DNA of 50,103 nucleotides. Source: Olsenella sp. An290 (lineage in GTDB: Bacteria; Actinomycetota; Coriobacteriia; Coriobacteriales; Atopobiaceae). This document shows positions 1 to 50,103 of the stretch, one piece after another. Under the pieces are notes generated by a model. It did no database searches. It saw nothing but the letters and a program-made list of their open reading frames with translations, and was not told the origin of the DNA. Location of the stretch: positions 1 through 50,103 of the forward strand of contig NZ_NFIU01000014.1 of assembly GCF_002159535.1 (NCBI RefSeq), in the 5' to 3' direction. Every line of letters starts with the position of its first letter. Positions within the stretch are counted from its first letter, which is position 1. The translations under genes and the position numbers were made by a program.

Positions 1-294
1 TGCATGTTATTTTTCCTCGCGGCCCGCTCTGGTGGCGCAGCCGCCAGGAAACGCGCCGAGTGAGCGCCCGGCTGCGGTGCGCTGCCAGGAAACGCGCCGA
101 GTGCGCGCTCGTCCGGCGTCCCGGGCGCGCACTCGTCAATCTTTCTGTCCGTCCGGACAAAAGTTGCGCCCACTGCGCGCAGGGCAGCGCGCACTCGGCG
201 CGTTTCCTGGCAGCGCACCGCAGCCGGGCGCTCACTCGGCGCGTTTCCTGGCGGCTGCGCCACCAGAGCGGGCCGCGAGGAAAAATAACATGCA
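1..294. repeat. Long palindrome with 109-bp perfect arms
   Basis: Positions 1-109 and 186-294 are exact reverse complements around a 76-nt centre (110-185). The arm may continue beyond the window start, because the match is still perfect at base 1. Each arm holds the motif CCAGGAAACGCGCCGAGTG twice (45-63 and 85-103 on the left), and the centre holds further copies in both orientations. No open reading frame with recognisable content lies here. The stretch 295-416, up to the stop of the pseudouridine synthase gene, shows nothing else recognisable. Confidence 0.9.
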
Positions 295-416
295 CAAATC
301 GAGCTCGCAGGCCGATTATTTCAGGTTCGGACCAAGATTTGTATGCTGCCGCACGCATGCCGCCAGTTGCGCGCCATGCCCGGCGACGCCGGCCTACCCC
401 ACCCGGCGCGAGGCGC

Positions 417-1133
417 TCACACCCCGAGCGGGCGCGCGGGCCAGAGGCGCTGCGGCCACGGCGTCTCGAGCGCGAGGCGCGCGCCGGTCACGGGATGGTC
501 GACCCCCTCTCGCCAGGCGTGCAGCAGAAGCCCCGCGGTACTTCTCGCCCCGCCGTAGAGGGCGTCGCCAACGATCGGGAACCCAAGCGAGGCCAGGTGC
601 ACGCGAATCTGGTGGCGCCGCCCGGTGATGAGCCCCACCAGCAGCAGCGAGCGACCGCCCTCTCGGGCAAGGCAGCGAACGCGGGTCTGGGCCGGCTTTC
701 CCTGCCCTGGCCGGCAGGCGCGCATCCGGCGGGCGTCGTGGCGGTCGCGGCCGATCGGGACGTCGATGGTGCGCTCGCCGGACGGAAAGGAGCCCCGCAC
801 GACGGCGAGGTAGGCCTTCTCCATCCCGTGTCCCGCGACCTGCGCGTCGAGCGCCGGCTGCGTGGCTCGGTCCAGCGAGAAGAGCACGAGCCCGGTGGTC
901 TCCACGTCAAGGCGCTGCACCGCCTGCGGCCGCACGGCCCCGCGCCCCTCGGAGGCAAGGTGGGCCGCCACGGCATCCGTGAGCGTGGGCGCTCCCGTCC
1001 CGTCCCCATGGACAAGCATGCCCGCGGGCTTGTTCGCGGCGAGAAGGACCTCGTCCTCAAAGACCACGAGCCCCGCAGCGTCCGACCGACCTCTCGCTCC
1101 CACGCCCGACCTCCCCGCGCGACGCCCTCCCAT
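417..1133 (-). CDS. RluA/RluD-family pseudouridine synthase
   Basis: About 238 residues. It belongs to the family that isomerises uridine to pseudouridine in rRNA or tRNA. The core is recognisable: NKPAGMLVHGDG near residues 34-45, the catalytic-loop motif QRLDVETTGL with Asp76, and TGRRHQIRVHL plus GDALYGG further on. There is no N-terminal S4 domain, so this is the short type. Most relatives have His-Arg-Leu-Asp at the catalytic loop; here the first residue is Gln (Q73). The Met at 1133 is chosen because homology begins shortly after it; the frame stays open upstream through Arg-rich, repeat-derived sequence. The gene stands alone between the two repeat elements at 1-294 and 1246-1345. Which RNA position is modified cannot be told from the sequence. 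Confidence 0.85.
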   Translation of the reverse strand: MGGRRAGRSGVGARGRSDAAGLVVFEDEVLLAANKPAGMLVHGDGTGAPTLTDAVAAHLASEGRGAVRPQAVQRLDVETTGLVLFSLDRATQPALDAQVAGHGMEKAYLAVVRGSFPSGERTIDVPIGRDRHDARRMRACRPGQGKPAQTRVRCLAREGGRSLLLVGLITGRRHQIRVHLASLGFPIVGDALYGGARSTAGLLLHAWREGVDHPVTGARLALETPWPQRLWPARPLGV

Positions 1134-1245
1134 ACGAGAAAAGCGTAGCCCAAACGCCGACGCCCCGAGTCTGGAACCGCGGGCCGTCCGGACCTGGGGC
1201 CGCGGGCCCTTGGGGGGAGCGGAGGGACGGCGGGTGTGATGCCGC

Positions 1246-1345
1246 CGCCAGAAATTGCGCCCGGTGCGCGCCGGACGAGCGCGCCGGGCGCGCACCCGTC
1301 AATTCTTCTGTCCGCTCGGACACAAGTCGCGCCGGGTGCGCGCGA
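1246..1345. repeat. Second copy of the alternating-motif repeat
   Basis: This element is closely similar to the centre of the palindrome at 1-294. Shared blocks are CCAGAAATTGCGCC versus CCAGGAAACGCGCC, GGGCGCGCAC, CGTCAAT..TTCTGTCCG, and CGGACA.AAGT.GCGCC. Within it the motif AARYTGCGCCSGGTGCGCGC occurs forward (about 1252-1271), inverted (about 1286-1306) and forward again (about 1325-1343). The rest of the gap 1134-1589 shows no gene and no confident promoter; an ATACGCT-like hexamer near 1528 is the only -10 candidate. Confidence 0.8.
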
Positions 1346-1589
1346 GCTGACGTACACCGGGCGTGATTTTCCGCACGCCAAAACCGCGCCCCGCGCTCCG
1401 CGCCAAAACCGCACCCCGCGCCACCCGCTGCGTGACAGTATCGTAAGCTCTGCCGCTCACCTGCCGTTTTGTCCCCTTCGGAACCGCGTGGGCCGCCGCG
1501 ACCGTAGCACGCCCGCACCCGTTTGGGATACGCTCGCCGTGTCGGCCGAGCGGGCCGGCCGCCAGGACGTCACGACCATCGGAGGCATC

Positions 1590-3158
1590 ATGCCCAGAAA
1601 AGACGAGAGGGTGCCCCGCGCGGACGCGACGGCCCCCGCGACCGACCCCTCCCCCGCCGAGCCCTCGACCAAGCCCCCAACCAAGCCCTCGGCCGAGCCC
1701 CTCGCCGTGATCGGGCCGGACGGCACGCCCGCGTCCGCAGGCGACGCCCCCGAGACGGAGGAGGACGTCGAGGCGCGGCTTGCCTACGAGTCCCTCATGC
1801 GCCACCGCAAGGCCCGTCGCCGCAAGAAGATCGTCGCCGGAGCCGTGGTGGGCGGCATCGCCCTCGTCGCGGCCATCGCCTGGGGCGTGATCGGGGGCCA
1901 GTCCTCGCAGGCACCCGACGCGGCCCCCCTCCAGACCATCCCCGTCACGCGCGGAGAGTTCTCCGAGTCCGTTCAGGCCACGGGCGCCGCGCAGCCCCTC
2001 TCCTCGGTGATCGTGACCCCGGAGGTCGACGGGATCATCGAGACCGTCAACGTTGCCGAGGGCTCGACGGTCAACGAGGGCGACGTGCTTCTCACCATCC
2101 GCAACGACGAGCTCGACCGCGCCGTCCGCTCGGCTCAGATCGACGTGCAGAGCGCCGAGGCGGCCGTTGCGCAGTCGCAGGAGGCCTACAACGCGACGTG
2201 GCGCGCCTGGAACGCCGGCGTCACCGAGCCGGAGGGCGAGGCCACCACCAAGGCCATGGTCCAGCAGGCCCAGGCCGACCTCGACGGCAAGAAGCTCCAG
2301 CTCGAGAGCGCGCGCGAGGCGCTCGACACGGCCACCTCCAACGCCGCCAAGCGCACCGTGAAGGCCCCCACGTCAGGCTCGGTGGTGGTCATGAACGCGG
2401 TGAGCGGCGCGGCGCTCGGGGCCGGGGCGTCCGGGGGCGGCGCGAACGCCGGGACCACGAGCGGCTCGGGCGGCCCGCTCGTGCAGATTGCCGACCTCTC
2501 CCAGATGACCGTCAAGGTGCAGGTCAACGAGGTCGACATCTCGCGGGTGTCCGTGGGCCAGGCCGCGCGCGTGACCTTCTCGGCACTGCCCGGCGTCATG
2601 CTCGACGCGCAGGTGACGCGCATCTCCACCGTCTCGACCATGGGCGACGGCATGACCGGCGCCTACGGCGTCGTGACCTATGACGTGGAGCTCCTCATCC
2701 CCGAGCCCGTCCCCGAGCTCAAGCCCGGCATGACCGCGAGCGTGGAGATCATGCAGCAGTACGTCCCCGACGCGCTCACCGTGCCCTCCTCCGCCCTCAT
2801 GACCGACGACGGGACGAACTACTACGTCTACGTGATGGTCGACCCCGCGACCGAGGCGCTCGAGCGCCGCGACGTGACCGTTCCCGCCCAGAGCGAGACC
2901 AGCGCGGTCGTGGAGGGCAACGTGACCGAGGGCGACCTCGTGGTGCTCGACCCGTTTGCCGTCGACCCCGCCTCCGTCGCGGGCGGAGACCCGGCGGCCG
3001 CAGGGGAGCCCGCCTCGCCTGAGGGCGAGGGGACCGCGGACGAGAAGAACGACGGCTCGCCCGCGGGCGACGACGGCGCGGCCGACGCGACGGGCGACGC
3101 CGAGCCCGCCACGGGAGACGGCGCGACGCCGGCCGGCGCATCGGCGGACCAGTCATGA
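1590..3158 (+). CDS. HlyD/MacA-type membrane fusion protein of an ABC exporter
   Basis: About 522 residues. This is a periplasmic-adaptor-like protein of the MacA/YknX type, which works with a MacB-like ATPase and permease to export peptides, antibiotics or lipids. Residues 1-75 are a charged Pro/Ala-rich cytoplasmic segment. Residues 81-101 are a single membrane anchor. The biotinyl-lipoyl half motifs and a short coiled-coil hairpin follow (VTPEVDGIIETVNVAEGS, then KRTVKAPTSGSVV), then a beta-barrel region. The last 60 residues are Ala/Gly/Glu-rich. The ATG at 1590 has GGAGG six bases upstream; the frame is open further upstream but without homology. The stop overlaps the next start as ATGA. 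The substrate is unknown. Confidence 0.85.
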   Translation: MPRKDERVPRADATAPATDPSPAEPSTKPPTKPSAEPLAVIGPDGTPASAGDAPETEEDVEARLAYESLMRHRKARRRKKIVAGAVVGGIALVAAIAWGVIGGQSSQAPDAAPLQTIPVTRGEFSESVQATGAAQPLSSVIVTPEVDGIIETVNVAEGSTVNEGDVLLTIRNDELDRAVRSAQIDVQSAEAAVAQSQEAYNATWRAWNAGVTEPEGEATTKAMVQQAQADLDGKKLQLESAREALDTATSNAAKRTVKAPTSGSVVVMNAVSGAALGAGASGGGANAGTTSGSGGPLVQIADLSQMTVKVQVNEVDISRVSVGQAARVTFSALPGVMLDAQVTRISTVSTMGDGMTGAYGVVTYDVELLIPEPVPELKPGMTASVEIMQQYVPDALTVPSSALMTDDGTNYYVYVMVDPATEALERRDVTVPAQSETSAVVEGNVTEGDLVVLDPFAVDPASVAGGDPAAAGEPASPEGEGTADEKNDGSPAGDDGAADATGDAEPATGDGATPAGASADQS

Positions 3159-3970
3159 CGCCGGCCATCGACGTCCGGGGCGTCTGGCGCATCTACGAGA
3201 CCGCGGCGGGCTACACCCCGGCCCTGCGCGGCGTCTCGCTCACCGTGGCGCGCGGGGAGTTCCTCGCCATCATGGGCCCCTCGGGCTCGGGCAAGTCCAC
3301 GCTCATGAACATCCTGGGCTGCCTCGACCGCCCCACCACGGGCTCCTATCGGCTCGAGGGCATCGAGGTCTCCGACCTCTCCGAGGACGACCTCGCGCAC
3401 GTGCGCTCCTCGCGCCTGGGGTTCGTGTTCCAGTCGTTCAACCTGCTGCCACGGGCCACCGTCCTGCGCAACGTGATGCTGCCGCTCGTCTACTCGGACC
3501 TCCCCCCGCGCGACCGCGAGCTCGCCGCCTGGCGGGCCCTGCGCTCGGTGGGCCTTCCCGAGGAGCACTACCTCCATCGCTCGAACGAGCTCTCGGGCGG
3601 GCAGATGCAGCGCGTGGCCATTGCCCGCGCGCTCGTCAACGACCCGACGATCATCTTTGCCGACGAGCCCACGGGCAACCTCGACACCGCGACGGGAGAG
3701 ATGGTCATGCGCACGTTCCAGCGGATGCAGCGGCGCGGGAAGACCATCGTCCTCATCACGCACGACCCGGAGGTCGCCGAGTGGGCCGACCGCACCGTGC
3801 ACATCCGCGACGGCAGGCTCTTCTCGGACGAGGAGGAGCGCTCCTACCTCGCCGGGCTCGCGCGGGCGGAGGCCGCTGACGGCCCCTCCCGGGAGGGAGC
3901 GGGGGCCTCGTCCTTCTCGCCCGACCCTGCGCAGAGACGCACGAAGATCTTGGGGGTGCCCTGTCTATGA
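3155..3970 (+). CDS. MacB/LolD-type ABC transporter ATP-binding protein
   Basis: About 271 residues. It is the ATPase subunit that powers the exporter formed with its two neighbours. Walker A is GPSGSGKST at residues 41-49, the Q-loop is VFQSFN at 91-96, the signature is LSGGQ at 146-150, Walker B is IIFADE at 166-171, and the switch histidine is H203. The sequence is closest in style to the LolD/MacB/YknY group (MNILGCLDRPTTG). About 40 residues after the D-loop and H-loop region are extra and low in complexity. The start overlaps the adaptor stop and the stop overlaps the permease start, both as ATGA, so translation of all three genes is probably coupled. Confidence 0.92.
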   Translation: MTPAIDVRGVWRIYETAAGYTPALRGVSLTVARGEFLAIMGPSGSGKSTLMNILGCLDRPTTGSYRLEGIEVSDLSEDDLAHVRSSRLGFVFQSFNLLPRATVLRNVMLPLVYSDLPPRDRELAAWRALRSVGLPEEHYLHRSNELSGGQMQRVAIARALVNDPTIIFADEPTGNLDTATGEMVMRTFQRMQRRGKTIVLITHDPEVAEWADRTVHIRDGRLFSDEEERSYLAGLARAEAADGPSREGAGASSFSPDPAQRRTKILGVPCL

Positions 3971-5220
3971 GAGTTCGCGACCTCGCCTACGAGACCTCGA
4001 CCGCCCTGCTTGCCAACCGGGCGCGCACCCTGCTCACCGTCCTGGGCATCGTCATCGGCATCGCCGCGGTGATTGCCATGACCTCCCTCATCGACGGCGT
4101 GAAGGCGCAGCTCGTGGGGCAGCTCGGCCTCAACATGTCCCGGACCGTGAGCATCACGTGCTGGCCGCCGGGCAACCAGCCGCTCGACCTCGACGACATC
4201 GAGGAGATCGGGGGCGCGCTCGCCTCCGACTACGACTTCGTGACCGGCTTCACCTACGCCAGCGGCAAGGCCACGAGCTCCACGGCCGAGATCGAGTACC
4301 TGAGCATCACCGCCTGTCGCCCGGAGTACTTCGAGGCGATGGGGCTCAAGGCCGCGAGCGGACGGCTCTTCTCGGCGGAGGAAGAGGAGGAGGGCTCCAT
4401 GGTCGTGGTCCTGGGAGGGTCCTCGGTGCAGAACCTCTTTGGGTCCCCCGACGCCGACTGCGTGGGACAGACCGTGCGCATTGGCTCGAGCCAGTACACC
4501 GTCATCGGCACGGTGGAGTCCAGCTCCCCCTACCAGGGCGACGTCGCCTACATGCCCGCCTCGACCGCGCAGACGCGCCTCATCGGGCAGCAGGGCAGCC
4601 AGTCGTGGTCCATTCTCGGCTTTGCGCGGGAGGGCTCGGACATGTACGCCGTGGCCACGCGGACCGAGGACTACCTCTACGAGCGCTTTGACATCCCCCG
4701 CCCCGACCCCGACCAGACGAGCTTCTCGAGCGACGAGGGCTACGTGAGCGTCCAGACCGCGCAGGCGATGATCGACCAGCTCGACGCCACCACGGCCACC
4801 TTCCGCGTCATGGCGCTCGCCGTGGCGAGCATCTCGCTTCTGGTGGGCGGCATCGGCATCATGAACATGATGCTCACCAACGTGACCGAGCGCATCCGCG
4901 AGATCGGCCTGCGCAAGGCGCTCGGCGCGCGTCGCGGCGACATCACGGGCCAGTTCCTGCTGGAGAGCGTCACGATCTGCGTCGTGGGCGGCGTGCTCGG
5001 CGTGGCCGTGGGCTACGGCGGCGCATGGGCGCTCGCGGCGGTGGCGGGCTCGGCGCTCGGGTCCATGATGGGGGCCGCCGAGAGCATCGTCCCCGTCATC
5101 TCCGCGACCACGGCGGGCGGGGCGGCCGCGATCTGCGTGGGCATCGGCGTGGTCTTTGGGTGGTACCCCGCGCGGCGGGCCGCCCGGATGGATCCCGTCG
5201 AGTCGCTCCGCTACCAGTAG
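3967..5220 (+). CDS. MacB/FtsX-type ABC transporter permease
   Basis: About 417 residues. Architecture is that of a MacB/YknZ permease. One membrane segment lies near residues 20-40 (LLTVLGIVIGIAAVIAM). A large extracytoplasmic domain of about 220 residues follows. Three membrane segments close the protein, the first beginning MALAVASISLLVGGIGIMNMM and followed by the typical cytoplasmic stretch TERIREIGLRKALGARR. The end WYPARRAARMDPVESLRY is characteristic of the family. It is the third and last gene of the exporter operon and is followed by a strong terminator. Confidence 0.92.
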   Translation: MRVRDLAYETSTALLANRARTLLTVLGIVIGIAAVIAMTSLIDGVKAQLVGQLGLNMSRTVSITCWPPGNQPLDLDDIEEIGGALASDYDFVTGFTYASGKATSSTAEIEYLSITACRPEYFEAMGLKAASGRLFSAEEEEEGSMVVVLGGSSVQNLFGSPDADCVGQTVRIGSSQYTVIGTVESSSPYQGDVAYMPASTAQTRLIGQQGSQSWSILGFAREGSDMYAVATRTEDYLYERFDIPRPDPDQTSFSSDEGYVSVQTAQAMIDQLDATTATFRVMALAVASISLLVGGIGIMNMMLTNVTERIREIGLRKALGARRGDITGQFLLESVTICVVGGVLGVAVGYGGAWALAAVAGSALGSMMGAAESIVPVISATTAGGAAAICVGIGVVFGWYPARRAARMDPVESLRYQ

Positions 5221-5242
5221 CGGCGGCCGCCGCGCGGCAGGG

Positions 5243-5277
5243 CGCCCCGGGCGAGGTTCTTCTCGCCCGGGGCGGTT
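5243..5277 (+). terminator. Terminator of the exporter operon
   Basis: A perfect 13-bp stem (5243-5255 with 5262-5274) closes on the six-base loop GTTCTT and is followed by GTTT. The stem starts 22 bases after the permease stop. The T tract is short, so termination is likely but not certain. Confidence 0.7.
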
Positions 5278-5292
5278 TGCGCGGTGCGGCGG

Positions 5293-5590
5293 TAACTCAC
5301 TCGAAGTCACGCTTTGGTGGGTGAAGGCGTGACTTTATGCGAGGTTTCTTCGATAGCTCACTCGAAGTCACGCTCCGGGCGGTGAAAGCGTGACTTTAAG
5401 TGAGGTTGCCTCGGTAACTCGCCGAAAGTCATGCCCTGACAGATGAAAGCGTGAGTTTGAGCGAGGTTGCCCTGGCAGCTCACTCGAAGTCACGCTTTGG
5501 TGGGTGAAGGCGTGAGTTTGAGCGAGGTTTCTTCGGCAGCTCACCGAAAGTCACGCCACGGCAGCAAAAGCGTGACTTTGAGTGAGGCAG
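5293..5590. repeat. Five tandem 61-bp hairpin units
   Basis: The unit start CTCAC/CTCGC recurs at 5296, 5357, 5418, 5479 and 5540, exactly 61 bases apart. Each unit carries AAGTCACGC (or a variant), about 14 bases, then GCGTGACTT or GCGTGAGTT, and closes with a GYGAGG that mirrors the opening CTCAC. Every unit can therefore fold into its own hairpin. Units differ by scattered substitutions (TTTGGTGGG, TCCGGGCGG, CCTGACAGA, TTTGGTGGG, CACGGCAGC in the loops); units 1 and 4 are nearly identical in the loop. No ORF with plausible content crosses the array. The remainder of the gap 5221-5663 holds only the terminator. Confidence 0.92.
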
Positions 5591-5663
5591 CAGCCGCGCA
5601 GCACAAAAAGGGCGCAGGCGAGAAGAGCCTCGGCCCGCGCCCCAGGCGCTGCAGAAGATGACC

Positions 5664-7184
5664 CTAGCGGCGCGTGTGCCGGCCAGATGCGGCGTGCCGG
5701 CCGGATGCGGCGTGCCGGCCGGGCGCGCCGTGGCGCCGCGGCGCGCCGGGGGTCTCGAGCCGCTGGCCGCCCGCGCCGGGGGCGACCCGGCGGCGCTGCC
5801 CGACGGCGATCTCGTAGCGGCCGCGCCTGCGACGGCGGCTCGAGGAGCTCGCGGCGAGCCCCACTGTCACGAGCACCGCCGCCACGATGACGACCACGAT
5901 GATCGCGTGCACGGGGTCGGAGAGCCACCAGAGCACGAAGTCGGGGACGGAGAGCTCCATCGCAGAGGCGGCCTGGACGCCCACGGTCCCGAGCGAGCGC
6001 TCGCCCAGGGAGACCGTCACGTCGCCGAAGGACTGCCCCTGCTCGATGGGCGCCTGGACGGAGCCCTCGACGGGCGCGCTCACCGTGAGGTCCTCGAGCG
6101 TGGTCCCGCGCGGCACCGTCGCCGTGATGGAGCCCGCAGAGACGGCCGCGACCTCGTCGCCCGTGCTCGAGAGCTCCACGTCCACCGTGGCGAGCGCGTC
6201 CCCGGGGGCCACGATCTCGCCGGTCTGCCAGGCGCCGAAGCCCCACTCCAGAAGGTCGCGCATGTCGTAGAAGTTCTCGGTCACGCCGTGGGCGTCGAGC
6301 ACGTTGGACGCCCCGAGCACCACGCCGACGAGGTTCATCCCGTCGCGCGAGGCGGCGGTGATGAGGCACTTTCCGGCGTCGTCGGTGTAGCCGGTCTTGC
6401 TCGCCACGATGGCGTCGCCCATGAAGACGGGGCTGTCCTCCTCGGAGAGGAAGTCCGTCGTCGTGAGGGTGCGCGCGGGGTTTTGCTCCGTGGCCGGGAG
6501 GTCCCAGGTGGCGCTGCCCGCGATCTTGGAAAACTCGGGCTGCGCGAGGGCGGCGTCGAAGATCTTCACGAGGTCGCGCGCCGTGGTGTAGTGGTTGTCG
6601 TCGTGCAGGCCGCAGGGGTTCACGAAGTGCGTGCCCGTGCAGCCGAGCTCCTCGGCACGCTCGTTCATGAGCTCCACGAACGAGGCCACGTCGCCGCCCA
6701 CCGCGCGGGCGAGCACGTAGGCCGCGTCGTTGCCGGAGGGGATGAGCAGGCACGCCAGAAGGTCGCGGACCGTGAGTGTCTCCCCCGCCCTGAGGCCCGC
6801 GGTGGAGCTGTCGGGCGTGAGGTAGTCGAAGTCGGACTCCTGGGTCGTGACGCTGTCGTCAAGGTCCGCGTGCTCAAGCACCACGAGCGCGGTCATGACC
6901 TTGGTGATGGAGGCGGGATAGCGCCGCGCGTCGGCGTCCTTCTCGTAGAGGACCGTGCCGGTGTCGCGGTCCTGGAGCAGCGCGACCGGGGACGACACCT
7001 GCGGCGCACGGTCCGCAGAGAGCGTTGCGTCGTCGGCCAGGGCGCGCGCGGGAAGTGCGGAGAGGCCCGCCACGGCACCAAGCGAGAGGGTCAGCGCGCA
7101 GGCGAGGGCGGCCAGGAGGGGCCAGGGCCTGCGCGGGGAGCGGGGGTCGTTCATGGGCCTGCGCGGGGAGCGGGGGTCGTTCAT
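5664..7184 (-). CDS. D-alanyl-D-alanine carboxypeptidase (peptidase S11, PBP5-like)
   Basis: About 506 residues. It trims the terminal D-Ala of peptidoglycan stem peptides outside the cell. The three active-site motifs are present: SITK at 92-95 (catalytic Ser92), SGN at 150-152 and KTG at 263-265. An N-terminal signal-like segment lies at residues 21-50 (ending ALPARALA), a C-terminal PBP5-type beta domain follows the catalytic domain, and a membrane helix at about 425-445 anchors it. An Arg-rich cytoplasmic tail ends in short repeats such as GRHAASGRH. The first 30 bases of the gene are exactly duplicated in tandem, so Met1 and Met11 are both possible starts (7184 and 7154). It follows uppP by 8 bases and is probably co-transcribed with it. 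Confidence 0.92.
   Translation of the reverse strand: MNDPRSPRRPMNDPRSPRRPWPLLAALACALTLSLGAVAGLSALPARALADDATLSADRAPQVSSPVALLQDRDTGTVLYEKDADARRYPASITKVMTALVVLEHADLDDSVTTQESDFDYLTPDSSTAGLRAGETLTVRDLLACLLIPSGNDAAYVLARAVGGDVASFVELMNERAEELGCTGTHFVNPCGLHDDNHYTTARDLVKIFDAALAQPEFSKIAGSATWDLPATEQNPARTLTTTDFLSEEDSPVFMGDAIVASKTGYTDDAGKCLITAASRDGMNLVGVVLGASNVLDAHGVTENFYDMRDLLEWGFGAWQTGEIVAPGDALATVDVELSSTGDEVAAVSAGSITATVPRGTTLEDLTVSAPVEGSVQAPIEQGQSFGDVTVSLGERSLGTVGVQAASAMELSVPDFVLWWLSDPVHAIIVVVIVAAVLVTVGLAASSSSRRRRRGRYEIAVGQRRRVAPGAGGQRLETPGAPRRHGAPGRHAASGRHAASGRHTRR
7125..7184 (-). repeat. 30-bp tandem duplication over the carboxypeptidase start
   Basis: 7125-7154 and 7155-7184 are identical 30-mers. 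On the coding strand each encodes MNDPRSPRRP, so the protein begins with this decapeptide twice and has two in-frame ATG codons 30 bases apart. The length is a multiple of three, so gain or loss of a copy keeps the frame. Confidence 0.93.
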
Positions 7185-7192
7185 GTCAGCTC

Positions 7193-8119
7193 CTATCCAA
7201 CGAGCGCGAACCAGGCGATCACCGCGACGCCCAGCACGATGCGGTACCAGCCAAAGGGCTTGAAGTCGTGGCGGCGCACAAAGCCCATGAGGAAGCGAAT
7301 CGCCGCGATGGAGACGAGAAACGCCACCACGCAGCCGGTGAGCAGGATGGAGAGCTCGCTGGGCGAGAAGCCGTTTCCGGCGAGGAGGTACTTGCCCAGG
7401 CGCAGGGCGCTCGCGCCAAACATCACGGGAATGGCCAGGAAGAACGTGAACTCGGCGACGGCGGTGCGCGAGCAGCCCAGGATGAGGCCGCCGATGATGG
7501 TTGAGCCCGAGCGCGAGGTGCCCGGCACGATGGAGAGCACCTGGAACAGGCCGATGCCCATGGCGGTCTTCCAGTCGATGTCGTCGACGCTCTGGATGCG
7601 CGCGTCGGCGTCGGCGAGCGCGGAGGCGCTCATCCCGGCGGGCGCGGCGGCAAGGTGGCGCGGGCCATGGGGGGCGGAGGAGGCCGCGAGCGCGGCGGCG
7701 CGGCGCTCGCGCACGGTCTCGATCACGATGAACGCGACGCCGTAGACGATGAGCGCGGCGGCGATCACGAAGGGGCTCCCGAGGTTGGCCTCCATCCAGT
7801 CGTCGATGGGGATGCCGATGACGGCCGCGGGCAGGCAGGCCACGATGGTCTTGGCCCAGAGCGCCCAGGTCCCCCGGCGCTCCTCGGCGCTCTTGCGGCG
7901 CGAGAAGGGGTTGAGCTTCCCAAAGAAGGCCACGCACACGGCAAGGATCGCGCCGAGCTGGATGACCACGAGGAACATGTTCCAGAAGTCCTCCGACACG
8001 TCGAGCGTCAGGAACTGGTTGAGCAGCAGCATGTGGCCGGTCGACGAGATGGGCAGCCACTCGGTCACGCCCTCGACGACGCCGAAGACGGCGGATTTCA
8101 GGAGCTCGATCAGGTCCAC
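7193..8119 (-). CDS. uppP: Undecaprenyl-diphosphatase UppP (BacA)
   Basis: About 308 residues. This membrane enzyme dephosphorylates undecaprenyl diphosphate to recycle the lipid carrier used in wall synthesis; extra copies give bacitracin resistance in several bacteria. The two family motifs are clear: EGVTEWLPISSTGH at residues 16-29 and PGTSRSGST at 199-207. Multiple membrane helices are evident. An Ala-rich insert at about 140-175 makes it longer than the usual 270 residues. The start is GTG at 8119 with GGGAGGT upstream on the minus strand. Its place directly before a D-Ala carboxypeptidase gives a two-gene peptidoglycan operon. Confidence 0.95.
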   Translation of the reverse strand: MDLIELLKSAVFGVVEGVTEWLPISSTGHMLLLNQFLTLDVSEDFWNMFLVVIQLGAILAVCVAFFGKLNPFSRRKSAEERRGTWALWAKTIVACLPAAVIGIPIDDWMEANLGSPFVIAAALIVYGVAFIVIETVRERRAAALAASSAPHGPRHLAAAPAGMSASALADADARIQSVDDIDWKTAMGIGLFQVLSIVPGTSRSGSTIIGGLILGCSRTAVAEFTFFLAIPVMFGASALRLGKYLLAGNGFSPSELSILLTGCVVAFLVSIAAIRFLMGFVRRHDFKPFGWYRIVLGVAVIAWFALVG

Positions 8120-8304
8120 GGTACCTCCCTAGACTTTGGCAAACCGTCCTATATTGTCGCCTCCCCGCGCCGCCGTCCCCGAGGCGTTGCCGCCGCCACC
8201 GAAAAACTACGCCGTTTGTCGAGAAGAACGAGCCGCTCGTCGGCCTTGGGGGCATAAGTGAGGCAACCCGCAGGAAACCGCCCGCGGAACGGGAAGGAGC
8301 CATC

Positions 8305-8769
8305 ATGGCCGACAACGCCACCCAGTCATACCAGGACCTCGGCTACGACAAGATCTTCGTCTCCCTGGACGGGTCCGACCAGCAGGACAAGGTGCTCGAC
8401 CGCGCCATCGTCATGGCGGCCAACGACAGCGCCGAGCTCTATATCGGGCACGTCATCGACTCGACCGCCCTCGAGGCGGCCGGGACCTTCCCGGTGGACG
8501 TGATCCCCTCGCTCGAGAAGGCCTTCCGCGAGTCCATCGCGGAGAAGGTCGCCCACGCCAAGGCCATCCCCGACATCCCCAAGGTCGAGGTGCTCGTGCG
8601 CGTGGGGCGCATCCGCGAGACCCTGAAGGACGAGATGCTCGACGTCATCAACCCCGACCTCGTGATCTGCGGGGCGCGCGGGCTCTCCTCGATCAAGTAC
8701 GCCATCCTCGGGTCCATCTCCACCTTCCTCACCCGCAACACGGACTGCGACACCCTCATCATCAAGTAG
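8305..8769 (+). CDS. Universal stress protein (UspA family, ATP-binding type)
   Basis: About 154 residues, a single Usp domain. It keeps the nucleotide-binding pattern G-x2-G-x9-G-S (G123, G126, G136, S137 in GARGLSSIKYAILGS), the signature of ATP-binding Usp proteins. The fold begins at KIFVSLDGSDQ near residue 16. A GGAAGGAG ribosome site precedes the ATG. It is a monocistronic gene diverging from uppP and followed by a hairpin. Its role is probably stress or starvation signalling; no specific partner is indicated. The 185-bp divergent region holds no clear consensus promoter. Confidence 0.9.
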   Translation: MADNATQSYQDLGYDKIFVSLDGSDQQDKVLDRAIVMAANDSAELYIGHVIDSTALEAAGTFPVDVIPSLEKAFRESIAEKVAHAKAIPDIPKVEVLVRVGRIRETLKDEMLDVINPDLVICGARGLSSIKYAILGSISTFLTRNTDCDTLIIK

Positions 8770-8803
8770 CGCCGAGCGCCGGCACGCTCCCGCGGCGCCC
8801 CCT

Positions 8804-8840
8804 GCGCCCCGCGACGCTCCCCCGAGGCGTCGCGGGGCGC
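8804..8840 (+). terminator. Hairpin downstream of the universal stress gene
   Basis: A perfect 14-bp GC stem, 8804-8817 with 8827-8840, around a nine-base loop. No T run follows, so it may be a factor-dependent terminator or an mRNA-stabilising stem. Confidence 0.5.
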
Positions 8841-8985
8841 TCCCCTGCCGCGCCGCGACCAAAGCCCCCGGATCGCCGGCCGCCGCGCTTGGCTCTCCGG
8901 CCGCACGGCCCCAGACGCGTCGCCCCCATGGGCGCCCGGAGGCGCGCAGACTCATGAAGAAGCGGTGAGAGCGCGCAAATGGTCG

Positions 8986-8991
8986 TAAAAT
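8986..8991 (+). promoter_or_regulatory. Candidate -10 element of the wall-protein gene
   Basis: TAAAAT stands out in otherwise GC-rich sequence 62 bases before the TTG start at 9053. No convincing -35 hexamer is visible at 16-18 bases upstream. The remainder of 8841-9052 shows nothing else. Confidence 0.35.
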
Positions 8992-9052
8992 GGAAAAGCT
9001 TGTTATTTGAAGCCCGCCAGAGCGGGACCCGGAAACGCGGAGGTCCTGGACC

Positions 9053-10171
9053 TTGACGTCACAAACAGCAGCGCACAGGCCGCGCCGGCGCAGGGGCGCG
9101 ATCGTCGCCCTCTCCTGCGCCACCGCCCTCATGGGGGGCGCGCTCGCGTGCCCACAGGCGGCCCGCGCGGACGCCACCGAGGAGCTCAAGGCCGTCCAGC
9201 AGCAGATTCAGGCCGGCAACGAGGCCTACGAGGAGGCGAGCGAGCACGTCGAGGAGCTCGCGGGGCAGATCAAGGAGTACGAGAGCCGCATCGCCCAGAT
9301 CGAGGAGGAGCTCCCCGAGCAGCGCGAGCGCGTCGGGCTCTCCGTGCGCACCCTCTACAAGATGCAGCAGGCCTCCGGGAGCCTGCTGAGCCTGCTCCTC
9401 TCCGCGGACGACTTCAACGACCTCATCACCACGATCCAGTACCTCGACGCCGTCCAGGCCCACAACTCCGAGGCCGTCGAGGACCTCGCGGCCCTGCAGT
9501 CCGAGCTCACCTGGACGCGCGACACCCTCGAGAGCCAGAAGGAGGAGGCCGAGACCGAGCGCCAGCGTGCCGAGGAGGCCCTCGAGGAGGCCAACGCGGC
9601 CCGCAAGCGCCTTGAGGACGAGATCGCCGCCCAGGCCGCGGCCGAGGAGGCCGCCCGCCAGGAGGCCCTGCGCGCGGCGCAGGAGGCGGCCGCCGCCGCT
9701 GCCGCTCGCGGCGAGGAGGACACCTTCACCACCGAGTCCGGCTCCACCGTCGTGGTCGACGTGCCGTCGAGCCCGAGCCCCGACCCCGACGACGTCGACT
9801 GGACGAGCGAGAAGGACGCCTTCGTCTCCGAGTGGACCGCACGCATCGACGCCTACCTCGCCGGCTCCCCCCTCGCCGGCCAGGGCAAGACCTTCGCCGA
9901 GGCCGCCTGGGAGTTTGGCTGCGACCCGCGCCTGTCCCCGGCCATCTCCACCGTCGAGAGCTCGACGGGGCGCGTCTGCTTCCTCCCCCACAACGCATGG
10001 GGCTGGGGCAGCTCCAGCTGGGACAGCTGGGAGGAGGCCATCTGGGACCACGTCGAGGGCCTGGCGATCGGCTACGGCGGCCAGCTCACCCTCGCGGGCG
10101 CGCACAAGTACTGCCCGCCCAACGCGGACCGCTGGTACCTCTCCGTCCTCGCTCAGATGGAGATGATCTGA
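9053..10171 (+). CDS. Secreted coiled-coil protein with C-terminal lysozyme-like domain
   Basis: About 372 residues. An Arg-rich start and hydrophobic stretch (about 11-39, ending QAARA) form a signal peptide. Residues 40-225 are a long coiled coil resembling the N-terminal half of PcsB/CwlO-type wall proteins. A short acidic Ser/Pro linker follows. The last 100 residues look like a lysozyme-like domain: Glu302 in AISTVESSTG is a candidate catalytic acid and NAWGWGSSSWDSW a substrate-cleft motif. No NlpC/P60 cysteine is present. The start is TTG at 9053, supported by GCGGAGG nine bases upstream. A role in peptidoglycan turnover or septation is inferred from domain order; enzymatic activity is not proven. 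A clear terminator follows. Confidence 0.7.
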   Translation: MTSQTAAHRPRRRRGAIVALSCATALMGGALACPQAARADATEELKAVQQQIQAGNEAYEEASEHVEELAGQIKEYESRIAQIEEELPEQRERVGLSVRTLYKMQQASGSLLSLLLSADDFNDLITTIQYLDAVQAHNSEAVEDLAALQSELTWTRDTLESQKEEAETERQRAEEALEEANAARKRLEDEIAAQAAAEEAARQEALRAAQEAAAAAAARGEEDTFTTESGSTVVVDVPSSPSPDPDDVDWTSEKDAFVSEWTARIDAYLAGSPLAGQGKTFAEAAWEFGCDPRLSPAISTVESSTGRVCFLPHNAWGWGSSSWDSWEEAIWDHVEGLAIGYGGQLTLAGAHKYCPPNADRWYLSVLAQMEMI

Positions 10172-10193
10172 TTCGCTCGCAGAGCGTGACGCC

Positions 10194-10225
10194 GGGCGCC
10201 GAGGTCTCCCTCGGCGCCTTTTTTG
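10194..10225 (+). terminator. Rho-independent terminator
   Basis: GGCGCCGAGG pairs with CCTCGGCGCC around a short TCT loop and is followed by TTTTTT. It lies about 25 bases after the stop of the coiled-coil protein gene and is the most canonical terminator in the window. Confidence 0.85.
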
Positions 10226-10264
10226 TGCGGCTCGGCCCCGGCGGGGGCGCGTCGGGAGGGACGA

Positions 10265-11188
10265 CTACGCCGTCAGGTACACCATCGCGATGATGAGCGC
10301 AAAGCCCACGAGGTCGGCAGGCGAGAAGGACGTGCCCAGCCAGAGCGCGGTCGCGGCCGTCGCCGTGACGGGCTCGATCGTCCCGAGCAGGCTCGCGCGC
10401 ATGGAGCCCGCGTCCTTCACTCCCTGCAGGTAGAGCGCGTACGCTCCGAAGGTGCCCACCACCACGCAGGCGGCGAGCACCGCCACGGCCACGCCGTCGA
10501 GCGCGGGCATGTGCTCCCACGGGCGATAGACCGCCGACATGATCAGCCCCGAGGCCAGAAACGCCAGGCCGTTCACCGTGAAGTTGCCCCAGCGTCGCAT
10601 GGGCTCGGCCGGCAGGATCGAGAGGCACGCGGCCGCGGCGGCGCAGGCGAGCCCCCAGAAGAGACCCTCGGGCGGAAGGCTCAGCTGGCCCGGGTTGCCG
10701 CCCGTCGCCACGAGATAGGTGCCCACGAGCGCGAGCGCCACGCCGAGCAGCTCGCGCCGGCGCGGGCGGCGCCCCATCCGCACGCACACGTAGCCGAGCA
10801 CGAGCACCATGCCCAGGCTCTGCATGATCGTGGCCGTGGCCGAGTTGGTCCAGTCGATCGCCTCGAGGTAGGCCACCTGCGAGAAGAGGATCGCGCCCAG
10901 GCTCACGCCCAGGATGGCAAGAAGGTCGCGTGGGCTCCTCCAGACGCCGGAGAGCTGCTCGCGGCCGCGCGCGGTGACGGCCGCCGCGATGAGGAACAGC
11001 CAGCAGGCCAGAAGCTCGCGCGCGCACACGAGCCAGAGCGGGTCGATGGCGTAGGTGTCCATGAGCCACTTTGAGACCGTGCCGTTGAGGCCCCAGAAGG
11101 TACCCCCCACGAGCGTGGCCACGATGCCGCGGCGAATGCGCCGCCGGCGCTCGAGGCCTCTCTCAGACAGCTGGTTCTTCTCGGCCAC
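10265..11188 (-). CDS. EamA/DMT-family transporter
   Basis: About 307 residues from the GTG at 11188. About ten hydrophobic segments are arranged as two EamA repeats. The first begins GTFWGLNGTVSKWLMD, the family's usual opening; the second includes GTFGAYALYLQGVKDAGSMRASLLGTIEPV, also typical. Such proteins export or import amino acids and other small metabolites; the substrate cannot be told here. GGGAGGG just before the GTG supports this start; an in-frame upstream GTG at 11215 lacks a ribosome site. The gene diverges from the M16C peptidase across the palindrome at 11249-11330. Confidence 0.88.
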   Translation of the reverse strand: MAEKNQLSERGLERRRRIRRGIVATLVGGTFWGLNGTVSKWLMDTYAIDPLWLVCARELLACWLFLIAAAVTARGREQLSGVWRSPRDLLAILGVSLGAILFSQVAYLEAIDWTNSATATIMQSLGMVLVLGYVCVRMGRRPRRRELLGVALALVGTYLVATGGNPGQLSLPPEGLFWGLACAAAAACLSILPAEPMRRWGNFTVNGLAFLASGLIMSAVYRPWEHMPALDGVAVAVLAACVVVGTFGAYALYLQGVKDAGSMRASLLGTIEPVTATAATALWLGTSFSPADLVGFALIIAMVYLTA

Positions 11189-11248
11189 GCGCCCTCCCTG
11201 CTCAAAACGGCCCACGATAGCCTACCATCTTCCGCACGCGGTCGGAAT

Positions 11249-11330
11249 ATCAAATCTCTCCGCGGATTTCTGGCACTTTCAAGGGCCTCCGAGGGCCCAA
11301 AAGTGCCAGAAATCCGCGGAGAGATTTGAT
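11249..11330. repeat. Palindrome with 31-bp perfect arms
   Basis: 11249-11279 (ATCAAATCTCTCCGCGGATT...) and 11300-11330 are exact reverse complements. The 20-base centre contains a smaller GGGCC/GGCCC stem. It lies between two divergent genes, 64 bases before the M16C start. It is far longer than a normal operator or terminator and has no T run. Confidence 0.9.
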
Positions 11331-11393
11331 GTGCGCCAATGGCACGGCCGCCTGCGCTATGCTCAGCTGAGAGAAAACGACAAGGGAGGTATC

Positions 11394-14336
11394 ATGAGCG
11401 AGAAGGACTTTCGGGCCGCCGACCCAGACCTCGCCGTCGGCACCGCGCACGCCGGCTTCACCGTCACCCGCACAGAACCCCTGCCGGAGATCTCCGGACA
11501 GGCCTACGTCATGCGCCACGACGCCACCGGCGCCCGCGCGCTCTGGCTTGCCTGCGCGGACACCAACCGGTCCTTCTCGATCTCCTTCAAGACGCCGCCC
11601 GCCGACGACACGGGCGTCTTTCACATCATCGAGCACTCGGTGCTCTGCGGGTCGGACCGCTACCCGGTGAAGGAGCCCTTCGTCAACCTGCTCAAGACGA
11701 GCATGCAGACGTTCCTGAACGCCATGACCTTCCCCGACAAGACCATGTACCCCGTGGCCTCGACCAACGTGGCGGACCTCGAGAACCTCATGGGCGTCTA
11801 CCTGGACGCGGTGCTGCACCCGGCCATCTACGGCCGCCCGCGCATCTTCGAGCAGGAGGGCTGGCACCTCGAGGCCGCAGACGACGGCTCGCTCTCCTAC
11901 AACGGCGTGGTCTTCAACGAGATGAAGGGCGCCCTCTCCGACCCCGAGGACGTCCTCTACCAGGAGCTCACCCGCCAGCTCTTCCCGGACACCGCCTACG
12001 GACACGAGTCCGGCGGCAACCCGCGCGCCATCCCCACCCTCACCTACGAGGCCTTCCTCGACGCGCACGCCCGCCACTACGCGCTCGCCAACAGCTACAC
12101 CATCCTCTACGGCGACCTGGACATAGACCGCGAGCTCGCCCTCATCGACGCCCACTTCCACGGCGCCGTGCGTCCCGGCGAGGGCGGCCGTGCGGCCGGG
12201 GAGCCCAACCCGCTCCGGCTCCAGGCGCCCGTGCGCCCCGAGCGCGTGGAGCGCCGGATGGCCACGGCGCCGAGCAACGCCTCGATCGGCCTCTCCTACG
12301 TGCTCGGCACGGCGGCGGACCGCACGCGCGTGCTCGCCGTCGACGTCCTTCTGGACGCGCTCTGCGGCTCCAACGAGGCCCCGCTCAAGCGCCGCGTCCT
12401 GGACGCGGGCCTCGCCGACGACTTCTCCGCGATGCTCGTGGACGGCGTGCTCCAGCCCCAGGCGCTCTTCCTGCTGCACGGCCTCAGGCCCGGCGCGGGC
12501 GAGCGGTTCCGCGCCTTGGTGGAGCAGTCCTGCGCCGAGCTCGCGGAGGGCGGCATCCCGCGCGACAAGCTCGAGGCGGCGCTTGCCCAGGCCGAGTTCA
12601 ACCTCCGCGAGCGCGACTTTGGCGGCTACCCCGACGGCGTGGCGCTCTCCATGGCCGTGATGTCGAGCTGGCTCTACGACGACGAGCGGCCCCTCGACTA
12701 CCTGCGCTACGAGGACGCCCTCAACGAGCTCAAGCGCGGGCTCGACGACGGTTCCTTCGAGCGGCTGCTCCGCGAGCTCGTCTGCGAGAGCGCGCACGCG
12801 GCCGAGGTCGAGCTCGTGCCAACGGAGGAGGGCGACGACGCCGAGGAGGCCGCCGAGCTCGAGCGCCTGCGGGCGGGGATGGACGAGAAGGACCTCGAGG
12901 CCGTGCGCGCCGAGGTGGCGGCGCTCCGCGCCGAGCAGGAGGCGCCCGACTCCCCGGAGGCCCTCGCGACGCTCCCCCAGCTCACCCCGGCCGACGTCGA
13001 GCCGCCCGCGCCCGAGCCCGCGCCGCTCGAGGTGGAGGCGCCGCTCCCCTGCGTGGCCCACGAGCTCGACACCCACGGCATCGACTACGTCTACCACTAC
13101 TTTGACCTGCGCCGGCTCGCCTTTGCGGAGCTGCCCTGGGTGGGCGTTCTGACCGACGTCATCGGGCGCCTGGACACGGCGCGCCACTCCGCCTCCGACC
13201 TCGACACCCTCGTGGAGGCCAACCTCGGCGGGCTCGACTTCTTCGTGGAGACGGGCACGCGCGATGACGACCTCTCCTTCGCGGCGCCGCGCCTCGTGGT
13301 GGGGGCCTCGGCCCTCTCCGAGAAGGTCGACGCGCTCGCCCACCTCCCACGCGAGGTCTGGGGGGAGACCTCCTACGCCGACACCGACCGCATCCGCGAC
13401 ATCCTCACGCAGCGCAAGGTCGCCCTCGAGCAGTACTTTGTGAGCTCGGGCCACGCCGCGGCGAGCCGCCGGGCCAACGCGTACTTCTCGTCCGCCGCCG
13501 TGGCCTCGAGCCACATGGGCGGGCTTGACTACTACCTCTTCCTGCGCGAGCTGCTCGCGTCCTGGGACGAGCGGGCCGGCGAGATCCCGGCGCGGCTCTC
13601 CGCGCTCGCGGCGCGCGTCTTCACGGCCGACGAGGTGACCGTGAGCTTCACGGGCCCCGCGCGCGACCGCGACCGATTCTGGGAGGCCGGCGGCACGCTC
13701 GGGCTCTCGAGGACGGGCGCGGTCGAGCACGTCCTCGAGGTCCCGACGCCCGAGCCGCGCAACGAGGGCTTTGTCATCCCGTCGCCGGTCAGCTACGTCG
13801 TGCGCGCCGCCGCGCCATCGACGGCCGACGCCGGCACCCCGGGCCTCTGGGCCGTCGCCGCGCGCGCCCTCTCCTACGACTGCCTCTGGAACGAGGTGCG
13901 CGTGAAGGGCGGCGCCTACGGCTGCGGCTTCAAGCGCTCGACGGAGGGGCTCACGCTCTTCTGGTCCTACCGCGACCCGTCCCTCGACGCCACGCTCTCC
14001 CGCTATGACGCGGCGGCGGCGTGGCTCGCGGGCTGGGAGCCCGCGCGCGAGGAGCTCGACGGCTACGTGGTGGCCACCGTCGCCGCGCACGACGCCCCGG
14101 TGAAGCCCCGCCAGATGGCGCGCCGCCAGGACGTGGCCCGCTTCGACGGCAGGCCGGCCGGCTGGCGCGACGAGGTGCGCGCGCAGGAGCTTGCCGCCAC
14201 GGCCGAGGACATCCGCTCGCTTGCCGCCGCGCTCGCCGGCGAGCGGGCCGCCCGCGGCGTGTGCGTCTTCGGCGGTCGCGAGGCCCTCGAGGCGAGCGGG
14301 CTCGACCTCCAGATCACCGAGCTCGTGAGCGAGTGA
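11394..14336 (+). CDS. M16C-family metallopeptidase (presequence-protease-like)
   Basis: About 980 residues, the usual length for PreP/CYM1-type M16C peptidases, clamshell zinc enzymes that degrade short peptides. The inverted zinc motif HIIEH is at residues 77-81, followed by the family sequence SVLCGSDRYPVKEPF. The distal ligand is probably Glu176 in NEMKGALSDPE. The C-terminal half has the Arg/Tyr region VKGGAYGCGF that binds substrate in M16 enzymes. An acidic Ala/Glu/Pro linker near 470-545 joins the halves. The ATG at 11394 has AGGGAGGT upstream; the open frame before it runs through the palindrome and is not coding. The protein has no signal peptide, so it is cytoplasmic. It ends against the sensor kinase gene. 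Confidence 0.92.
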   Translation: MSEKDFRAADPDLAVGTAHAGFTVTRTEPLPEISGQAYVMRHDATGARALWLACADTNRSFSISFKTPPADDTGVFHIIEHSVLCGSDRYPVKEPFVNLLKTSMQTFLNAMTFPDKTMYPVASTNVADLENLMGVYLDAVLHPAIYGRPRIFEQEGWHLEAADDGSLSYNGVVFNEMKGALSDPEDVLYQELTRQLFPDTAYGHESGGNPRAIPTLTYEAFLDAHARHYALANSYTILYGDLDIDRELALIDAHFHGAVRPGEGGRAAGEPNPLRLQAPVRPERVERRMATAPSNASIGLSYVLGTAADRTRVLAVDVLLDALCGSNEAPLKRRVLDAGLADDFSAMLVDGVLQPQALFLLHGLRPGAGERFRALVEQSCAELAEGGIPRDKLEAALAQAEFNLRERDFGGYPDGVALSMAVMSSWLYDDERPLDYLRYEDALNELKRGLDDGSFERLLRELVCESAHAAEVELVPTEEGDDAEEAAELERLRAGMDEKDLEAVRAEVAALRAEQEAPDSPEALATLPQLTPADVEPPAPEPAPLEVEAPLPCVAHELDTHGIDYVYHYFDLRRLAFAELPWVGVLTDVIGRLDTARHSASDLDTLVEANLGGLDFFVETGTRDDDLSFAAPRLVVGASALSEKVDALAHLPREVWGETSYADTDRIRDILTQRKVALEQYFVSSGHAAASRRANAYFSSAAVASSHMGGLDYYLFLRELLASWDERAGEIPARLSALAARVFTADEVTVSFTGPARDRDRFWEAGGTLGLSRTGAVEHVLEVPTPEPRNEGFVIPSPVSYVVRAAAPSTADAGTPGLWAVAARALSYDCLWNEVRVKGGAYGCGFKRSTEGLTLFWSYRDPSLDATLSRYDAAAAWLAGWEPAREELDGYVVATVAAHDAPVKPRQMARRQDVARFDGRPAGWRDEVRAQELAATAEDIRSLAAALAGERAARGVCVFGGREALEASGLDLQITELVSE

Positions 14337-14341
14337 CCCCC

Positions 14342-15847
14342 ATGCCGCGGAGGGACGGCCCCCTCGCCTCGCTCCTCGCGACCGCGGGCCTGCTCGCGCT
14401 CGCCACGCTCGCGGGCGCGGCGCTGCGCGCGGCGGGCCTCCAGGAGGCCGCGGTCGTGGTCGTCTACGTGCTCGCCGTCATCGGCGTGGCGCTCGCCACG
14501 CCGGGCGGGCCGTGGTGCCTCGTCGCCTCGGCGCTGGCCGTCCTCGCCTTCAACTTCTTCTTCGCCGCGCCCACGCTCTCCCTCGCGGCGCTCGACCCCG
14601 CCATGCCGGGGACCTTCGTCGTGATGTTCGCCGTGGCGCTCGTGGCGGGGCACCTCGCCGCGCGCCTGCGCCTCCAGGCGCGAGCGGCCGAGGCGGCCCG
14701 CACGCGCACCCAGGCGCTGCTGGACCTCTCCCAGCGCCTCCAGGACTGCACCGCGCAGGCGGACGTCATCGCCGCCATGGCCGCCACCGCCACCGGGCCG
14801 CTCGGCCGCTCGCTCGCCTGGTACCCGGCCGCCGGCGGGCGGGCGCTCGGCGAGCCCGCGCTCTTCTCGGCAGACGGCTCGTCGGTCGTGGAGGAGGGCA
14901 CGGTCGCGCTGCGCGCGCTCGCAAACGGCGAGCCCGCCGGGTCCGGGACGCGGGCCTTTGGCGCGGCCGCAGGGCTCTACCAGCCTGTCGGCCCCGCGGG
15001 GCGCCCGCACGGCGTGGCGGGGGTCATCCCCGCCGCCGGCCTCTCCGCCGAGGAGCGCGACCTCTGGGACTCCGTCTGCGGGCTCGTGGCCCTTGCGCTC
15101 GACCGCGTGGACGCCCTCGAGCAGCGCGAGGAGGAGGCGGTGCGCGCCCGCGACCAGAAGACCCGCGCCGACCTGCTGCGCTCCATCTCGCACGACCTGC
15201 GCACGCCGCTCACCTCGATCGCGGGCACCGCGGACGTTCTTTTGGAGGCGGGAGACGCGCTCGACGGCGCGGCGCGCGGGCGCCTGCTCGCCGCGATCCG
15301 GGACGACGCCCGCTGGCTGCGCGGCACCGTGGAGAACCTCCTCACGGTCACGCGTCTCGAGGAGGGCGGGGTGAGCCCGCTCGCGGACGTGGAGCTCGTG
15401 GACGACCTCGTCGAGGAGGCCCTGCGGCACGCCGTGGCCGACCCCGCGCACCCCGTGCGCTTTGAGCCGACGGCCGCCCCCCTGCTCGTGCGCGCCGACC
15501 CGTCGCTCGTGGTGCAGGCGCTCGTGAACCTGGTCAACAACGCCGTGGCGCACACGCCGGCCGGGTGCTCCGTCACGGTCTTCGCCGCGCGCTCGGGCGC
15601 GCGCGTCGAGCTCTGCGTGGCGGACGACGGCCCGGGCATCCCGGATTCCAAGAAGGACCTCATCTTCGAGGCCTTTCACAGCGGGTCGGGCACGCTGCCC
15701 GACGGCACCCGCAGCGTGGGCCTTGGCCTCTCCGTCTGCCGTGCCGTCGCGCGGGCCCATGGGGGCGACGTCTGCGTCCGCGACCGCACGCCCCACGGCT
15801 CCGTCTTTGTCCTCTCCCTTCCCGCCGAGGAGGTTCCCGATGTCTGA
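14342..15847 (+). CDS. KdpD-like sensor histidine kinase (DUF4118 membrane domain)
   Basis: About 501 residues. Four membrane helices of a DUF4118 domain (about 10-105, with the KdpD-like FNFFFAAPTLSL) are followed by a GAF-like region. Next come a HisKA domain with the phospho-acceptor H284 in SISHDLRTPLTSI and an ATPase domain with LVNNAVAHT, DDGPGIP and GLGLSVC. The N-terminal KdpD and Usp cytoplasmic domains of classical KdpD are absent, so this is a truncated-type KdpD. A GTG at 14333, overlapping the peptidase stop, is an alternative start. The stop lies inside the regulator gene (8-bp overlap). Inferred role: sensing K+ or ionic strength and controlling the downstream pump genes. Confidence 0.88.
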   Translation: MPRRDGPLASLLATAGLLALATLAGAALRAAGLQEAAVVVVYVLAVIGVALATPGGPWCLVASALAVLAFNFFFAAPTLSLAALDPAMPGTFVVMFAVALVAGHLAARLRLQARAAEAARTRTQALLDLSQRLQDCTAQADVIAAMAATATGPLGRSLAWYPAAGGRALGEPALFSADGSSVVEEGTVALRALANGEPAGSGTRAFGAAAGLYQPVGPAGRPHGVAGVIPAAGLSAEERDLWDSVCGLVALALDRVDALEQREEEAVRARDQKTRADLLRSISHDLRTPLTSIAGTADVLLEAGDALDGAARGRLLAAIRDDARWLRGTVENLLTVTRLEEGGVSPLADVELVDDLVEEALRHAVADPAHPVRFEPTAAPLLVRADPSLVVQALVNLVNNAVAHTPAGCSVTVFAARSGARVELCVADDGPGIPDSKKDLIFEAFHSGSGTLPDGTRSVGLGLSVCRAVARAHGGDVCVRDRTPHGSVFVLSLPAEEVPDV

Positions 15848-16550
15848 CGCCTCGCACGGACCCGCGCTCGTCCTCGTCGTGGAGGACGACCCCGCGATCG
15901 CAAACCTCGTCCGCACCGCGCTCGAGTCGCATGGGGCCCGAGTGGCCGTGGCCGGGACGGCCGCGGAGGCCATCTCGCGCGCGGCCGAGCTCTCCCCCGG
16001 GGTCATCCTGCTCGACCTGGGCCTGCCGGACGCGGACGGCATCGAGGTCGTCCGGCGGGTGCGCACCTGGTCCCAGAGCCTCCCGATTATCGTGGTCTCC
16101 GCGCGCGCGGAGGACGCCGACAAAATCGGCGCGCTCGACGCCGGCGCGGACGACTACCTCGTGAAGCCCTTCTCGGTGGGGGAGCTTCTCGCCCGCGTGC
16201 GGGTGGCGCTGCGCCGCGCGAGCCACGAGCCCGGAGCCCCTGGGTCGTCCACCTTCGAGGACGGCGGGCTCGTGATCGACTACGCGGCCGGAATCGCCCG
16301 CGTGCGCGGGGAGGAGCTTCGCCTCACGCCCATGGAGTACCGGCTGCTCGTCCTTCTCTCCCAAAACGCCGACAAGGTCCTCACCCACCAGTACCTGCTC
16401 GAGCACGCCTGGGGCGAGGGGCAGGTGGGGGACCTCGCGTCGCTTCGCGTGCTCATGGCGTCCCTGCGCAAGAAGCTCGCCCGCGCCGGGGCGGACGGCC
16501 TCATCCAGACCCACGTGGGCGTGGGCTACCGCCTGCTCCGGCAGGCCTGA
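15840..16550 (+). CDS. KdpE-like OmpR-family response regulator
   Basis: About 236 residues. The receiver domain has the acidic pocket E15-D16-D17, phospho-acceptor D59 (LLDLGLPD) and conserved K109 (LVKPF). The C-terminal half is an OmpR/PhoB winged helix with LTPMEYRLLVLLSQNADKV and the recognition region RVLMASLRKKL, ending HVGVGYRL, typical of KdpE. It overlaps the kinase gene by 8 bases. The likely target is the promoter region of the pump gene immediately downstream, which carries tandem TTAAY-N6-TTTAT sites. Confidence 0.9.
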   Translation: MSDASHGPALVLVVEDDPAIANLVRTALESHGARVAVAGTAAEAISRAAELSPGVILLDLGLPDADGIEVVRRVRTWSQSLPIIVVSARAEDADKIGALDAGADDYLVKPFSVGELLARVRVALRRASHEPGAPGSSTFEDGGLVIDYAAGIARVRGEELRLTPMEYRLLVLLSQNADKVLTHQYLLEHAWGEGQVGDLASLRVLMASLRKKLARAGADGLIQTHVGVGYRLLRQA

Positions 16551-16593
16551 CAAAGGCGGTGGGGCACCTTTGCCAGGGCGCCCCACCTGCGGC

Positions 16594-16646
16594 GTTAATG
16601 CGGTCTTTATACCGGCACACCCCTTCTTAACAGGGTCTTTATGCCC
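16594..16646 (+). promoter_or_regulatory. Candidate KdpE-type operator: two 21-bp direct repeats
   Basis: 16594-16614 (GTTAATGCGGTCTTTATACCG) and 16626-16646 (CTTAACAGGGTCTTTATGCCC) match at 16 of 21 positions and are exactly 32 bases apart, about three helical turns. Each holds TTAAY and TTTAT half-sites 11 bases apart, the spacing OmpR-family dimers use. They sit about 100-150 bases before the pump start. A -35-like TTGACC follows at 16660-16665, but no good -10 is seen. Upstream, GGTGGGGC/GCCCCACC at about 16559-16589 could fold into a hairpin closing the kinase-regulator transcript. Confidence 0.6.
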
Positions 16647-16745
16647 ATGGCGTGACATTTTGACCACATGCCCGCCCGTCGCGGACGACCGGCTCGCGCT
16701 GACCTACCCTAGCCGCGTACGACAGCAGCGAGTAGGAAGGGCGCG

Positions 16746-19583
16746 ATGATGGCCACCGGTCAGACGCAGCCCGTCGCCGTGCAGAGGCTCACGGCGGACA
16801 GGGTCTTCTCGGCGCTGGGGACCTCTGCGGCGGGGCTCACGCAGGCAGAAGCCGAGGCCCGTCAGGCAAAGCAGGGCAAGAACCTCATCCAGACCGAGAG
16901 GAAGAAGTCCCCGGTCCTGGCGTTTCTCTCCAACTTCACCCACCTCATGGCGTGCCTGCTGTGGGCGGCCGGAATCATCGCCTTCGTGGCGGGGCTACCG
17001 GAGCTGGGCGTGGCGGTGTGGATGGTGAACCTCATCAACGGGTGCTTCAGCTTCTGGCAGGAGTACCGCGCCGGAAAGGCGACGGACGCCCTCAAGAAGA
17101 TGCTCCCCTCCTACGCCACCGTCATCCGCGACGGCCAGGAGCAGAAGATCTTGGCCGAGGACCTCGTGCCCGGCGACGTGATGGTGCTCGCGGAGGGCGA
17201 CAAGATCTCCGCCGACGCCCGCGTGGTGCGCGCGAGCGACCTGCAGGTCAACCAGTCAACGCTCACCGGCGAGTCCAACCCCGTGCGCAAGACGTCGGAC
17301 GCCGTGCTCGAGGAGGACCTCACGCAGGCGGAGACGCCCAACCTCGTGTTCGCGGGGACCTCGGTCTCGGAGGGCAACGGGCGCGTCGTGGTCACGCGCA
17401 TCGGCATGGACACGGAGTTCGGCAAGATCGCGCACCTCACGCAGAACATGGAGGAGGCCGAGAGCCCGCTGCAGCTGCAGCTCAACCGCACGACCAAGCA
17501 GATCACGGTCTTCGCGGCCTGCATGGGCGTGGGCTTCTTCGCCCTTGACCAGCTCTTCGTGGGAAGCGAGCTCGCGGCGGCCTTCATCTTCTCCCTCGGC
17601 ATGGTCGTGGCCTTCATCCCCGAGGGGCTCCTGCCCACGGTGACGCTCTCGCTTGCCATGGCCGTCCAGCGCATGAGCAAGAGAAACGCCCTCGTGAAGA
17701 AGCTCAACTCCGTGGAGACGCTCGGGTCGTGCTCGGTCATCTGCACGGACAAGACGGGCACGCTCACGCAGAACGAGATGACGGTGAACCACCTCTGGAC
17801 CGTGACGGCCGAGTACGAGGTCACGGGCGTGGGCTACGGGCCCGAGGGCGAGGTGCGCGTGGCGGGCCACCGCATACAGGCCGCCCATGACGACGACCTG
17901 CGCCTGCTCGTGGCCGGCGGGGCGCTCTGCTCCAACGCGCGCCTGCTCCCGCCCGAGGAGGAGGGCGGGCGCTACACCGTGCTCGGGGACCCCACCGAGG
18001 CCTGCCTGCTCGTGGCCGCCCAGAAGGCGGGCGTGGACCCCGCCGAGCAGGAGCGGGCGTGGCCGCGCGTGCGCGAGCTCCCCTTTGAGAGCCGCCGCAA
18101 GCGCATGACGACGGTGCACCAGCTGCCGGAGGAGCTCGACGGCGCGCGTCGCGTGGCCTTTGTCAAGGGCGCCCCCAACGAGATCTTGCGCCTCTCGACC
18201 CGCTGCCGCGCCTACGAGCAGACGGTCCCCATGACCGACGAGCTGCGCGAGAAGATCGCGGCGGCCAACGACTCCTACGCCGCCGACGGCCTGCGCGTCC
18301 TTGCCGTGGCCTACCGCCCGCTGCGCGCCGACGACGAGACGCTGCCGCGCTCCGTGAGCGCCTACGAGCCGGACAACGTCGAGCGCGACCTCGTCTTCGT
18401 GGGCCTTACGGTCATGCAGGACCCGCCGCGCCCCGAGGTCGCCGACGCCGTGGAGCAGTGCCGGCGCGCCGGCATCCGCGTCATCATGATCACCGGCGAC
18501 TACGGCCTCACCGCCGTCTCCATCGCGCGCAAGATCGGCATCGTGCGCGGCGAGCGCCCGCGGGTCCTCTCGGGCGTGGAGCTCGAGCGCATCAGCGACG
18601 ACGAGCTCAAGGAGGCCCTCTCCGGCGAGGTGGTCTTTGCCCGCATGGCGCCCGAGCAGAAGCTGCGCGTGGTCGAGAACCTCCAGCAGATGGGAGAGAT
18701 CGTGGCCGTCACGGGGGACGGCGTGAACGACTCCCCCGCCCTCAAGAAGGCCGACATCGGCGTGGCCATGGGCATCACGGGCACCGACGTGGCCAAGGAG
18801 GCCGCCGACATGGTCCTCACCGACGACAACTTCGCCTCGATCGTCCACGCCATCGAGGAGGGCCGCGCGGTCTACGCCAACATCCGCAAGTTCATGCTCT
18901 ACATCCTGAACTCCAACATGCCCGAGGCCGTGCCCTCGGCCGTCTACCTGCTCTCCGGGGGCGCCGTGCCGCTGCCGCTCACCACGATGCAGATCCTCAC
19001 CATCGACCTTGGCACGGACATGCTGCCGGCCCTGGGCCTGGGGTGCGAGGCGCCGGAGGCAGACGTCATGGACCGCCCGCCGCGCGACCCCAAAGAGCCC
19101 CTGCTCACGGGCAAGCTCATGCGCAAGGCCTTCCTCTGGTACGGGCTCATGGGCGGCGTGGTCTCCATGGCGGCCTACCTCTTCGCGCAGCTGGAGGCCG
19201 GGTGGGCCCCGGGGCTCGAGATGTTCGGCGTGGCCGCCGACCTCGACCCCGTCTACGTGCGCGCCACGACCATGTGCCTCGCGGCGATCGTGTTCGCCCA
19301 GATCGGCCAGGTCCTGAACTGCCGCACCGAGACCGCCTCGGTCTTCTCGCGGGGGCTCTTCTCCAACCGCCACATCAACGTCGGCATCGTCTTCGAGGTC
19401 TGCCTTATCGTGTTCATAACGCTCTTCCCGCCCTTCCAGGCGGTGTTCCACACGAGCCCGCTCGGGGTCTGGGACTACGCGTTCCTCTGCTGCCTGCCGC
19501 CGATCGTGCTCGCGGTCGAGGAGGCCCGGAAGGCCCTGTTCCGTCACGTCAAGCGGCGCCGCGCGGGCGCCGAGGGGAGGTAG
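16746..19583 (+). CDS. P-type ATPase of the Na+,K+-ATPase-like (P2C/P2A) group
   Basis: About 945 residues. Actuator loop TGES at 174-177, phosphorylation site D335 in DKTGTLTQN and hinge GDGVNDSPALKKADIG are intact. Ion-site segments look like the animal Na,K/H,K-ATPase group rather than SERCA: M4 FIPEGLLPTVT (E293), M5 YILNSNMPE (Y719, S723, E727) and M6 IDLGTDMLPALGLGCEAPEADVMDRPPR (D754, D758). In M8, Q852 aligns with the Na,K-pump Gln, but Q855 stands where that pump has the Asp of its third sodium site. Ten membrane helices are expected. ATG codons at 16746 and 16749 follow AGGAAGG. It is followed by two TrkA genes, with a 4-base gap to the first. Na+/K+ transport is the inferred function; Ca2+ or Mg2+ cannot be excluded. 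Confidence 0.85.
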   Translation: MMATGQTQPVAVQRLTADRVFSALGTSAAGLTQAEAEARQAKQGKNLIQTERKKSPVLAFLSNFTHLMACLLWAAGIIAFVAGLPELGVAVWMVNLINGCFSFWQEYRAGKATDALKKMLPSYATVIRDGQEQKILAEDLVPGDVMVLAEGDKISADARVVRASDLQVNQSTLTGESNPVRKTSDAVLEEDLTQAETPNLVFAGTSVSEGNGRVVVTRIGMDTEFGKIAHLTQNMEEAESPLQLQLNRTTKQITVFAACMGVGFFALDQLFVGSELAAAFIFSLGMVVAFIPEGLLPTVTLSLAMAVQRMSKRNALVKKLNSVETLGSCSVICTDKTGTLTQNEMTVNHLWTVTAEYEVTGVGYGPEGEVRVAGHRIQAAHDDDLRLLVAGGALCSNARLLPPEEEGGRYTVLGDPTEACLLVAAQKAGVDPAEQERAWPRVRELPFESRRKRMTTVHQLPEELDGARRVAFVKGAPNEILRLSTRCRAYEQTVPMTDELREKIAAANDSYAADGLRVLAVAYRPLRADDETLPRSVSAYEPDNVERDLVFVGLTVMQDPPRPEVADAVEQCRRAGIRVIMITGDYGLTAVSIARKIGIVRGERPRVLSGVELERISDDELKEALSGEVVFARMAPEQKLRVVENLQQMGEIVAVTGDGVNDSPALKKADIGVAMGITGTDVAKEAADMVLTDDNFASIVHAIEEGRAVYANIRKFMLYILNSNMPEAVPSAVYLLSGGAVPLPLTTMQILTIDLGTDMLPALGLGCEAPEADVMDRPPRDPKEPLLTGKLMRKAFLWYGLMGGVVSMAAYLFAQLEAGWAPGLEMFGVAADLDPVYVRATTMCLAAIVFAQIGQVLNCRTETASVFSRGLFSNRHINVGIVFEVCLIVFITLFPPFQAVFHTSPLGVWDYAFLCCLPPIVLAVEEARKALFRHVKRRRAGAEGR

Positions 19584-19587
19584 TGCC

Positions 19588-20241
19588 ATGAACGTCATCG
19601 TAGTGGGCGCGGGCCACATGGGACGCGGGCTCGCGGAGCGCCTGAGCCGCCAGGGGCACGACGTCACCGTCATAGACCGCGACGCCGGGGAGCTCGACGA
19701 GCTCGACGAGGGCTTTGCCGGCAGGCGCGTGGTCGGCGTGGGGTTTGACCGGGAGGTCCTCGCCGAGGCGGGGGTGGAGCGCGCGAGCGCCGTCATCGCC
19801 TGCACCTCCTCCGACGAGGCCAACATCGTCATCGCGCGCATCGCGCGCGGAACCTACCGCGTGCCGCGCGTGATCGCCCGGCTCTACGACATCAGCAAGG
19901 CAGAGACGTATCGACGCCTGGGCATCCAGACCATCTCCACCACCGACTGGGGCATCCGCCACGCCTGCGAGCTCATCACCTACCAGGAGATGGACACGGT
20001 GCTGGAGATCGGGTCGGGGGACGTCCAGCTCGTGCGCAGCGACGTCCCGGCCCTTCTCGAGGGGCGACCCGTGCGCGAGGTCACGGCCATCGGCGAGGTC
20101 GAGGTCGTGGCGGTCTCGCGCAACAACGAGACCTTCATCCCCACCCTGGGGACCGTCCTGGAGCACGGGGACGTCATCTACGCGGCCGTGGCGTCGAGCG
20201 CCTCGGCGAAGTTCCGCTACATGCTCGGCACGAGCGCGTAA
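19588..20241 (+). CDS. TrkA/KtrA-type K+ transport regulatory protein (first copy)
   Basis: About 217 residues: an N-terminal RCK/TrkA-N Rossmann domain with the nucleotide-binding turn GAGHMG (residues 7-12) and acidic D31 at the end of strand 2 (TVIDRD), then a TrkA-C domain from about residue 140. Such proteins bind NAD(H), ATP or ADP and gate K+ uptake systems. It begins 4 bases after the ATPase stop, with GAGGGGAGG overlapping the ATPase end, and is followed by a related gene. No TrkH/KtrB-type membrane subunit lies in the window, so the partner is either encoded elsewhere or is the adjacent pump. Confidence 0.9.
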   Translation: MNVIVVGAGHMGRGLAERLSRQGHDVTVIDRDAGELDELDEGFAGRRVVGVGFDREVLAEAGVERASAVIACTSSDEANIVIARIARGTYRVPRVIARLYDISKAETYRRLGIQTISTTDWGIRHACELITYQEMDTVLEIGSGDVQLVRSDVPALLEGRPVREVTAIGEVEVVAVSRNNETFIPTLGTVLEHGDVIYAAVASSASAKFRYMLGTSA

Positions 20242-20250
20242 GGAGGGGCC

Positions 20251-20910
20251 ATGGACATCATCATCGTTGGCGGCGGAAAGACCGGCATCCATCTCGCGGC
20301 GCTGCTCACCGAGGACGGCTACCGCATCCGCATCATCGAGTCCCGCAAGGGGCTCGTGCCCCACCTGCGCGACCGGTTCGGCGAGCGCGACGTCATCCTC
20401 GGCAACGGCGCCGACCCGCACACCCTCGAGCGCGCCGGCATCCTCCATGCCGACGTCGTGGTGGCGGCGACGGGCTCCGACGAGGTCAACCTCGTGGTCT
20501 CCACCCTCGCCAAGATGGAGTACAACGTGAGCCGCGTGGTGGCGCGCGTGAACGACCCGGCCAACGCTTGGATGTTCAACGAGTCCATGGGCGTCGACGT
20601 GGGCATCAACCAGGCGGACATCCTCGCGCGCTCCGTGCAGGAGGGGCTCGACCTGAAAGACGTCTTCACGATCTTGCGCCTTGGCAAGGACGGCCATGCC
20701 GTCGTGCGCGTGGAGGTGCGGCCCGGCTCGCACGTCGTGGGCGAGGCACTGCGCGACGTCAAGCTGCCCGGCCAGACCATCCTCGTGGCCATCGACCGCG
20801 GGGGCGACATCATCGTCCCCAAGGGGGGCACCCGCTTCGCCGCGGGCGACAAGATCATCGCCTTCACCAACGCCGAGGGACGCTCGCGCCTCCATCGCGC
20901 CTTCGCCTAG
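20251..20910 (+). CDS. TrkA/KtrA-type K+ transport regulatory protein (second copy)
   Basis: About 219 residues, with the same TrkA-N plus TrkA-C layout as the preceding gene. The nucleotide turn is GGGKTG (residues 7-12) and strand 2 ends in IIES. The two neighbours are clearly diverged from one another, so this is an old duplication and may form a heteromer, as with CeoB/CeoC-type pairs. AGGAGGGG precedes the ATG, 9 bases after the first copy's stop. It ends the pump operon unless the 36-residue peptide gene at 21024 is transcribed with it. Confidence 0.9.
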   Translation: MDIIIVGGGKTGIHLAALLTEDGYRIRIIESRKGLVPHLRDRFGERDVILGNGADPHTLERAGILHADVVVAATGSDEVNLVVSTLAKMEYNVSRVVARVNDPANAWMFNESMGVDVGINQADILARSVQEGLDLKDVFTILRLGKDGHAVVRVEVRPGSHVVGEALRDVKLPGQTILVAIDRGGDIIVPKGGTRFAAGDKIIAFTNAEGRSRLHRAFA

Positions 20911-21023
20911 GGGTGCGGCCCCCCTCGAACCTTGCGAAAGCATAAGGCACGCGCAACCTTGTGCGATGGCACCCCGTCGGCCGGCGCCGGACAATGGTCC
21001 CGACAAGCCGGAGAAAGGGGTCC

Positions 21024-21134
21024 ATGATGGTCCAGCAGCTCTACGTCCTTCTTGCCACGCTCGCCACCCTGCTCGTCCTGGGGCCCATCGCGCTCTGGCC
21101 CGTCATCCAGGAGCGCCTGGACGGAGCCAGGTAG
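21024..21134 (+). CDS. 36-residue single-helix membrane peptide
   Basis: A short ORF beginning MMVQQLYVLLATLATLL and ending VIQERLDGAR. Residues 6-26 are strongly hydrophobic and are followed by a charged tail, the look of a single-pass membrane micropeptide. A good ribosome site (GAGAAAGGGG) lies just before the ATG pair at 21024/21027. It is 113 bases after the second trkA gene on the same strand, then comes an inverted repeat. Small helices such as KdpF or the eukaryotic FXYD proteins accompany P-type ATPases. A similar role here is a guess from context; no sequence family is recognised. Confidence 0.55.
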   Translation: MMVQQLYVLLATLATLLVLGPIALWPVIQERLDGAR

Positions 21135-21146
21135 CGGGACCCAGGC

Positions 21147-21198
21147 CGCATAACCCGACAGTTTTGGCCAAATCTCGCCGAATGTGTCGGGTTATGCG
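21147..21198. repeat. Inverted repeat with 14-bp arms
   Basis: CGCATAACCCGACA (21147-21160) and TGTCGGGTTATGCG (21185-21198) are perfect reverse complements around a 24-base AT-richer centre. It lies between convergent genes and could act as a bidirectional terminator, although there is no T run. Confidence 0.75.
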
Positions 21199-21227
21199 AC
21201 CCTGGCGGCACGAAGCGGCACGACCCT

Positions 21228-21806
21228 CTAGACGAGCAGGTCCTCCAGCCGCAGCTTGGGCACGCAGTGGGTGCCGTCGGGCTCGCGCCAGTAGGCAAGG
21301 CCGTGCTCGGTGTCGGGCCCCTCGAGCAGCACGCGCTCGCCCCGGCCGCCCACGGCCAGCACGAGCGCCGGGACCAGGCCCTCCGGCAGCGCGAGCTCCT
21401 CGGCGAGGCCCGCGTCGAAGCTGCGTAGCATGCAGCAGCCGAGGCCCCGCGCGCAGGCGGAAAGCGCCATCGTCTGCGCCGCGATGCCCACGTCAATGAG
21501 GCGGATGGGGTTGTCCGCAAGGCCCTCCGGCACGCAGATCACCACGTAGCCGTGCGGGCGCTCGTCCTCGGAGGGGCCGTCCCAGTCCTTGTAGAGGGCG
21601 GCCCAGCGCAGGTGCGGGAAGACGGCGTCGCACGCGTCCCTCTCGCCCACCACGCGAAAGCGCAGCAGCTGCATGTTGTTGCCGCACGGCGCCAGGCGCG
21701 CCGCGTCGACGAGGTCCGCAAGCACCGCGGGCCCCACGCGCTCGTCGCTGAAGCGCCGGTAGGTTCGCGACGCCGCCACCAGGTCCTGGAACTCCCCGCC
21801 ACTCAT
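21228..21806 (-). CDS. Nitroreductase-family flavoprotein
   Basis: About 192 residues. The beginning, DLVAASRTYRRFSDERV, is the typical nitroreductase FMN-binding start (S-R-x-x-R-x-F), followed by LVDAARLAPCGNNMQLLRF and later DVGIAAQTMALSACARGLGCCML. Such proteins reduce nitro groups, quinones or flavins using NAD(P)H. The length is normal. It is on the minus strand, the last of three minus-strand genes (aminotransferase, HAD, nitroreductase). The physiological substrate is unknown. Confidence 0.85.
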   Translation of the reverse strand: MSGGEFQDLVAASRTYRRFSDERVGPAVLADLVDAARLAPCGNNMQLLRFRVVGERDACDAVFPHLRWAALYKDWDGPSEDERPHGYVVICVPEGLADNPIRLIDVGIAAQTMALSACARGLGCCMLRSFDAGLAEELALPEGLVPALVLAVGGRGERVLLEGPDTEHGLAYWREPDGTHCVPKLRLEDLLV

Positions 21807-21832
21807 GTGACGCTCCCTCCTATCTGTCCAAA

Positions 21833-21867
21833 ACGGCGCAAAAGGGGCCTGCCCCCTTTTGCGCCGT
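21833..21867. terminator. Bidirectional hairpin with A/T-flanked GC core
   Basis: ACGGCGCAAAAGGGGC (21833-21848) is complementary to the stretch 21851-21867, with one extra G paired out. It touches the HAD stop codon. The A4 and T4 tracts lie inside the stem. It probably ends the HAD message before the nitroreductase gene. Confidence 0.55.
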
Positions 21868-22688
21868 CAGAGAACTGGGCCGTCGATGAGGCCCAGGCGC
21901 ACGCAGGCGTTCCAGATGCCGTCCTCGTCCACGCCGTCGGTCACGTACGTCGCGGCCGCGCGGGCGTCGGCGCCGCCGTTCCCCATGGCCACCGACGTGC
22001 CCACCACGCCGAACATGTCCACGTCGTTGCCGCCGTCGCCAAAGGCCACGCACTCGCGCGGGTCGAGCCCGAGCTCGTCCATGACAATGCGCACGCCCGC
22101 GTCCTTGCCGCCCGCGTCCGGCATGCCGTCCACAAAGAGCTCGCTCCAGCGCGTGGTCTTGCAGTGGCGGGTCACGTCGAGCAGCAGGCGCTCCTCGCCC
22201 GGGGCGAGGAAGACGTTGAGCTGGTAGACGTCGTGCTCGAGCGCCCAGGAGACGTCCCCGAGCTCAAAGTGGTTGTGCGTGAGCTCCTCCATGGCACGCA
22301 CGCGCGCGTTGGAGGAGCTCAGGTACATGCGGTCGCGCTCCATGAAGAGGCACGCAAAGGTCCCGCGGCGCACCTCCCCCACCACGGCCGCCACGTCGTC
22401 CGCGTCAAGCGGGTTGGAGTGCAGCACGCGCCCTCCCACCTCGACGAGCTGGCCGTTGAAGGTGATCGCGCCGGCAAAGTCCGTGAGGTCGACCATGTCG
22501 AGCAGGTAGCTCGTGCGACCCGTTGCCAGGATCGGCATGATGCCGGCCTCCGCGAGCGCGCGGACGGCCGCGCGCGTCGAGGCGGGCACGACGTTGCGCG
22601 CGTGGCTGAGCATCGTGCCGTCCACGTCCAGAAACACGGCGCGCACCGGCGCCGGGGCGGCCCAGGGGGCCAGGTTCCTCTTGCCCAT
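21867..22688 (-). CDS. HAD-superfamily hydrolase, Cof type
   Basis: About 273 residues. Motif I is DVDGTML (D21, D23), motif II ATGRTS, and the C-terminal motif GDGGNDVDMFGVVGTSVAMGNG is diagnostic of Cof/YidA-like phosphatases with a C2B cap. These dephosphorylate sugar phosphates, FMN, pyridoxal phosphate or nucleotides. The start at 22688 has GGGAGGA upstream; the longer open frame before it overlaps the preceding gene and is not coding. It starts 28 bases after the aminotransferase stop, so the two are likely one transcript. Confidence 0.88.
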   Translation of the reverse strand: MGKRNLAPWAAPAPVRAVFLDVDGTMLSHARNVVPASTRAAVRALAEAGIMPILATGRTSYLLDMVDLTDFAGAITFNGQLVEVGGRVLHSNPLDADDVAAVVGEVRRGTFACLFMERDRMYLSSSNARVRAMEELTHNHFELGDVSWALEHDVYQLNVFLAPGEERLLLDVTRHCKTTRWSELFVDGMPDAGGKDAGVRIVMDELGLDPRECVAFGDGGNDVDMFGVVGTSVAMGNGGADARAAATYVTDGVDEDGIWNACVRLGLIDGPVL

Positions 22689-22716
22689 GCGCTCCTCCCT
22701 GCTCGGCGCGAGCACG

Positions 22717-23877
22717 CTACATGCCGGCGGCGGCGATGGCGGCCACGGCCTCGCGCAGGCCGTCGGGCGGCAGCACGAGCGCCATGCGGACGTAGCCCTC
22801 GCCCGAGGGGCCAAAGCTCGCGCCCGGCGTCACGATCACGCCCGCGCGCTCCATGAGCTCGAGCGAGAAGGATACCGAGTCGGTGCGCCCCTGCGGCAGG
22901 CGCGCCCAGACGAACATCGAGCCGTGCGCGTTGGGCCGCTCCCAGCCGATGGCCTCGAGGCCGTCGCAGAGGGCGTCGCGACGCTCCTGGTAGAGCGCAC
23001 GCTGGCGCTCGACGGAGTCGCGCGGCCCGGTGAGCGCGGCGATGGCGGCGTCCTGCTCGGGGTAGAACATGCCAAAGTCCACCTGGGAGCGGAGCTTGCG
23101 GGCGGCGGCCACCACGTCGGGCCGGCCCACGAGGAAGGACAGGCGCGCGCCCGTCACGTTGAAGGACTTGGAGAGCGAGAGAAACTCCACGCCCACCTCG
23201 GCGGCGCCGGGATAGGCCAGGAAGGAGCCGCCGGGCTCGCCGTCAAAGACGATGTCGGAGTAGGCGTTGTCGTGGATGACCACGAGGTCGTGCTCGCGCG
23301 CGAAGGCGATGGCCTCCTCGTAGACCTCCGGCGTGCCCACCGAGCCCACGGGGTTGGCGGGAAGCGAGAGGATGAGGTACTTGGCGGCGTCGGCGACCTC
23401 GGCGGGAATGTCGGCCAGGTGCGGCAGGAAGCCGTGCTCGGCCGTGAGCGGGTAGTAGGCCGGACGCGCGCCGGCGAGCAGCGTGGCGTTCTGGAAGACG
23501 GGGTAGCACGGGTCCGGGACCAGGCCGGTGTCGCCCGGGTCTGCCAGCGCGGCAACCACATGCCCCAGGCCCTCCTGCGTGCCCCGGCAGCTCATGACCA
23601 TGTCGCGCGTGATGCCCGAGACGCCGAAGCGGCTCTCGTAGTAGGAGGACACGGCGTCGAGCAGCTCATCCTTGTCGTGAAGCGAGTAGCGCCAGTTGGC
23701 CGGGTCGGCCGCGCTCGCGCGCAGGGCCTCTATCACGTGGGAGGGAGGCTCGAAGTCGGGGGTTCCCACCGAGAGGTCGAAAACCCTCCGCCCCGCGGCC
23801 TCCAGCTCGCGGCGGCGCGCGTTGAGCGACGCGAAGACCTCGCTGCCAAACAGGTCGAGTCGCCTGGAGAACTCCAT
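22717..23877 (-). CDS. Class I/II PLP-dependent aminotransferase
   Basis: About 386 residues. It is a fold-type I aminotransferase of the aspartate/alanine/LL-diaminopimelate group. Visible hallmarks are FDLSVGTPDFEPPSHV near the start, SLPANPVGSV, HDNAYSDIVFDG, the PLP lysine in SLSKSFNVTGARLSF, and RMALVLPP at the end with the carboxylate-binding Arg. Its closest look is to the DapL-like/alanine aminotransferase branch, but substrate assignment is not safe. ATG at 23877 is taken; a GTG two codons upstream (23883) is equally close to the AGAGGGG ribosome site. Confidence 0.82.
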   Translation of the reverse strand: MEFSRRLDLFGSEVFASLNARRRELEAAGRRVFDLSVGTPDFEPPSHVIEALRASAADPANWRYSLHDKDELLDAVSSYYESRFGVSGITRDMVMSCRGTQEGLGHVVAALADPGDTGLVPDPCYPVFQNATLLAGARPAYYPLTAEHGFLPHLADIPAEVADAAKYLILSLPANPVGSVGTPEVYEEAIAFAREHDLVVIHDNAYSDIVFDGEPGGSFLAYPGAAEVGVEFLSLSKSFNVTGARLSFLVGRPDVVAAARKLRSQVDFGMFYPEQDAAIAALTGPRDSVERQRALYQERRDALCDGLEAIGWERPNAHGSMFVWARLPQGRTDSVSFSLELMERAGVIVTPGASFGPSGEGYVRMALVLPPDGLREAVAAIAAAGM

Positions 23878-24127
23878 GGGCACCTTTCCCCTCTGTCCGT
23901 CGGCCGGACGCGACGCGACCCGTCATGTCCCACCAACGGACGACCATGCCATCCTCCCAAACACTGTAGCCCTTGGCGGCCCGCCGGTCGCCGGGCGTTT
24001 CAAAGCGTTCACAGGGAGCTCCACGGAAGGGTCAAAATCTCGTGTAGGGCAATTAGAAAAAAGGTTTTTTGGGCGCATTATGCCTACCTGCACGGATATG
24101 ACTTATCAACAGCCTTCAACTTCTTCT

Positions 24128-24175
24128 CATCAATATCTAGTGTAGTTGTCGACACCAGGACACTAGAACTTGTGT
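24128..24175 (+). promoter_or_regulatory. Paired NrdR boxes upstream of nrdD
   Basis: CATCAATATCTAGTGT (24128-24143) and ACACTAGAACTTGTGT (24160-24175) both fit the NrdR box (ACAC-WATATMTW-GTGT type) and are 32 bases apart, as in known ribonucleotide reductase promoters. They lie in an unusually AT-rich island (about 24030-24190) 78 bases before the nrdD start. The rest of 23878-24252 holds no gene; a run AAAAAAGGTTTTTT is at about 24057-24070. A confident -10/-35 pair could not be fixed. Confidence 0.8.
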
Positions 24176-24209
24176 CATAGTAGCTTCTAGCACGCAATCT
24201 ACGACTTTG

Positions 24210-24235
24210 GGCGCGTCCCCCAGGGCGCGCCTTTT
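24210..24235 (+). terminator. Terminator-like hairpin in the nrdD leader
   Basis: A 9-bp stem (24210-24218 with 24223-24231) with one G-U pair is followed by TTTT and then by the nrdD ribosome site AGAGGGG. It sits between the NrdR boxes and the start codon, so it could attenuate nrdD or shape its leader. Confidence 0.5.
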
Positions 24236-24252
24236 CAGCGAGAGGGGCCCGC

Positions 24253-26475
24253 ATGAAGATCATCAAGCGCAACGGCTCGGAGGTCACCTTTGACATCTCC
24301 AAGATCGAGAACGCCATCCGCGCCGCCAACCTCGAGGCCCCCGAGGACGAGCGCCTCACCGAGCGCGAGATCAAGTTCGCCTCCCTGAACGTCACCGACG
24401 AGTGCATGGAGGCCGGCCACACCGTCACCGTCGAGGAGGTCCAGGACCTCGTCGAGGACCAGCTCATGGCCCTCGACCACTTTGACGTGGCGCGTCGCTA
24501 CATCATCTATCGCTACGTGCAGAACCAGAAGCGCCACAAGAACACCACCGACGACAAGATCCTCTCCCTCATCGAGTGCAACAACGAGGAGGTCAAGCAG
24601 GAGAACTCCAACAAGAACCCCACGGTGGTCTCCGTCCAGCGCGACTACATGGCCGGCGAGGTCTCCAAGGACCTCACCATGCGCGAGCTGCTCCCCGCCG
24701 ACATCGTCGAGGCCCACAACGAGGGCATCATCCACTTCCACGACTCGGACTACTTCGCGCAGCACATGCACAACTGCGACCTCATCAACCTCGAGGACAT
24801 GCTGCAGAACGGCACGGTGATCTCGGGCACCCTCATCGAGCGCCCGCACAGCTTCTCCACCGCCTGCAACATCGCGACTCAGATCATCGCGCAGGTGGCC
24901 TCCTGCCAGTACGGCGGGCAGTCCATCTCGCTCACGCACCTCGCACCCTTCGTCGACGTCTCGCGCAAGAAGATCCGCCGCCAGGTCGAGGCCGAGATGG
25001 AGGCCATCGACGCCCACCCCGGCGAGGAGAAGCTCTCCCAGATCGTCGAGCGGCGCCTGCGCGAGGAGGTCGCCCGCGGCGTCCAGACCATCCAGTACCA
25101 GGTCGTCACCCTCATGACCACCAACGGCCAGGCGCCGTTCATCACGGTCTTCATGTACCTCAACGAGGCCAAGAACGAGCAGGAGAAGGCCGACCTCGCC
25201 CTCTGCATCGAGGAGATGCTCAAGCAGCGCTACCAGGGCGTCAAGAACGAGGAGGGCGTCTGGATCACGCCGGCCTTCCCCAAGCTCATCTACGTGCTCG
25301 AGGAGGACAACGTCCGCGAGGGCACCCCGTACTTCTACCTCACCAAGCTCGCGGCCAAGTGCACCGCCAAGCGCATGGTGCCCGACTACATCTCCGAGAA
25401 GAAGATGAAGGAGTACAAGCTGTCGGCGGGCGAGACCGAGGGCAACGGAGACTGCTACACCTGCATGGGCTGCCGCTCCTTCCTCACGCCGGACCGCTCG
25501 GGCAACGGCTTTGGCAACGTGGCCAACGCCGGCAACTACGAGCCGGGCAAGCCCAAGTACTACGGCCGCTTCAACCAGGGCGTCGTGACCATCAACCTCG
25601 TGGACGTGGCGCTTTCCGCGGGCCGTGACATGGACAAGTTCTGGCAGATCTTCGACGAGCGCCTCGACCTCTGCCACCGGGCCCTGCGCTGCCGTCACGA
25701 GCGCCTGCTCGGCACCACCTCGGACGCGGCGCCGATCCTCTGGCAGTACGGCGCGCTCGCCCGCCTCAAGAAGGGTGAGAAGATCGACAAGCTGCTCTAC
25801 GGCGGCTACTCCACGATCTCCCTTGGCTACGCGGGGCTCTATGAGTGCGTGCGCGCCATGACCGGCCACAGCCACACCGACCGAGAGGCCACACCGTTCG
25901 CGCTGGCCGTGATGCAGCACATGAACGACCGCTGCGCCGAGTGGAAGGCCGCCGAGGACATCGACTACTCGCTCTACGGCACGCCGCTCGAGTCCACCAC
26001 GTACAAGTTCGCCAAGTGCCTGCAGCGCCGCTTTGGCATCATCCCGGGCATCACGGACAAGGGCTACATCACCAACAGCTACCACGTCCACGTGACCGAG
26101 GAGATCGACGCCTTCACGAAGCTCCGCTTTGAGTCCGAGTTCCAGCGCCTCTCCCCCGGCGGGGCCATCTCCTACGTCGAGGTCCCCAACATGCAGGACA
26201 ACCTCGAGGCCGTCATCTCCGTCATGCAGTACATCTACGACCACATCATGTACGCCGAGCTCAACACCAAGAGCGACTACTGCCAGGTGTGCGGCTACGA
26301 CGGCGAGATCAAAATCGTGGAGGACGACGGCAAGCTCGTCTGGGAGTGCCCGCACTGCGGGAACCGCGACCAGTCCAAGATGAACGTCGCCCGACGCACC
26401 TGCGGCTACATTGGCACCCAGTTCTGGAACCAGGGTCGCACCGAGGAGATTCGCGACCGCGTGCTGCACCTGTAG
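24253..26475 (+). CDS. nrdD: Anaerobic (class III) ribonucleoside-triphosphate reductase
   Basis: About 740 residues. It makes dNTPs from NTPs without oxygen, using a glycyl radical. Residues 3-95 are an ATP-cone, the allosteric activity domain (KIIKRNGSEVTFDISKIENAI). The C-terminal zinc site is two CxxC pairs (CQVCGYDG, CPHCGNRD). The radical motif RRTCGYIG places the radical glycine at about G718. Substrate-site residues are in CYTCMGCRSFL. The gene is preceded by NrdR boxes and followed, after a 361-bp repeat-rich gap, by its activase nrdG. No oxygen-dependent reductase is in the window, which fits an anaerobe. Confidence 0.97.
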   Translation: MKIIKRNGSEVTFDISKIENAIRAANLEAPEDERLTEREIKFASLNVTDECMEAGHTVTVEEVQDLVEDQLMALDHFDVARRYIIYRYVQNQKRHKNTTDDKILSLIECNNEEVKQENSNKNPTVVSVQRDYMAGEVSKDLTMRELLPADIVEAHNEGIIHFHDSDYFAQHMHNCDLINLEDMLQNGTVISGTLIERPHSFSTACNIATQIIAQVASCQYGGQSISLTHLAPFVDVSRKKIRRQVEAEMEAIDAHPGEEKLSQIVERRLREEVARGVQTIQYQVVTLMTTNGQAPFITVFMYLNEAKNEQEKADLALCIEEMLKQRYQGVKNEEGVWITPAFPKLIYVLEEDNVREGTPYFYLTKLAAKCTAKRMVPDYISEKKMKEYKLSAGETEGNGDCYTCMGCRSFLTPDRSGNGFGNVANAGNYEPGKPKYYGRFNQGVVTINLVDVALSAGRDMDKFWQIFDERLDLCHRALRCRHERLLGTTSDAAPILWQYGALARLKKGEKIDKLLYGGYSTISLGYAGLYECVRAMTGHSHTDREATPFALAVMQHMNDRCAEWKAAEDIDYSLYGTPLESTTYKFAKCLQRRFGIIPGITDKGYITNSYHVHVTEEIDAFTKLRFESEFQRLSPGGAISYVEVPNMQDNLEAVISVMQYIYDHIMYAELNTKSDYCQVCGYDGEIKIVEDDGKLVWECPHCGNRDQSKMNVARRTCGYIGTQFWNQGRTEEIRDRVLHL

Positions 26476-26486
26476 ACGCCCGTGAC

Positions 26487-26537
26487 CATGCGGCCCGCCC
26501 GCGCCCGCCTTCCAGCGGGTCTCAGGCGGGCCGCATG
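26487..26537 (+). terminator. Hairpin after nrdD
   Basis: CATGCGGCCCGCC (26487-26499) pairs perfectly with 26525-26537, and a second GC stem can form inside. It starts 11 bases after the nrdD stop. No T run follows, so it may be a transcript-end stabiliser or factor-dependent terminator. Confidence 0.5.
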
Positions 26538-26550
26538 GCGCAGAAAGTCC

Positions 26551-26759
26551 CTTCTGGTAGTGACTTGCCATTAAGTGAGTGCAGTTTGGCCCTTCTGGTA
26601 GTGGACATAGGGGCCCTTGGGCGCGGATTGGCACGAAGCATTTCATCATAAGCTGGCCTTTCCCCGCCAATCTTGGCACGAGGCCGCCCTACGGGCGGAA
26701 AAGCCCACTACCAAAACGTCGAAGCTGCACGTCATGGCGGCCATATCACTACCAGAACG
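26551..26759. repeat. Degenerate inverted element with paired TTCTGGTAGTG motifs
   Basis: CTTCTGGTAGTG occurs at 26551-26562 and 26592-26603. The reverse complement appears as CACTACCAAAA near 26705 and CACTACCAGAA near 26747. Each pair is about 41-42 bases apart, and the segments between them are also related when one side is inverted (TGCCATTAAGTGAGTGCAG versus GCCGCCATGACGTGCAGC). The whole is a roughly 210-bp palindrome with a loop that repeats TTGGCACGA. It fills the nrdD-nrdG gap; no ORF of interest was seen inside. Confidence 0.75.
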
Positions 26760-26836
26760 CTAAGATTGCACCCGACGGTGCCCTGGGATCACCTCGGCAC
26801 AGGGCAAACCCGAAACGACCCCCGAAAGAAGCGCCC

Positions 26837-27397
26837 ATGAACTACGCGAACATCAAGTACTGCGACATCGCCAACGGCGTGGGGGTGCGCACGACGCTCT
26901 TTGTCTCGGGGTGTCGCCTGGGCTGCCCGGGGTGCTTCAACGAGGAGGCCTGGAGCTTCGAGGCGGGCGAGCCCTTCACGGACGACGTTGCCCAGAGAAT
27001 CATGGACTCGCTCGACACGCCCTACGTGAGCGGGCTCACCATCCTGGGCGGGGAGCCGATGGAGCCGGAGAACCAGGCCGGGCTCGTGGGCTTTCTCGAG
27101 GCGGTGCGCGAGCGCTTTGGAGCCACCAAGAGCATCTGGCTCTTTTCAGGCCACACCTGGGAGCAGCTTGCGCCCGGCGGTCCCTGGAACCTGGGCGACG
27201 TGACGGACCGCATCCTGGACACGCTCGACGTCCTCGTGGACGGCCCCTTCGTCGAGGCCAGGCACGACATCACGCTGCGCTTTCGTGGCTCATCAAACCA
27301 GCGCATCATCGACGTGCCGGCCACGCTGAGGGCCCCGGGCGACGAGGTGGTCTGGTGGCAGGACGACCCCGTCTTCTCCTCTCACTCGATTGAGTAG
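26837..27397 (+). CDS. nrdG: Anaerobic ribonucleotide reductase activating protein
   Basis: About 186 residues. A radical SAM enzyme that installs the glycyl radical on NrdD. The cluster motif CxxxCxxC is C26-C30-C33 in GCRLGCPGCFN; LGGEPM follows as the SAM-contact motif. Length and the N-terminal NYANIKYCDIANGVGVRTTLF match the NrdG family. The ATG at 26837 is fixed by homology; its ribosome site is weak (AAAGAAG). It lies 361 bases after nrdD on the same strand and may have its own promoter in or after the inverted element. Confidence 0.95.
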   Translation: MNYANIKYCDIANGVGVRTTLFVSGCRLGCPGCFNEEAWSFEAGEPFTDDVAQRIMDSLDTPYVSGLTILGGEPMEPENQAGLVGFLEAVRERFGATKSIWLFSGHTWEQLAPGGPWNLGDVTDRILDTLDVLVDGPFVEARHDITLRFRGSSNQRIIDVPATLRAPGDEVVWWQDDPVFSSHSIE

Positions 27398-27630
27398 GCG
27401 CCACGCGCCACGGCGCGACAAAAAGTGAGGCCCCCTCGGGTTAAACATCAACTACGCAACCTACCCTACCGTCCGCCGACCTGGGGCCACCTCCCGCGGA
27501 TACGCTCGGGGCGCCCCGTCATCGGACGGGGCCCTGACCTCCCTGTGCAGAATCGCGTCAGCCAGCCGAAAGACAACGCTCGCGTCCTACCTGCTAGGCT
27601 CCTTCGCACCCCGTCGAGAAGGAGGAGCCC

Positions 27631-28332
27631 ATGTCCGTCCTGTCTGGCATCGTCAGCACGGCCCTGCACGGAACCCAGCCGCCCTACGCGCACATGAGCG
27701 AGGAGGACGCCGAGCTGTTCTACACGACGCTCAACGCGCTGCTCGTCTACGCCAACGAGCAGCTGCACGTCGTCCGACCGCAGACGCTTCGCGTGCGCCC
27801 CGAGAACCCGCTCATGATCTATGCAAACGGCGGCCGCGTGTCCGAGGAGCTCTGGCGGAGGCGCGCACTCGTGGCGGACTTCGTGCGCGAGAACCCACGG
27901 GGCCTCTCCAGGGAGCAGCTTGCCGTGGCCCGCCCCTGGCGGTACGCCCTGCGCGACGCCTTCTGCGTTCTGGACGCCACCCCGGACCGGCTTGTGGCCA
28001 TGAACCAGGACCGGCTCTTCGTGGTAGGCGCCATGCAGGACCCCGCGGACGAGCACGTGCACGGCACGCCCTCGCTCGACCTCCTCACGCTCCTCCCCTT
28101 CAAGGGCGGCATCGTCCCAAGCGGCATGACGCTCCACCTCTCCCCCAGGCCCGTCGCGGGCGCCCTGCCATCAATCGTCGAGCAGGCGCGCGAGCTTGCG
28201 GCGCGCCCCGTCATCGCCACGGCACATGACCTCGTGGCGTACGCGCGCATGATTCCCGACGAGGAGAACCGCGTGGGGCCCCTCTTCCAGCAACGGGTGG
28301 ACGAGGGCTTTGCGAGCGGTGCGCTGGCCTAG
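27631..28332 (+). CDS. Conserved-looking protein of unknown function
   Basis: About 233 residues, not recognised. It is soluble, without signal peptide or membrane segment. Notable stretches are FYTTLNALLVYANEQL near residue 32, HGTPSLDLLTLLPFKGG near 145 and ARPVIATAHDLVAYARMIPDE near the end. AGAAGGAGGAGC gives a strong ribosome site and codon usage matches the neighbours, so it is very probably a real gene. The gap 27398-27630 before it has no clear element, and 28333-28444 after it shows nothing. No neighbour indicates a function. Confidence 0.75.
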   Translation: MSVLSGIVSTALHGTQPPYAHMSEEDAELFYTTLNALLVYANEQLHVVRPQTLRVRPENPLMIYANGGRVSEELWRRRALVADFVRENPRGLSREQLAVARPWRYALRDAFCVLDATPDRLVAMNQDRLFVVGAMQDPADEHVHGTPSLDLLTLLPFKGGIVPSGMTLHLSPRPVAGALPSIVEQARELAARPVIATAHDLVAYARMIPDEENRVGPLFQQRVDEGFASGALA

Positions 28333-28444
28333 CGCAAGCGGGATGACGAGGCGGGAGCTGCCGGGCACCCCGTACGCAACGGGGGGGCGTGACGGCCGGC
28401 AGAACCGCTCAGGCACACGGGCACCGGCCCAGCCCCTCGTCCCC

Positions 28445-29665
28445 CTACGCCGTCGCCAGCTTCCCGAAGGCGTGCTCGGCCAGCCGCTCGAAGGCCTCCT
28501 GCACGCGCGAGAGCGGCAGCGCGAGGTTCACGCGGATGTGGCAGGACCCGTTGAAGGCGCGCCCGTCCTGCCAGTAGACCCCCACGCGCCAACCGGCGCG
28601 CAGGAGGTCGTCGAGCGTGCGCCCGCTCTTCTCGCACCACTGCGAGCAGTCAAGGAAGAGCATGTAGGTGCCCTGCGGGCGGAAGACGCTCACACCCGGC
28701 AGGCGCCGCTCGATGAAGTCGCACGCCCAGTCCACGTTGCCGGCGATGACCTGGTTGAGCTCGTCCGCCCAGGCACGACCCTCGGGGCCGTAGGCGCCGA
28801 TGAGCGCGTGCTGCGAGAGCACGTTCATGCTGTTGTAGTGGGGCTTGGCGCCCTTGGACTCCACGCGATCGCGCAGATAGTCGCTGTAGATGACGTGGTA
28901 GCTGCCTATGAGGCCAGCAAGGTTGAAGGTCTTGCTCGGCGCGTAGAGCGCGACCGTCCGCTCGCGCGCGTCTGCGGAGACCGACTGCGTGGGGACGTGC
29001 TCGTACCCCGGGCGCACGATGTCGGACCAGATCTCGTCGGAGATGACCACGCAGTCGTGGGCGCGGAAGAGCTCCATCGCGCGCTCGACCTCCCAGCGCT
29101 CCCACACGCGCCCGCAGGGGTTGTGCGGCGAGCAGAAGATGGCCACGTGGATGCGCTCCTCGGCGAGGCGCCGCTCCATGTCCTCGAAGTCCATGCGCCA
29201 GGTGCCGGATTCGTCGCGCACGAGCGGCGAATGAACGATCCTGAAGCCGTTGTCCTCGAGCGCGTGCGTGAAGCCCACGTAGGTGGGGCTGTGCACGAGC
29301 ACCGGGTCCCCCGGCGCCGCAAAGGACGTGAGCGCCGAGACCACGCCGCCGAGCACCCCGTTCTCGTAGCCGATGTGGCGCGGCTCGAGGTCGCCCACAC
29401 CCTTGCGATCGCGATGCCAGTCAATGATGGCCTGGTAGTAGGCCTCGCTCGGACGGAAGTAGCCAAAGGTGGGGTGCCTCAGGCGCTCCTCGATGGCGCG
29501 GGTGATCGGGGGCGCAACGGGAAAGCTCATGTCCGCCACCCACATGGGGATGGGGTCAAAGCCAGCATCGGGCGCAGGGTAGCCGGAGCCCGGCGCGCCG
29601 ATGGCATCGAGCGCGAGGGCGTCGTGGCCCGCACGCTCCAGGATGGTGGTGAAGTCGTAGGTCAT
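28445..29665 (-). CDS. MalY/PatB-type PLP-dependent C-S lyase or aminotransferase
   Basis: About 406 residues. Features of the MalY/PatB group are PMWVADMSFPVAPPI near the start, HSPTYVGF, CSPHNPCGRVW, ISDEIWSDIVRPG and the PLP lysine in APSKTFNLAGL. Members cleave cystathionine or cysteine (beta-lyase) and some also regulate. Length is normal. It diverges from the VOC-family gene with only 73 bases between starts. Cystathionine beta-lyase is the best guess; methionine-biosynthesis neighbours are absent. Confidence 0.88.
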   Translation of the reverse strand: MTYDFTTILERAGHDALALDAIGAPGSGYPAPDAGFDPIPMWVADMSFPVAPPITRAIEERLRHPTFGYFRPSEAYYQAIIDWHRDRKGVGDLEPRHIGYENGVLGGVVSALTSFAAPGDPVLVHSPTYVGFTHALEDNGFRIVHSPLVRDESGTWRMDFEDMERRLAEERIHVAIFCSPHNPCGRVWERWEVERAMELFRAHDCVVISDEIWSDIVRPGYEHVPTQSVSADARERTVALYAPSKTFNLAGLIGSYHVIYSDYLRDRVESKGAKPHYNSMNVLSQHALIGAYGPEGRAWADELNQVIAGNVDWACDFIERRLPGVSVFRPQGTYMLFLDCSQWCEKSGRTLDDLLRAGWRVGVYWQDGRAFNGSCHIRVNLALPLSRVQEAFERLAEHAFGKLATA

Positions 29666-29738
29666 GGGAGTCCCTTCGTCGCAGCTATCCTCTGCTAGGA
29701 TACCCCCATCCCCTTCCGGCCAGAACAGGAGGCTCGCC

Positions 29739-30122
29739 ATGAGAATCGAGCACGCCGCCCTCTACGTGAACGACCTCGAGGCCGCGCGCGAGTTCTTCGT
29801 CCGCTTCTTCGGCGCCGCCGCGGACAAGGGCTACCACAACCCGCGCACGGGCTTCCGCTCCCACTTTCTCACCTTTGACGACGGGGCGCGCCTCGAGCTC
29901 ATGACCCGTCCGGACATGACGGACGCCGAGAAGGACCTCGCGCGCACCGGCTGGGCGCACCTTGCGTTCTCCGTGGGCTCCGAGGCCGAGGTCGACCGCC
30001 TCACCGCCGAGCTCGCCGCCGCGGGATACGAGGTCGTGAGCGGGCCGCGCACCACGGGCGACGGCTACTACGAGTCCTGCGTCCTCGGCCCCGAGGGCAA
30101 TCAGGTGGAGATCACGGCGTAG
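29739..30122 (+). CDS. VOC-family (glyoxalase-like) protein
   Basis: About 127 residues, a single vicinal-oxygen-chelate domain. It shows the paired beta-alpha-beta-beta-beta pattern: MRIEHAALYVNDLEAAREFF at the start, GARLELMTRP in the middle, AHLAFSVGSEAEVD opening the second half, and GPEGNQVEITA at the end. Candidate metal ligands are H5, E52-region, H93-region and the final Glu. It may be a lactoylglutathione-lyase-like or other VOC enzyme; the substrate is not predictable. CAGGAGG precedes the ATG, and TAGGAT at 29696-29701 is a possible -10. Confidence 0.85.
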   Translation: MRIEHAALYVNDLEAAREFFVRFFGAAADKGYHNPRTGFRSHFLTFDDGARLELMTRPDMTDAEKDLARTGWAHLAFSVGSEAEVDRLTAELAAAGYEVVSGPRTTGDGYYESCVLGPEGNQVEITA

Positions 30123-30190
30123 ACGGACGGCGGGCGGCGCGGCGGCTCCTGGCACCGCGTCGCCCCTCCGGCCAAACGGCAGCCCGGACC

Positions 30191-31321
30191 TTAGCCCAGG
30201 GCCTCTACGATCTTGTCGCCCATCGCGACGGTGCCGAGCACGCGGTCAGCCGGCGTGGCCTCGTCGGCGATGTCCACGGTGCGCCAGCCCTCGTCGAGCA
30301 CGCGCGTGACCGCGGCGGCAAGCTCGTCGGCGGCGGCGTCCATGCCAAAGCTGTAGCGCAGCATGAGCTCAACCGAGAGGATCTGCGCGATCGGGTTGGC
30401 GATCCCCTGCCCCGCGATGTCGGGCGCCGAACCGTGGCTCGGCTCGTAGAGCGCCGTGCCGTCGCCCAGGCTCGCGGAGGCGAGCATGCCGAGCGAGCCC
30501 GTGAGCATGGAGGCCTCGTCGGAGAGGATGTCGCCGAAGGTGTTCTCGGTCACGAGGACGTCGAACTGAGCCGGGTTGGCGATGAGCTGCATCGCGGCGT
30601 TGTCCACGTACATGTCCTCGAGCTCGACGTCGGGGTACTCGGCGGCGATGTTGTGCGCGACCTCGCGCCACATGCGGGAGGTGTCGAGCACGTTGGCCTT
30701 GTCCACGGAGTGCACCTTGCCGCGGCGGCGGCGCGCCGCGTCGAAGGCCCAGCGAACCACGCGGTCGACCTCGTACTCGGAGTACTCCAGGATGTCGCGC
30801 GCGTACTCGCCGCGCGCTCCGCCCACGCCGGCCCCCTCGACGCCCATCATGCGCTCGTGGCCGCCAAAGTAGAGGCCGCCCGTGAGCTCGCGCACGATGA
30901 TGAGGTCAACGCCCGTGAGCACCTCGCGCTTGAGGGTGGAGGCGTCGATGAGCGCGTCGAACATGCGCACCGGGCGGAGGTTCAGGTAGAGCCCGAGCTC
31001 CTTGCGGATGGCAAGCAGGCCCTGCTCCGGCCGCACGGCCCCCACGCGGGTGTCGGTCCACTTGGGCCCGCCCACCGCGGCGAGAAGAACCGCGTCGGCC
31101 GCGCGCGCCGCCTCGAGCGTCTCGGGCGGGAGCGCCGAGACGGGGCCGCCGGCGGCCTCGGTGGCGTCGATCGCCGCGCCGCCGATGAGCTGGTCCTCGC
31201 AGACGAACTCGACGTCGTGCTTCTTGCCCAGCGCCGCGAGGACCTTCTTGCCCTCGGCGATGATCTCGGGCCCGATGCCGTCGCCCGGCAGGGTGCAGAC
31301 GTGATAGGTCGCAGACGCCAT
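30191..31321 (-). CDS. leuB: 3-isopropylmalate dehydrogenase
   Basis: About 376 residues. It oxidises and decarboxylates 3-isopropylmalate with NAD+ in leucine synthesis. Family marks are LPGDGIGPEI at the start, LNLRPVRMF, RELTGGLYFG, the catalytic Tyr/Lys regions and the NAD-binding end GSAPDIAGQGIANP. It is the last gene of leuA-leuC-leuD-leuB on the minus strand and starts 2 bases after leuD stops, so the two are translationally coupled. Confidence 0.96.
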   Translation of the reverse strand: MASATYHVCTLPGDGIGPEIIAEGKKVLAALGKKHDVEFVCEDQLIGGAAIDATEAAGGPVSALPPETLEAARAADAVLLAAVGGPKWTDTRVGAVRPEQGLLAIRKELGLYLNLRPVRMFDALIDASTLKREVLTGVDLIIVRELTGGLYFGGHERMMGVEGAGVGGARGEYARDILEYSEYEVDRVVRWAFDAARRRRGKVHSVDKANVLDTSRMWREVAHNIAAEYPDVELEDMYVDNAAMQLIANPAQFDVLVTENTFGDILSDEASMLTGSLGMLASASLGDGTALYEPSHGSAPDIAGQGIANPIAQILSVELMLRYSFGMDAAADELAAAVTRVLDEGWRTVDIADEATPADRVLGTVAMGDKIVEALG

Positions 31322-31323
31322 GA

Positions 31324-31830
31324 CTAGTTACCGCCCTTCTCGGCAAGCACGCGCTTGGTGCGCGCGACGAGCCCGCCGTCGTTGATGATCTCCTGGATGA
31401 ACGGCGGGAACGGCTGCGCCTGGAAGGTGGCGCCCGTGGTCTCGTCCGTGATGGTGCCGGTGTCCGCGTCAACGGAGACGGTGTCGCCGTTGGAGATGGC
31501 GTCGACGGCCTCGGGGCACTCGAGGATGGGCAGGCCCATGTTGATCGAGTTGCGATAGAAGATGCGCGCGAAGCTCTTGGCGATGACGCAGGACACGCCG
31601 GCCGCCTTGATGGCCACGGGCGCGTGCTCGCGACTGGAGCCGCAGCCGAAGTTCTCGTCCGCGACCACGATGTCGCCCGGCTGCACGCGGCTCACGAACG
31701 TGGGGTCGAGGTCCTCGAGGCAGTGCTTGGCGAGCTCCGCCGGGTCAGAGGTGTTGAGGTAGCGCGCCGGAATGATGACGTCGGTGTCGATGTCTCGTCC
31801 GTACCTAAAGACAGTTCCCTTGAACTGCAT
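31324..31830 (-). CDS. leuD: 3-isopropylmalate dehydratase small subunit
   Basis: About 168 residues. It is the swivelling-domain subunit that completes the LeuCD isomerase. Motifs are [15 protein letters not shown] near residue 11, [13 protein letters not shown] and [19 protein letters not shown]. The short length matches the small archaeal/HACN-type subunits, as does the partner LeuC. The gap to leuC (31831-32097) carries two strong inverted repeats but no gene. Confidence 0.95.
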
Positions 31831-31855
31831 GGGTCTTCCTCCTCGTTACGTGCCC

Positions 31856-31926
31856 GGGTCGTGGGACATGCCCCGTGCTCAAACAGTTGCTGCGCAAAAC
31901 TGCGCGCGGGGCATGTCCCACGACCC
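31856..31926. repeat. Palindrome with 20-bp perfect arms between leuC and leuD
   Basis: GGGTCGTGGGACATGCCCCG (31856-31875) and its exact complement at 31907-31926 enclose 31 bases that contain a further CAGTT/AACTG stem. It lies 25 bases upstream of the leuD start on the minus strand. Confidence 0.85.
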
Positions 31927-32014
31927 CGCGAAGCGTGCATAAAACCCGGCGGTAAGAGGAGCTGCCTTGCGGACCGCGCCATCGCGGGACCTCCACCGCC
32001 TGGATAGAAGTGCT

Positions 32015-32088
32015 GCCGTCCGGGGTTCTTCTCGTCCAGCGACTTCTGAGCGAAGCGAAGTGAGCTGGCGAGAAGAACCCCGGACGGC
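32015..32088. repeat. Bulged hairpin element, copy A
   Basis: Outer arms 32015-32034 and 32069-32088 are perfect 20-bp complements. One unpaired base (32035) follows, then an inner CCAGC/GCTGG stem and a 23-base loop whose complement begins TCACTTCGCTTCGCTC. It lies just after the leuC stop. A related copy with the same bulge and loop is at 33378-33449, in the opposite orientation. Confidence 0.85.
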
Positions 32089-32097
32089 CCAGAGACG

Positions 32098-33360
32098 CTA
32101 CAGGTCCGAGGGCAGGGCGATGTGCCCCGCGACGGCCGAGGCGGCCGCGACGGCGGGACTCGCCAGGTAGACCTCGGAGGTGGGGTCGCCCATGCGGCCG
32201 ACGAAGTTGCGGTTGGTGGTGGAGACGCACTTCTCGCCGGCGGCCAGGATGCCCATGTAGCCGCCCAGGCAGGGGCCGCAGGTGGGCGTGGAGACCACGC
32301 AGTGGGCGTTCACGAAGATGTCCATGAGGCCCTCGTGCACGCACTCGAGCCAGACGCCCTGCGTGGCGGGGATGACGATGCAGCGGACGCCGTCGGCGAC
32401 GGTGCGGCCGCAGAGCACCTCGGCCGCGGCGCGCATGTCCTCGATGCGGCCGTTGGTGCACGAGCCAATGACCACCTGGTCGATCTTGATGTGGCGGCTC
32501 TCGGTCACGGGATGGGTGTTGGAGGGCAGGTGCGGCCAGGACACCGTCGGGACCACGTCGGCGGCGTCGATGTGGATGACCTGCTTGTAGGCGGCGTTGG
32601 CGTCGGGGTGGTACTCGACGAAGGGGCGCTGGGTGCGACGGGTCACGTACTCGCGGCACTTCTCGTCCACCTCGAAGAGGCCCGCCTTGCCGCCCGCCTC
32701 GATGGCCATGTTGGCGATGGTGAGGCGCCCCTCCACGGAGAGCGCCTCGATCGTGGAGCCGGCAAACTCCATCGCGCAGTAGAGCGCGCCGTCCACGCCG
32801 ATCTTGCCGATGACGTAGAGGATGATGTCCTTGGCCGAGGCACCCTCGGGCAGCTCGCCCTCGACCTCGATGCGAATGGTCTCGGGCACCTTGAACCAGG
32901 CGCGGCCGGTGGCCATGCCCACGCCGGCGTCGGTGGAGCCCACGCCGGTGGAGAAGGCGCCGATGCCGCCGTAGGTGCAGGTGTGGGAGTCCGCGCCGAT
33001 CACGAGGTCGCCGGGCACCACGATGCCGCGCTCCGGGAGAAGCGCGTGCTCGATGCCCATGCAGCCCTGCTCGTAGTAGTGGGTGATCTGGTGCTCGTGG
33101 GCGAAGTCGCGCGTGACCTTGGTCTGCTCGGCGCTCTTGATGTCCTTGTTGGGCGCGTAGTGGTCCGGCACGAGGCAGATCTTGTCGCGGTCAAAGACGC
33201 CGGCGCCGATCTCGCGCACGGTCTTGATGGCAATGGGGGCCGTGATGTCGTTGGCGAGCACGAGGTCGAGGTCGCACTCGACGAGCTGGCCGGGGACGAC
33301 CTCCTCGAGCCCGGCGTGGGCGGCGAGGATCTTCTCGGCCATGGTCATGGGACGTGCCAT
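32098..33360 (-). CDS. leuC: 3-isopropylmalate dehydratase large subunit
   Basis: About 420 residues, the aconitase-family subunit holding the 4Fe-4S cluster that isomerises 2- to 3-isopropylmalate. Cluster cysteines are in GSCTNGR and CGPCLGG. GADSHTCTYGG and the end SPAVAAASAVAGHI are characteristic. The length is that of the archaeal/HACN-like class rather than the about 470-residue enterobacterial LeuC. It is the second gene of the leu operon, with hairpin elements both before and after it. Confidence 0.95.
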   Translation of the reverse strand: MARPMTMAEKILAAHAGLEEVVPGQLVECDLDLVLANDITAPIAIKTVREIGAGVFDRDKICLVPDHYAPNKDIKSAEQTKVTRDFAHEHQITHYYEQGCMGIEHALLPERGIVVPGDLVIGADSHTCTYGGIGAFSTGVGSTDAGVGMATGRAWFKVPETIRIEVEGELPEGASAKDIILYVIGKIGVDGALYCAMEFAGSTIEALSVEGRLTIANMAIEAGGKAGLFEVDEKCREYVTRRTQRPFVEYHPDANAAYKQVIHIDAADVVPTVSWPHLPSNTHPVTESRHIKIDQVVIGSCTNGRIEDMRAAAEVLCGRTVADGVRCIVIPATQGVWLECVHEGLMDIFVNAHCVVSTPTCGPCLGGYMGILAAGEKCVSTTNRNFVGRMGDPTSEVYLASPAVAAASAVAGHIALPSDL

Positions 33361-33377
33361 GTCTCTCCTTCCGTGGT

Positions 33378-33449
33378 GCCGGCGCCGTCCTTCTCCCCGG
33401 CTCACTTCGCTTCGCTCGGAAATCGCCGGGCGAGAAGGACGGCGCCGGC
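33378..33449. repeat. Bulged hairpin element, copy B
   Basis: Outer arms 33378-33395 and 33432-33449 are perfect 18-bp complements. The inner stem CCGGC (33397-33401) with GCCGG (33425-33429) encloses the loop TCACTTCGCTTCGCTCGGAAATC. It lies between the leuA stop and the leuC start. Relative to copy A, an A-T pair of the inner stem is replaced by G-C on both strands while the loop is nearly unchanged. Confidence 0.85.
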
Positions 33450-33493
33450 GGCAGCTCGATGATGGCTACGGCAGCGAGAACAACTACTAGCTG

Positions 33494-35029
33494 CTACTTG
33501 CCCTCCTTGGCGCGGGTGGTCTGGATCATGCGGTTGATGGCGTTCACGTAGGCCTTGGCGCTGGACACGATGATGTCGTTGTCGGCGCCGCGACCGGTGT
33601 AGACCTTGCCGTCCTCGGCCGTGATGCGCACCGTGACCTCGCCGATGGCGTCGATGCCGCGGGTGATGGCCTTGACGGAGAACTCCGCGAGGTCGCCGTG
33701 GACCGCCACGACCTTGTCGATGGCCTGGTAGGCGGCGTCAACGGGGCCGGTGCCGGTGGCCGCGACCACGTGCTTCACGCCCAGCTCGTCGGTGATCGTG
33801 GCGGTGGCCGTGGGGATCAGCGGGTCGCCGCAGGAGACCTGCAGCGCCTCGAGCGTGTAGACGGCCGCGACGTCACGCTGGCGCTCCTGGACCATGGACT
33901 CGAGGTCCTCGTCGTAGACCTCCTTCTTCTGGTCCGCAATCTCCAGGAAGCGCTGGTAGACCTCGTCGAACTCGGCGTCGTCGAAGGTGTAGCCGAGCTC
34001 GGCCAGGCGGTGGCGCAGCGCCGCGTGGCCGGAGCGCGCCGAGAGGATGATCTCGGAGCCGGCGGCGCCCACGTCGGCGGGGTCGATGATCTCGTAGGTG
34101 TTGCGGGCCTTGAGGACGCCGTCCTGGTGGATGCCGGAGGAGTGCGCGAAGGCGTTGGCGCCCACGATGGCCTTGTTGGCCTGGACGCTCATGCCCGTGA
34201 TGCGGCTGACGAGGTGGCTCGCGCGCGTGAGCTCGGTGGTCACGATGTCGGTGTGGGCGTCGAGCTCCTGCCCGTGCATCTTGATCGCCATGACGACCTC
34301 CTCGAGGGCGGTGTTGCCGGCGCGCTCGCCCAGGCCGTTGATCGTGCACTCGATCTGGCGGGCACCGCATCTGACGCCCTGGAGGGCGAGCGCCGTGGCC
34401 ATGCCGAGGTCGTTGTGGGTGTGCACGGAGATGATGACGTTCTCGATGCCGATGACGTTATCGCTGAGGCCCTTGATGCGCCGTCCAAAGTCCTCGGGCA
34501 GCTGGTAGCCCGTGGTGTCGGGGATGTTCACGACGGTGGCGCCGGCCTTGACCACGGCCTGAATCACGCGCTCGAGGAAGGCCTGGTCGGCACGGCCCGC
34601 GTCCTCGGCGTAGAACTCGACGTCCTCGACGTACCTCTTGGCGTACTCCACGCAGTGGATGGCGCGCTCGACGCACTCGTCCTCGGTGATGCGCAGCTTG
34701 TCGCGCAGGTGAGAGGGCGACACGCCGATGCCGGTGTGGATGCGCGGGCGCTTGGCGCAGGCCAGCGCCTCGGCCGCGCGGTCGATGTCCTTCTCCACGG
34801 CGCGCGTGAGGCCGCAGACCACGCAGTCGTCACCGGCCAGCCGGCCAATCTCCTGCACGGAGCGGAAGTCGCCCGGCGAGGAGATGGGAAAGCCCGCCTC
34901 GATGACGTCCACGCCCATGCGGATGAGCTGCTGGGCAATGACGAGCTTCTCCTCGGTGTTCATGGAGGCTCCGGGGCTCTGCTCGCCGTCGCGCAGCGTG
35001 GTGTCAAAGATGTGAATCTTCCTGGTCAT
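33494..35029 (-). CDS. leuA: 2-isopropylmalate synthase
   Basis: About 511 residues. It condenses acetyl-CoA with 2-ketoisovalerate, the committed step to leucine. The catalytic domain begins [16 protein letters not shown] and includes [13 protein letters not shown] and the metal site. The C-terminal LeuA dimer domain (about 385-505) has the Leu-feedback layout ([39 protein letters not shown]). It is the first gene of the operon. Upstream are a terminator and a Leu-rich leader peptide, so transcription is probably attenuated by leucyl-tRNA supply in addition to enzyme feedback. Confidence 0.97.
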
Positions 35030-35081
35030 GGCCGTTGCCTTTCTCGTGTCGCGTGAGGGGTCGACAGCGCGAGCGCCGCTG

Positions 35082-35115
35082 AAAAAAAGTGCCCCGCCCC
35101 AAGGGGCGGCGGCAC
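35082..35115 (-). terminator. leuA attenuator terminator
   Basis: On the minus strand a GC-rich stem (about 12 bp, 35103-35115 with 35089-35100, one bulge) is followed by a run of seven T, then leuA 52 bases further on. It comes after the stop of the Leu-rich leader ORF. A competing GCGCGCGC pairing can form between the leader's stop region (about 35149-35156) and 35119-35128. Confidence 0.82.
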
Positions 35116-35145
35116 AGATGCGCGCGCAAGGGTGTGGTAAGAGCC

Positions 35146-35268
35146 CTAGCGCGCGCCGGCTAGCGAGAGTAGGTCCTGGGCGGCCAGCAGCAGGTCTCGG
35201 CCGCCGAGAAGGACGGGCGCGCCCATGCGCCCGGAAACTCGAACGTCAGCAGCCTCGTGCCGTGTCAT
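35146..35268 (-). CDS. Leucine-rich leader peptide of the leuACDB operon
   Basis: A 40-residue ORF starting [13 protein letters not shown] and continuing through [15 protein letters not shown] and DLLSLAGAR. It has 8 leucines, all in the second half, including the run CTG CTG CTG and two CTA codons, which look rare in these GC-rich genes. AAGGGGGG lies a few bases before the ATG. It ends 116 bases before leuA, ahead of the terminator hairpin. This is the classic arrangement of ribosome-mediated attenuation known for leu operons of actinobacteria and enterobacteria. Confidence 0.8.
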
Positions 35269-35438
35269 GCTGGACCCCCTTGGGATGGCGCGCCCCCCAT
35301 GGGCGCTCTATCCCGCACTATGCCACAGCGCGACGCGACGTCTCCAGAAGGATTCGGACCGGAAACAATCGGGTCCGCGGGCGGGGCGTGCGGCGGGACG
35401 GACGGCGGGGCAAGAAGGACCGGCGCGCGACGGGACAG

Positions 35439-35465
35439 CGCCAGGCGACGGCCGCAACGCGCCGC
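35439..35465 (+). repeat. 27-bp direct repeat, copy 1
   Basis: It begins CGCCAGGCGACGGCC and matches 35929-35955 with a single difference. The two copies bracket the small membrane protein gene, 490 bases apart. Confidence 0.75.
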
Positions 35466-35475
35466 GCCGCCGCTG

Positions 35476-35871
35476 TTACGCCGAAACGGGCCGCCTCGTC
35501 ACTTCTGACACGACCGCGGCGGCGCAGCAGATGAGGAGGGCCGCGGCGAGCCAGGCGAGGTCGTGCTCGAGGGCCCCGGTCGAAGCCGCGGTGCCGTCCG
35601 GCTGGACCAGGACTCCCGTGGGCGCGACGAGGTTGGCCGCCACGTGAGCGCAGACAAAGACGAGCGCCGCCTGCGCGAGCGAGCCATGGGGCGTGGGCGC
35701 GGAGGCGAGCAGGCACCGGCGCGCCACGTAGATGAGGGCCGCGGCAAGCGCCATCCCCACCCAGAACCCGACCGGGGAGCCCCCCAGCCGAAGCGCGGCA
35801 TAGCCGACCGCACAGCACGCCGTCGACAGCAGCGCGTCAAGCGCAACGGAAGCGGGGCGACTTAGCCTCAT
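35476..35871 (-). CDS. Small membrane protein of unknown function
   Basis: About 131 residues with four hydrophobic segments (about 10-22, 28-45, 62-82 and 104-121). The start MRLSRPASVALDALLST at 35871 has GGGAGGTGG upstream; the open frame before it has no homology. The gene is bracketed by a 27-bp direct repeat. It diverges from the pyrophosphatase gene. No family is recognised; 35269-35475 holds only the leu promoter region and repeat copy 1. Confidence 0.7.
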   Translation of the reverse strand: MRLSRPASVALDALLSTACCAVGYAALRLGGSPVGFWVGMALAAALIYVARRCLLASAPTPHGSLAQAALVFVCAHVAANLVAPTGVLVQPDGTAASTGALEHDLAWLAAALLICCAAAVVSEVTRRPVSA

Positions 35872-35928
35872 GCGACCACCTCCCGGAACGCGGCGCCGGC
35901 GGCGCCAGGGCCTATAGTCCCTTATTCC

Positions 35929-35955
35929 CGCCAGGCGACGGCCACAACGCGCCGC
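35929..35955 (+). repeat. 27-bp direct repeat, copy 2
   Basis: Partner of 35439-35465 (CGCCAGGCGACGGCCACAAC and onward), located in the divergent region between the small membrane protein and the pyrophosphatase. Confidence 0.75.
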
Positions 35956-36076
35956 CCCTCCGCTTTTGCCATGAGGTGTGCGCGATTGCGTCTTTTCCGG
36001 AAACGGGGACCACAACGGGCCCGAGCGTGGCACAATCGTCACAAGCACAACCAACCCGCGCACGCAAGGAGCATCC

Positions 36077-37747
36077 ATGCCTGAGGGAATCCGCAAGGTC
36101 AACGTCATCGGCCACCTGCATCCGGACACGGACAGCATCTGCTCGGCCATCAGCTACGCATACCTCAAGAACGCCATCGAGCACACCACCATCTACGAGG
36201 CGCGCCGCGCGGGCACCGTCAACCGCGAGACGGCCTTTGTCCTCAAGCGCTTTGGCTTCGAGGAGCCCAAGCTCATCACCTCCGTCGCCCCGCAGGTCAA
36301 GGACACCGAGATTCAGCGCCAGGGCGGCATCGACGGGGAGATGAGCCTCTTCTCCGCCTGGAACCTCATGCGCGAGACCAAGGTCGACACCCTCTGCATC
36401 ACCGACGAGAACCGCACCCTCGAGGGCCTCATCGCGGTCAAGGACATCGCCAACGCCAACATGGACGTCTTCGACAACGCGGTGATCGGCAACTCGAGCA
36501 CCTGCTACGCCAGCATCGTCGACACGCTCAACGGCGAGATGATCCTTGGCGACCCCACGGCGCGCGTCGAGGGCGGCAACGTCTGCGTGGGCACCACGCC
36601 CGAGATGATGGAGGACACGGTCAAGCCGGGCGACATCGTCTTGGTGACCAACCGCTACGAGACGCAGCAGTTCGCCGTTGAGTGCGAGGCGAGCTGCCTT
36701 GTGATCTGCTGCAGCGCCCAGGTGTCGAGCCGCGTCGTCGCCGCCGCCGAGCGTCGCGGGTGCGCGATCATCGCCACGCCCTATGACACCTACGCCGCCG
36801 CGCGCCTCATCTCCATGTCCATCCCGGTGCGCGCCAAGATGCTCTCCGAGGGCATCCTCAAGGTGAGCGTGAACACCTCCATCGACGACGCCCGCAAGAT
36901 GATGGCCAAGAGCCGCCACCGCTTCTTCCCCGTCATCGACGAGGAGGGCAAGTACGTGGGCCTGCTCAGCACCCCGAACCTGCTGTCCGCCAAGAAGAAG
37001 CACGTCATCCTCGTGGACCACAACGAGCGCTCCCAGTCCGTCGAGGGCCTCGAGCAGGCCGAGATCATGGAGATCATCGACCACCACCGCATCGGCTCCA
37101 TCGAGACCGCCGGCCCCGCCTACTTCCGCAACATGCCCGTGGGCTGCACCTGCACGATCGTCTCCATGATGTACCGCGAGAACGGCGTGGAGATCCCCCG
37201 CGACATCGCCGGCCTCATGCTCTCCGCCATCCTCTCGGACACGCTCGCGTTCCGCTCCCCCACCTGCACCCAGGTCGACCGTGACACCGCCGAGGCCCTC
37301 GCCAAGATCGCGGGCGTCGACATTGCCACCTACGCCGACGAGATGTTCGAGGCGGGCGCCGACCTCACCGGTCGCACCGCCGAGGAGGTCTTCCACGGCG
37401 ACTTCAAGGTCTTCTCGCGCGGCAACGTCAAGTTTGGCGTGGGCCAGGGCACCTACATGACCGAGAACAGCCGCAAGGCCGCCGAGGCGCTCGTGGGCCC
37501 CTACCTCAAGGAGGCAGCCGCCCAGGAGGAGCTCCCGCTGATCTTCTACCTGTTCACGGACGTCAAGAGCTCCTCGAGCGAGGTCCTCTGGTACGGCGAG
37601 GGCGCCGCCGACGTGATCGCGCGCGCCTTTGACGTGGAGCCTGAGGACGGCATCGCCATGCTCCCGGGCGTCGTGAGCCGCAAGAAGCAGGTCATCCCCG
37701 CCCTCATGGCCACGCTCCAGAGCACCCAGGAGGAGCAGGACTCGTGA
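36077..37747 (+). CDS. Manganese-dependent family II inorganic pyrophosphatase with CBS/DRTGG insert
   Basis: About 556 residues. It hydrolyses pyrophosphate in the cytoplasm. The DHH domain is split: GHLHPDTDSICSA at residues 12-24 opens it, then an insert of two CBS segments around a DRTGG domain (about 75-310) regulates it by adenine nucleotides, and the DHH motif IIDHHRIG resumes the catalytic domain. The DHHA2 domain follows, ending SRKKQVIPALM. GGAG precedes the ATG. The stop overlaps the GTG start of the HD gene. Confidence 0.94.
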   Translation: MPEGIRKVNVIGHLHPDTDSICSAISYAYLKNAIEHTTIYEARRAGTVNRETAFVLKRFGFEEPKLITSVAPQVKDTEIQRQGGIDGEMSLFSAWNLMRETKVDTLCITDENRTLEGLIAVKDIANANMDVFDNAVIGNSSTCYASIVDTLNGEMILGDPTARVEGGNVCVGTTPEMMEDTVKPGDIVLVTNRYETQQFAVECEASCLVICCSAQVSSRVVAAAERRGCAIIATPYDTYAAARLISMSIPVRAKMLSEGILKVSVNTSIDDARKMMAKSRHRFFPVIDEEGKYVGLLSTPNLLSAKKKHVILVDHNERSQSVEGLEQAEIMEIIDHHRIGSIETAGPAYFRNMPVGCTCTIVSMMYRENGVEIPRDIAGLMLSAILSDTLAFRSPTCTQVDRDTAEALAKIAGVDIATYADEMFEAGADLTGRTAEEVFHGDFKVFSRGNVKFGVGQGTYMTENSRKAAEALVGPYLKEAAAQEELPLIFYLFTDVKSSSSEVLWYGEGAADVIARAFDVEPEDGIAMLPGVVSRKKQVIPALMATLQSTQEEQDS

Positions 37748-38391
37748 CGCCCTCCCCCGCAGCGCAGCCGGGCCCGCGCGACCCCCAGGGGCCGCGCGGG
37801 TCCCACTTCCTGGCCCTGCTCTCCCGCATGAAGTACATCGAGCGCTGGGCGCTCATGCGCAGCTCCCGCCCCGAGAACCTCTCCGAGCACGCGCTCGAGG
37901 TCGCGCTCATCGCCCACATGCTCTGCGTGATCGGCAACGTGCGCCACGGCCGGCACCTCGACGCCGACCGCGCCGCGCTCGTGGCCCTCTACCACGACGC
38001 CTCGGAGATCGTCACCGGGGACATGCCCACGCCCGTGAAGTACCACGACGGCACGATCCGCGACGCCTACCGGGCCGTCGAGCACGAGGCGGAGCGACGG
38101 CTGCTCGAGACCCTGCCCGATGACCTGCGCCCCACCCTTGAGGACGTCTTCTGGGGCGAGAAGAACCCCGGGGACGAGCCGCTCATGCGCCGCCTCGTGA
38201 AGGCGGCCGACAAGGTCTCCGCCCTCATCAAGTGCGTCGACGAGGCCCGCTCCGGCAACACCGAGTTCGCGAGCGCCGAGCGCACCTGCCGCGCCGCCGT
38301 CGACGAGATGGCGCGCGAGCTGCCCGAGGTCGCCGACTTCGTGGCCGAGTTCCTTCCCTCCTACGGCGCGACCCTCGACGAGCTGCTGTAG
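37744..38391 (+). CDS. HD-domain 5'-deoxynucleotidase (YfbR-like)
   Basis: About 215 residues. An HD-superfamily phosphohydrolase resembling YfbR, which dephosphorylates dNMPs. Metal-site segments are ENLSEHALEVALIAH, LYHDASEIVTGDMPTPVKY and VKAADKVSALIKC. An N-terminal Pro/Gly-rich stretch of about 20 residues precedes the domain. The start is GTG at 37744, sharing the pyrophosphatase stop as GTGA, so the two are translationally coupled. Nucleotide clean-up next to pyrophosphate removal is a sensible pairing. Confidence 0.88.
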   Translation: MTPSPAAQPGPRDPQGPRGSHFLALLSRMKYIERWALMRSSRPENLSEHALEVALIAHMLCVIGNVRHGRHLDADRAALVALYHDASEIVTGDMPTPVKYHDGTIRDAYRAVEHEAERRLLETLPDDLRPTLEDVFWGEKNPGDEPLMRRLVKAADKVSALIKCVDEARSGNTEFASAERTCRAAVDEMARELPEVADFVAEFLPSYGATLDELL

Positions 38392-38446
38392 GCCGGCGCC
38401 CCCTCGCCTTGTGACCCACGACCAAGCCCTCTGAAACGGAGACGCC

Positions 38447-39304
38447 ATGCCGCACGGCCTGCACGCCCGCCTTCCCAAGAACTTCGTGCTCGAGGAGCGC
38501 ATCGAGCGCTACGCCGACGCCATCGAGCTCGTGCCCGCAGGTCTGCGCGGCCGCTGGGCCAGCGCGTGCTTCCCGGGCATCGGGGCCGAGGGCGCCGGGG
38601 AGGGCGGGGAGGCCTTTCGGGAGGTGCGGCTCGACCTTGGCTGCGGCAAGGGCGCCTTTGCCGTCGAGGCCGCCCGCAGGAACCCTGACGTGCTCTTCGT
38701 TGCCATGGACTCCGAGCCCATCTGCGTCGCCTACGCCGCGCAGCGCGTCTGCGAGAGCGGCGTCTCCAACGTGGTGGTGGTCCCCGGGAGCGGCTTCGAC
38801 GTGACGCGGTACTTCTCGCCCGGCGAGCTCTCCCTCATCTACCTCAACTTCCCCACCCCCTTCCCGCGCAAGCGCGACGCGCACCGCCGCATGGCCTCGG
38901 TGGAGCGCCTCATGGACTTCCGGCACGTCCTCTCCCCGACGGGCGAGGTGCGCCTGCGCACGGACAGCCAGCCGCTCTTTGACTTCATGCTCACGCAGGT
39001 GCCGCTTGCGGGCTACGAGCTCGCCTGGTCGAGCCGCGACGCCCGCGCGGACTTCCCCGGGGAGCCCACGAGCGAGTACGAGGAGCGCCTGGGTGCGCAG
39101 GGGGCGCGGGTCTGCGCGCTGGCGGCGACGCCGGGCCCGGAGCCCGCGCACGTCGAGCAGACGGCCGAGCTCTCCCTTGCGGCCTATCTCCCCCGCAGCC
39201 TCGACGAGCTCGAGGGGCTGGCCTACGCGCCCCACGGGATGCAGGCGACGGTGACGAACCTCCGCAACCGCGCCGCGAAGGAGGCGGCGCGGGGCGGCCG
39301 CTGA
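38447..39304 (+). CDS. trmB: tRNA (guanine-N7-)-methyltransferase
   Basis: About 285 residues. It methylates G46 of tRNA using SAM. Motif I is LDLGCGKGAF near residues 62-71. The TrmB signature NFPTPFPRKRDAHRR replaces the common NFPDPWPKKRHxKRR; LRTDSQPLFDFML and TSEYEER are the substrate-side motifs. It is longer than usual because of an N-terminal extension and a C-terminal tail of about 70 residues after TSEYEER. It follows the HD gene by 55 bases in the same direction. Confidence 0.87.
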   Translation: MPHGLHARLPKNFVLEERIERYADAIELVPAGLRGRWASACFPGIGAEGAGEGGEAFREVRLDLGCGKGAFAVEAARRNPDVLFVAMDSEPICVAYAAQRVCESGVSNVVVVPGSGFDVTRYFSPGELSLIYLNFPTPFPRKRDAHRRMASVERLMDFRHVLSPTGEVRLRTDSQPLFDFMLTQVPLAGYELAWSSRDARADFPGEPTSEYEERLGAQGARVCALAATPGPEPAHVEQTAELSLAAYLPRSLDELEGLAYAPHGMQATVTNLRNRAAKEAARGGR

Positions 39305-39406
39305 GGCTCGACCGCTCGGGGAATCAAGGTCGCCCGGGCACGGTCCGGGTAGTAAGGTAGAGGTTCGCGTTTTTTGCCCCCGCCTTCCCAGAGGAGAGAC
39401 CTCCCC

Positions 39407-41197
39407 ATGCCCAAGCTGACCCCCGGCAACCGCCTGTACCTCTACCAGCTGCTCTCGCGCGAGCTCGGCGCGGGTCGGCAGACGCTCCTGCCCCGAGCCG
39501 AGGAGGCGCTGCGCGCGGACGGACTCGCGCCCGAGGACGTGGGCTGCGCCGACATGCGCGCGCTCTGCGAGGCGCTCCCCGAGTTCATCAAGCTCACCGT
39601 CTTCAAGAAGGGCTACGTCTACGCGACGGTCCTTCCCAACGAAGAGTACGACCGCGCGCTCGCGGCAGGCGAGAAGGACGCCGGCGACCGGGCCGCAGCC
39701 CAGGGAAAACCCTGGAAGCGCAGGAAGGGCGCCAAGGCGCTCCGCCCCGTGCGGCCGCGGCACGTCGAGCGCCCGGCGGAGCCGGCCGCCAAGGCCCCGG
39801 CGGACGAGCCGGCGGGCGAGGGGGACCGCGCGGCGACGGACGCGACGGCCGAGCCGAGCGGCCCTGCGGCCGAGGGCACGGCGGAGCACGCGGGCGGTCC
39901 CGTCGATGCGAGCGTCGACGGGACCGCCCCGGCGCCCGAGCCCGAGGAGGCGCCCGCACCGGCGGCCGAGGCCCCGGATAAGACGGGGGCAGACCTTGCG
40001 CCCGGCGCCGCGGCCGAGCCCCCCGCGCCCACCCCGGCGCCGGCGGTCGCGCCCATCACCCTCACCATCACCTACGTCCCCGAGCCCGAGGAGGCGCCGC
40101 TCGGACCCGAGGACCCCGCGCCCGCAGGCGAGGCCGCGGCCGCTGAGGCGCCCTCCCCGGAGCCGGAGCCCGACGTCGTGCCCCGCGTGCAGGCGGACCT
40201 GCCCCGGGACTTCCATGCCGACGTCCGATGCTCGAGCGAGCAGCTCAGCCTGCTCTACCAGGTCCTCCCCGTCGACGTTGACCCGCTCTCCACCCTCGAG
40301 GAGGACTTCCGCGCGGCGCGGGCGACAGGGGCGCTGGAGGGCACGCGCAGCAACGTGTCCTTCTCGCTGAGGTATCTTCAGGCAGACGGCGTCACGCCCG
40401 TCCGCGTGACGCTGAGGCGCTCGGCGCGCGCCGTGGCCGGCAAGCGCTGGGCGCTCGTCGAGGTCGACGCCGGCGAGCCCGCCGAGGTGGGCCTTGAGGG
40501 GCTCGCCGCCTCCCCCACCGGGCCGTGGTCGGGCTTTGCCGCGGCCGCGGCGGAGGGCGGCGAGCGTAGGGAGGACCCGCTCCGCACGCTCACGCAGACG
40601 GTGGTGCTCGGTCCCTGGGACGAGGTGCTCGAGCGGCTCTCCTCGCTCGCGGCCCCCGAGGACTGGGGCCAGGGACGCTGGGTCCTGCGCGCCTACCTCA
40701 CGATGACCCTCGCCCGCGACGCCGCGGCGGGGACGCTTGCGCGAGGGGGCGGCGCGTCGCGGCTGCGCCTGGACACGGGCCTGCTCACGGCAGGCGGCGA
40801 GCCCGTCGCCGCCGAGCTCGCCGCGATTCCCGGCGACATCCCCTGGCAGCTCGAGGGCTTTGTCGCGGACCCGGGCGCCGAGCGCGCGGGCACGCCCGTC
40901 CCGCCCGCGCTCCAGGCCCTCGACCCGAGCCTGCCCGCCCCCGACTTCTCCGGGGCCGCGCTCGTCGCGCGCAGCCCGCGCGCCGCGACGAGCGCCTACG
41001 ACCCCTTCGCCGACGAGGCGCGCCTGCTCGTCCCCGACGAGGGGCAGGCGCTCGCCCTGGCCCTCACGCCCGAGGGCTATGTCGCCGTGGCCACGCTCAC
41101 CCTCGCGGACGCCTATGCGTGCGCGCGCGTGCTGAGCGCAGACCAGCCCGCCTGGCTCTGCGCCGGGCGGGACGAGGACGCGGCCCCGCACGCCTGA
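39407..41197 (+). CDS. Large protein with LOTUS/OST-HTH-like N-terminus and Pro/Ala-rich linker
   Basis: About 596 residues, no certain family. Residues 1-90 (NRLYLYQLLSRELG, CEALPEFIKLTVFKKGYVYATV) resemble the OST-HTH/LOTUS winged helix or the N-terminus of DUF3825 proteins, which suggests RNA binding. Residues about 105-260 are a low-complexity Ala/Pro/Glu linker. The remaining 330 residues form a globular part, including DLPRDFHADVRCSSEQLSLLYQ, LGPWDEVLERLSSLA and PWQLEGFVADPG. The start at 39407 has GAGGAGAG upstream. TAAGGT at about 39352 may be a -10. It seems monocistronic. Function unknown. Confidence 0.6.
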   Translation: MPKLTPGNRLYLYQLLSRELGAGRQTLLPRAEEALRADGLAPEDVGCADMRALCEALPEFIKLTVFKKGYVYATVLPNEEYDRALAAGEKDAGDRAAAQGKPWKRRKGAKALRPVRPRHVERPAEPAAKAPADEPAGEGDRAATDATAEPSGPAAEGTAEHAGGPVDASVDGTAPAPEPEEAPAPAAEAPDKTGADLAPGAAAEPPAPTPAPAVAPITLTITYVPEPEEAPLGPEDPAPAGEAAAAEAPSPEPEPDVVPRVQADLPRDFHADVRCSSEQLSLLYQVLPVDVDPLSTLEEDFRAARATGALEGTRSNVSFSLRYLQADGVTPVRVTLRRSARAVAGKRWALVEVDAGEPAEVGLEGLAASPTGPWSGFAAAAAEGGERREDPLRTLTQTVVLGPWDEVLERLSSLAAPEDWGQGRWVLRAYLTMTLARDAAAGTLARGGGASRLRLDTGLLTAGGEPVAAELAAIPGDIPWQLEGFVADPGAERAGTPVPPALQALDPSLPAPDFSGAALVARSPRAATSAYDPFADEARLLVPDEGQALALALTPEGYVAVATLTLADAYACARVLSADQPAWLCAGRDEDAAPHA

Positions 41198-41308
41198 CGG
41201 TCCCCTTGGCCCCGTCTGTGTCCAGCACGTCTCAACTTGCCGGTGTGCGCCCGCGCGGGCCTCGGGCCGTGGTACGCTCCATGCGACCGCTACGACCTGG
41301 AGGCGAAC

Positions 41309-42505
41309 ATGGCCAAGATCGAGATGAAGACCCCGCTCGTCGAGATGGACGGCGACGAGATGACCCGCATCATCTGGCAGATCATCAAGGATGAGCTCAT
41401 CTGCCCGTACGTCGACCTCAAGACCGAGTACTACGACCTTGGCCTTGAGAACCGCGACAGGACCGACGACCAGGTGACCGTGGACTCCGCCGAGGCGACC
41501 CGCCGCCTGGGCGTGGCCGTCAAGTGCGCCACCATCACCCCCAACGCCGCGCGCGTGGAGGAGTACGGCCTCAAGCAGATGTGGAAGAGCCCCAACGGCA
41601 CCATCCGCGCGCTGCTCGACGGCACGGTCTTCCGCGCCCCCATCGTGGTCAAGGGCATCGACCCCGTGGTGAGCTGCTGGAAGAAGCCCATCACCATCGC
41701 CCGTCACGCCTACGGCGACGTCTACAAGAACGCCGAGATGCGCATCGACGCACCCGGCAAGGTGGAGCTCGTCTACACCGCCGAGGACGGCACCGAGCGC
41801 CGCGAGCTCGTCCACGTCTTCGACGGCCCGGGCGTGGTCCAGGGCCAGCACAACCTCGACGCCTCCATCGAGAGCTTCGCGCGCAGCTGCTTTGAGTACG
41901 CCCTCTCCACGGGCCAGGACCTGTGGTTCGCCACCAAGGACACGATCTCCAAGACCTACGACCACCGCTTCAAGGACGTCTTCGCGGACATCTACGAGGC
42001 CGAGTATCGCGAGCGCTTCGAGGCGGCCGGCATCGAGTACTTCTACACGCTGATTGACGACGCCGTGGCGCGCGTGGTCAAGTCCGAGGGCGGCTTCATC
42101 TGGGCCTGCAAGAACTACGACGGCGACGTCATGAGCGACATGCTCTCCTCGGCCTTTGGCAGCCTCGCGATGATGACCTCGGTGCTCGTGAGCCCGCACG
42201 GCTACTTTGAGTACGAGGCCGCCCACGGCACCGTCCAGCGCCACTACTACAAGCACCTCAAGGGCGAGCCCACGTCCACCAACTCCGTGGCCACGATCTT
42301 TGCCTGGACGGGGGCGCTGCGCAAGCGCGGCGAGCTGGACGAGCTTCCCGAGCTCGTGGACTTTGCCAACCGCCTGGAAGCCGCCACGGTCAAGACAATC
42401 GAGTCCGGCCGCATGACCGGCGACCTCGCGCGCATCACCTCGCTGCCGAACCCCGAGACGCTCGGCACGCGCGAGTTCATCCTCGCGGTTCGCGAGGCGC
42501 TCTAG
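41309..42505 (+). CDS. icd: NADP-dependent isocitrate dehydrogenase, eukaryotic type
   Basis: About 398 residues. It converts isocitrate to 2-oxoglutarate and supplies glutamate carbon and NADPH. The start [18 protein letters not shown] and later GTVFRAPI, the [13 protein letters not shown] segment, [11 protein letters not shown] and [12 protein letters not shown] are hallmarks of the homodimeric eukaryotic-like subfamily, not the E. coli type. CTGGAGG lies before the ATG at 41309. No other citrate-cycle gene is in the window. It is monocistronic and convergent with the GNAT gene, 17 bases away. Confidence 0.95.
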
Positions 42506-42522
42506 CGGCGGCGCGAGGCGCG

Positions 42523-43065
42523 CTACCCCCGGACGATGGCCATGAGGACGTCGTCGCAGTAGCCCTCGTCGGCACCCAGGTAGATGGCATCGCGAAGCAC
42601 GCCCTCCACGACGAACCCCGCCCGCTCGTAGACGTGGCGCGCCCGCGGGTTGATGGAGAACACGTCGAGCGAGAGCCGATGGAGCCCCAGCTCGTCGAGG
42701 GCGAGGTCGCGCGTCAGGCACGTGGCCCAGGTCCCCAGGCCACGGCCGCGCGCGGCGGGGCCGAAGAGGCAGATCCGGAAGTTGGCGCTTCTCGCCTCCC
42801 AGTCGATCTCGTTGATGACGCTCTCCCCCACCACGCGCCCGTCGGGCGCGATGACGAGCAGGTCGTAGCGGGTGGGGTCGTCCACGCAGCGCAGGAAGAA
42901 GTCGCGGACGGCCTCCCGCGGGTAGCTCGGCGCGCTCCCGGTGAGGCGCACGGCCTCTGGGTCAAGGGCCTCGAACCCGTCAAGGTAGGCTCCCACGTCC
43001 TCGCGCCGCGCGAGGCGCAGCACGTAGCCGTCCGTACGCTCCCAGCGCACGTCACGCTTGCCCAT
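42523..43065 (-). CDS. GNAT-family N-acetyltransferase (RimJ/RimL type)
   Basis: About 180 residues. An acetyl-CoA transferase of the RimJ/RimL-like group: the acetyl-CoA loop is PAARGRGLGTWATCL, followed by the typical GLHRLSLDVFSINPRARHVYERAGFVVEGVLRD. The acceptor may be a protein N-terminus, an amino acid or an antibiotic; it cannot be told. The ATG at 43065 has GGGGGAGG very close upstream; an in-frame ATG at 43092 is the alternative. It directly follows the DUF218 gene on the same strand. Confidence 0.85.
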   Translation of the reverse strand: MGKRDVRWERTDGYVLRLARREDVGAYLDGFEALDPEAVRLTGSAPSYPREAVRDFFLRCVDDPTRYDLLVIAPDGRVVGESVINEIDWEARSANFRICLFGPAARGRGLGTWATCLTRDLALDELGLHRLSLDVFSINPRARHVYERAGFVVEGVLRDAIYLGADEGYCDDVLMAIVRG

Positions 43066-43094
43066 GGCCTCCCCCCAGCTTCCGGCGCGCATCC

Positions 43095-43802
43095 CTACAG
43101 GTTCCCCACGAGCGCGTCCTTCACGATGGCCGCGCACTCGCGCAGCGCGCTCTGGGGCAGGTAGAGCGGGTTGGAGGGCGCGGCCAGGCCGTGGGCCGCG
43201 CTCAGACCGTTCTTCTCGGCAATGCGCAGGGCACGGTAGAGGTGGAAGTCGTTGGTGACCACGCCCACCGAGGCGCCCTCCGGCAGGAGCGCGGCGGAGT
43301 TGCGGACGTTCTCGGCCGTGGTGGTGGAGCGGTCCTCGCGCATGACGCGAGCCTCCTCGAGGCCGTGCTCCATGAGGTAGTCGTACATGGCGTCGGCCTC
43401 GGGGCGAACCTCGCCAAAGCCCTGCCCGCCCGAGACGACGCAGGTCGTCTCGGGGTTGTCCCCCAGGTAGTCGAGGGCCGCGTCGAGCCTGAACGCGAGG
43501 GCCTCGCTCGGGGTGCCGTCCGGTCGGAGGCCGGCGCCCAGCACGACCAGGTAGTCGAGGCCCGCAGGCGGGGCTGCCGCGGCCGTCGTGGCGATGACCC
43601 CGCAGAGCCCGCCCGCCACCACGGCGAGCGCGGCGAGCGCGGCGACGATCGCACGGCGGGCCCAGCGCACGCGCGCGGCCACGAGGAGGGCCGCGGCGAG
43701 GGCAAGCCACACGAGAAAGAACCCGCCGGCCGGGTAGAGCAGCGCCATGGCCACGCCGTAGGCCGCGGAGGCAACACCCAGGACCGTCAGTGCCACAACC
43801 AT
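43095..43802 (-). CDS. DUF218/YdcF-ElyC-like membrane protein
   Basis: About 235 residues. Two or three N-terminal hydrophobic segments (about 1-75) precede a DUF218 domain with the family marks DYLVVLGAGLRPDGTPS, CVVSGGQG, EDRSTTTAENVRNSA and VVTNDFHLYRAL. ElyC, a relative, acts in envelope and undecaprenyl-phosphate metabolism; SanA relatives affect the wall barrier. The ATG at 43802 has GGGGAG upstream. It diverges from the AmmeMemoRadiSam operon with 122 bases between starts. Confidence 0.85.
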   Translation of the reverse strand: MVVALTVLGVASAAYGVAMALLYPAGGFFLVWLALAAALLVAARVRWARRAIVAALAALAVVAGGLCGVIATTAAAAPPAGLDYLVVLGAGLRPDGTPSEALAFRLDAALDYLGDNPETTCVVSGGQGFGEVRPEADAMYDYLMEHGLEEARVMREDRSTTTAENVRNSAALLPEGASVGVVTNDFHLYRALRIAEKNGLSAAHGLAAPSNPLYLPQSALRECAAIVKDALVGNL

Positions 43803-43924
43803 GTCGCTTCTCCCCCACTCGCCCATTCGTGCCCGCCGACCGGGCCTCCCTGGGCACAATGGTACCAGGCGCAACGCGCGACACACAAATCCGACGCGAT
43901 CGCCGCCGCTGGGGGGAGGCCCGC

Positions 43925-45355
43925 ATGCCCATCGTCATAGCCGCCGCCGTACCGCACCCGCCGCTCGTCGTCCCCGGCGTGGGGCACGGCCGCGAGCGAG
44001 AGATCCCGTCCACCGTGGACGCATACCGCGAGGTCGCGCGGCGGATCGCCGAGCTCGGGCCGGACACGGTCGTCATCTCGAGCCCGCACACGGCGATGTA
44101 CCTCGACTACCTCCACATCGCGCCCGGGCCGGGCGCGAGAGGGACGTTCGCGCAGTTCGGTGACGCCGCGGACGGCTCCGGCGTCACCTACGACGAGGAG
44201 CTCGTCGCCGAGCTCTGCCGCCTCGCGCGGGAGGAGGGGCTGCCCGCCGGCACCGCGGGCGAGCGGGAGCGCGAGCTCGACTGGGGCGTCCTCGTGCCGC
44301 TCCACTTCATACAGGACGCCTATGCGGAGCTGCGCGCCGACCACCGCGAGCCCACCCCCTACCGCGTGGTGCGCATGGGCATCTCCGGCCTCTCCCCGCT
44401 CCAGCACTACCGCCTGGGCCAGCTGGTCGCGCGCGCGGCCGAGCGCCTGGGGCGCCGCGTGGCCTACGTGGCCTCGGGAGACCTCTCGCACAAGCTGGCA
44501 AAGGACGGACCGTACGGGTTCGCCCCGGAGGGGCCCGTCTTTGACGAGCTCGCCTGCAGGGCGCTCGGCTCCGGTGCCTTCCTCGAGCTGCTCACCGCAG
44601 ACCCCAGCCTCTGCGAGCGCGCCGCGGAGTGCGGCCTGCGCTCCTTCCAGATCATGACGGGCGCGCTCGACCGCACGCCCGTCACGGCCGAGCTCCTCTC
44701 CTACGAGGGCCCCTTCGGCGTGGGCTACGGCGTCGCGTGCTTCTTGCCCTCCGGTGCGGCCGGCAGCGACCCCTCCCGCGCCTTCGGCGAGGCATACGAG
44801 ACCTGGCACGCCGCGGACATGGAGCGGCGCCGCGCCGGGGAGGACGCGTACGTGGCGCTTGCGCGCGCCTCGCTCGAGCATCGCGTGGGCACGGGACGGC
44901 GCCTGCCCGTCCCGGACGGCCTTCCCCCGGAGCTGCTCTCGCGCCAGGCCGGGGCCTTTGTGTCGCTGAAGAAGAACGGCCAGCTGAGAGGCTGCATCGG
45001 CACCATCGCGCCCACGCGCGCGAGCCTCGCGGAGGAGATCGTGGCCAATGCGGTCTCGGCCGGCCTCCACGACCCCCGCTTCCCGCCCGTCACGGCCGAC
45101 GAGCTCCCCGAGCTCGTCTACGACGTCGACGTCCTCGGCGCGCCGGAGCCCGTGCGCGACCCCGAGGAGCTGGACCCGCGCCGCTACGGCGTGATCGTGA
45201 GCGCGCCGGACGGCAGGCGCGGCCTGCTCCTCCCCGACCTCGACGGCGTGGACACCGTCGAGGAGCAGCTGCGCATCGCCGCGCGCAAGGGCGGCATCGC
45301 GCTCACGGAGGAGGGCGTCGCCCTCGAGCGCTTTGTCGTGGAGCGTCACCGGTGA
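43925..45355 (+). CDS. AmmeMemoRadiSam fusion protein: LigB/MEMO-like plus AMMECR1
   Basis: About 476 residues, two proteins in one. Residues 1-275 are a LigB-type class III extradiol dioxygenase-like domain related to MEMO1: IAAAVPHPPLVVPGVG with the metal His, SSPHTAMYLDYLH, ASGDLSHKL. Residues about 300-470 are an AMMECR1 domain with the hallmark KKNGQLRGCIGT. In many bacteria and archaea these parts and a radical SAM protein form the AmmeMemoRadiSam system, whose biochemical function is unsettled. GGGGGAGG precedes the ATG. The stop overlaps the radical SAM start as GTGA. Confidence 0.9.
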   Translation: MPIVIAAAVPHPPLVVPGVGHGREREIPSTVDAYREVARRIAELGPDTVVISSPHTAMYLDYLHIAPGPGARGTFAQFGDAADGSGVTYDEELVAELCRLAREEGLPAGTAGERERELDWGVLVPLHFIQDAYAELRADHREPTPYRVVRMGISGLSPLQHYRLGQLVARAAERLGRRVAYVASGDLSHKLAKDGPYGFAPEGPVFDELACRALGSGAFLELLTADPSLCERAAECGLRSFQIMTGALDRTPVTAELLSYEGPFGVGYGVACFLPSGAAGSDPSRAFGEAYETWHAADMERRRAGEDAYVALARASLEHRVGTGRRLPVPDGLPPELLSRQAGAFVSLKKNGQLRGCIGTIAPTRASLAEEIVANAVSAGLHDPRFPPVTADELPELVYDVDVLGAPEPVRDPEELDPRRYGVIVSAPDGRRGLLLPDLDGVDTVEEQLRIAARKGGIALTEEGVALERFVVERHR

Positions 45356-46233
45356 GCGCGGGCGAGGGGTGCCGCGTCGCCCGCGCCGGCACCGCCATCT
45401 GCGACGTCTGTCCCCGTCACTGCCACCTTGGCCCGGGGGCGCTCGGTGCCTGCCGCGCGCGGCGCAGCCTCGGCGGCGCAGTCGTGCCGGAGGGCTACGG
45501 CCGCGTGACCTCCATCGCGCTCGACCCCGTGGAGAAGAAGCCGCTCGCCCGCTTCATGCCCGGCGCGTACGTGGTCTCCGTCGGGGGCTACGGCTGCAAC
45601 CTGCGCTGCCCCTTCTGCCAGAACTGGGAGATCTCCCAGGCGGGCGAGAAGGACGTGCGCTGGCGCGAGGTCATGCCGGACGAGCTGGTCTCGCTGGCCG
45701 CCGAGGCGCGGAGGCGCGACCCGCGCGTCTTGGGCATCGCCTACACCTACAACGAGCCGCTCGTCTGCTGGGAGTACGTCCGCGACTGCGCGCGGCTGGC
45801 GCACGAGGCCGGCCTCGTCAACGTGCTCGTGTCAAACGGGTGTGTTGAGCCGGGCGTCCTCGACGGGCTCGCGGGGCTCGTCGACGCGGCGAACATCGAC
45901 CTCAAGGGCTTCTCGGACGCCTTCTACGACGCCTGCGGGGCCGCACCGGGCTCCTTCTCGCGCGTGCGCGCCACGATCGAGCGGCTCGCGGCGGACCCCA
46001 CCTGTCACCTGGAGGTCACCACGCTCGTCATCCCCGGCATGAACGACTCCGAGGGCGAGGGCGAGGCCATCGCCCGATGGCTCGCCGGGCTGGGGGACGT
46101 CCCCTATCACGTGACGCGCTTCTTCCCGTGCTGGCGCATGGCCGACCGGCCGCCCACGCCCGTCTCGACCGTGCGGCATCTGGCCGACGTCGCCCGCCGC
46201 CACCTTGCCCACGTCTTTGTGGGCAACTGCTAG
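45352..46233 (+). CDS. amrS: AmmeMemoRadiSam system radical SAM enzyme
   Basis: About 293 residues. The radical SAM cluster motif is C82-x3-C86-x2-C89 in GCNLRCPFCQNWEIS. A Cys-rich N-terminus with C17, C20, C24 and C34 may bind a second metal or cluster. SNGCVEP, NIDLKGFSDAFY and TTLVIPGMNDSE are as in AmrS and pyruvate-formate-lyase-activase-like members. The start is GTG at 45352, overlapping the fusion protein's stop, so the two are coupled. The target is unknown; a modification of a protein or tRNA has been proposed in general for the system. Confidence 0.92.
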   Translation: MSAGEGCRVARAGTAICDVCPRHCHLGPGALGACRARRSLGGAVVPEGYGRVTSIALDPVEKKPLARFMPGAYVVSVGGYGCNLRCPFCQNWEISQAGEKDVRWREVMPDELVSLAAEARRRDPRVLGIAYTYNEPLVCWEYVRDCARLAHEAGLVNVLVSNGCVEPGVLDGLAGLVDAANIDLKGFSDAFYDACGAAPGSFSRVRATIERLAADPTCHLEVTTLVIPGMNDSEGEGEAIARWLAGLGDVPYHVTRFFPCWRMADRPPTPVSTVRHLADVARRHLAHVFVGNC

Positions 46234-46300
46234 CGCGCCATGGGCTCAAGGGCTATCTGGCGCGCCGCCCCGACAAGGCGGGCGACGCCTGTGGCGGTCG

Positions 46301-46897
46301 CTAGCGAACCACGCGAACGCGCTCGGACGCGGGGAGCTTCTCGATCGGCGCCGCCGGCGCGGAGATCCCGCCGAAGACCATCTGCGAGGCGAGCGCCCAC
46401 TCCACAGGAACGCCCCAGCGGGCCTTGACCGCATCGTCGATGAGCGGGTTGTAGTGCTGGAGGCTCGCGCCCACGCCCCTCTCGGCAAGCGCGTTCCACA
46501 CGTTGACCTCGACCATGCCCAGCGCGTGCTCGGCAAAGCCGTCAAAGGCCGCGGCATAGGTGGGGAACCGCGCCTTGAGGTCCTCGACGGCGGGGCGGTT
46601 CTCGAAGAAGAGCACCGTGCCCGCGCCGGCGGCAAAGCCGGCGAGCTTCTCGGCCGTCGGGGCGAAGGACCCTGCCGGCACGACGGCCTCGAGGGCGGGG
46701 CGCACGACCTCGTTCCACAGCGCGCGGTGCTGCCCGCCCAGAAGGACCACGGCGCGGCCGCTCTGCACGTTGAAGGGAGAGGGCGAGGCCACGACCGCCT
46801 CCTCGACGGTGCGGACGAGCTCCTCATCGGGGATGGGAAGCTGGTCAGAGAGCGCGTAGACGCTGCGACGACGGTTGATGACGTCCAGGTAGCTCAT
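46301..46897 (-). CDS. Nitroreductase-family protein (oxidoreductase, Frm2-like)
   Basis: About 198 residues. The start NRRRSVYALSDQLPIPDEE and PSPFNVQSGRAVVLLG, then EVNVWNALAERGVGASLQHYN, are typical of the NfnB/Frm2-like branch of FMN-dependent nitroreductases, which act on nitroaromatics or oxidised lipids. Length is normal and AAAGGAGT precedes the ATG. It is on its own between amrS and purF. The gap 46234-46300 shows nothing. Confidence 0.85.
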   Translation of the reverse strand: MSYLDVINRRRSVYALSDQLPIPDEELVRTVEEAVVASPSPFNVQSGRAVVLLGGQHRALWNEVVRPALEAVVPAGSFAPTAEKLAGFAAGAGTVLFFENRPAVEDLKARFPTYAAAFDGFAEHALGMVEVNVWNALAERGVGASLQHYNPLIDDAVKARWGVPVEWALASQMVFGGISAPAAPIEKLPASERVRVVR

Positions 46898-47013
46898 GGG
46901 GACTCCTTTGCGACGGCGTTTGTTAGCCGTGTTCTACCCAATATGCTATCTGTCTAGTCACATATTGCCGCCGGGCGCCCGGGAGCGGCGCGGCCGGCAG
47001 GCGCCAACGGGAG

Positions 47014-47056
47014 TCGGCCCCGGCGGGCAGCCGTGACGGCAGCCGGCCGGGGCCGA
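47014..47056 (-). terminator. Possible hairpin after purF homologue
   Basis: TCGGCCCCGGC (47014-47024) pairs with 47046-47056, with an internal CCGTGACGG stem. It lies 34 bases beyond the purF stop on the minus strand and lacks a T run. The rest of 46898-47089 shows only a short AT-richer patch. Confidence 0.4.
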
Positions 47057-47089
47057 TGGCGGGGGCGCTCGCGAGAGCCTGCCCCGTCG

Positions 47090-48511
47090 CTACTCCTTGC
47101 CGTTCCAGCAGTAGGTGCAGACCTTCTTGCGGTCGATGCCAATGGCCTCGAGCATGCCGTCCAGGCTCTGGTACTCCAGGGAGTCGAAGCCCATCTCCTC
47201 GCAGATGGAGCGCAGCAGGCAGCGCCCGCGCTCGGTGCGGCCGTCGGCGTACTCCTCGAGGTGCTTCTCGCCCTCGTCCCCCTCGAGCTCGCGGACCTTG
47301 CGCCGGGCGATGAGCTCGTACTCGGAGCGGCTGCGGGAGAACGAGAGGTACTTGCAGCCGTACATGATCGGCGGGCAGGCCGAGCGCATGTGGACCTCGG
47401 AGACGCCGGTGTCGCGCAGGAAGTCGATCGTCTCGCGCATCTGCGTGCCGCGGACGATGGAGTCGTCCACGAGGAGCAGCCGCTTGTCGCGGATGAGCTC
47501 GGGCACCGGGATCTGCTTCATCTTGGCCACGCGGTTGCGGACCTCCTGGTTGGCGGGCATGAAGGAGCGCGGCCAGGTGGGCGTGTACTTGACGAAGGGA
47601 CGCGCGAGCGGCACGCCGGACTCGTTGGCGTAGCCGATGCCGTGCGGCAGGCCCGAGTCGGGCATGCCGGCCACGTAGTCGACCTCGGGCAGAAGCCCCG
47701 CCGCGCGCTCGTCGCGGGCCATGATGGCGCCGTTGCGGTAGCGCATGACCTCGACGTTCACGCCCTCGTAGTTGGAGTTGGGGTAGCCGTAGTAGACCCA
47801 CAAGAACGCGCAGATGCGCATCTCGTCACGCGGCTCGGAGAGCGTCTCGTAGCCGTCGGGCGTGATCTTGACGATCTCCGCGGAGCCCAGCTCGTACTCG
47901 TCGGCGTAGCCGAGCTTGCCGTAGGCGAAGGACTCAAAGGACACGCAGTAGCCGTCGTCGTCCTTGCCCACCAGCACCGGCAGGCGGCCCATCTTGTCGC
48001 GCGCGGCGATGAGCTCGCCGGACTCCGTCATGATGAGCAGCGTGAGCGAGCCCTCGATCTGGTCCTGCGCGTAGCGGATGCCGTCCACGAGGGAGCCCTG
48101 CGTGTTGATGAGCGCCGCAACGAGCTCGTTCACGTTCACCGCGCCCGAGCTCGTGGCCATGAACTGGTGGCCGTTGCCCTCGAAGCGCGCCACGAGCTCG
48201 TCGGCGTTGACGATGGCGCCCACCGTGGAGATGGCGTAGAGCCCCAGGTGCGAGCGCACGAGCAGCGGCTGCGGGTCGGAGTCGGAGATGCAGCCCATGG
48301 CGCACGTGCCGGAGAGCTCGGGGAGGTCGTGCTCGAACTTGGTGCGGAAGGGGGTGTTCTCAATCGAGTGGATCTGGCGGTTGAAGCCGCCGTTCTCGCG
48401 AAGCGAAACCATGCCCGCGCGCCGCGTGCCCAGGTGCGAGTGATAGTCCACGCCAAAGAACACGTCAAGTGCGACGTCACGGTGCGAGACCGCGCCAAAG
48501 AACGCTCCCAT
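47090..48511 (-). CDS. purF: Amidophosphoribosyltransferase homologue (PurF) with degenerate glutaminase site
   Basis: About 473 residues, full PurF length. The phosphoribosyltransferase half is intact: PRPP loop LVDDSIVRGT at 347-356. Four cysteines that match the 4Fe-4S ligands of B. subtilis-type PurF are present (C234, C386, C465, C468). The glutaminase half keeps the fold but not the catalysis: the mature N-terminal Cys is absent (MGAFFGAVS instead of MCG.FG), HRGQ is HLGT, and the oxyanion NGN region reads TVGAIV. The start at 48511 has GGAGGT upstream; no upstream in-frame Cys-Gly start was found. It may use ammonia, or be a regulatory paralogue. Confidence 0.85.
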   Translation of the reverse strand: MGAFFGAVSHRDVALDVFFGVDYHSHLGTRRAGMVSLRENGGFNRQIHSIENTPFRTKFEHDLPELSGTCAMGCISDSDPQPLLVRSHLGLYAISTVGAIVNADELVARFEGNGHQFMATSSGAVNVNELVAALINTQGSLVDGIRYAQDQIEGSLTLLIMTESGELIAARDKMGRLPVLVGKDDDGYCVSFESFAYGKLGYADEYELGSAEIVKITPDGYETLSEPRDEMRICAFLWVYYGYPNSNYEGVNVEVMRYRNGAIMARDERAAGLLPEVDYVAGMPDSGLPHGIGYANESGVPLARPFVKYTPTWPRSFMPANQEVRNRVAKMKQIPVPELIRDKRLLLVDDSIVRGTQMRETIDFLRDTGVSEVHMRSACPPIMYGCKYLSFSRSRSEYELIARRKVRELEGDEGEKHLEEYADGRTERGRCLLRSICEEMGFDSLEYQSLDGMLEAIGIDRKKVCTYCWNGKE

Positions 48512-48617
48512 GCTACCTCCATGTCCGGGGCGTGCGGGTTGAATCGCGCAACGCCCGCCATCTGCCACAGTGCAGTATATCGTGTGGCCGCGACGCAGCG
48601 TGACCGTGTCGGGGAAC

Positions 48618-48637
48618 TTGTCACGCCCACGTGACAA
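48618..48637. promoter_or_regulatory. Palindromic operator candidate upstream of eno
   Basis: TTGTCAC-GCCCAC-GTGACAA is a 20-bp dyad in the purF-eno divergent region, 57-76 bases upstream of the eno -10 element. Its outer TTGT/ACAA resembles Rex sites, but the inner bases do not. Confidence 0.45.
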
Positions 48638-48687
48638 ACCGGCGCGGGAGGCGGGGTTCTTCTCGCCTGGCGCATAGTTCAAGTTAG

Positions 48688-50034
<1,347 letters not shown>

Positions 50035-50103
50035 GCAGGCTCGCGGCGCACGCCGCGCGGTGCCGGGACCTGCCGCGCGGCGGGCCGCTCCCCCGCCCCC
50101 CTC

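Follow-up and report, generated by a model that had tools for sequence, protein, structure and literature searches.

Structure of the inverted repeat at the end of contig C6

The DNA analysed here (the window) is 50,103 nt long and represents the whole of contig C6 of the Olsenella sp. An290 genome. This genome, labelled G000, is a draft of 2,153,133 bases in 42 contigs, and the other C and L numbers denote contigs and loci. The gene nearest to the beginning of C6 encodes a pseudouridine synthase (PF00849; 417–1133, minus strand), and its named relatives place it among Thermophilibacter/Olsenella. Two repeats lie between this gene and the contig end, namely, a module of the 65-nt repeat T with its inverted ends and a few flanking bases (278–355, minus strand), and the core of a dispersed intergenic repeat R (80–214, plus strand; recognised from repeat matches), in which natural arms of approximately 25–30 nt surround a 76-nt centre. 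A second, diverged copy of R (1243–1343, plus strand) shares 77% identity with positions 80–180 and lacks perfect arms of at least 12 nt. The window had no Rfam match at the gathering score, and only tRNAs were matched in five R/T loci.

An earlier note on this DNA described a palindrome of nearly 300 bp with perfect 109-bp arms. Rechecking the window sequence confirmed the structure: the left arm (1–109, plus strand) and the right arm (186–294, plus strand) are 100% reverse-complementary and are separated by a 76-nt centre (110–185, plus strand). This length exceeds the chance level, given that the longest perfect foldback among 203,712 interior pseudo-end positions of G000 was 31 nt. The arms had also been said to reach the window edge; as the window is the complete contig, C6 itself physically ends there, and the left arm begins at the terminal base of C6. 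The centre is real sequence of the R element, and other R copies have similar centres; in C5:46456 and C40:59109, for example, the arms are likewise 76 nt apart. The right arm contains R-type units and approximately 17–25 nt of the adjoining T repeat; it runs without a break into T and the pseudouridine synthase gene, and because of this unique flank it was taken as real. A search for the arm elsewhere in the genome, as the earlier note had proposed, revealed no second full-length copy in the other readable contigs, and the best match outside C6 reached 76%.

Characteristics of repeats R and T

R is a dispersed, quasi-palindromic intergenic repeat with 66 matches in G000 at E ≤ 1, many of which overlap. 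It is built from GC-rich hairpin units that point in both directions from a centre of approximately 76 nt, and it sometimes forms short arrays (window 80–214 and 1243–1343; loci L002–L033 and L236–L257; arrays, for example, at C39:94467–94758 and G022:C133:12–242). The perfect arms of 17 other copies in the same genome did not exceed 30 nt, and two of these copies were arranged around exactly 76 nt (C5, arms of 30 nt; C40:59109, arms of 27 nt). The longest perfect arm of R in the relatives was 20 nt (22 loci, some overlapping). The copy at C16:18825 carries two units per side with imperfect arms. R copies are naturally palindromic and some have two units per side, so an arrangement of two plus two units is not odd in itself. 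With a 294-nt query, R was detected in 7 of 31 genus genomes; a 133-nt query, for which fewer candidates were scored, detected it in 6 of 140 family genomes.

T spans approximately 65 nt between inverted ends (ATAGCATACAAA...), with a constant length and an asymmetric inner motif, AACCTGAAAAAAC. The end motifs were 53 nt apart, start to start, in all seven pairs. In its inverted terminal repeats, fixed short length and lack of coding capacity, T resembles a MITE and is a candidate for one. In total, 13 copies were found in G000 (window 278–355, C11:22182, C2:65815, C2:37541, C12:187247, C12:4857, C40:102479, C40:40379, C8:5548, C1:38520, C4:377, C16:36 and C42:81461), and five of them are close to R. 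G000 was the only genome in which T was found among the 31 genus genomes and among the 140 family genomes. In the four other R–T pairs, T lies on the opposite side of R, which is the side where the left arm of the window carries its T end.

Overlap length among contig ends

Sixty-six of the 84 contig ends of G000 could be read; the other 18, belonging to nine short contigs, read as N. The comparison of end overlaps covered 65 of the readable ends. Exactly 109 terminal nucleotides were common to six pairs of these ends, namely, C8 end and C39 start, C12 start and C13 start, C12 start and C38 end, C13 start and C38 end, C18 start and C21 start, and the two ends of C26. Other ends shared 107–108 nt, and the overlap was not always of this size, as two pairs shared 23 nt. 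With 109 nt common to its two ends, C26 (3,586 nt) is possibly circular or one unit of a tandem repeat.

The same length was found in the sister assemblies An293 (G012) and An285 (G001), where exactly 109 nt were common to three pairs among 40 contig starts; one pair of starts in An285 shared 94 nt. Neighbouring k-mers in a de Bruijn graph overlap by k-1, and therefore k = 110 gives an overlap of 109 and k = 95 an overlap of 94. According to PMC6069880, the Olsenella isolates An293 and An285 were sequenced using Nextera XT libraries and 2 × 150 reads and assembled using IDBA-UD, with k rising from 20 to 110 by 15 at a time, and contigs of low coverage were dropped by the pipeline. G000 probably originates from the same study. 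Considering the shared 109 nt at other contig ends of G000 and at sister starts together with an assembler running up to k = 110, the figure of 109 resembles a graph overlap of k-1 and not a biological length. The arm length of the palindrome is tied to this overlap and looks as if it was set by the assembler. Any inverted arm that reaches 109 nt, whether genuine or spurious, would appear as exactly 109. The suggestion that the arms may be longer is thus formally right, as at most k-1 nucleotides of an arm of this kind are visible in a de Bruijn graph.

Foldbacks at contig ends and in the interior

Perfect foldbacks of at least 18 nt beginning exactly at base 1 were recorded at 4 of the 66 readable ends of G000 (C6, 109 nt; C14, 43 nt; C11, 27 nt; C9, 18 nt). 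The interior control yielded foldbacks of at least 18 nt at 119 of its 203,712 positions, and the difference between ends and interior had a binomial probability of approximately 8e-8, with the control stretches partly overlapping and rich in R copies. The sister assemblies presented base-1 foldbacks at 3 of 40 contig starts (76, 20 and 19 nt) versus 0 of 7,200 interior positions at a threshold of at least 16 nt. Foldbacks whose outer end is the terminal base of the contig therefore recur at unrelated ends above the interior background in both data sets. Inspection by eye placed the DNA inverted by the 76-nt sister foldback (L274) at the beginning of an apparent reading frame on the same contig. 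The 18-nt hairpin at base 1 of C9 could be a natural terminator.

Contig breaks caused by hairpins were considered as a source of the end hairpins and were rejected. When the best foldback of at least 18 nt was taken for each of 65 ends, three began at bases 2–40 (C16s, C39s and C40e) and four exactly at base 1; nearness of hairpins alone thus fails to explain the excess at base 1.

Facing contig and orthologous loci

The surroundings of the pseudouridine synthase gene were compared across 110 loci, which comprise two overlapping sets, 80 from named records and 30 from genus genomes, with the locus of the window itself included. The next gene (gene X), whose product combines 4Fe-4S domains with an iron-hydrogenase C-terminal domain, follows in 90 of the 110 loci, mostly at a distance of 44–700 nt. 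Its sole full-length match in G000 starts at C14:139, and five weaker partial matches occur elsewhere. Synteny therefore suggests that C14 is the probable other side of the gap at C6. The 43-nt foldback at base 1 of C14 inverts, as judged by eye, a conserved stretch, TGTGCGATACTA, located just upstream of gene X, which may act as its promoter. Taken together, the position of gene X and the foldback of C14 imply a foldback at each of the two contig ends that probably face each other across a single gap.

The highest score of an inverted repeat upstream of gene X was 31 across 59 relatives, and the median of the best scores was 9. The maximum belongs to one relative (L184), which has a natural 31-nt inverted repeat at this place, so hairpins upstream of gene X are not absurd. 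R and T were absent from 109 loci around pseudouridine synthase orthologues, and the same search recovered both in four positive-control loci. The comparison with the orthologous locus called for by the earlier note thus left positions 1–416 of the window unmatched. In Thermophilibacter mediterraneus (L194, 4661–5345), the pseudouridine synthase gene and gene X are separated by 656 nt, in which another short repeat, GCATAGGAATCGCCGCCCGTC-like by eye, occurs several times.

Origin of the palindrome

The long perfect palindrome is very probably an artefact at an assembled contig end, and the genuine inverted repeat beneath it is imperfect. The perfect inverted repeat is present in the sequence and probably absent from the chromosome. 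The left arm is most likely a folded-back copy of positions 186–294 that exists in the assembly only, and this applies at least to its outer part (approximately 1–79). The earlier note had left three options, and the one in which the assembly is affected is favoured by the shared 109-nt ends, the base-1 foldbacks here and in the sister assemblies, the facing contig and the short-armed R copies. Nothing was found in favour of a recent or actively maintained palindrome, with no second full arm in the readable contigs and no match at the 109 orthologous loci.

The artefact may have arisen as follows. During library preparation or PCR, single strands would fold at the natural 25–30-nt inverted units of R, prime on themselves and copy the flank backwards. 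At sites lacking true coverage, an assembler of the IDBA-UD type, designed for uneven depth, could follow such chimeras outward. Once 109 bases had been copied, the path of k-mers would meet the reverse strand of its own contig and stop, thereby leaving arms of exactly k-1. Inverted chimeras that arise at natural inverted repeats during library preparation have been described for other libraries (PMC10908179). The structure at C6 is similar to such foldback or inverted chimeric reads in that it contains the reverse complement of the adjacent template at natural inverted repeats or palindromes. Published work on these chimeras deals with reads, from human capture libraries, long-read data and amplified DNA, whereas the present case is seen only as a contig end in a finished assembly.

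A real interrupted palindrome, in which R has T on both sides and the arms were equalised by a recent inverted duplication or gene conversion, is unlikely, although several observations agree with it. R is palindromic in architecture, and T beside R is a usual arrangement, seen in 5 of the 13 T copies. The T end of the left arm fits the position of T in the four other R–T pairs and is in keeping with a genuine T on each side of R. If the graph ended at the arm through repeat collapse, the visible arm would measure exactly k-1 whatever its true length, and k-1 is no less to be expected of any genuine arm that reaches 109 nt. However, such a palindrome needs a second flanking contig starting with the same 109-mer, as at other branch points. 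No repeat-collapse junction with a second flank was found among the readable contigs, and C14, the contig expected from synteny, opens with a foldback of its own. The left arm has no unique flank of its own, with 18 of the 84 ends unreadable. These 18 ends of N and a pipeline that dropped contigs of low coverage mean that a left-flank contig may be missing. Also against a real palindrome are the arms of at most 30 nt in the other 17 R copies of the genome and the recurrence of base-1 foldbacks at unrelated ends, sister assemblies included. Neither an orthologous site nor another near-perfect copy was found, a result that a species-specific insertion would give as well. In its full form, this alternative describes a recent, nearly perfect T–R–R–T inverted duplication of at least 294 bp between the pseudouridine synthase and iron-hydrogenase-type genes, made by self-templated copying of R in the cell and tolerated by the species, and we consider it improbable to the same degree.

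An intermediate case, which is quite possible and falls slightly short of an even call, would combine truly inverted inner R units (approximately 30 nt, perhaps both) with a folded-back copy limited to the outermost left arm, including the T end. The two units on each side of the imperfect copy at C16:18825 and the real 30- and 27-nt arms at 76-nt spacing in C5 and C40:59109 agree with this case. It refines the artefact explanation and does not contradict it, and sequence alone cannot place the switch point. A terminal hairpin or another replicon end, such as the closed hairpin end of a linear element, would also look like an inverted repeat at a contig end. It is scarcely credible here, considering that the genes on C6 are chromosomal and, judged by gene order in relatives (90 of 110 loci), run on into C14, and that base-1 foldbacks occur at four unrelated contig ends.

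Comparison with known systems and implications

In Escherichia coli, according to PMC3315005, the SbcCD nuclease targets a 246-bp interrupted palindrome of the chromosome, which is lethal to cells that have SbcCD but lack RecA. A repeat of this kind would therefore be costly but not impossible. The E. coli palindromes resemble the structure at C6 in having two inverted arms around a spacer and a total size in the same range; they differ in that they were engineered and verified in vivo, whereas one arm at C6 is without a flank or independent support. If the palindrome were real after all, it would offer a naturally occurring example in which the origin and persistence of such repeats could be studied.

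A palindrome arm that ends at base 1 of a contig and has the length of the shared end overlap should not be read as biology. For any draft genome, the terminal base, the shared overlap length, the foldback rate at other ends and the facing contig can be checked, which would remove a class of false 'long palindromes'.

R itself resembles REP/BIME-type intergenic repeats in that it is made of short GC-rich hairpin units in both orientations between genes. It differs in that the two Y1-transposase genes of G000 adjoin other repeats, so no Y1/RAYT transposase flanked by R was found. A Y1 (RAYT) transposase was accordingly rejected as the maker of R, as both PF01797 genes are flanked by other repeats. 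These two RAYT-type genes are located at L115 (C3:14915) and L116 (C23:130776), and their flanks contain, by eye, GGGGACAG-containing repeats unrelated to R and T.
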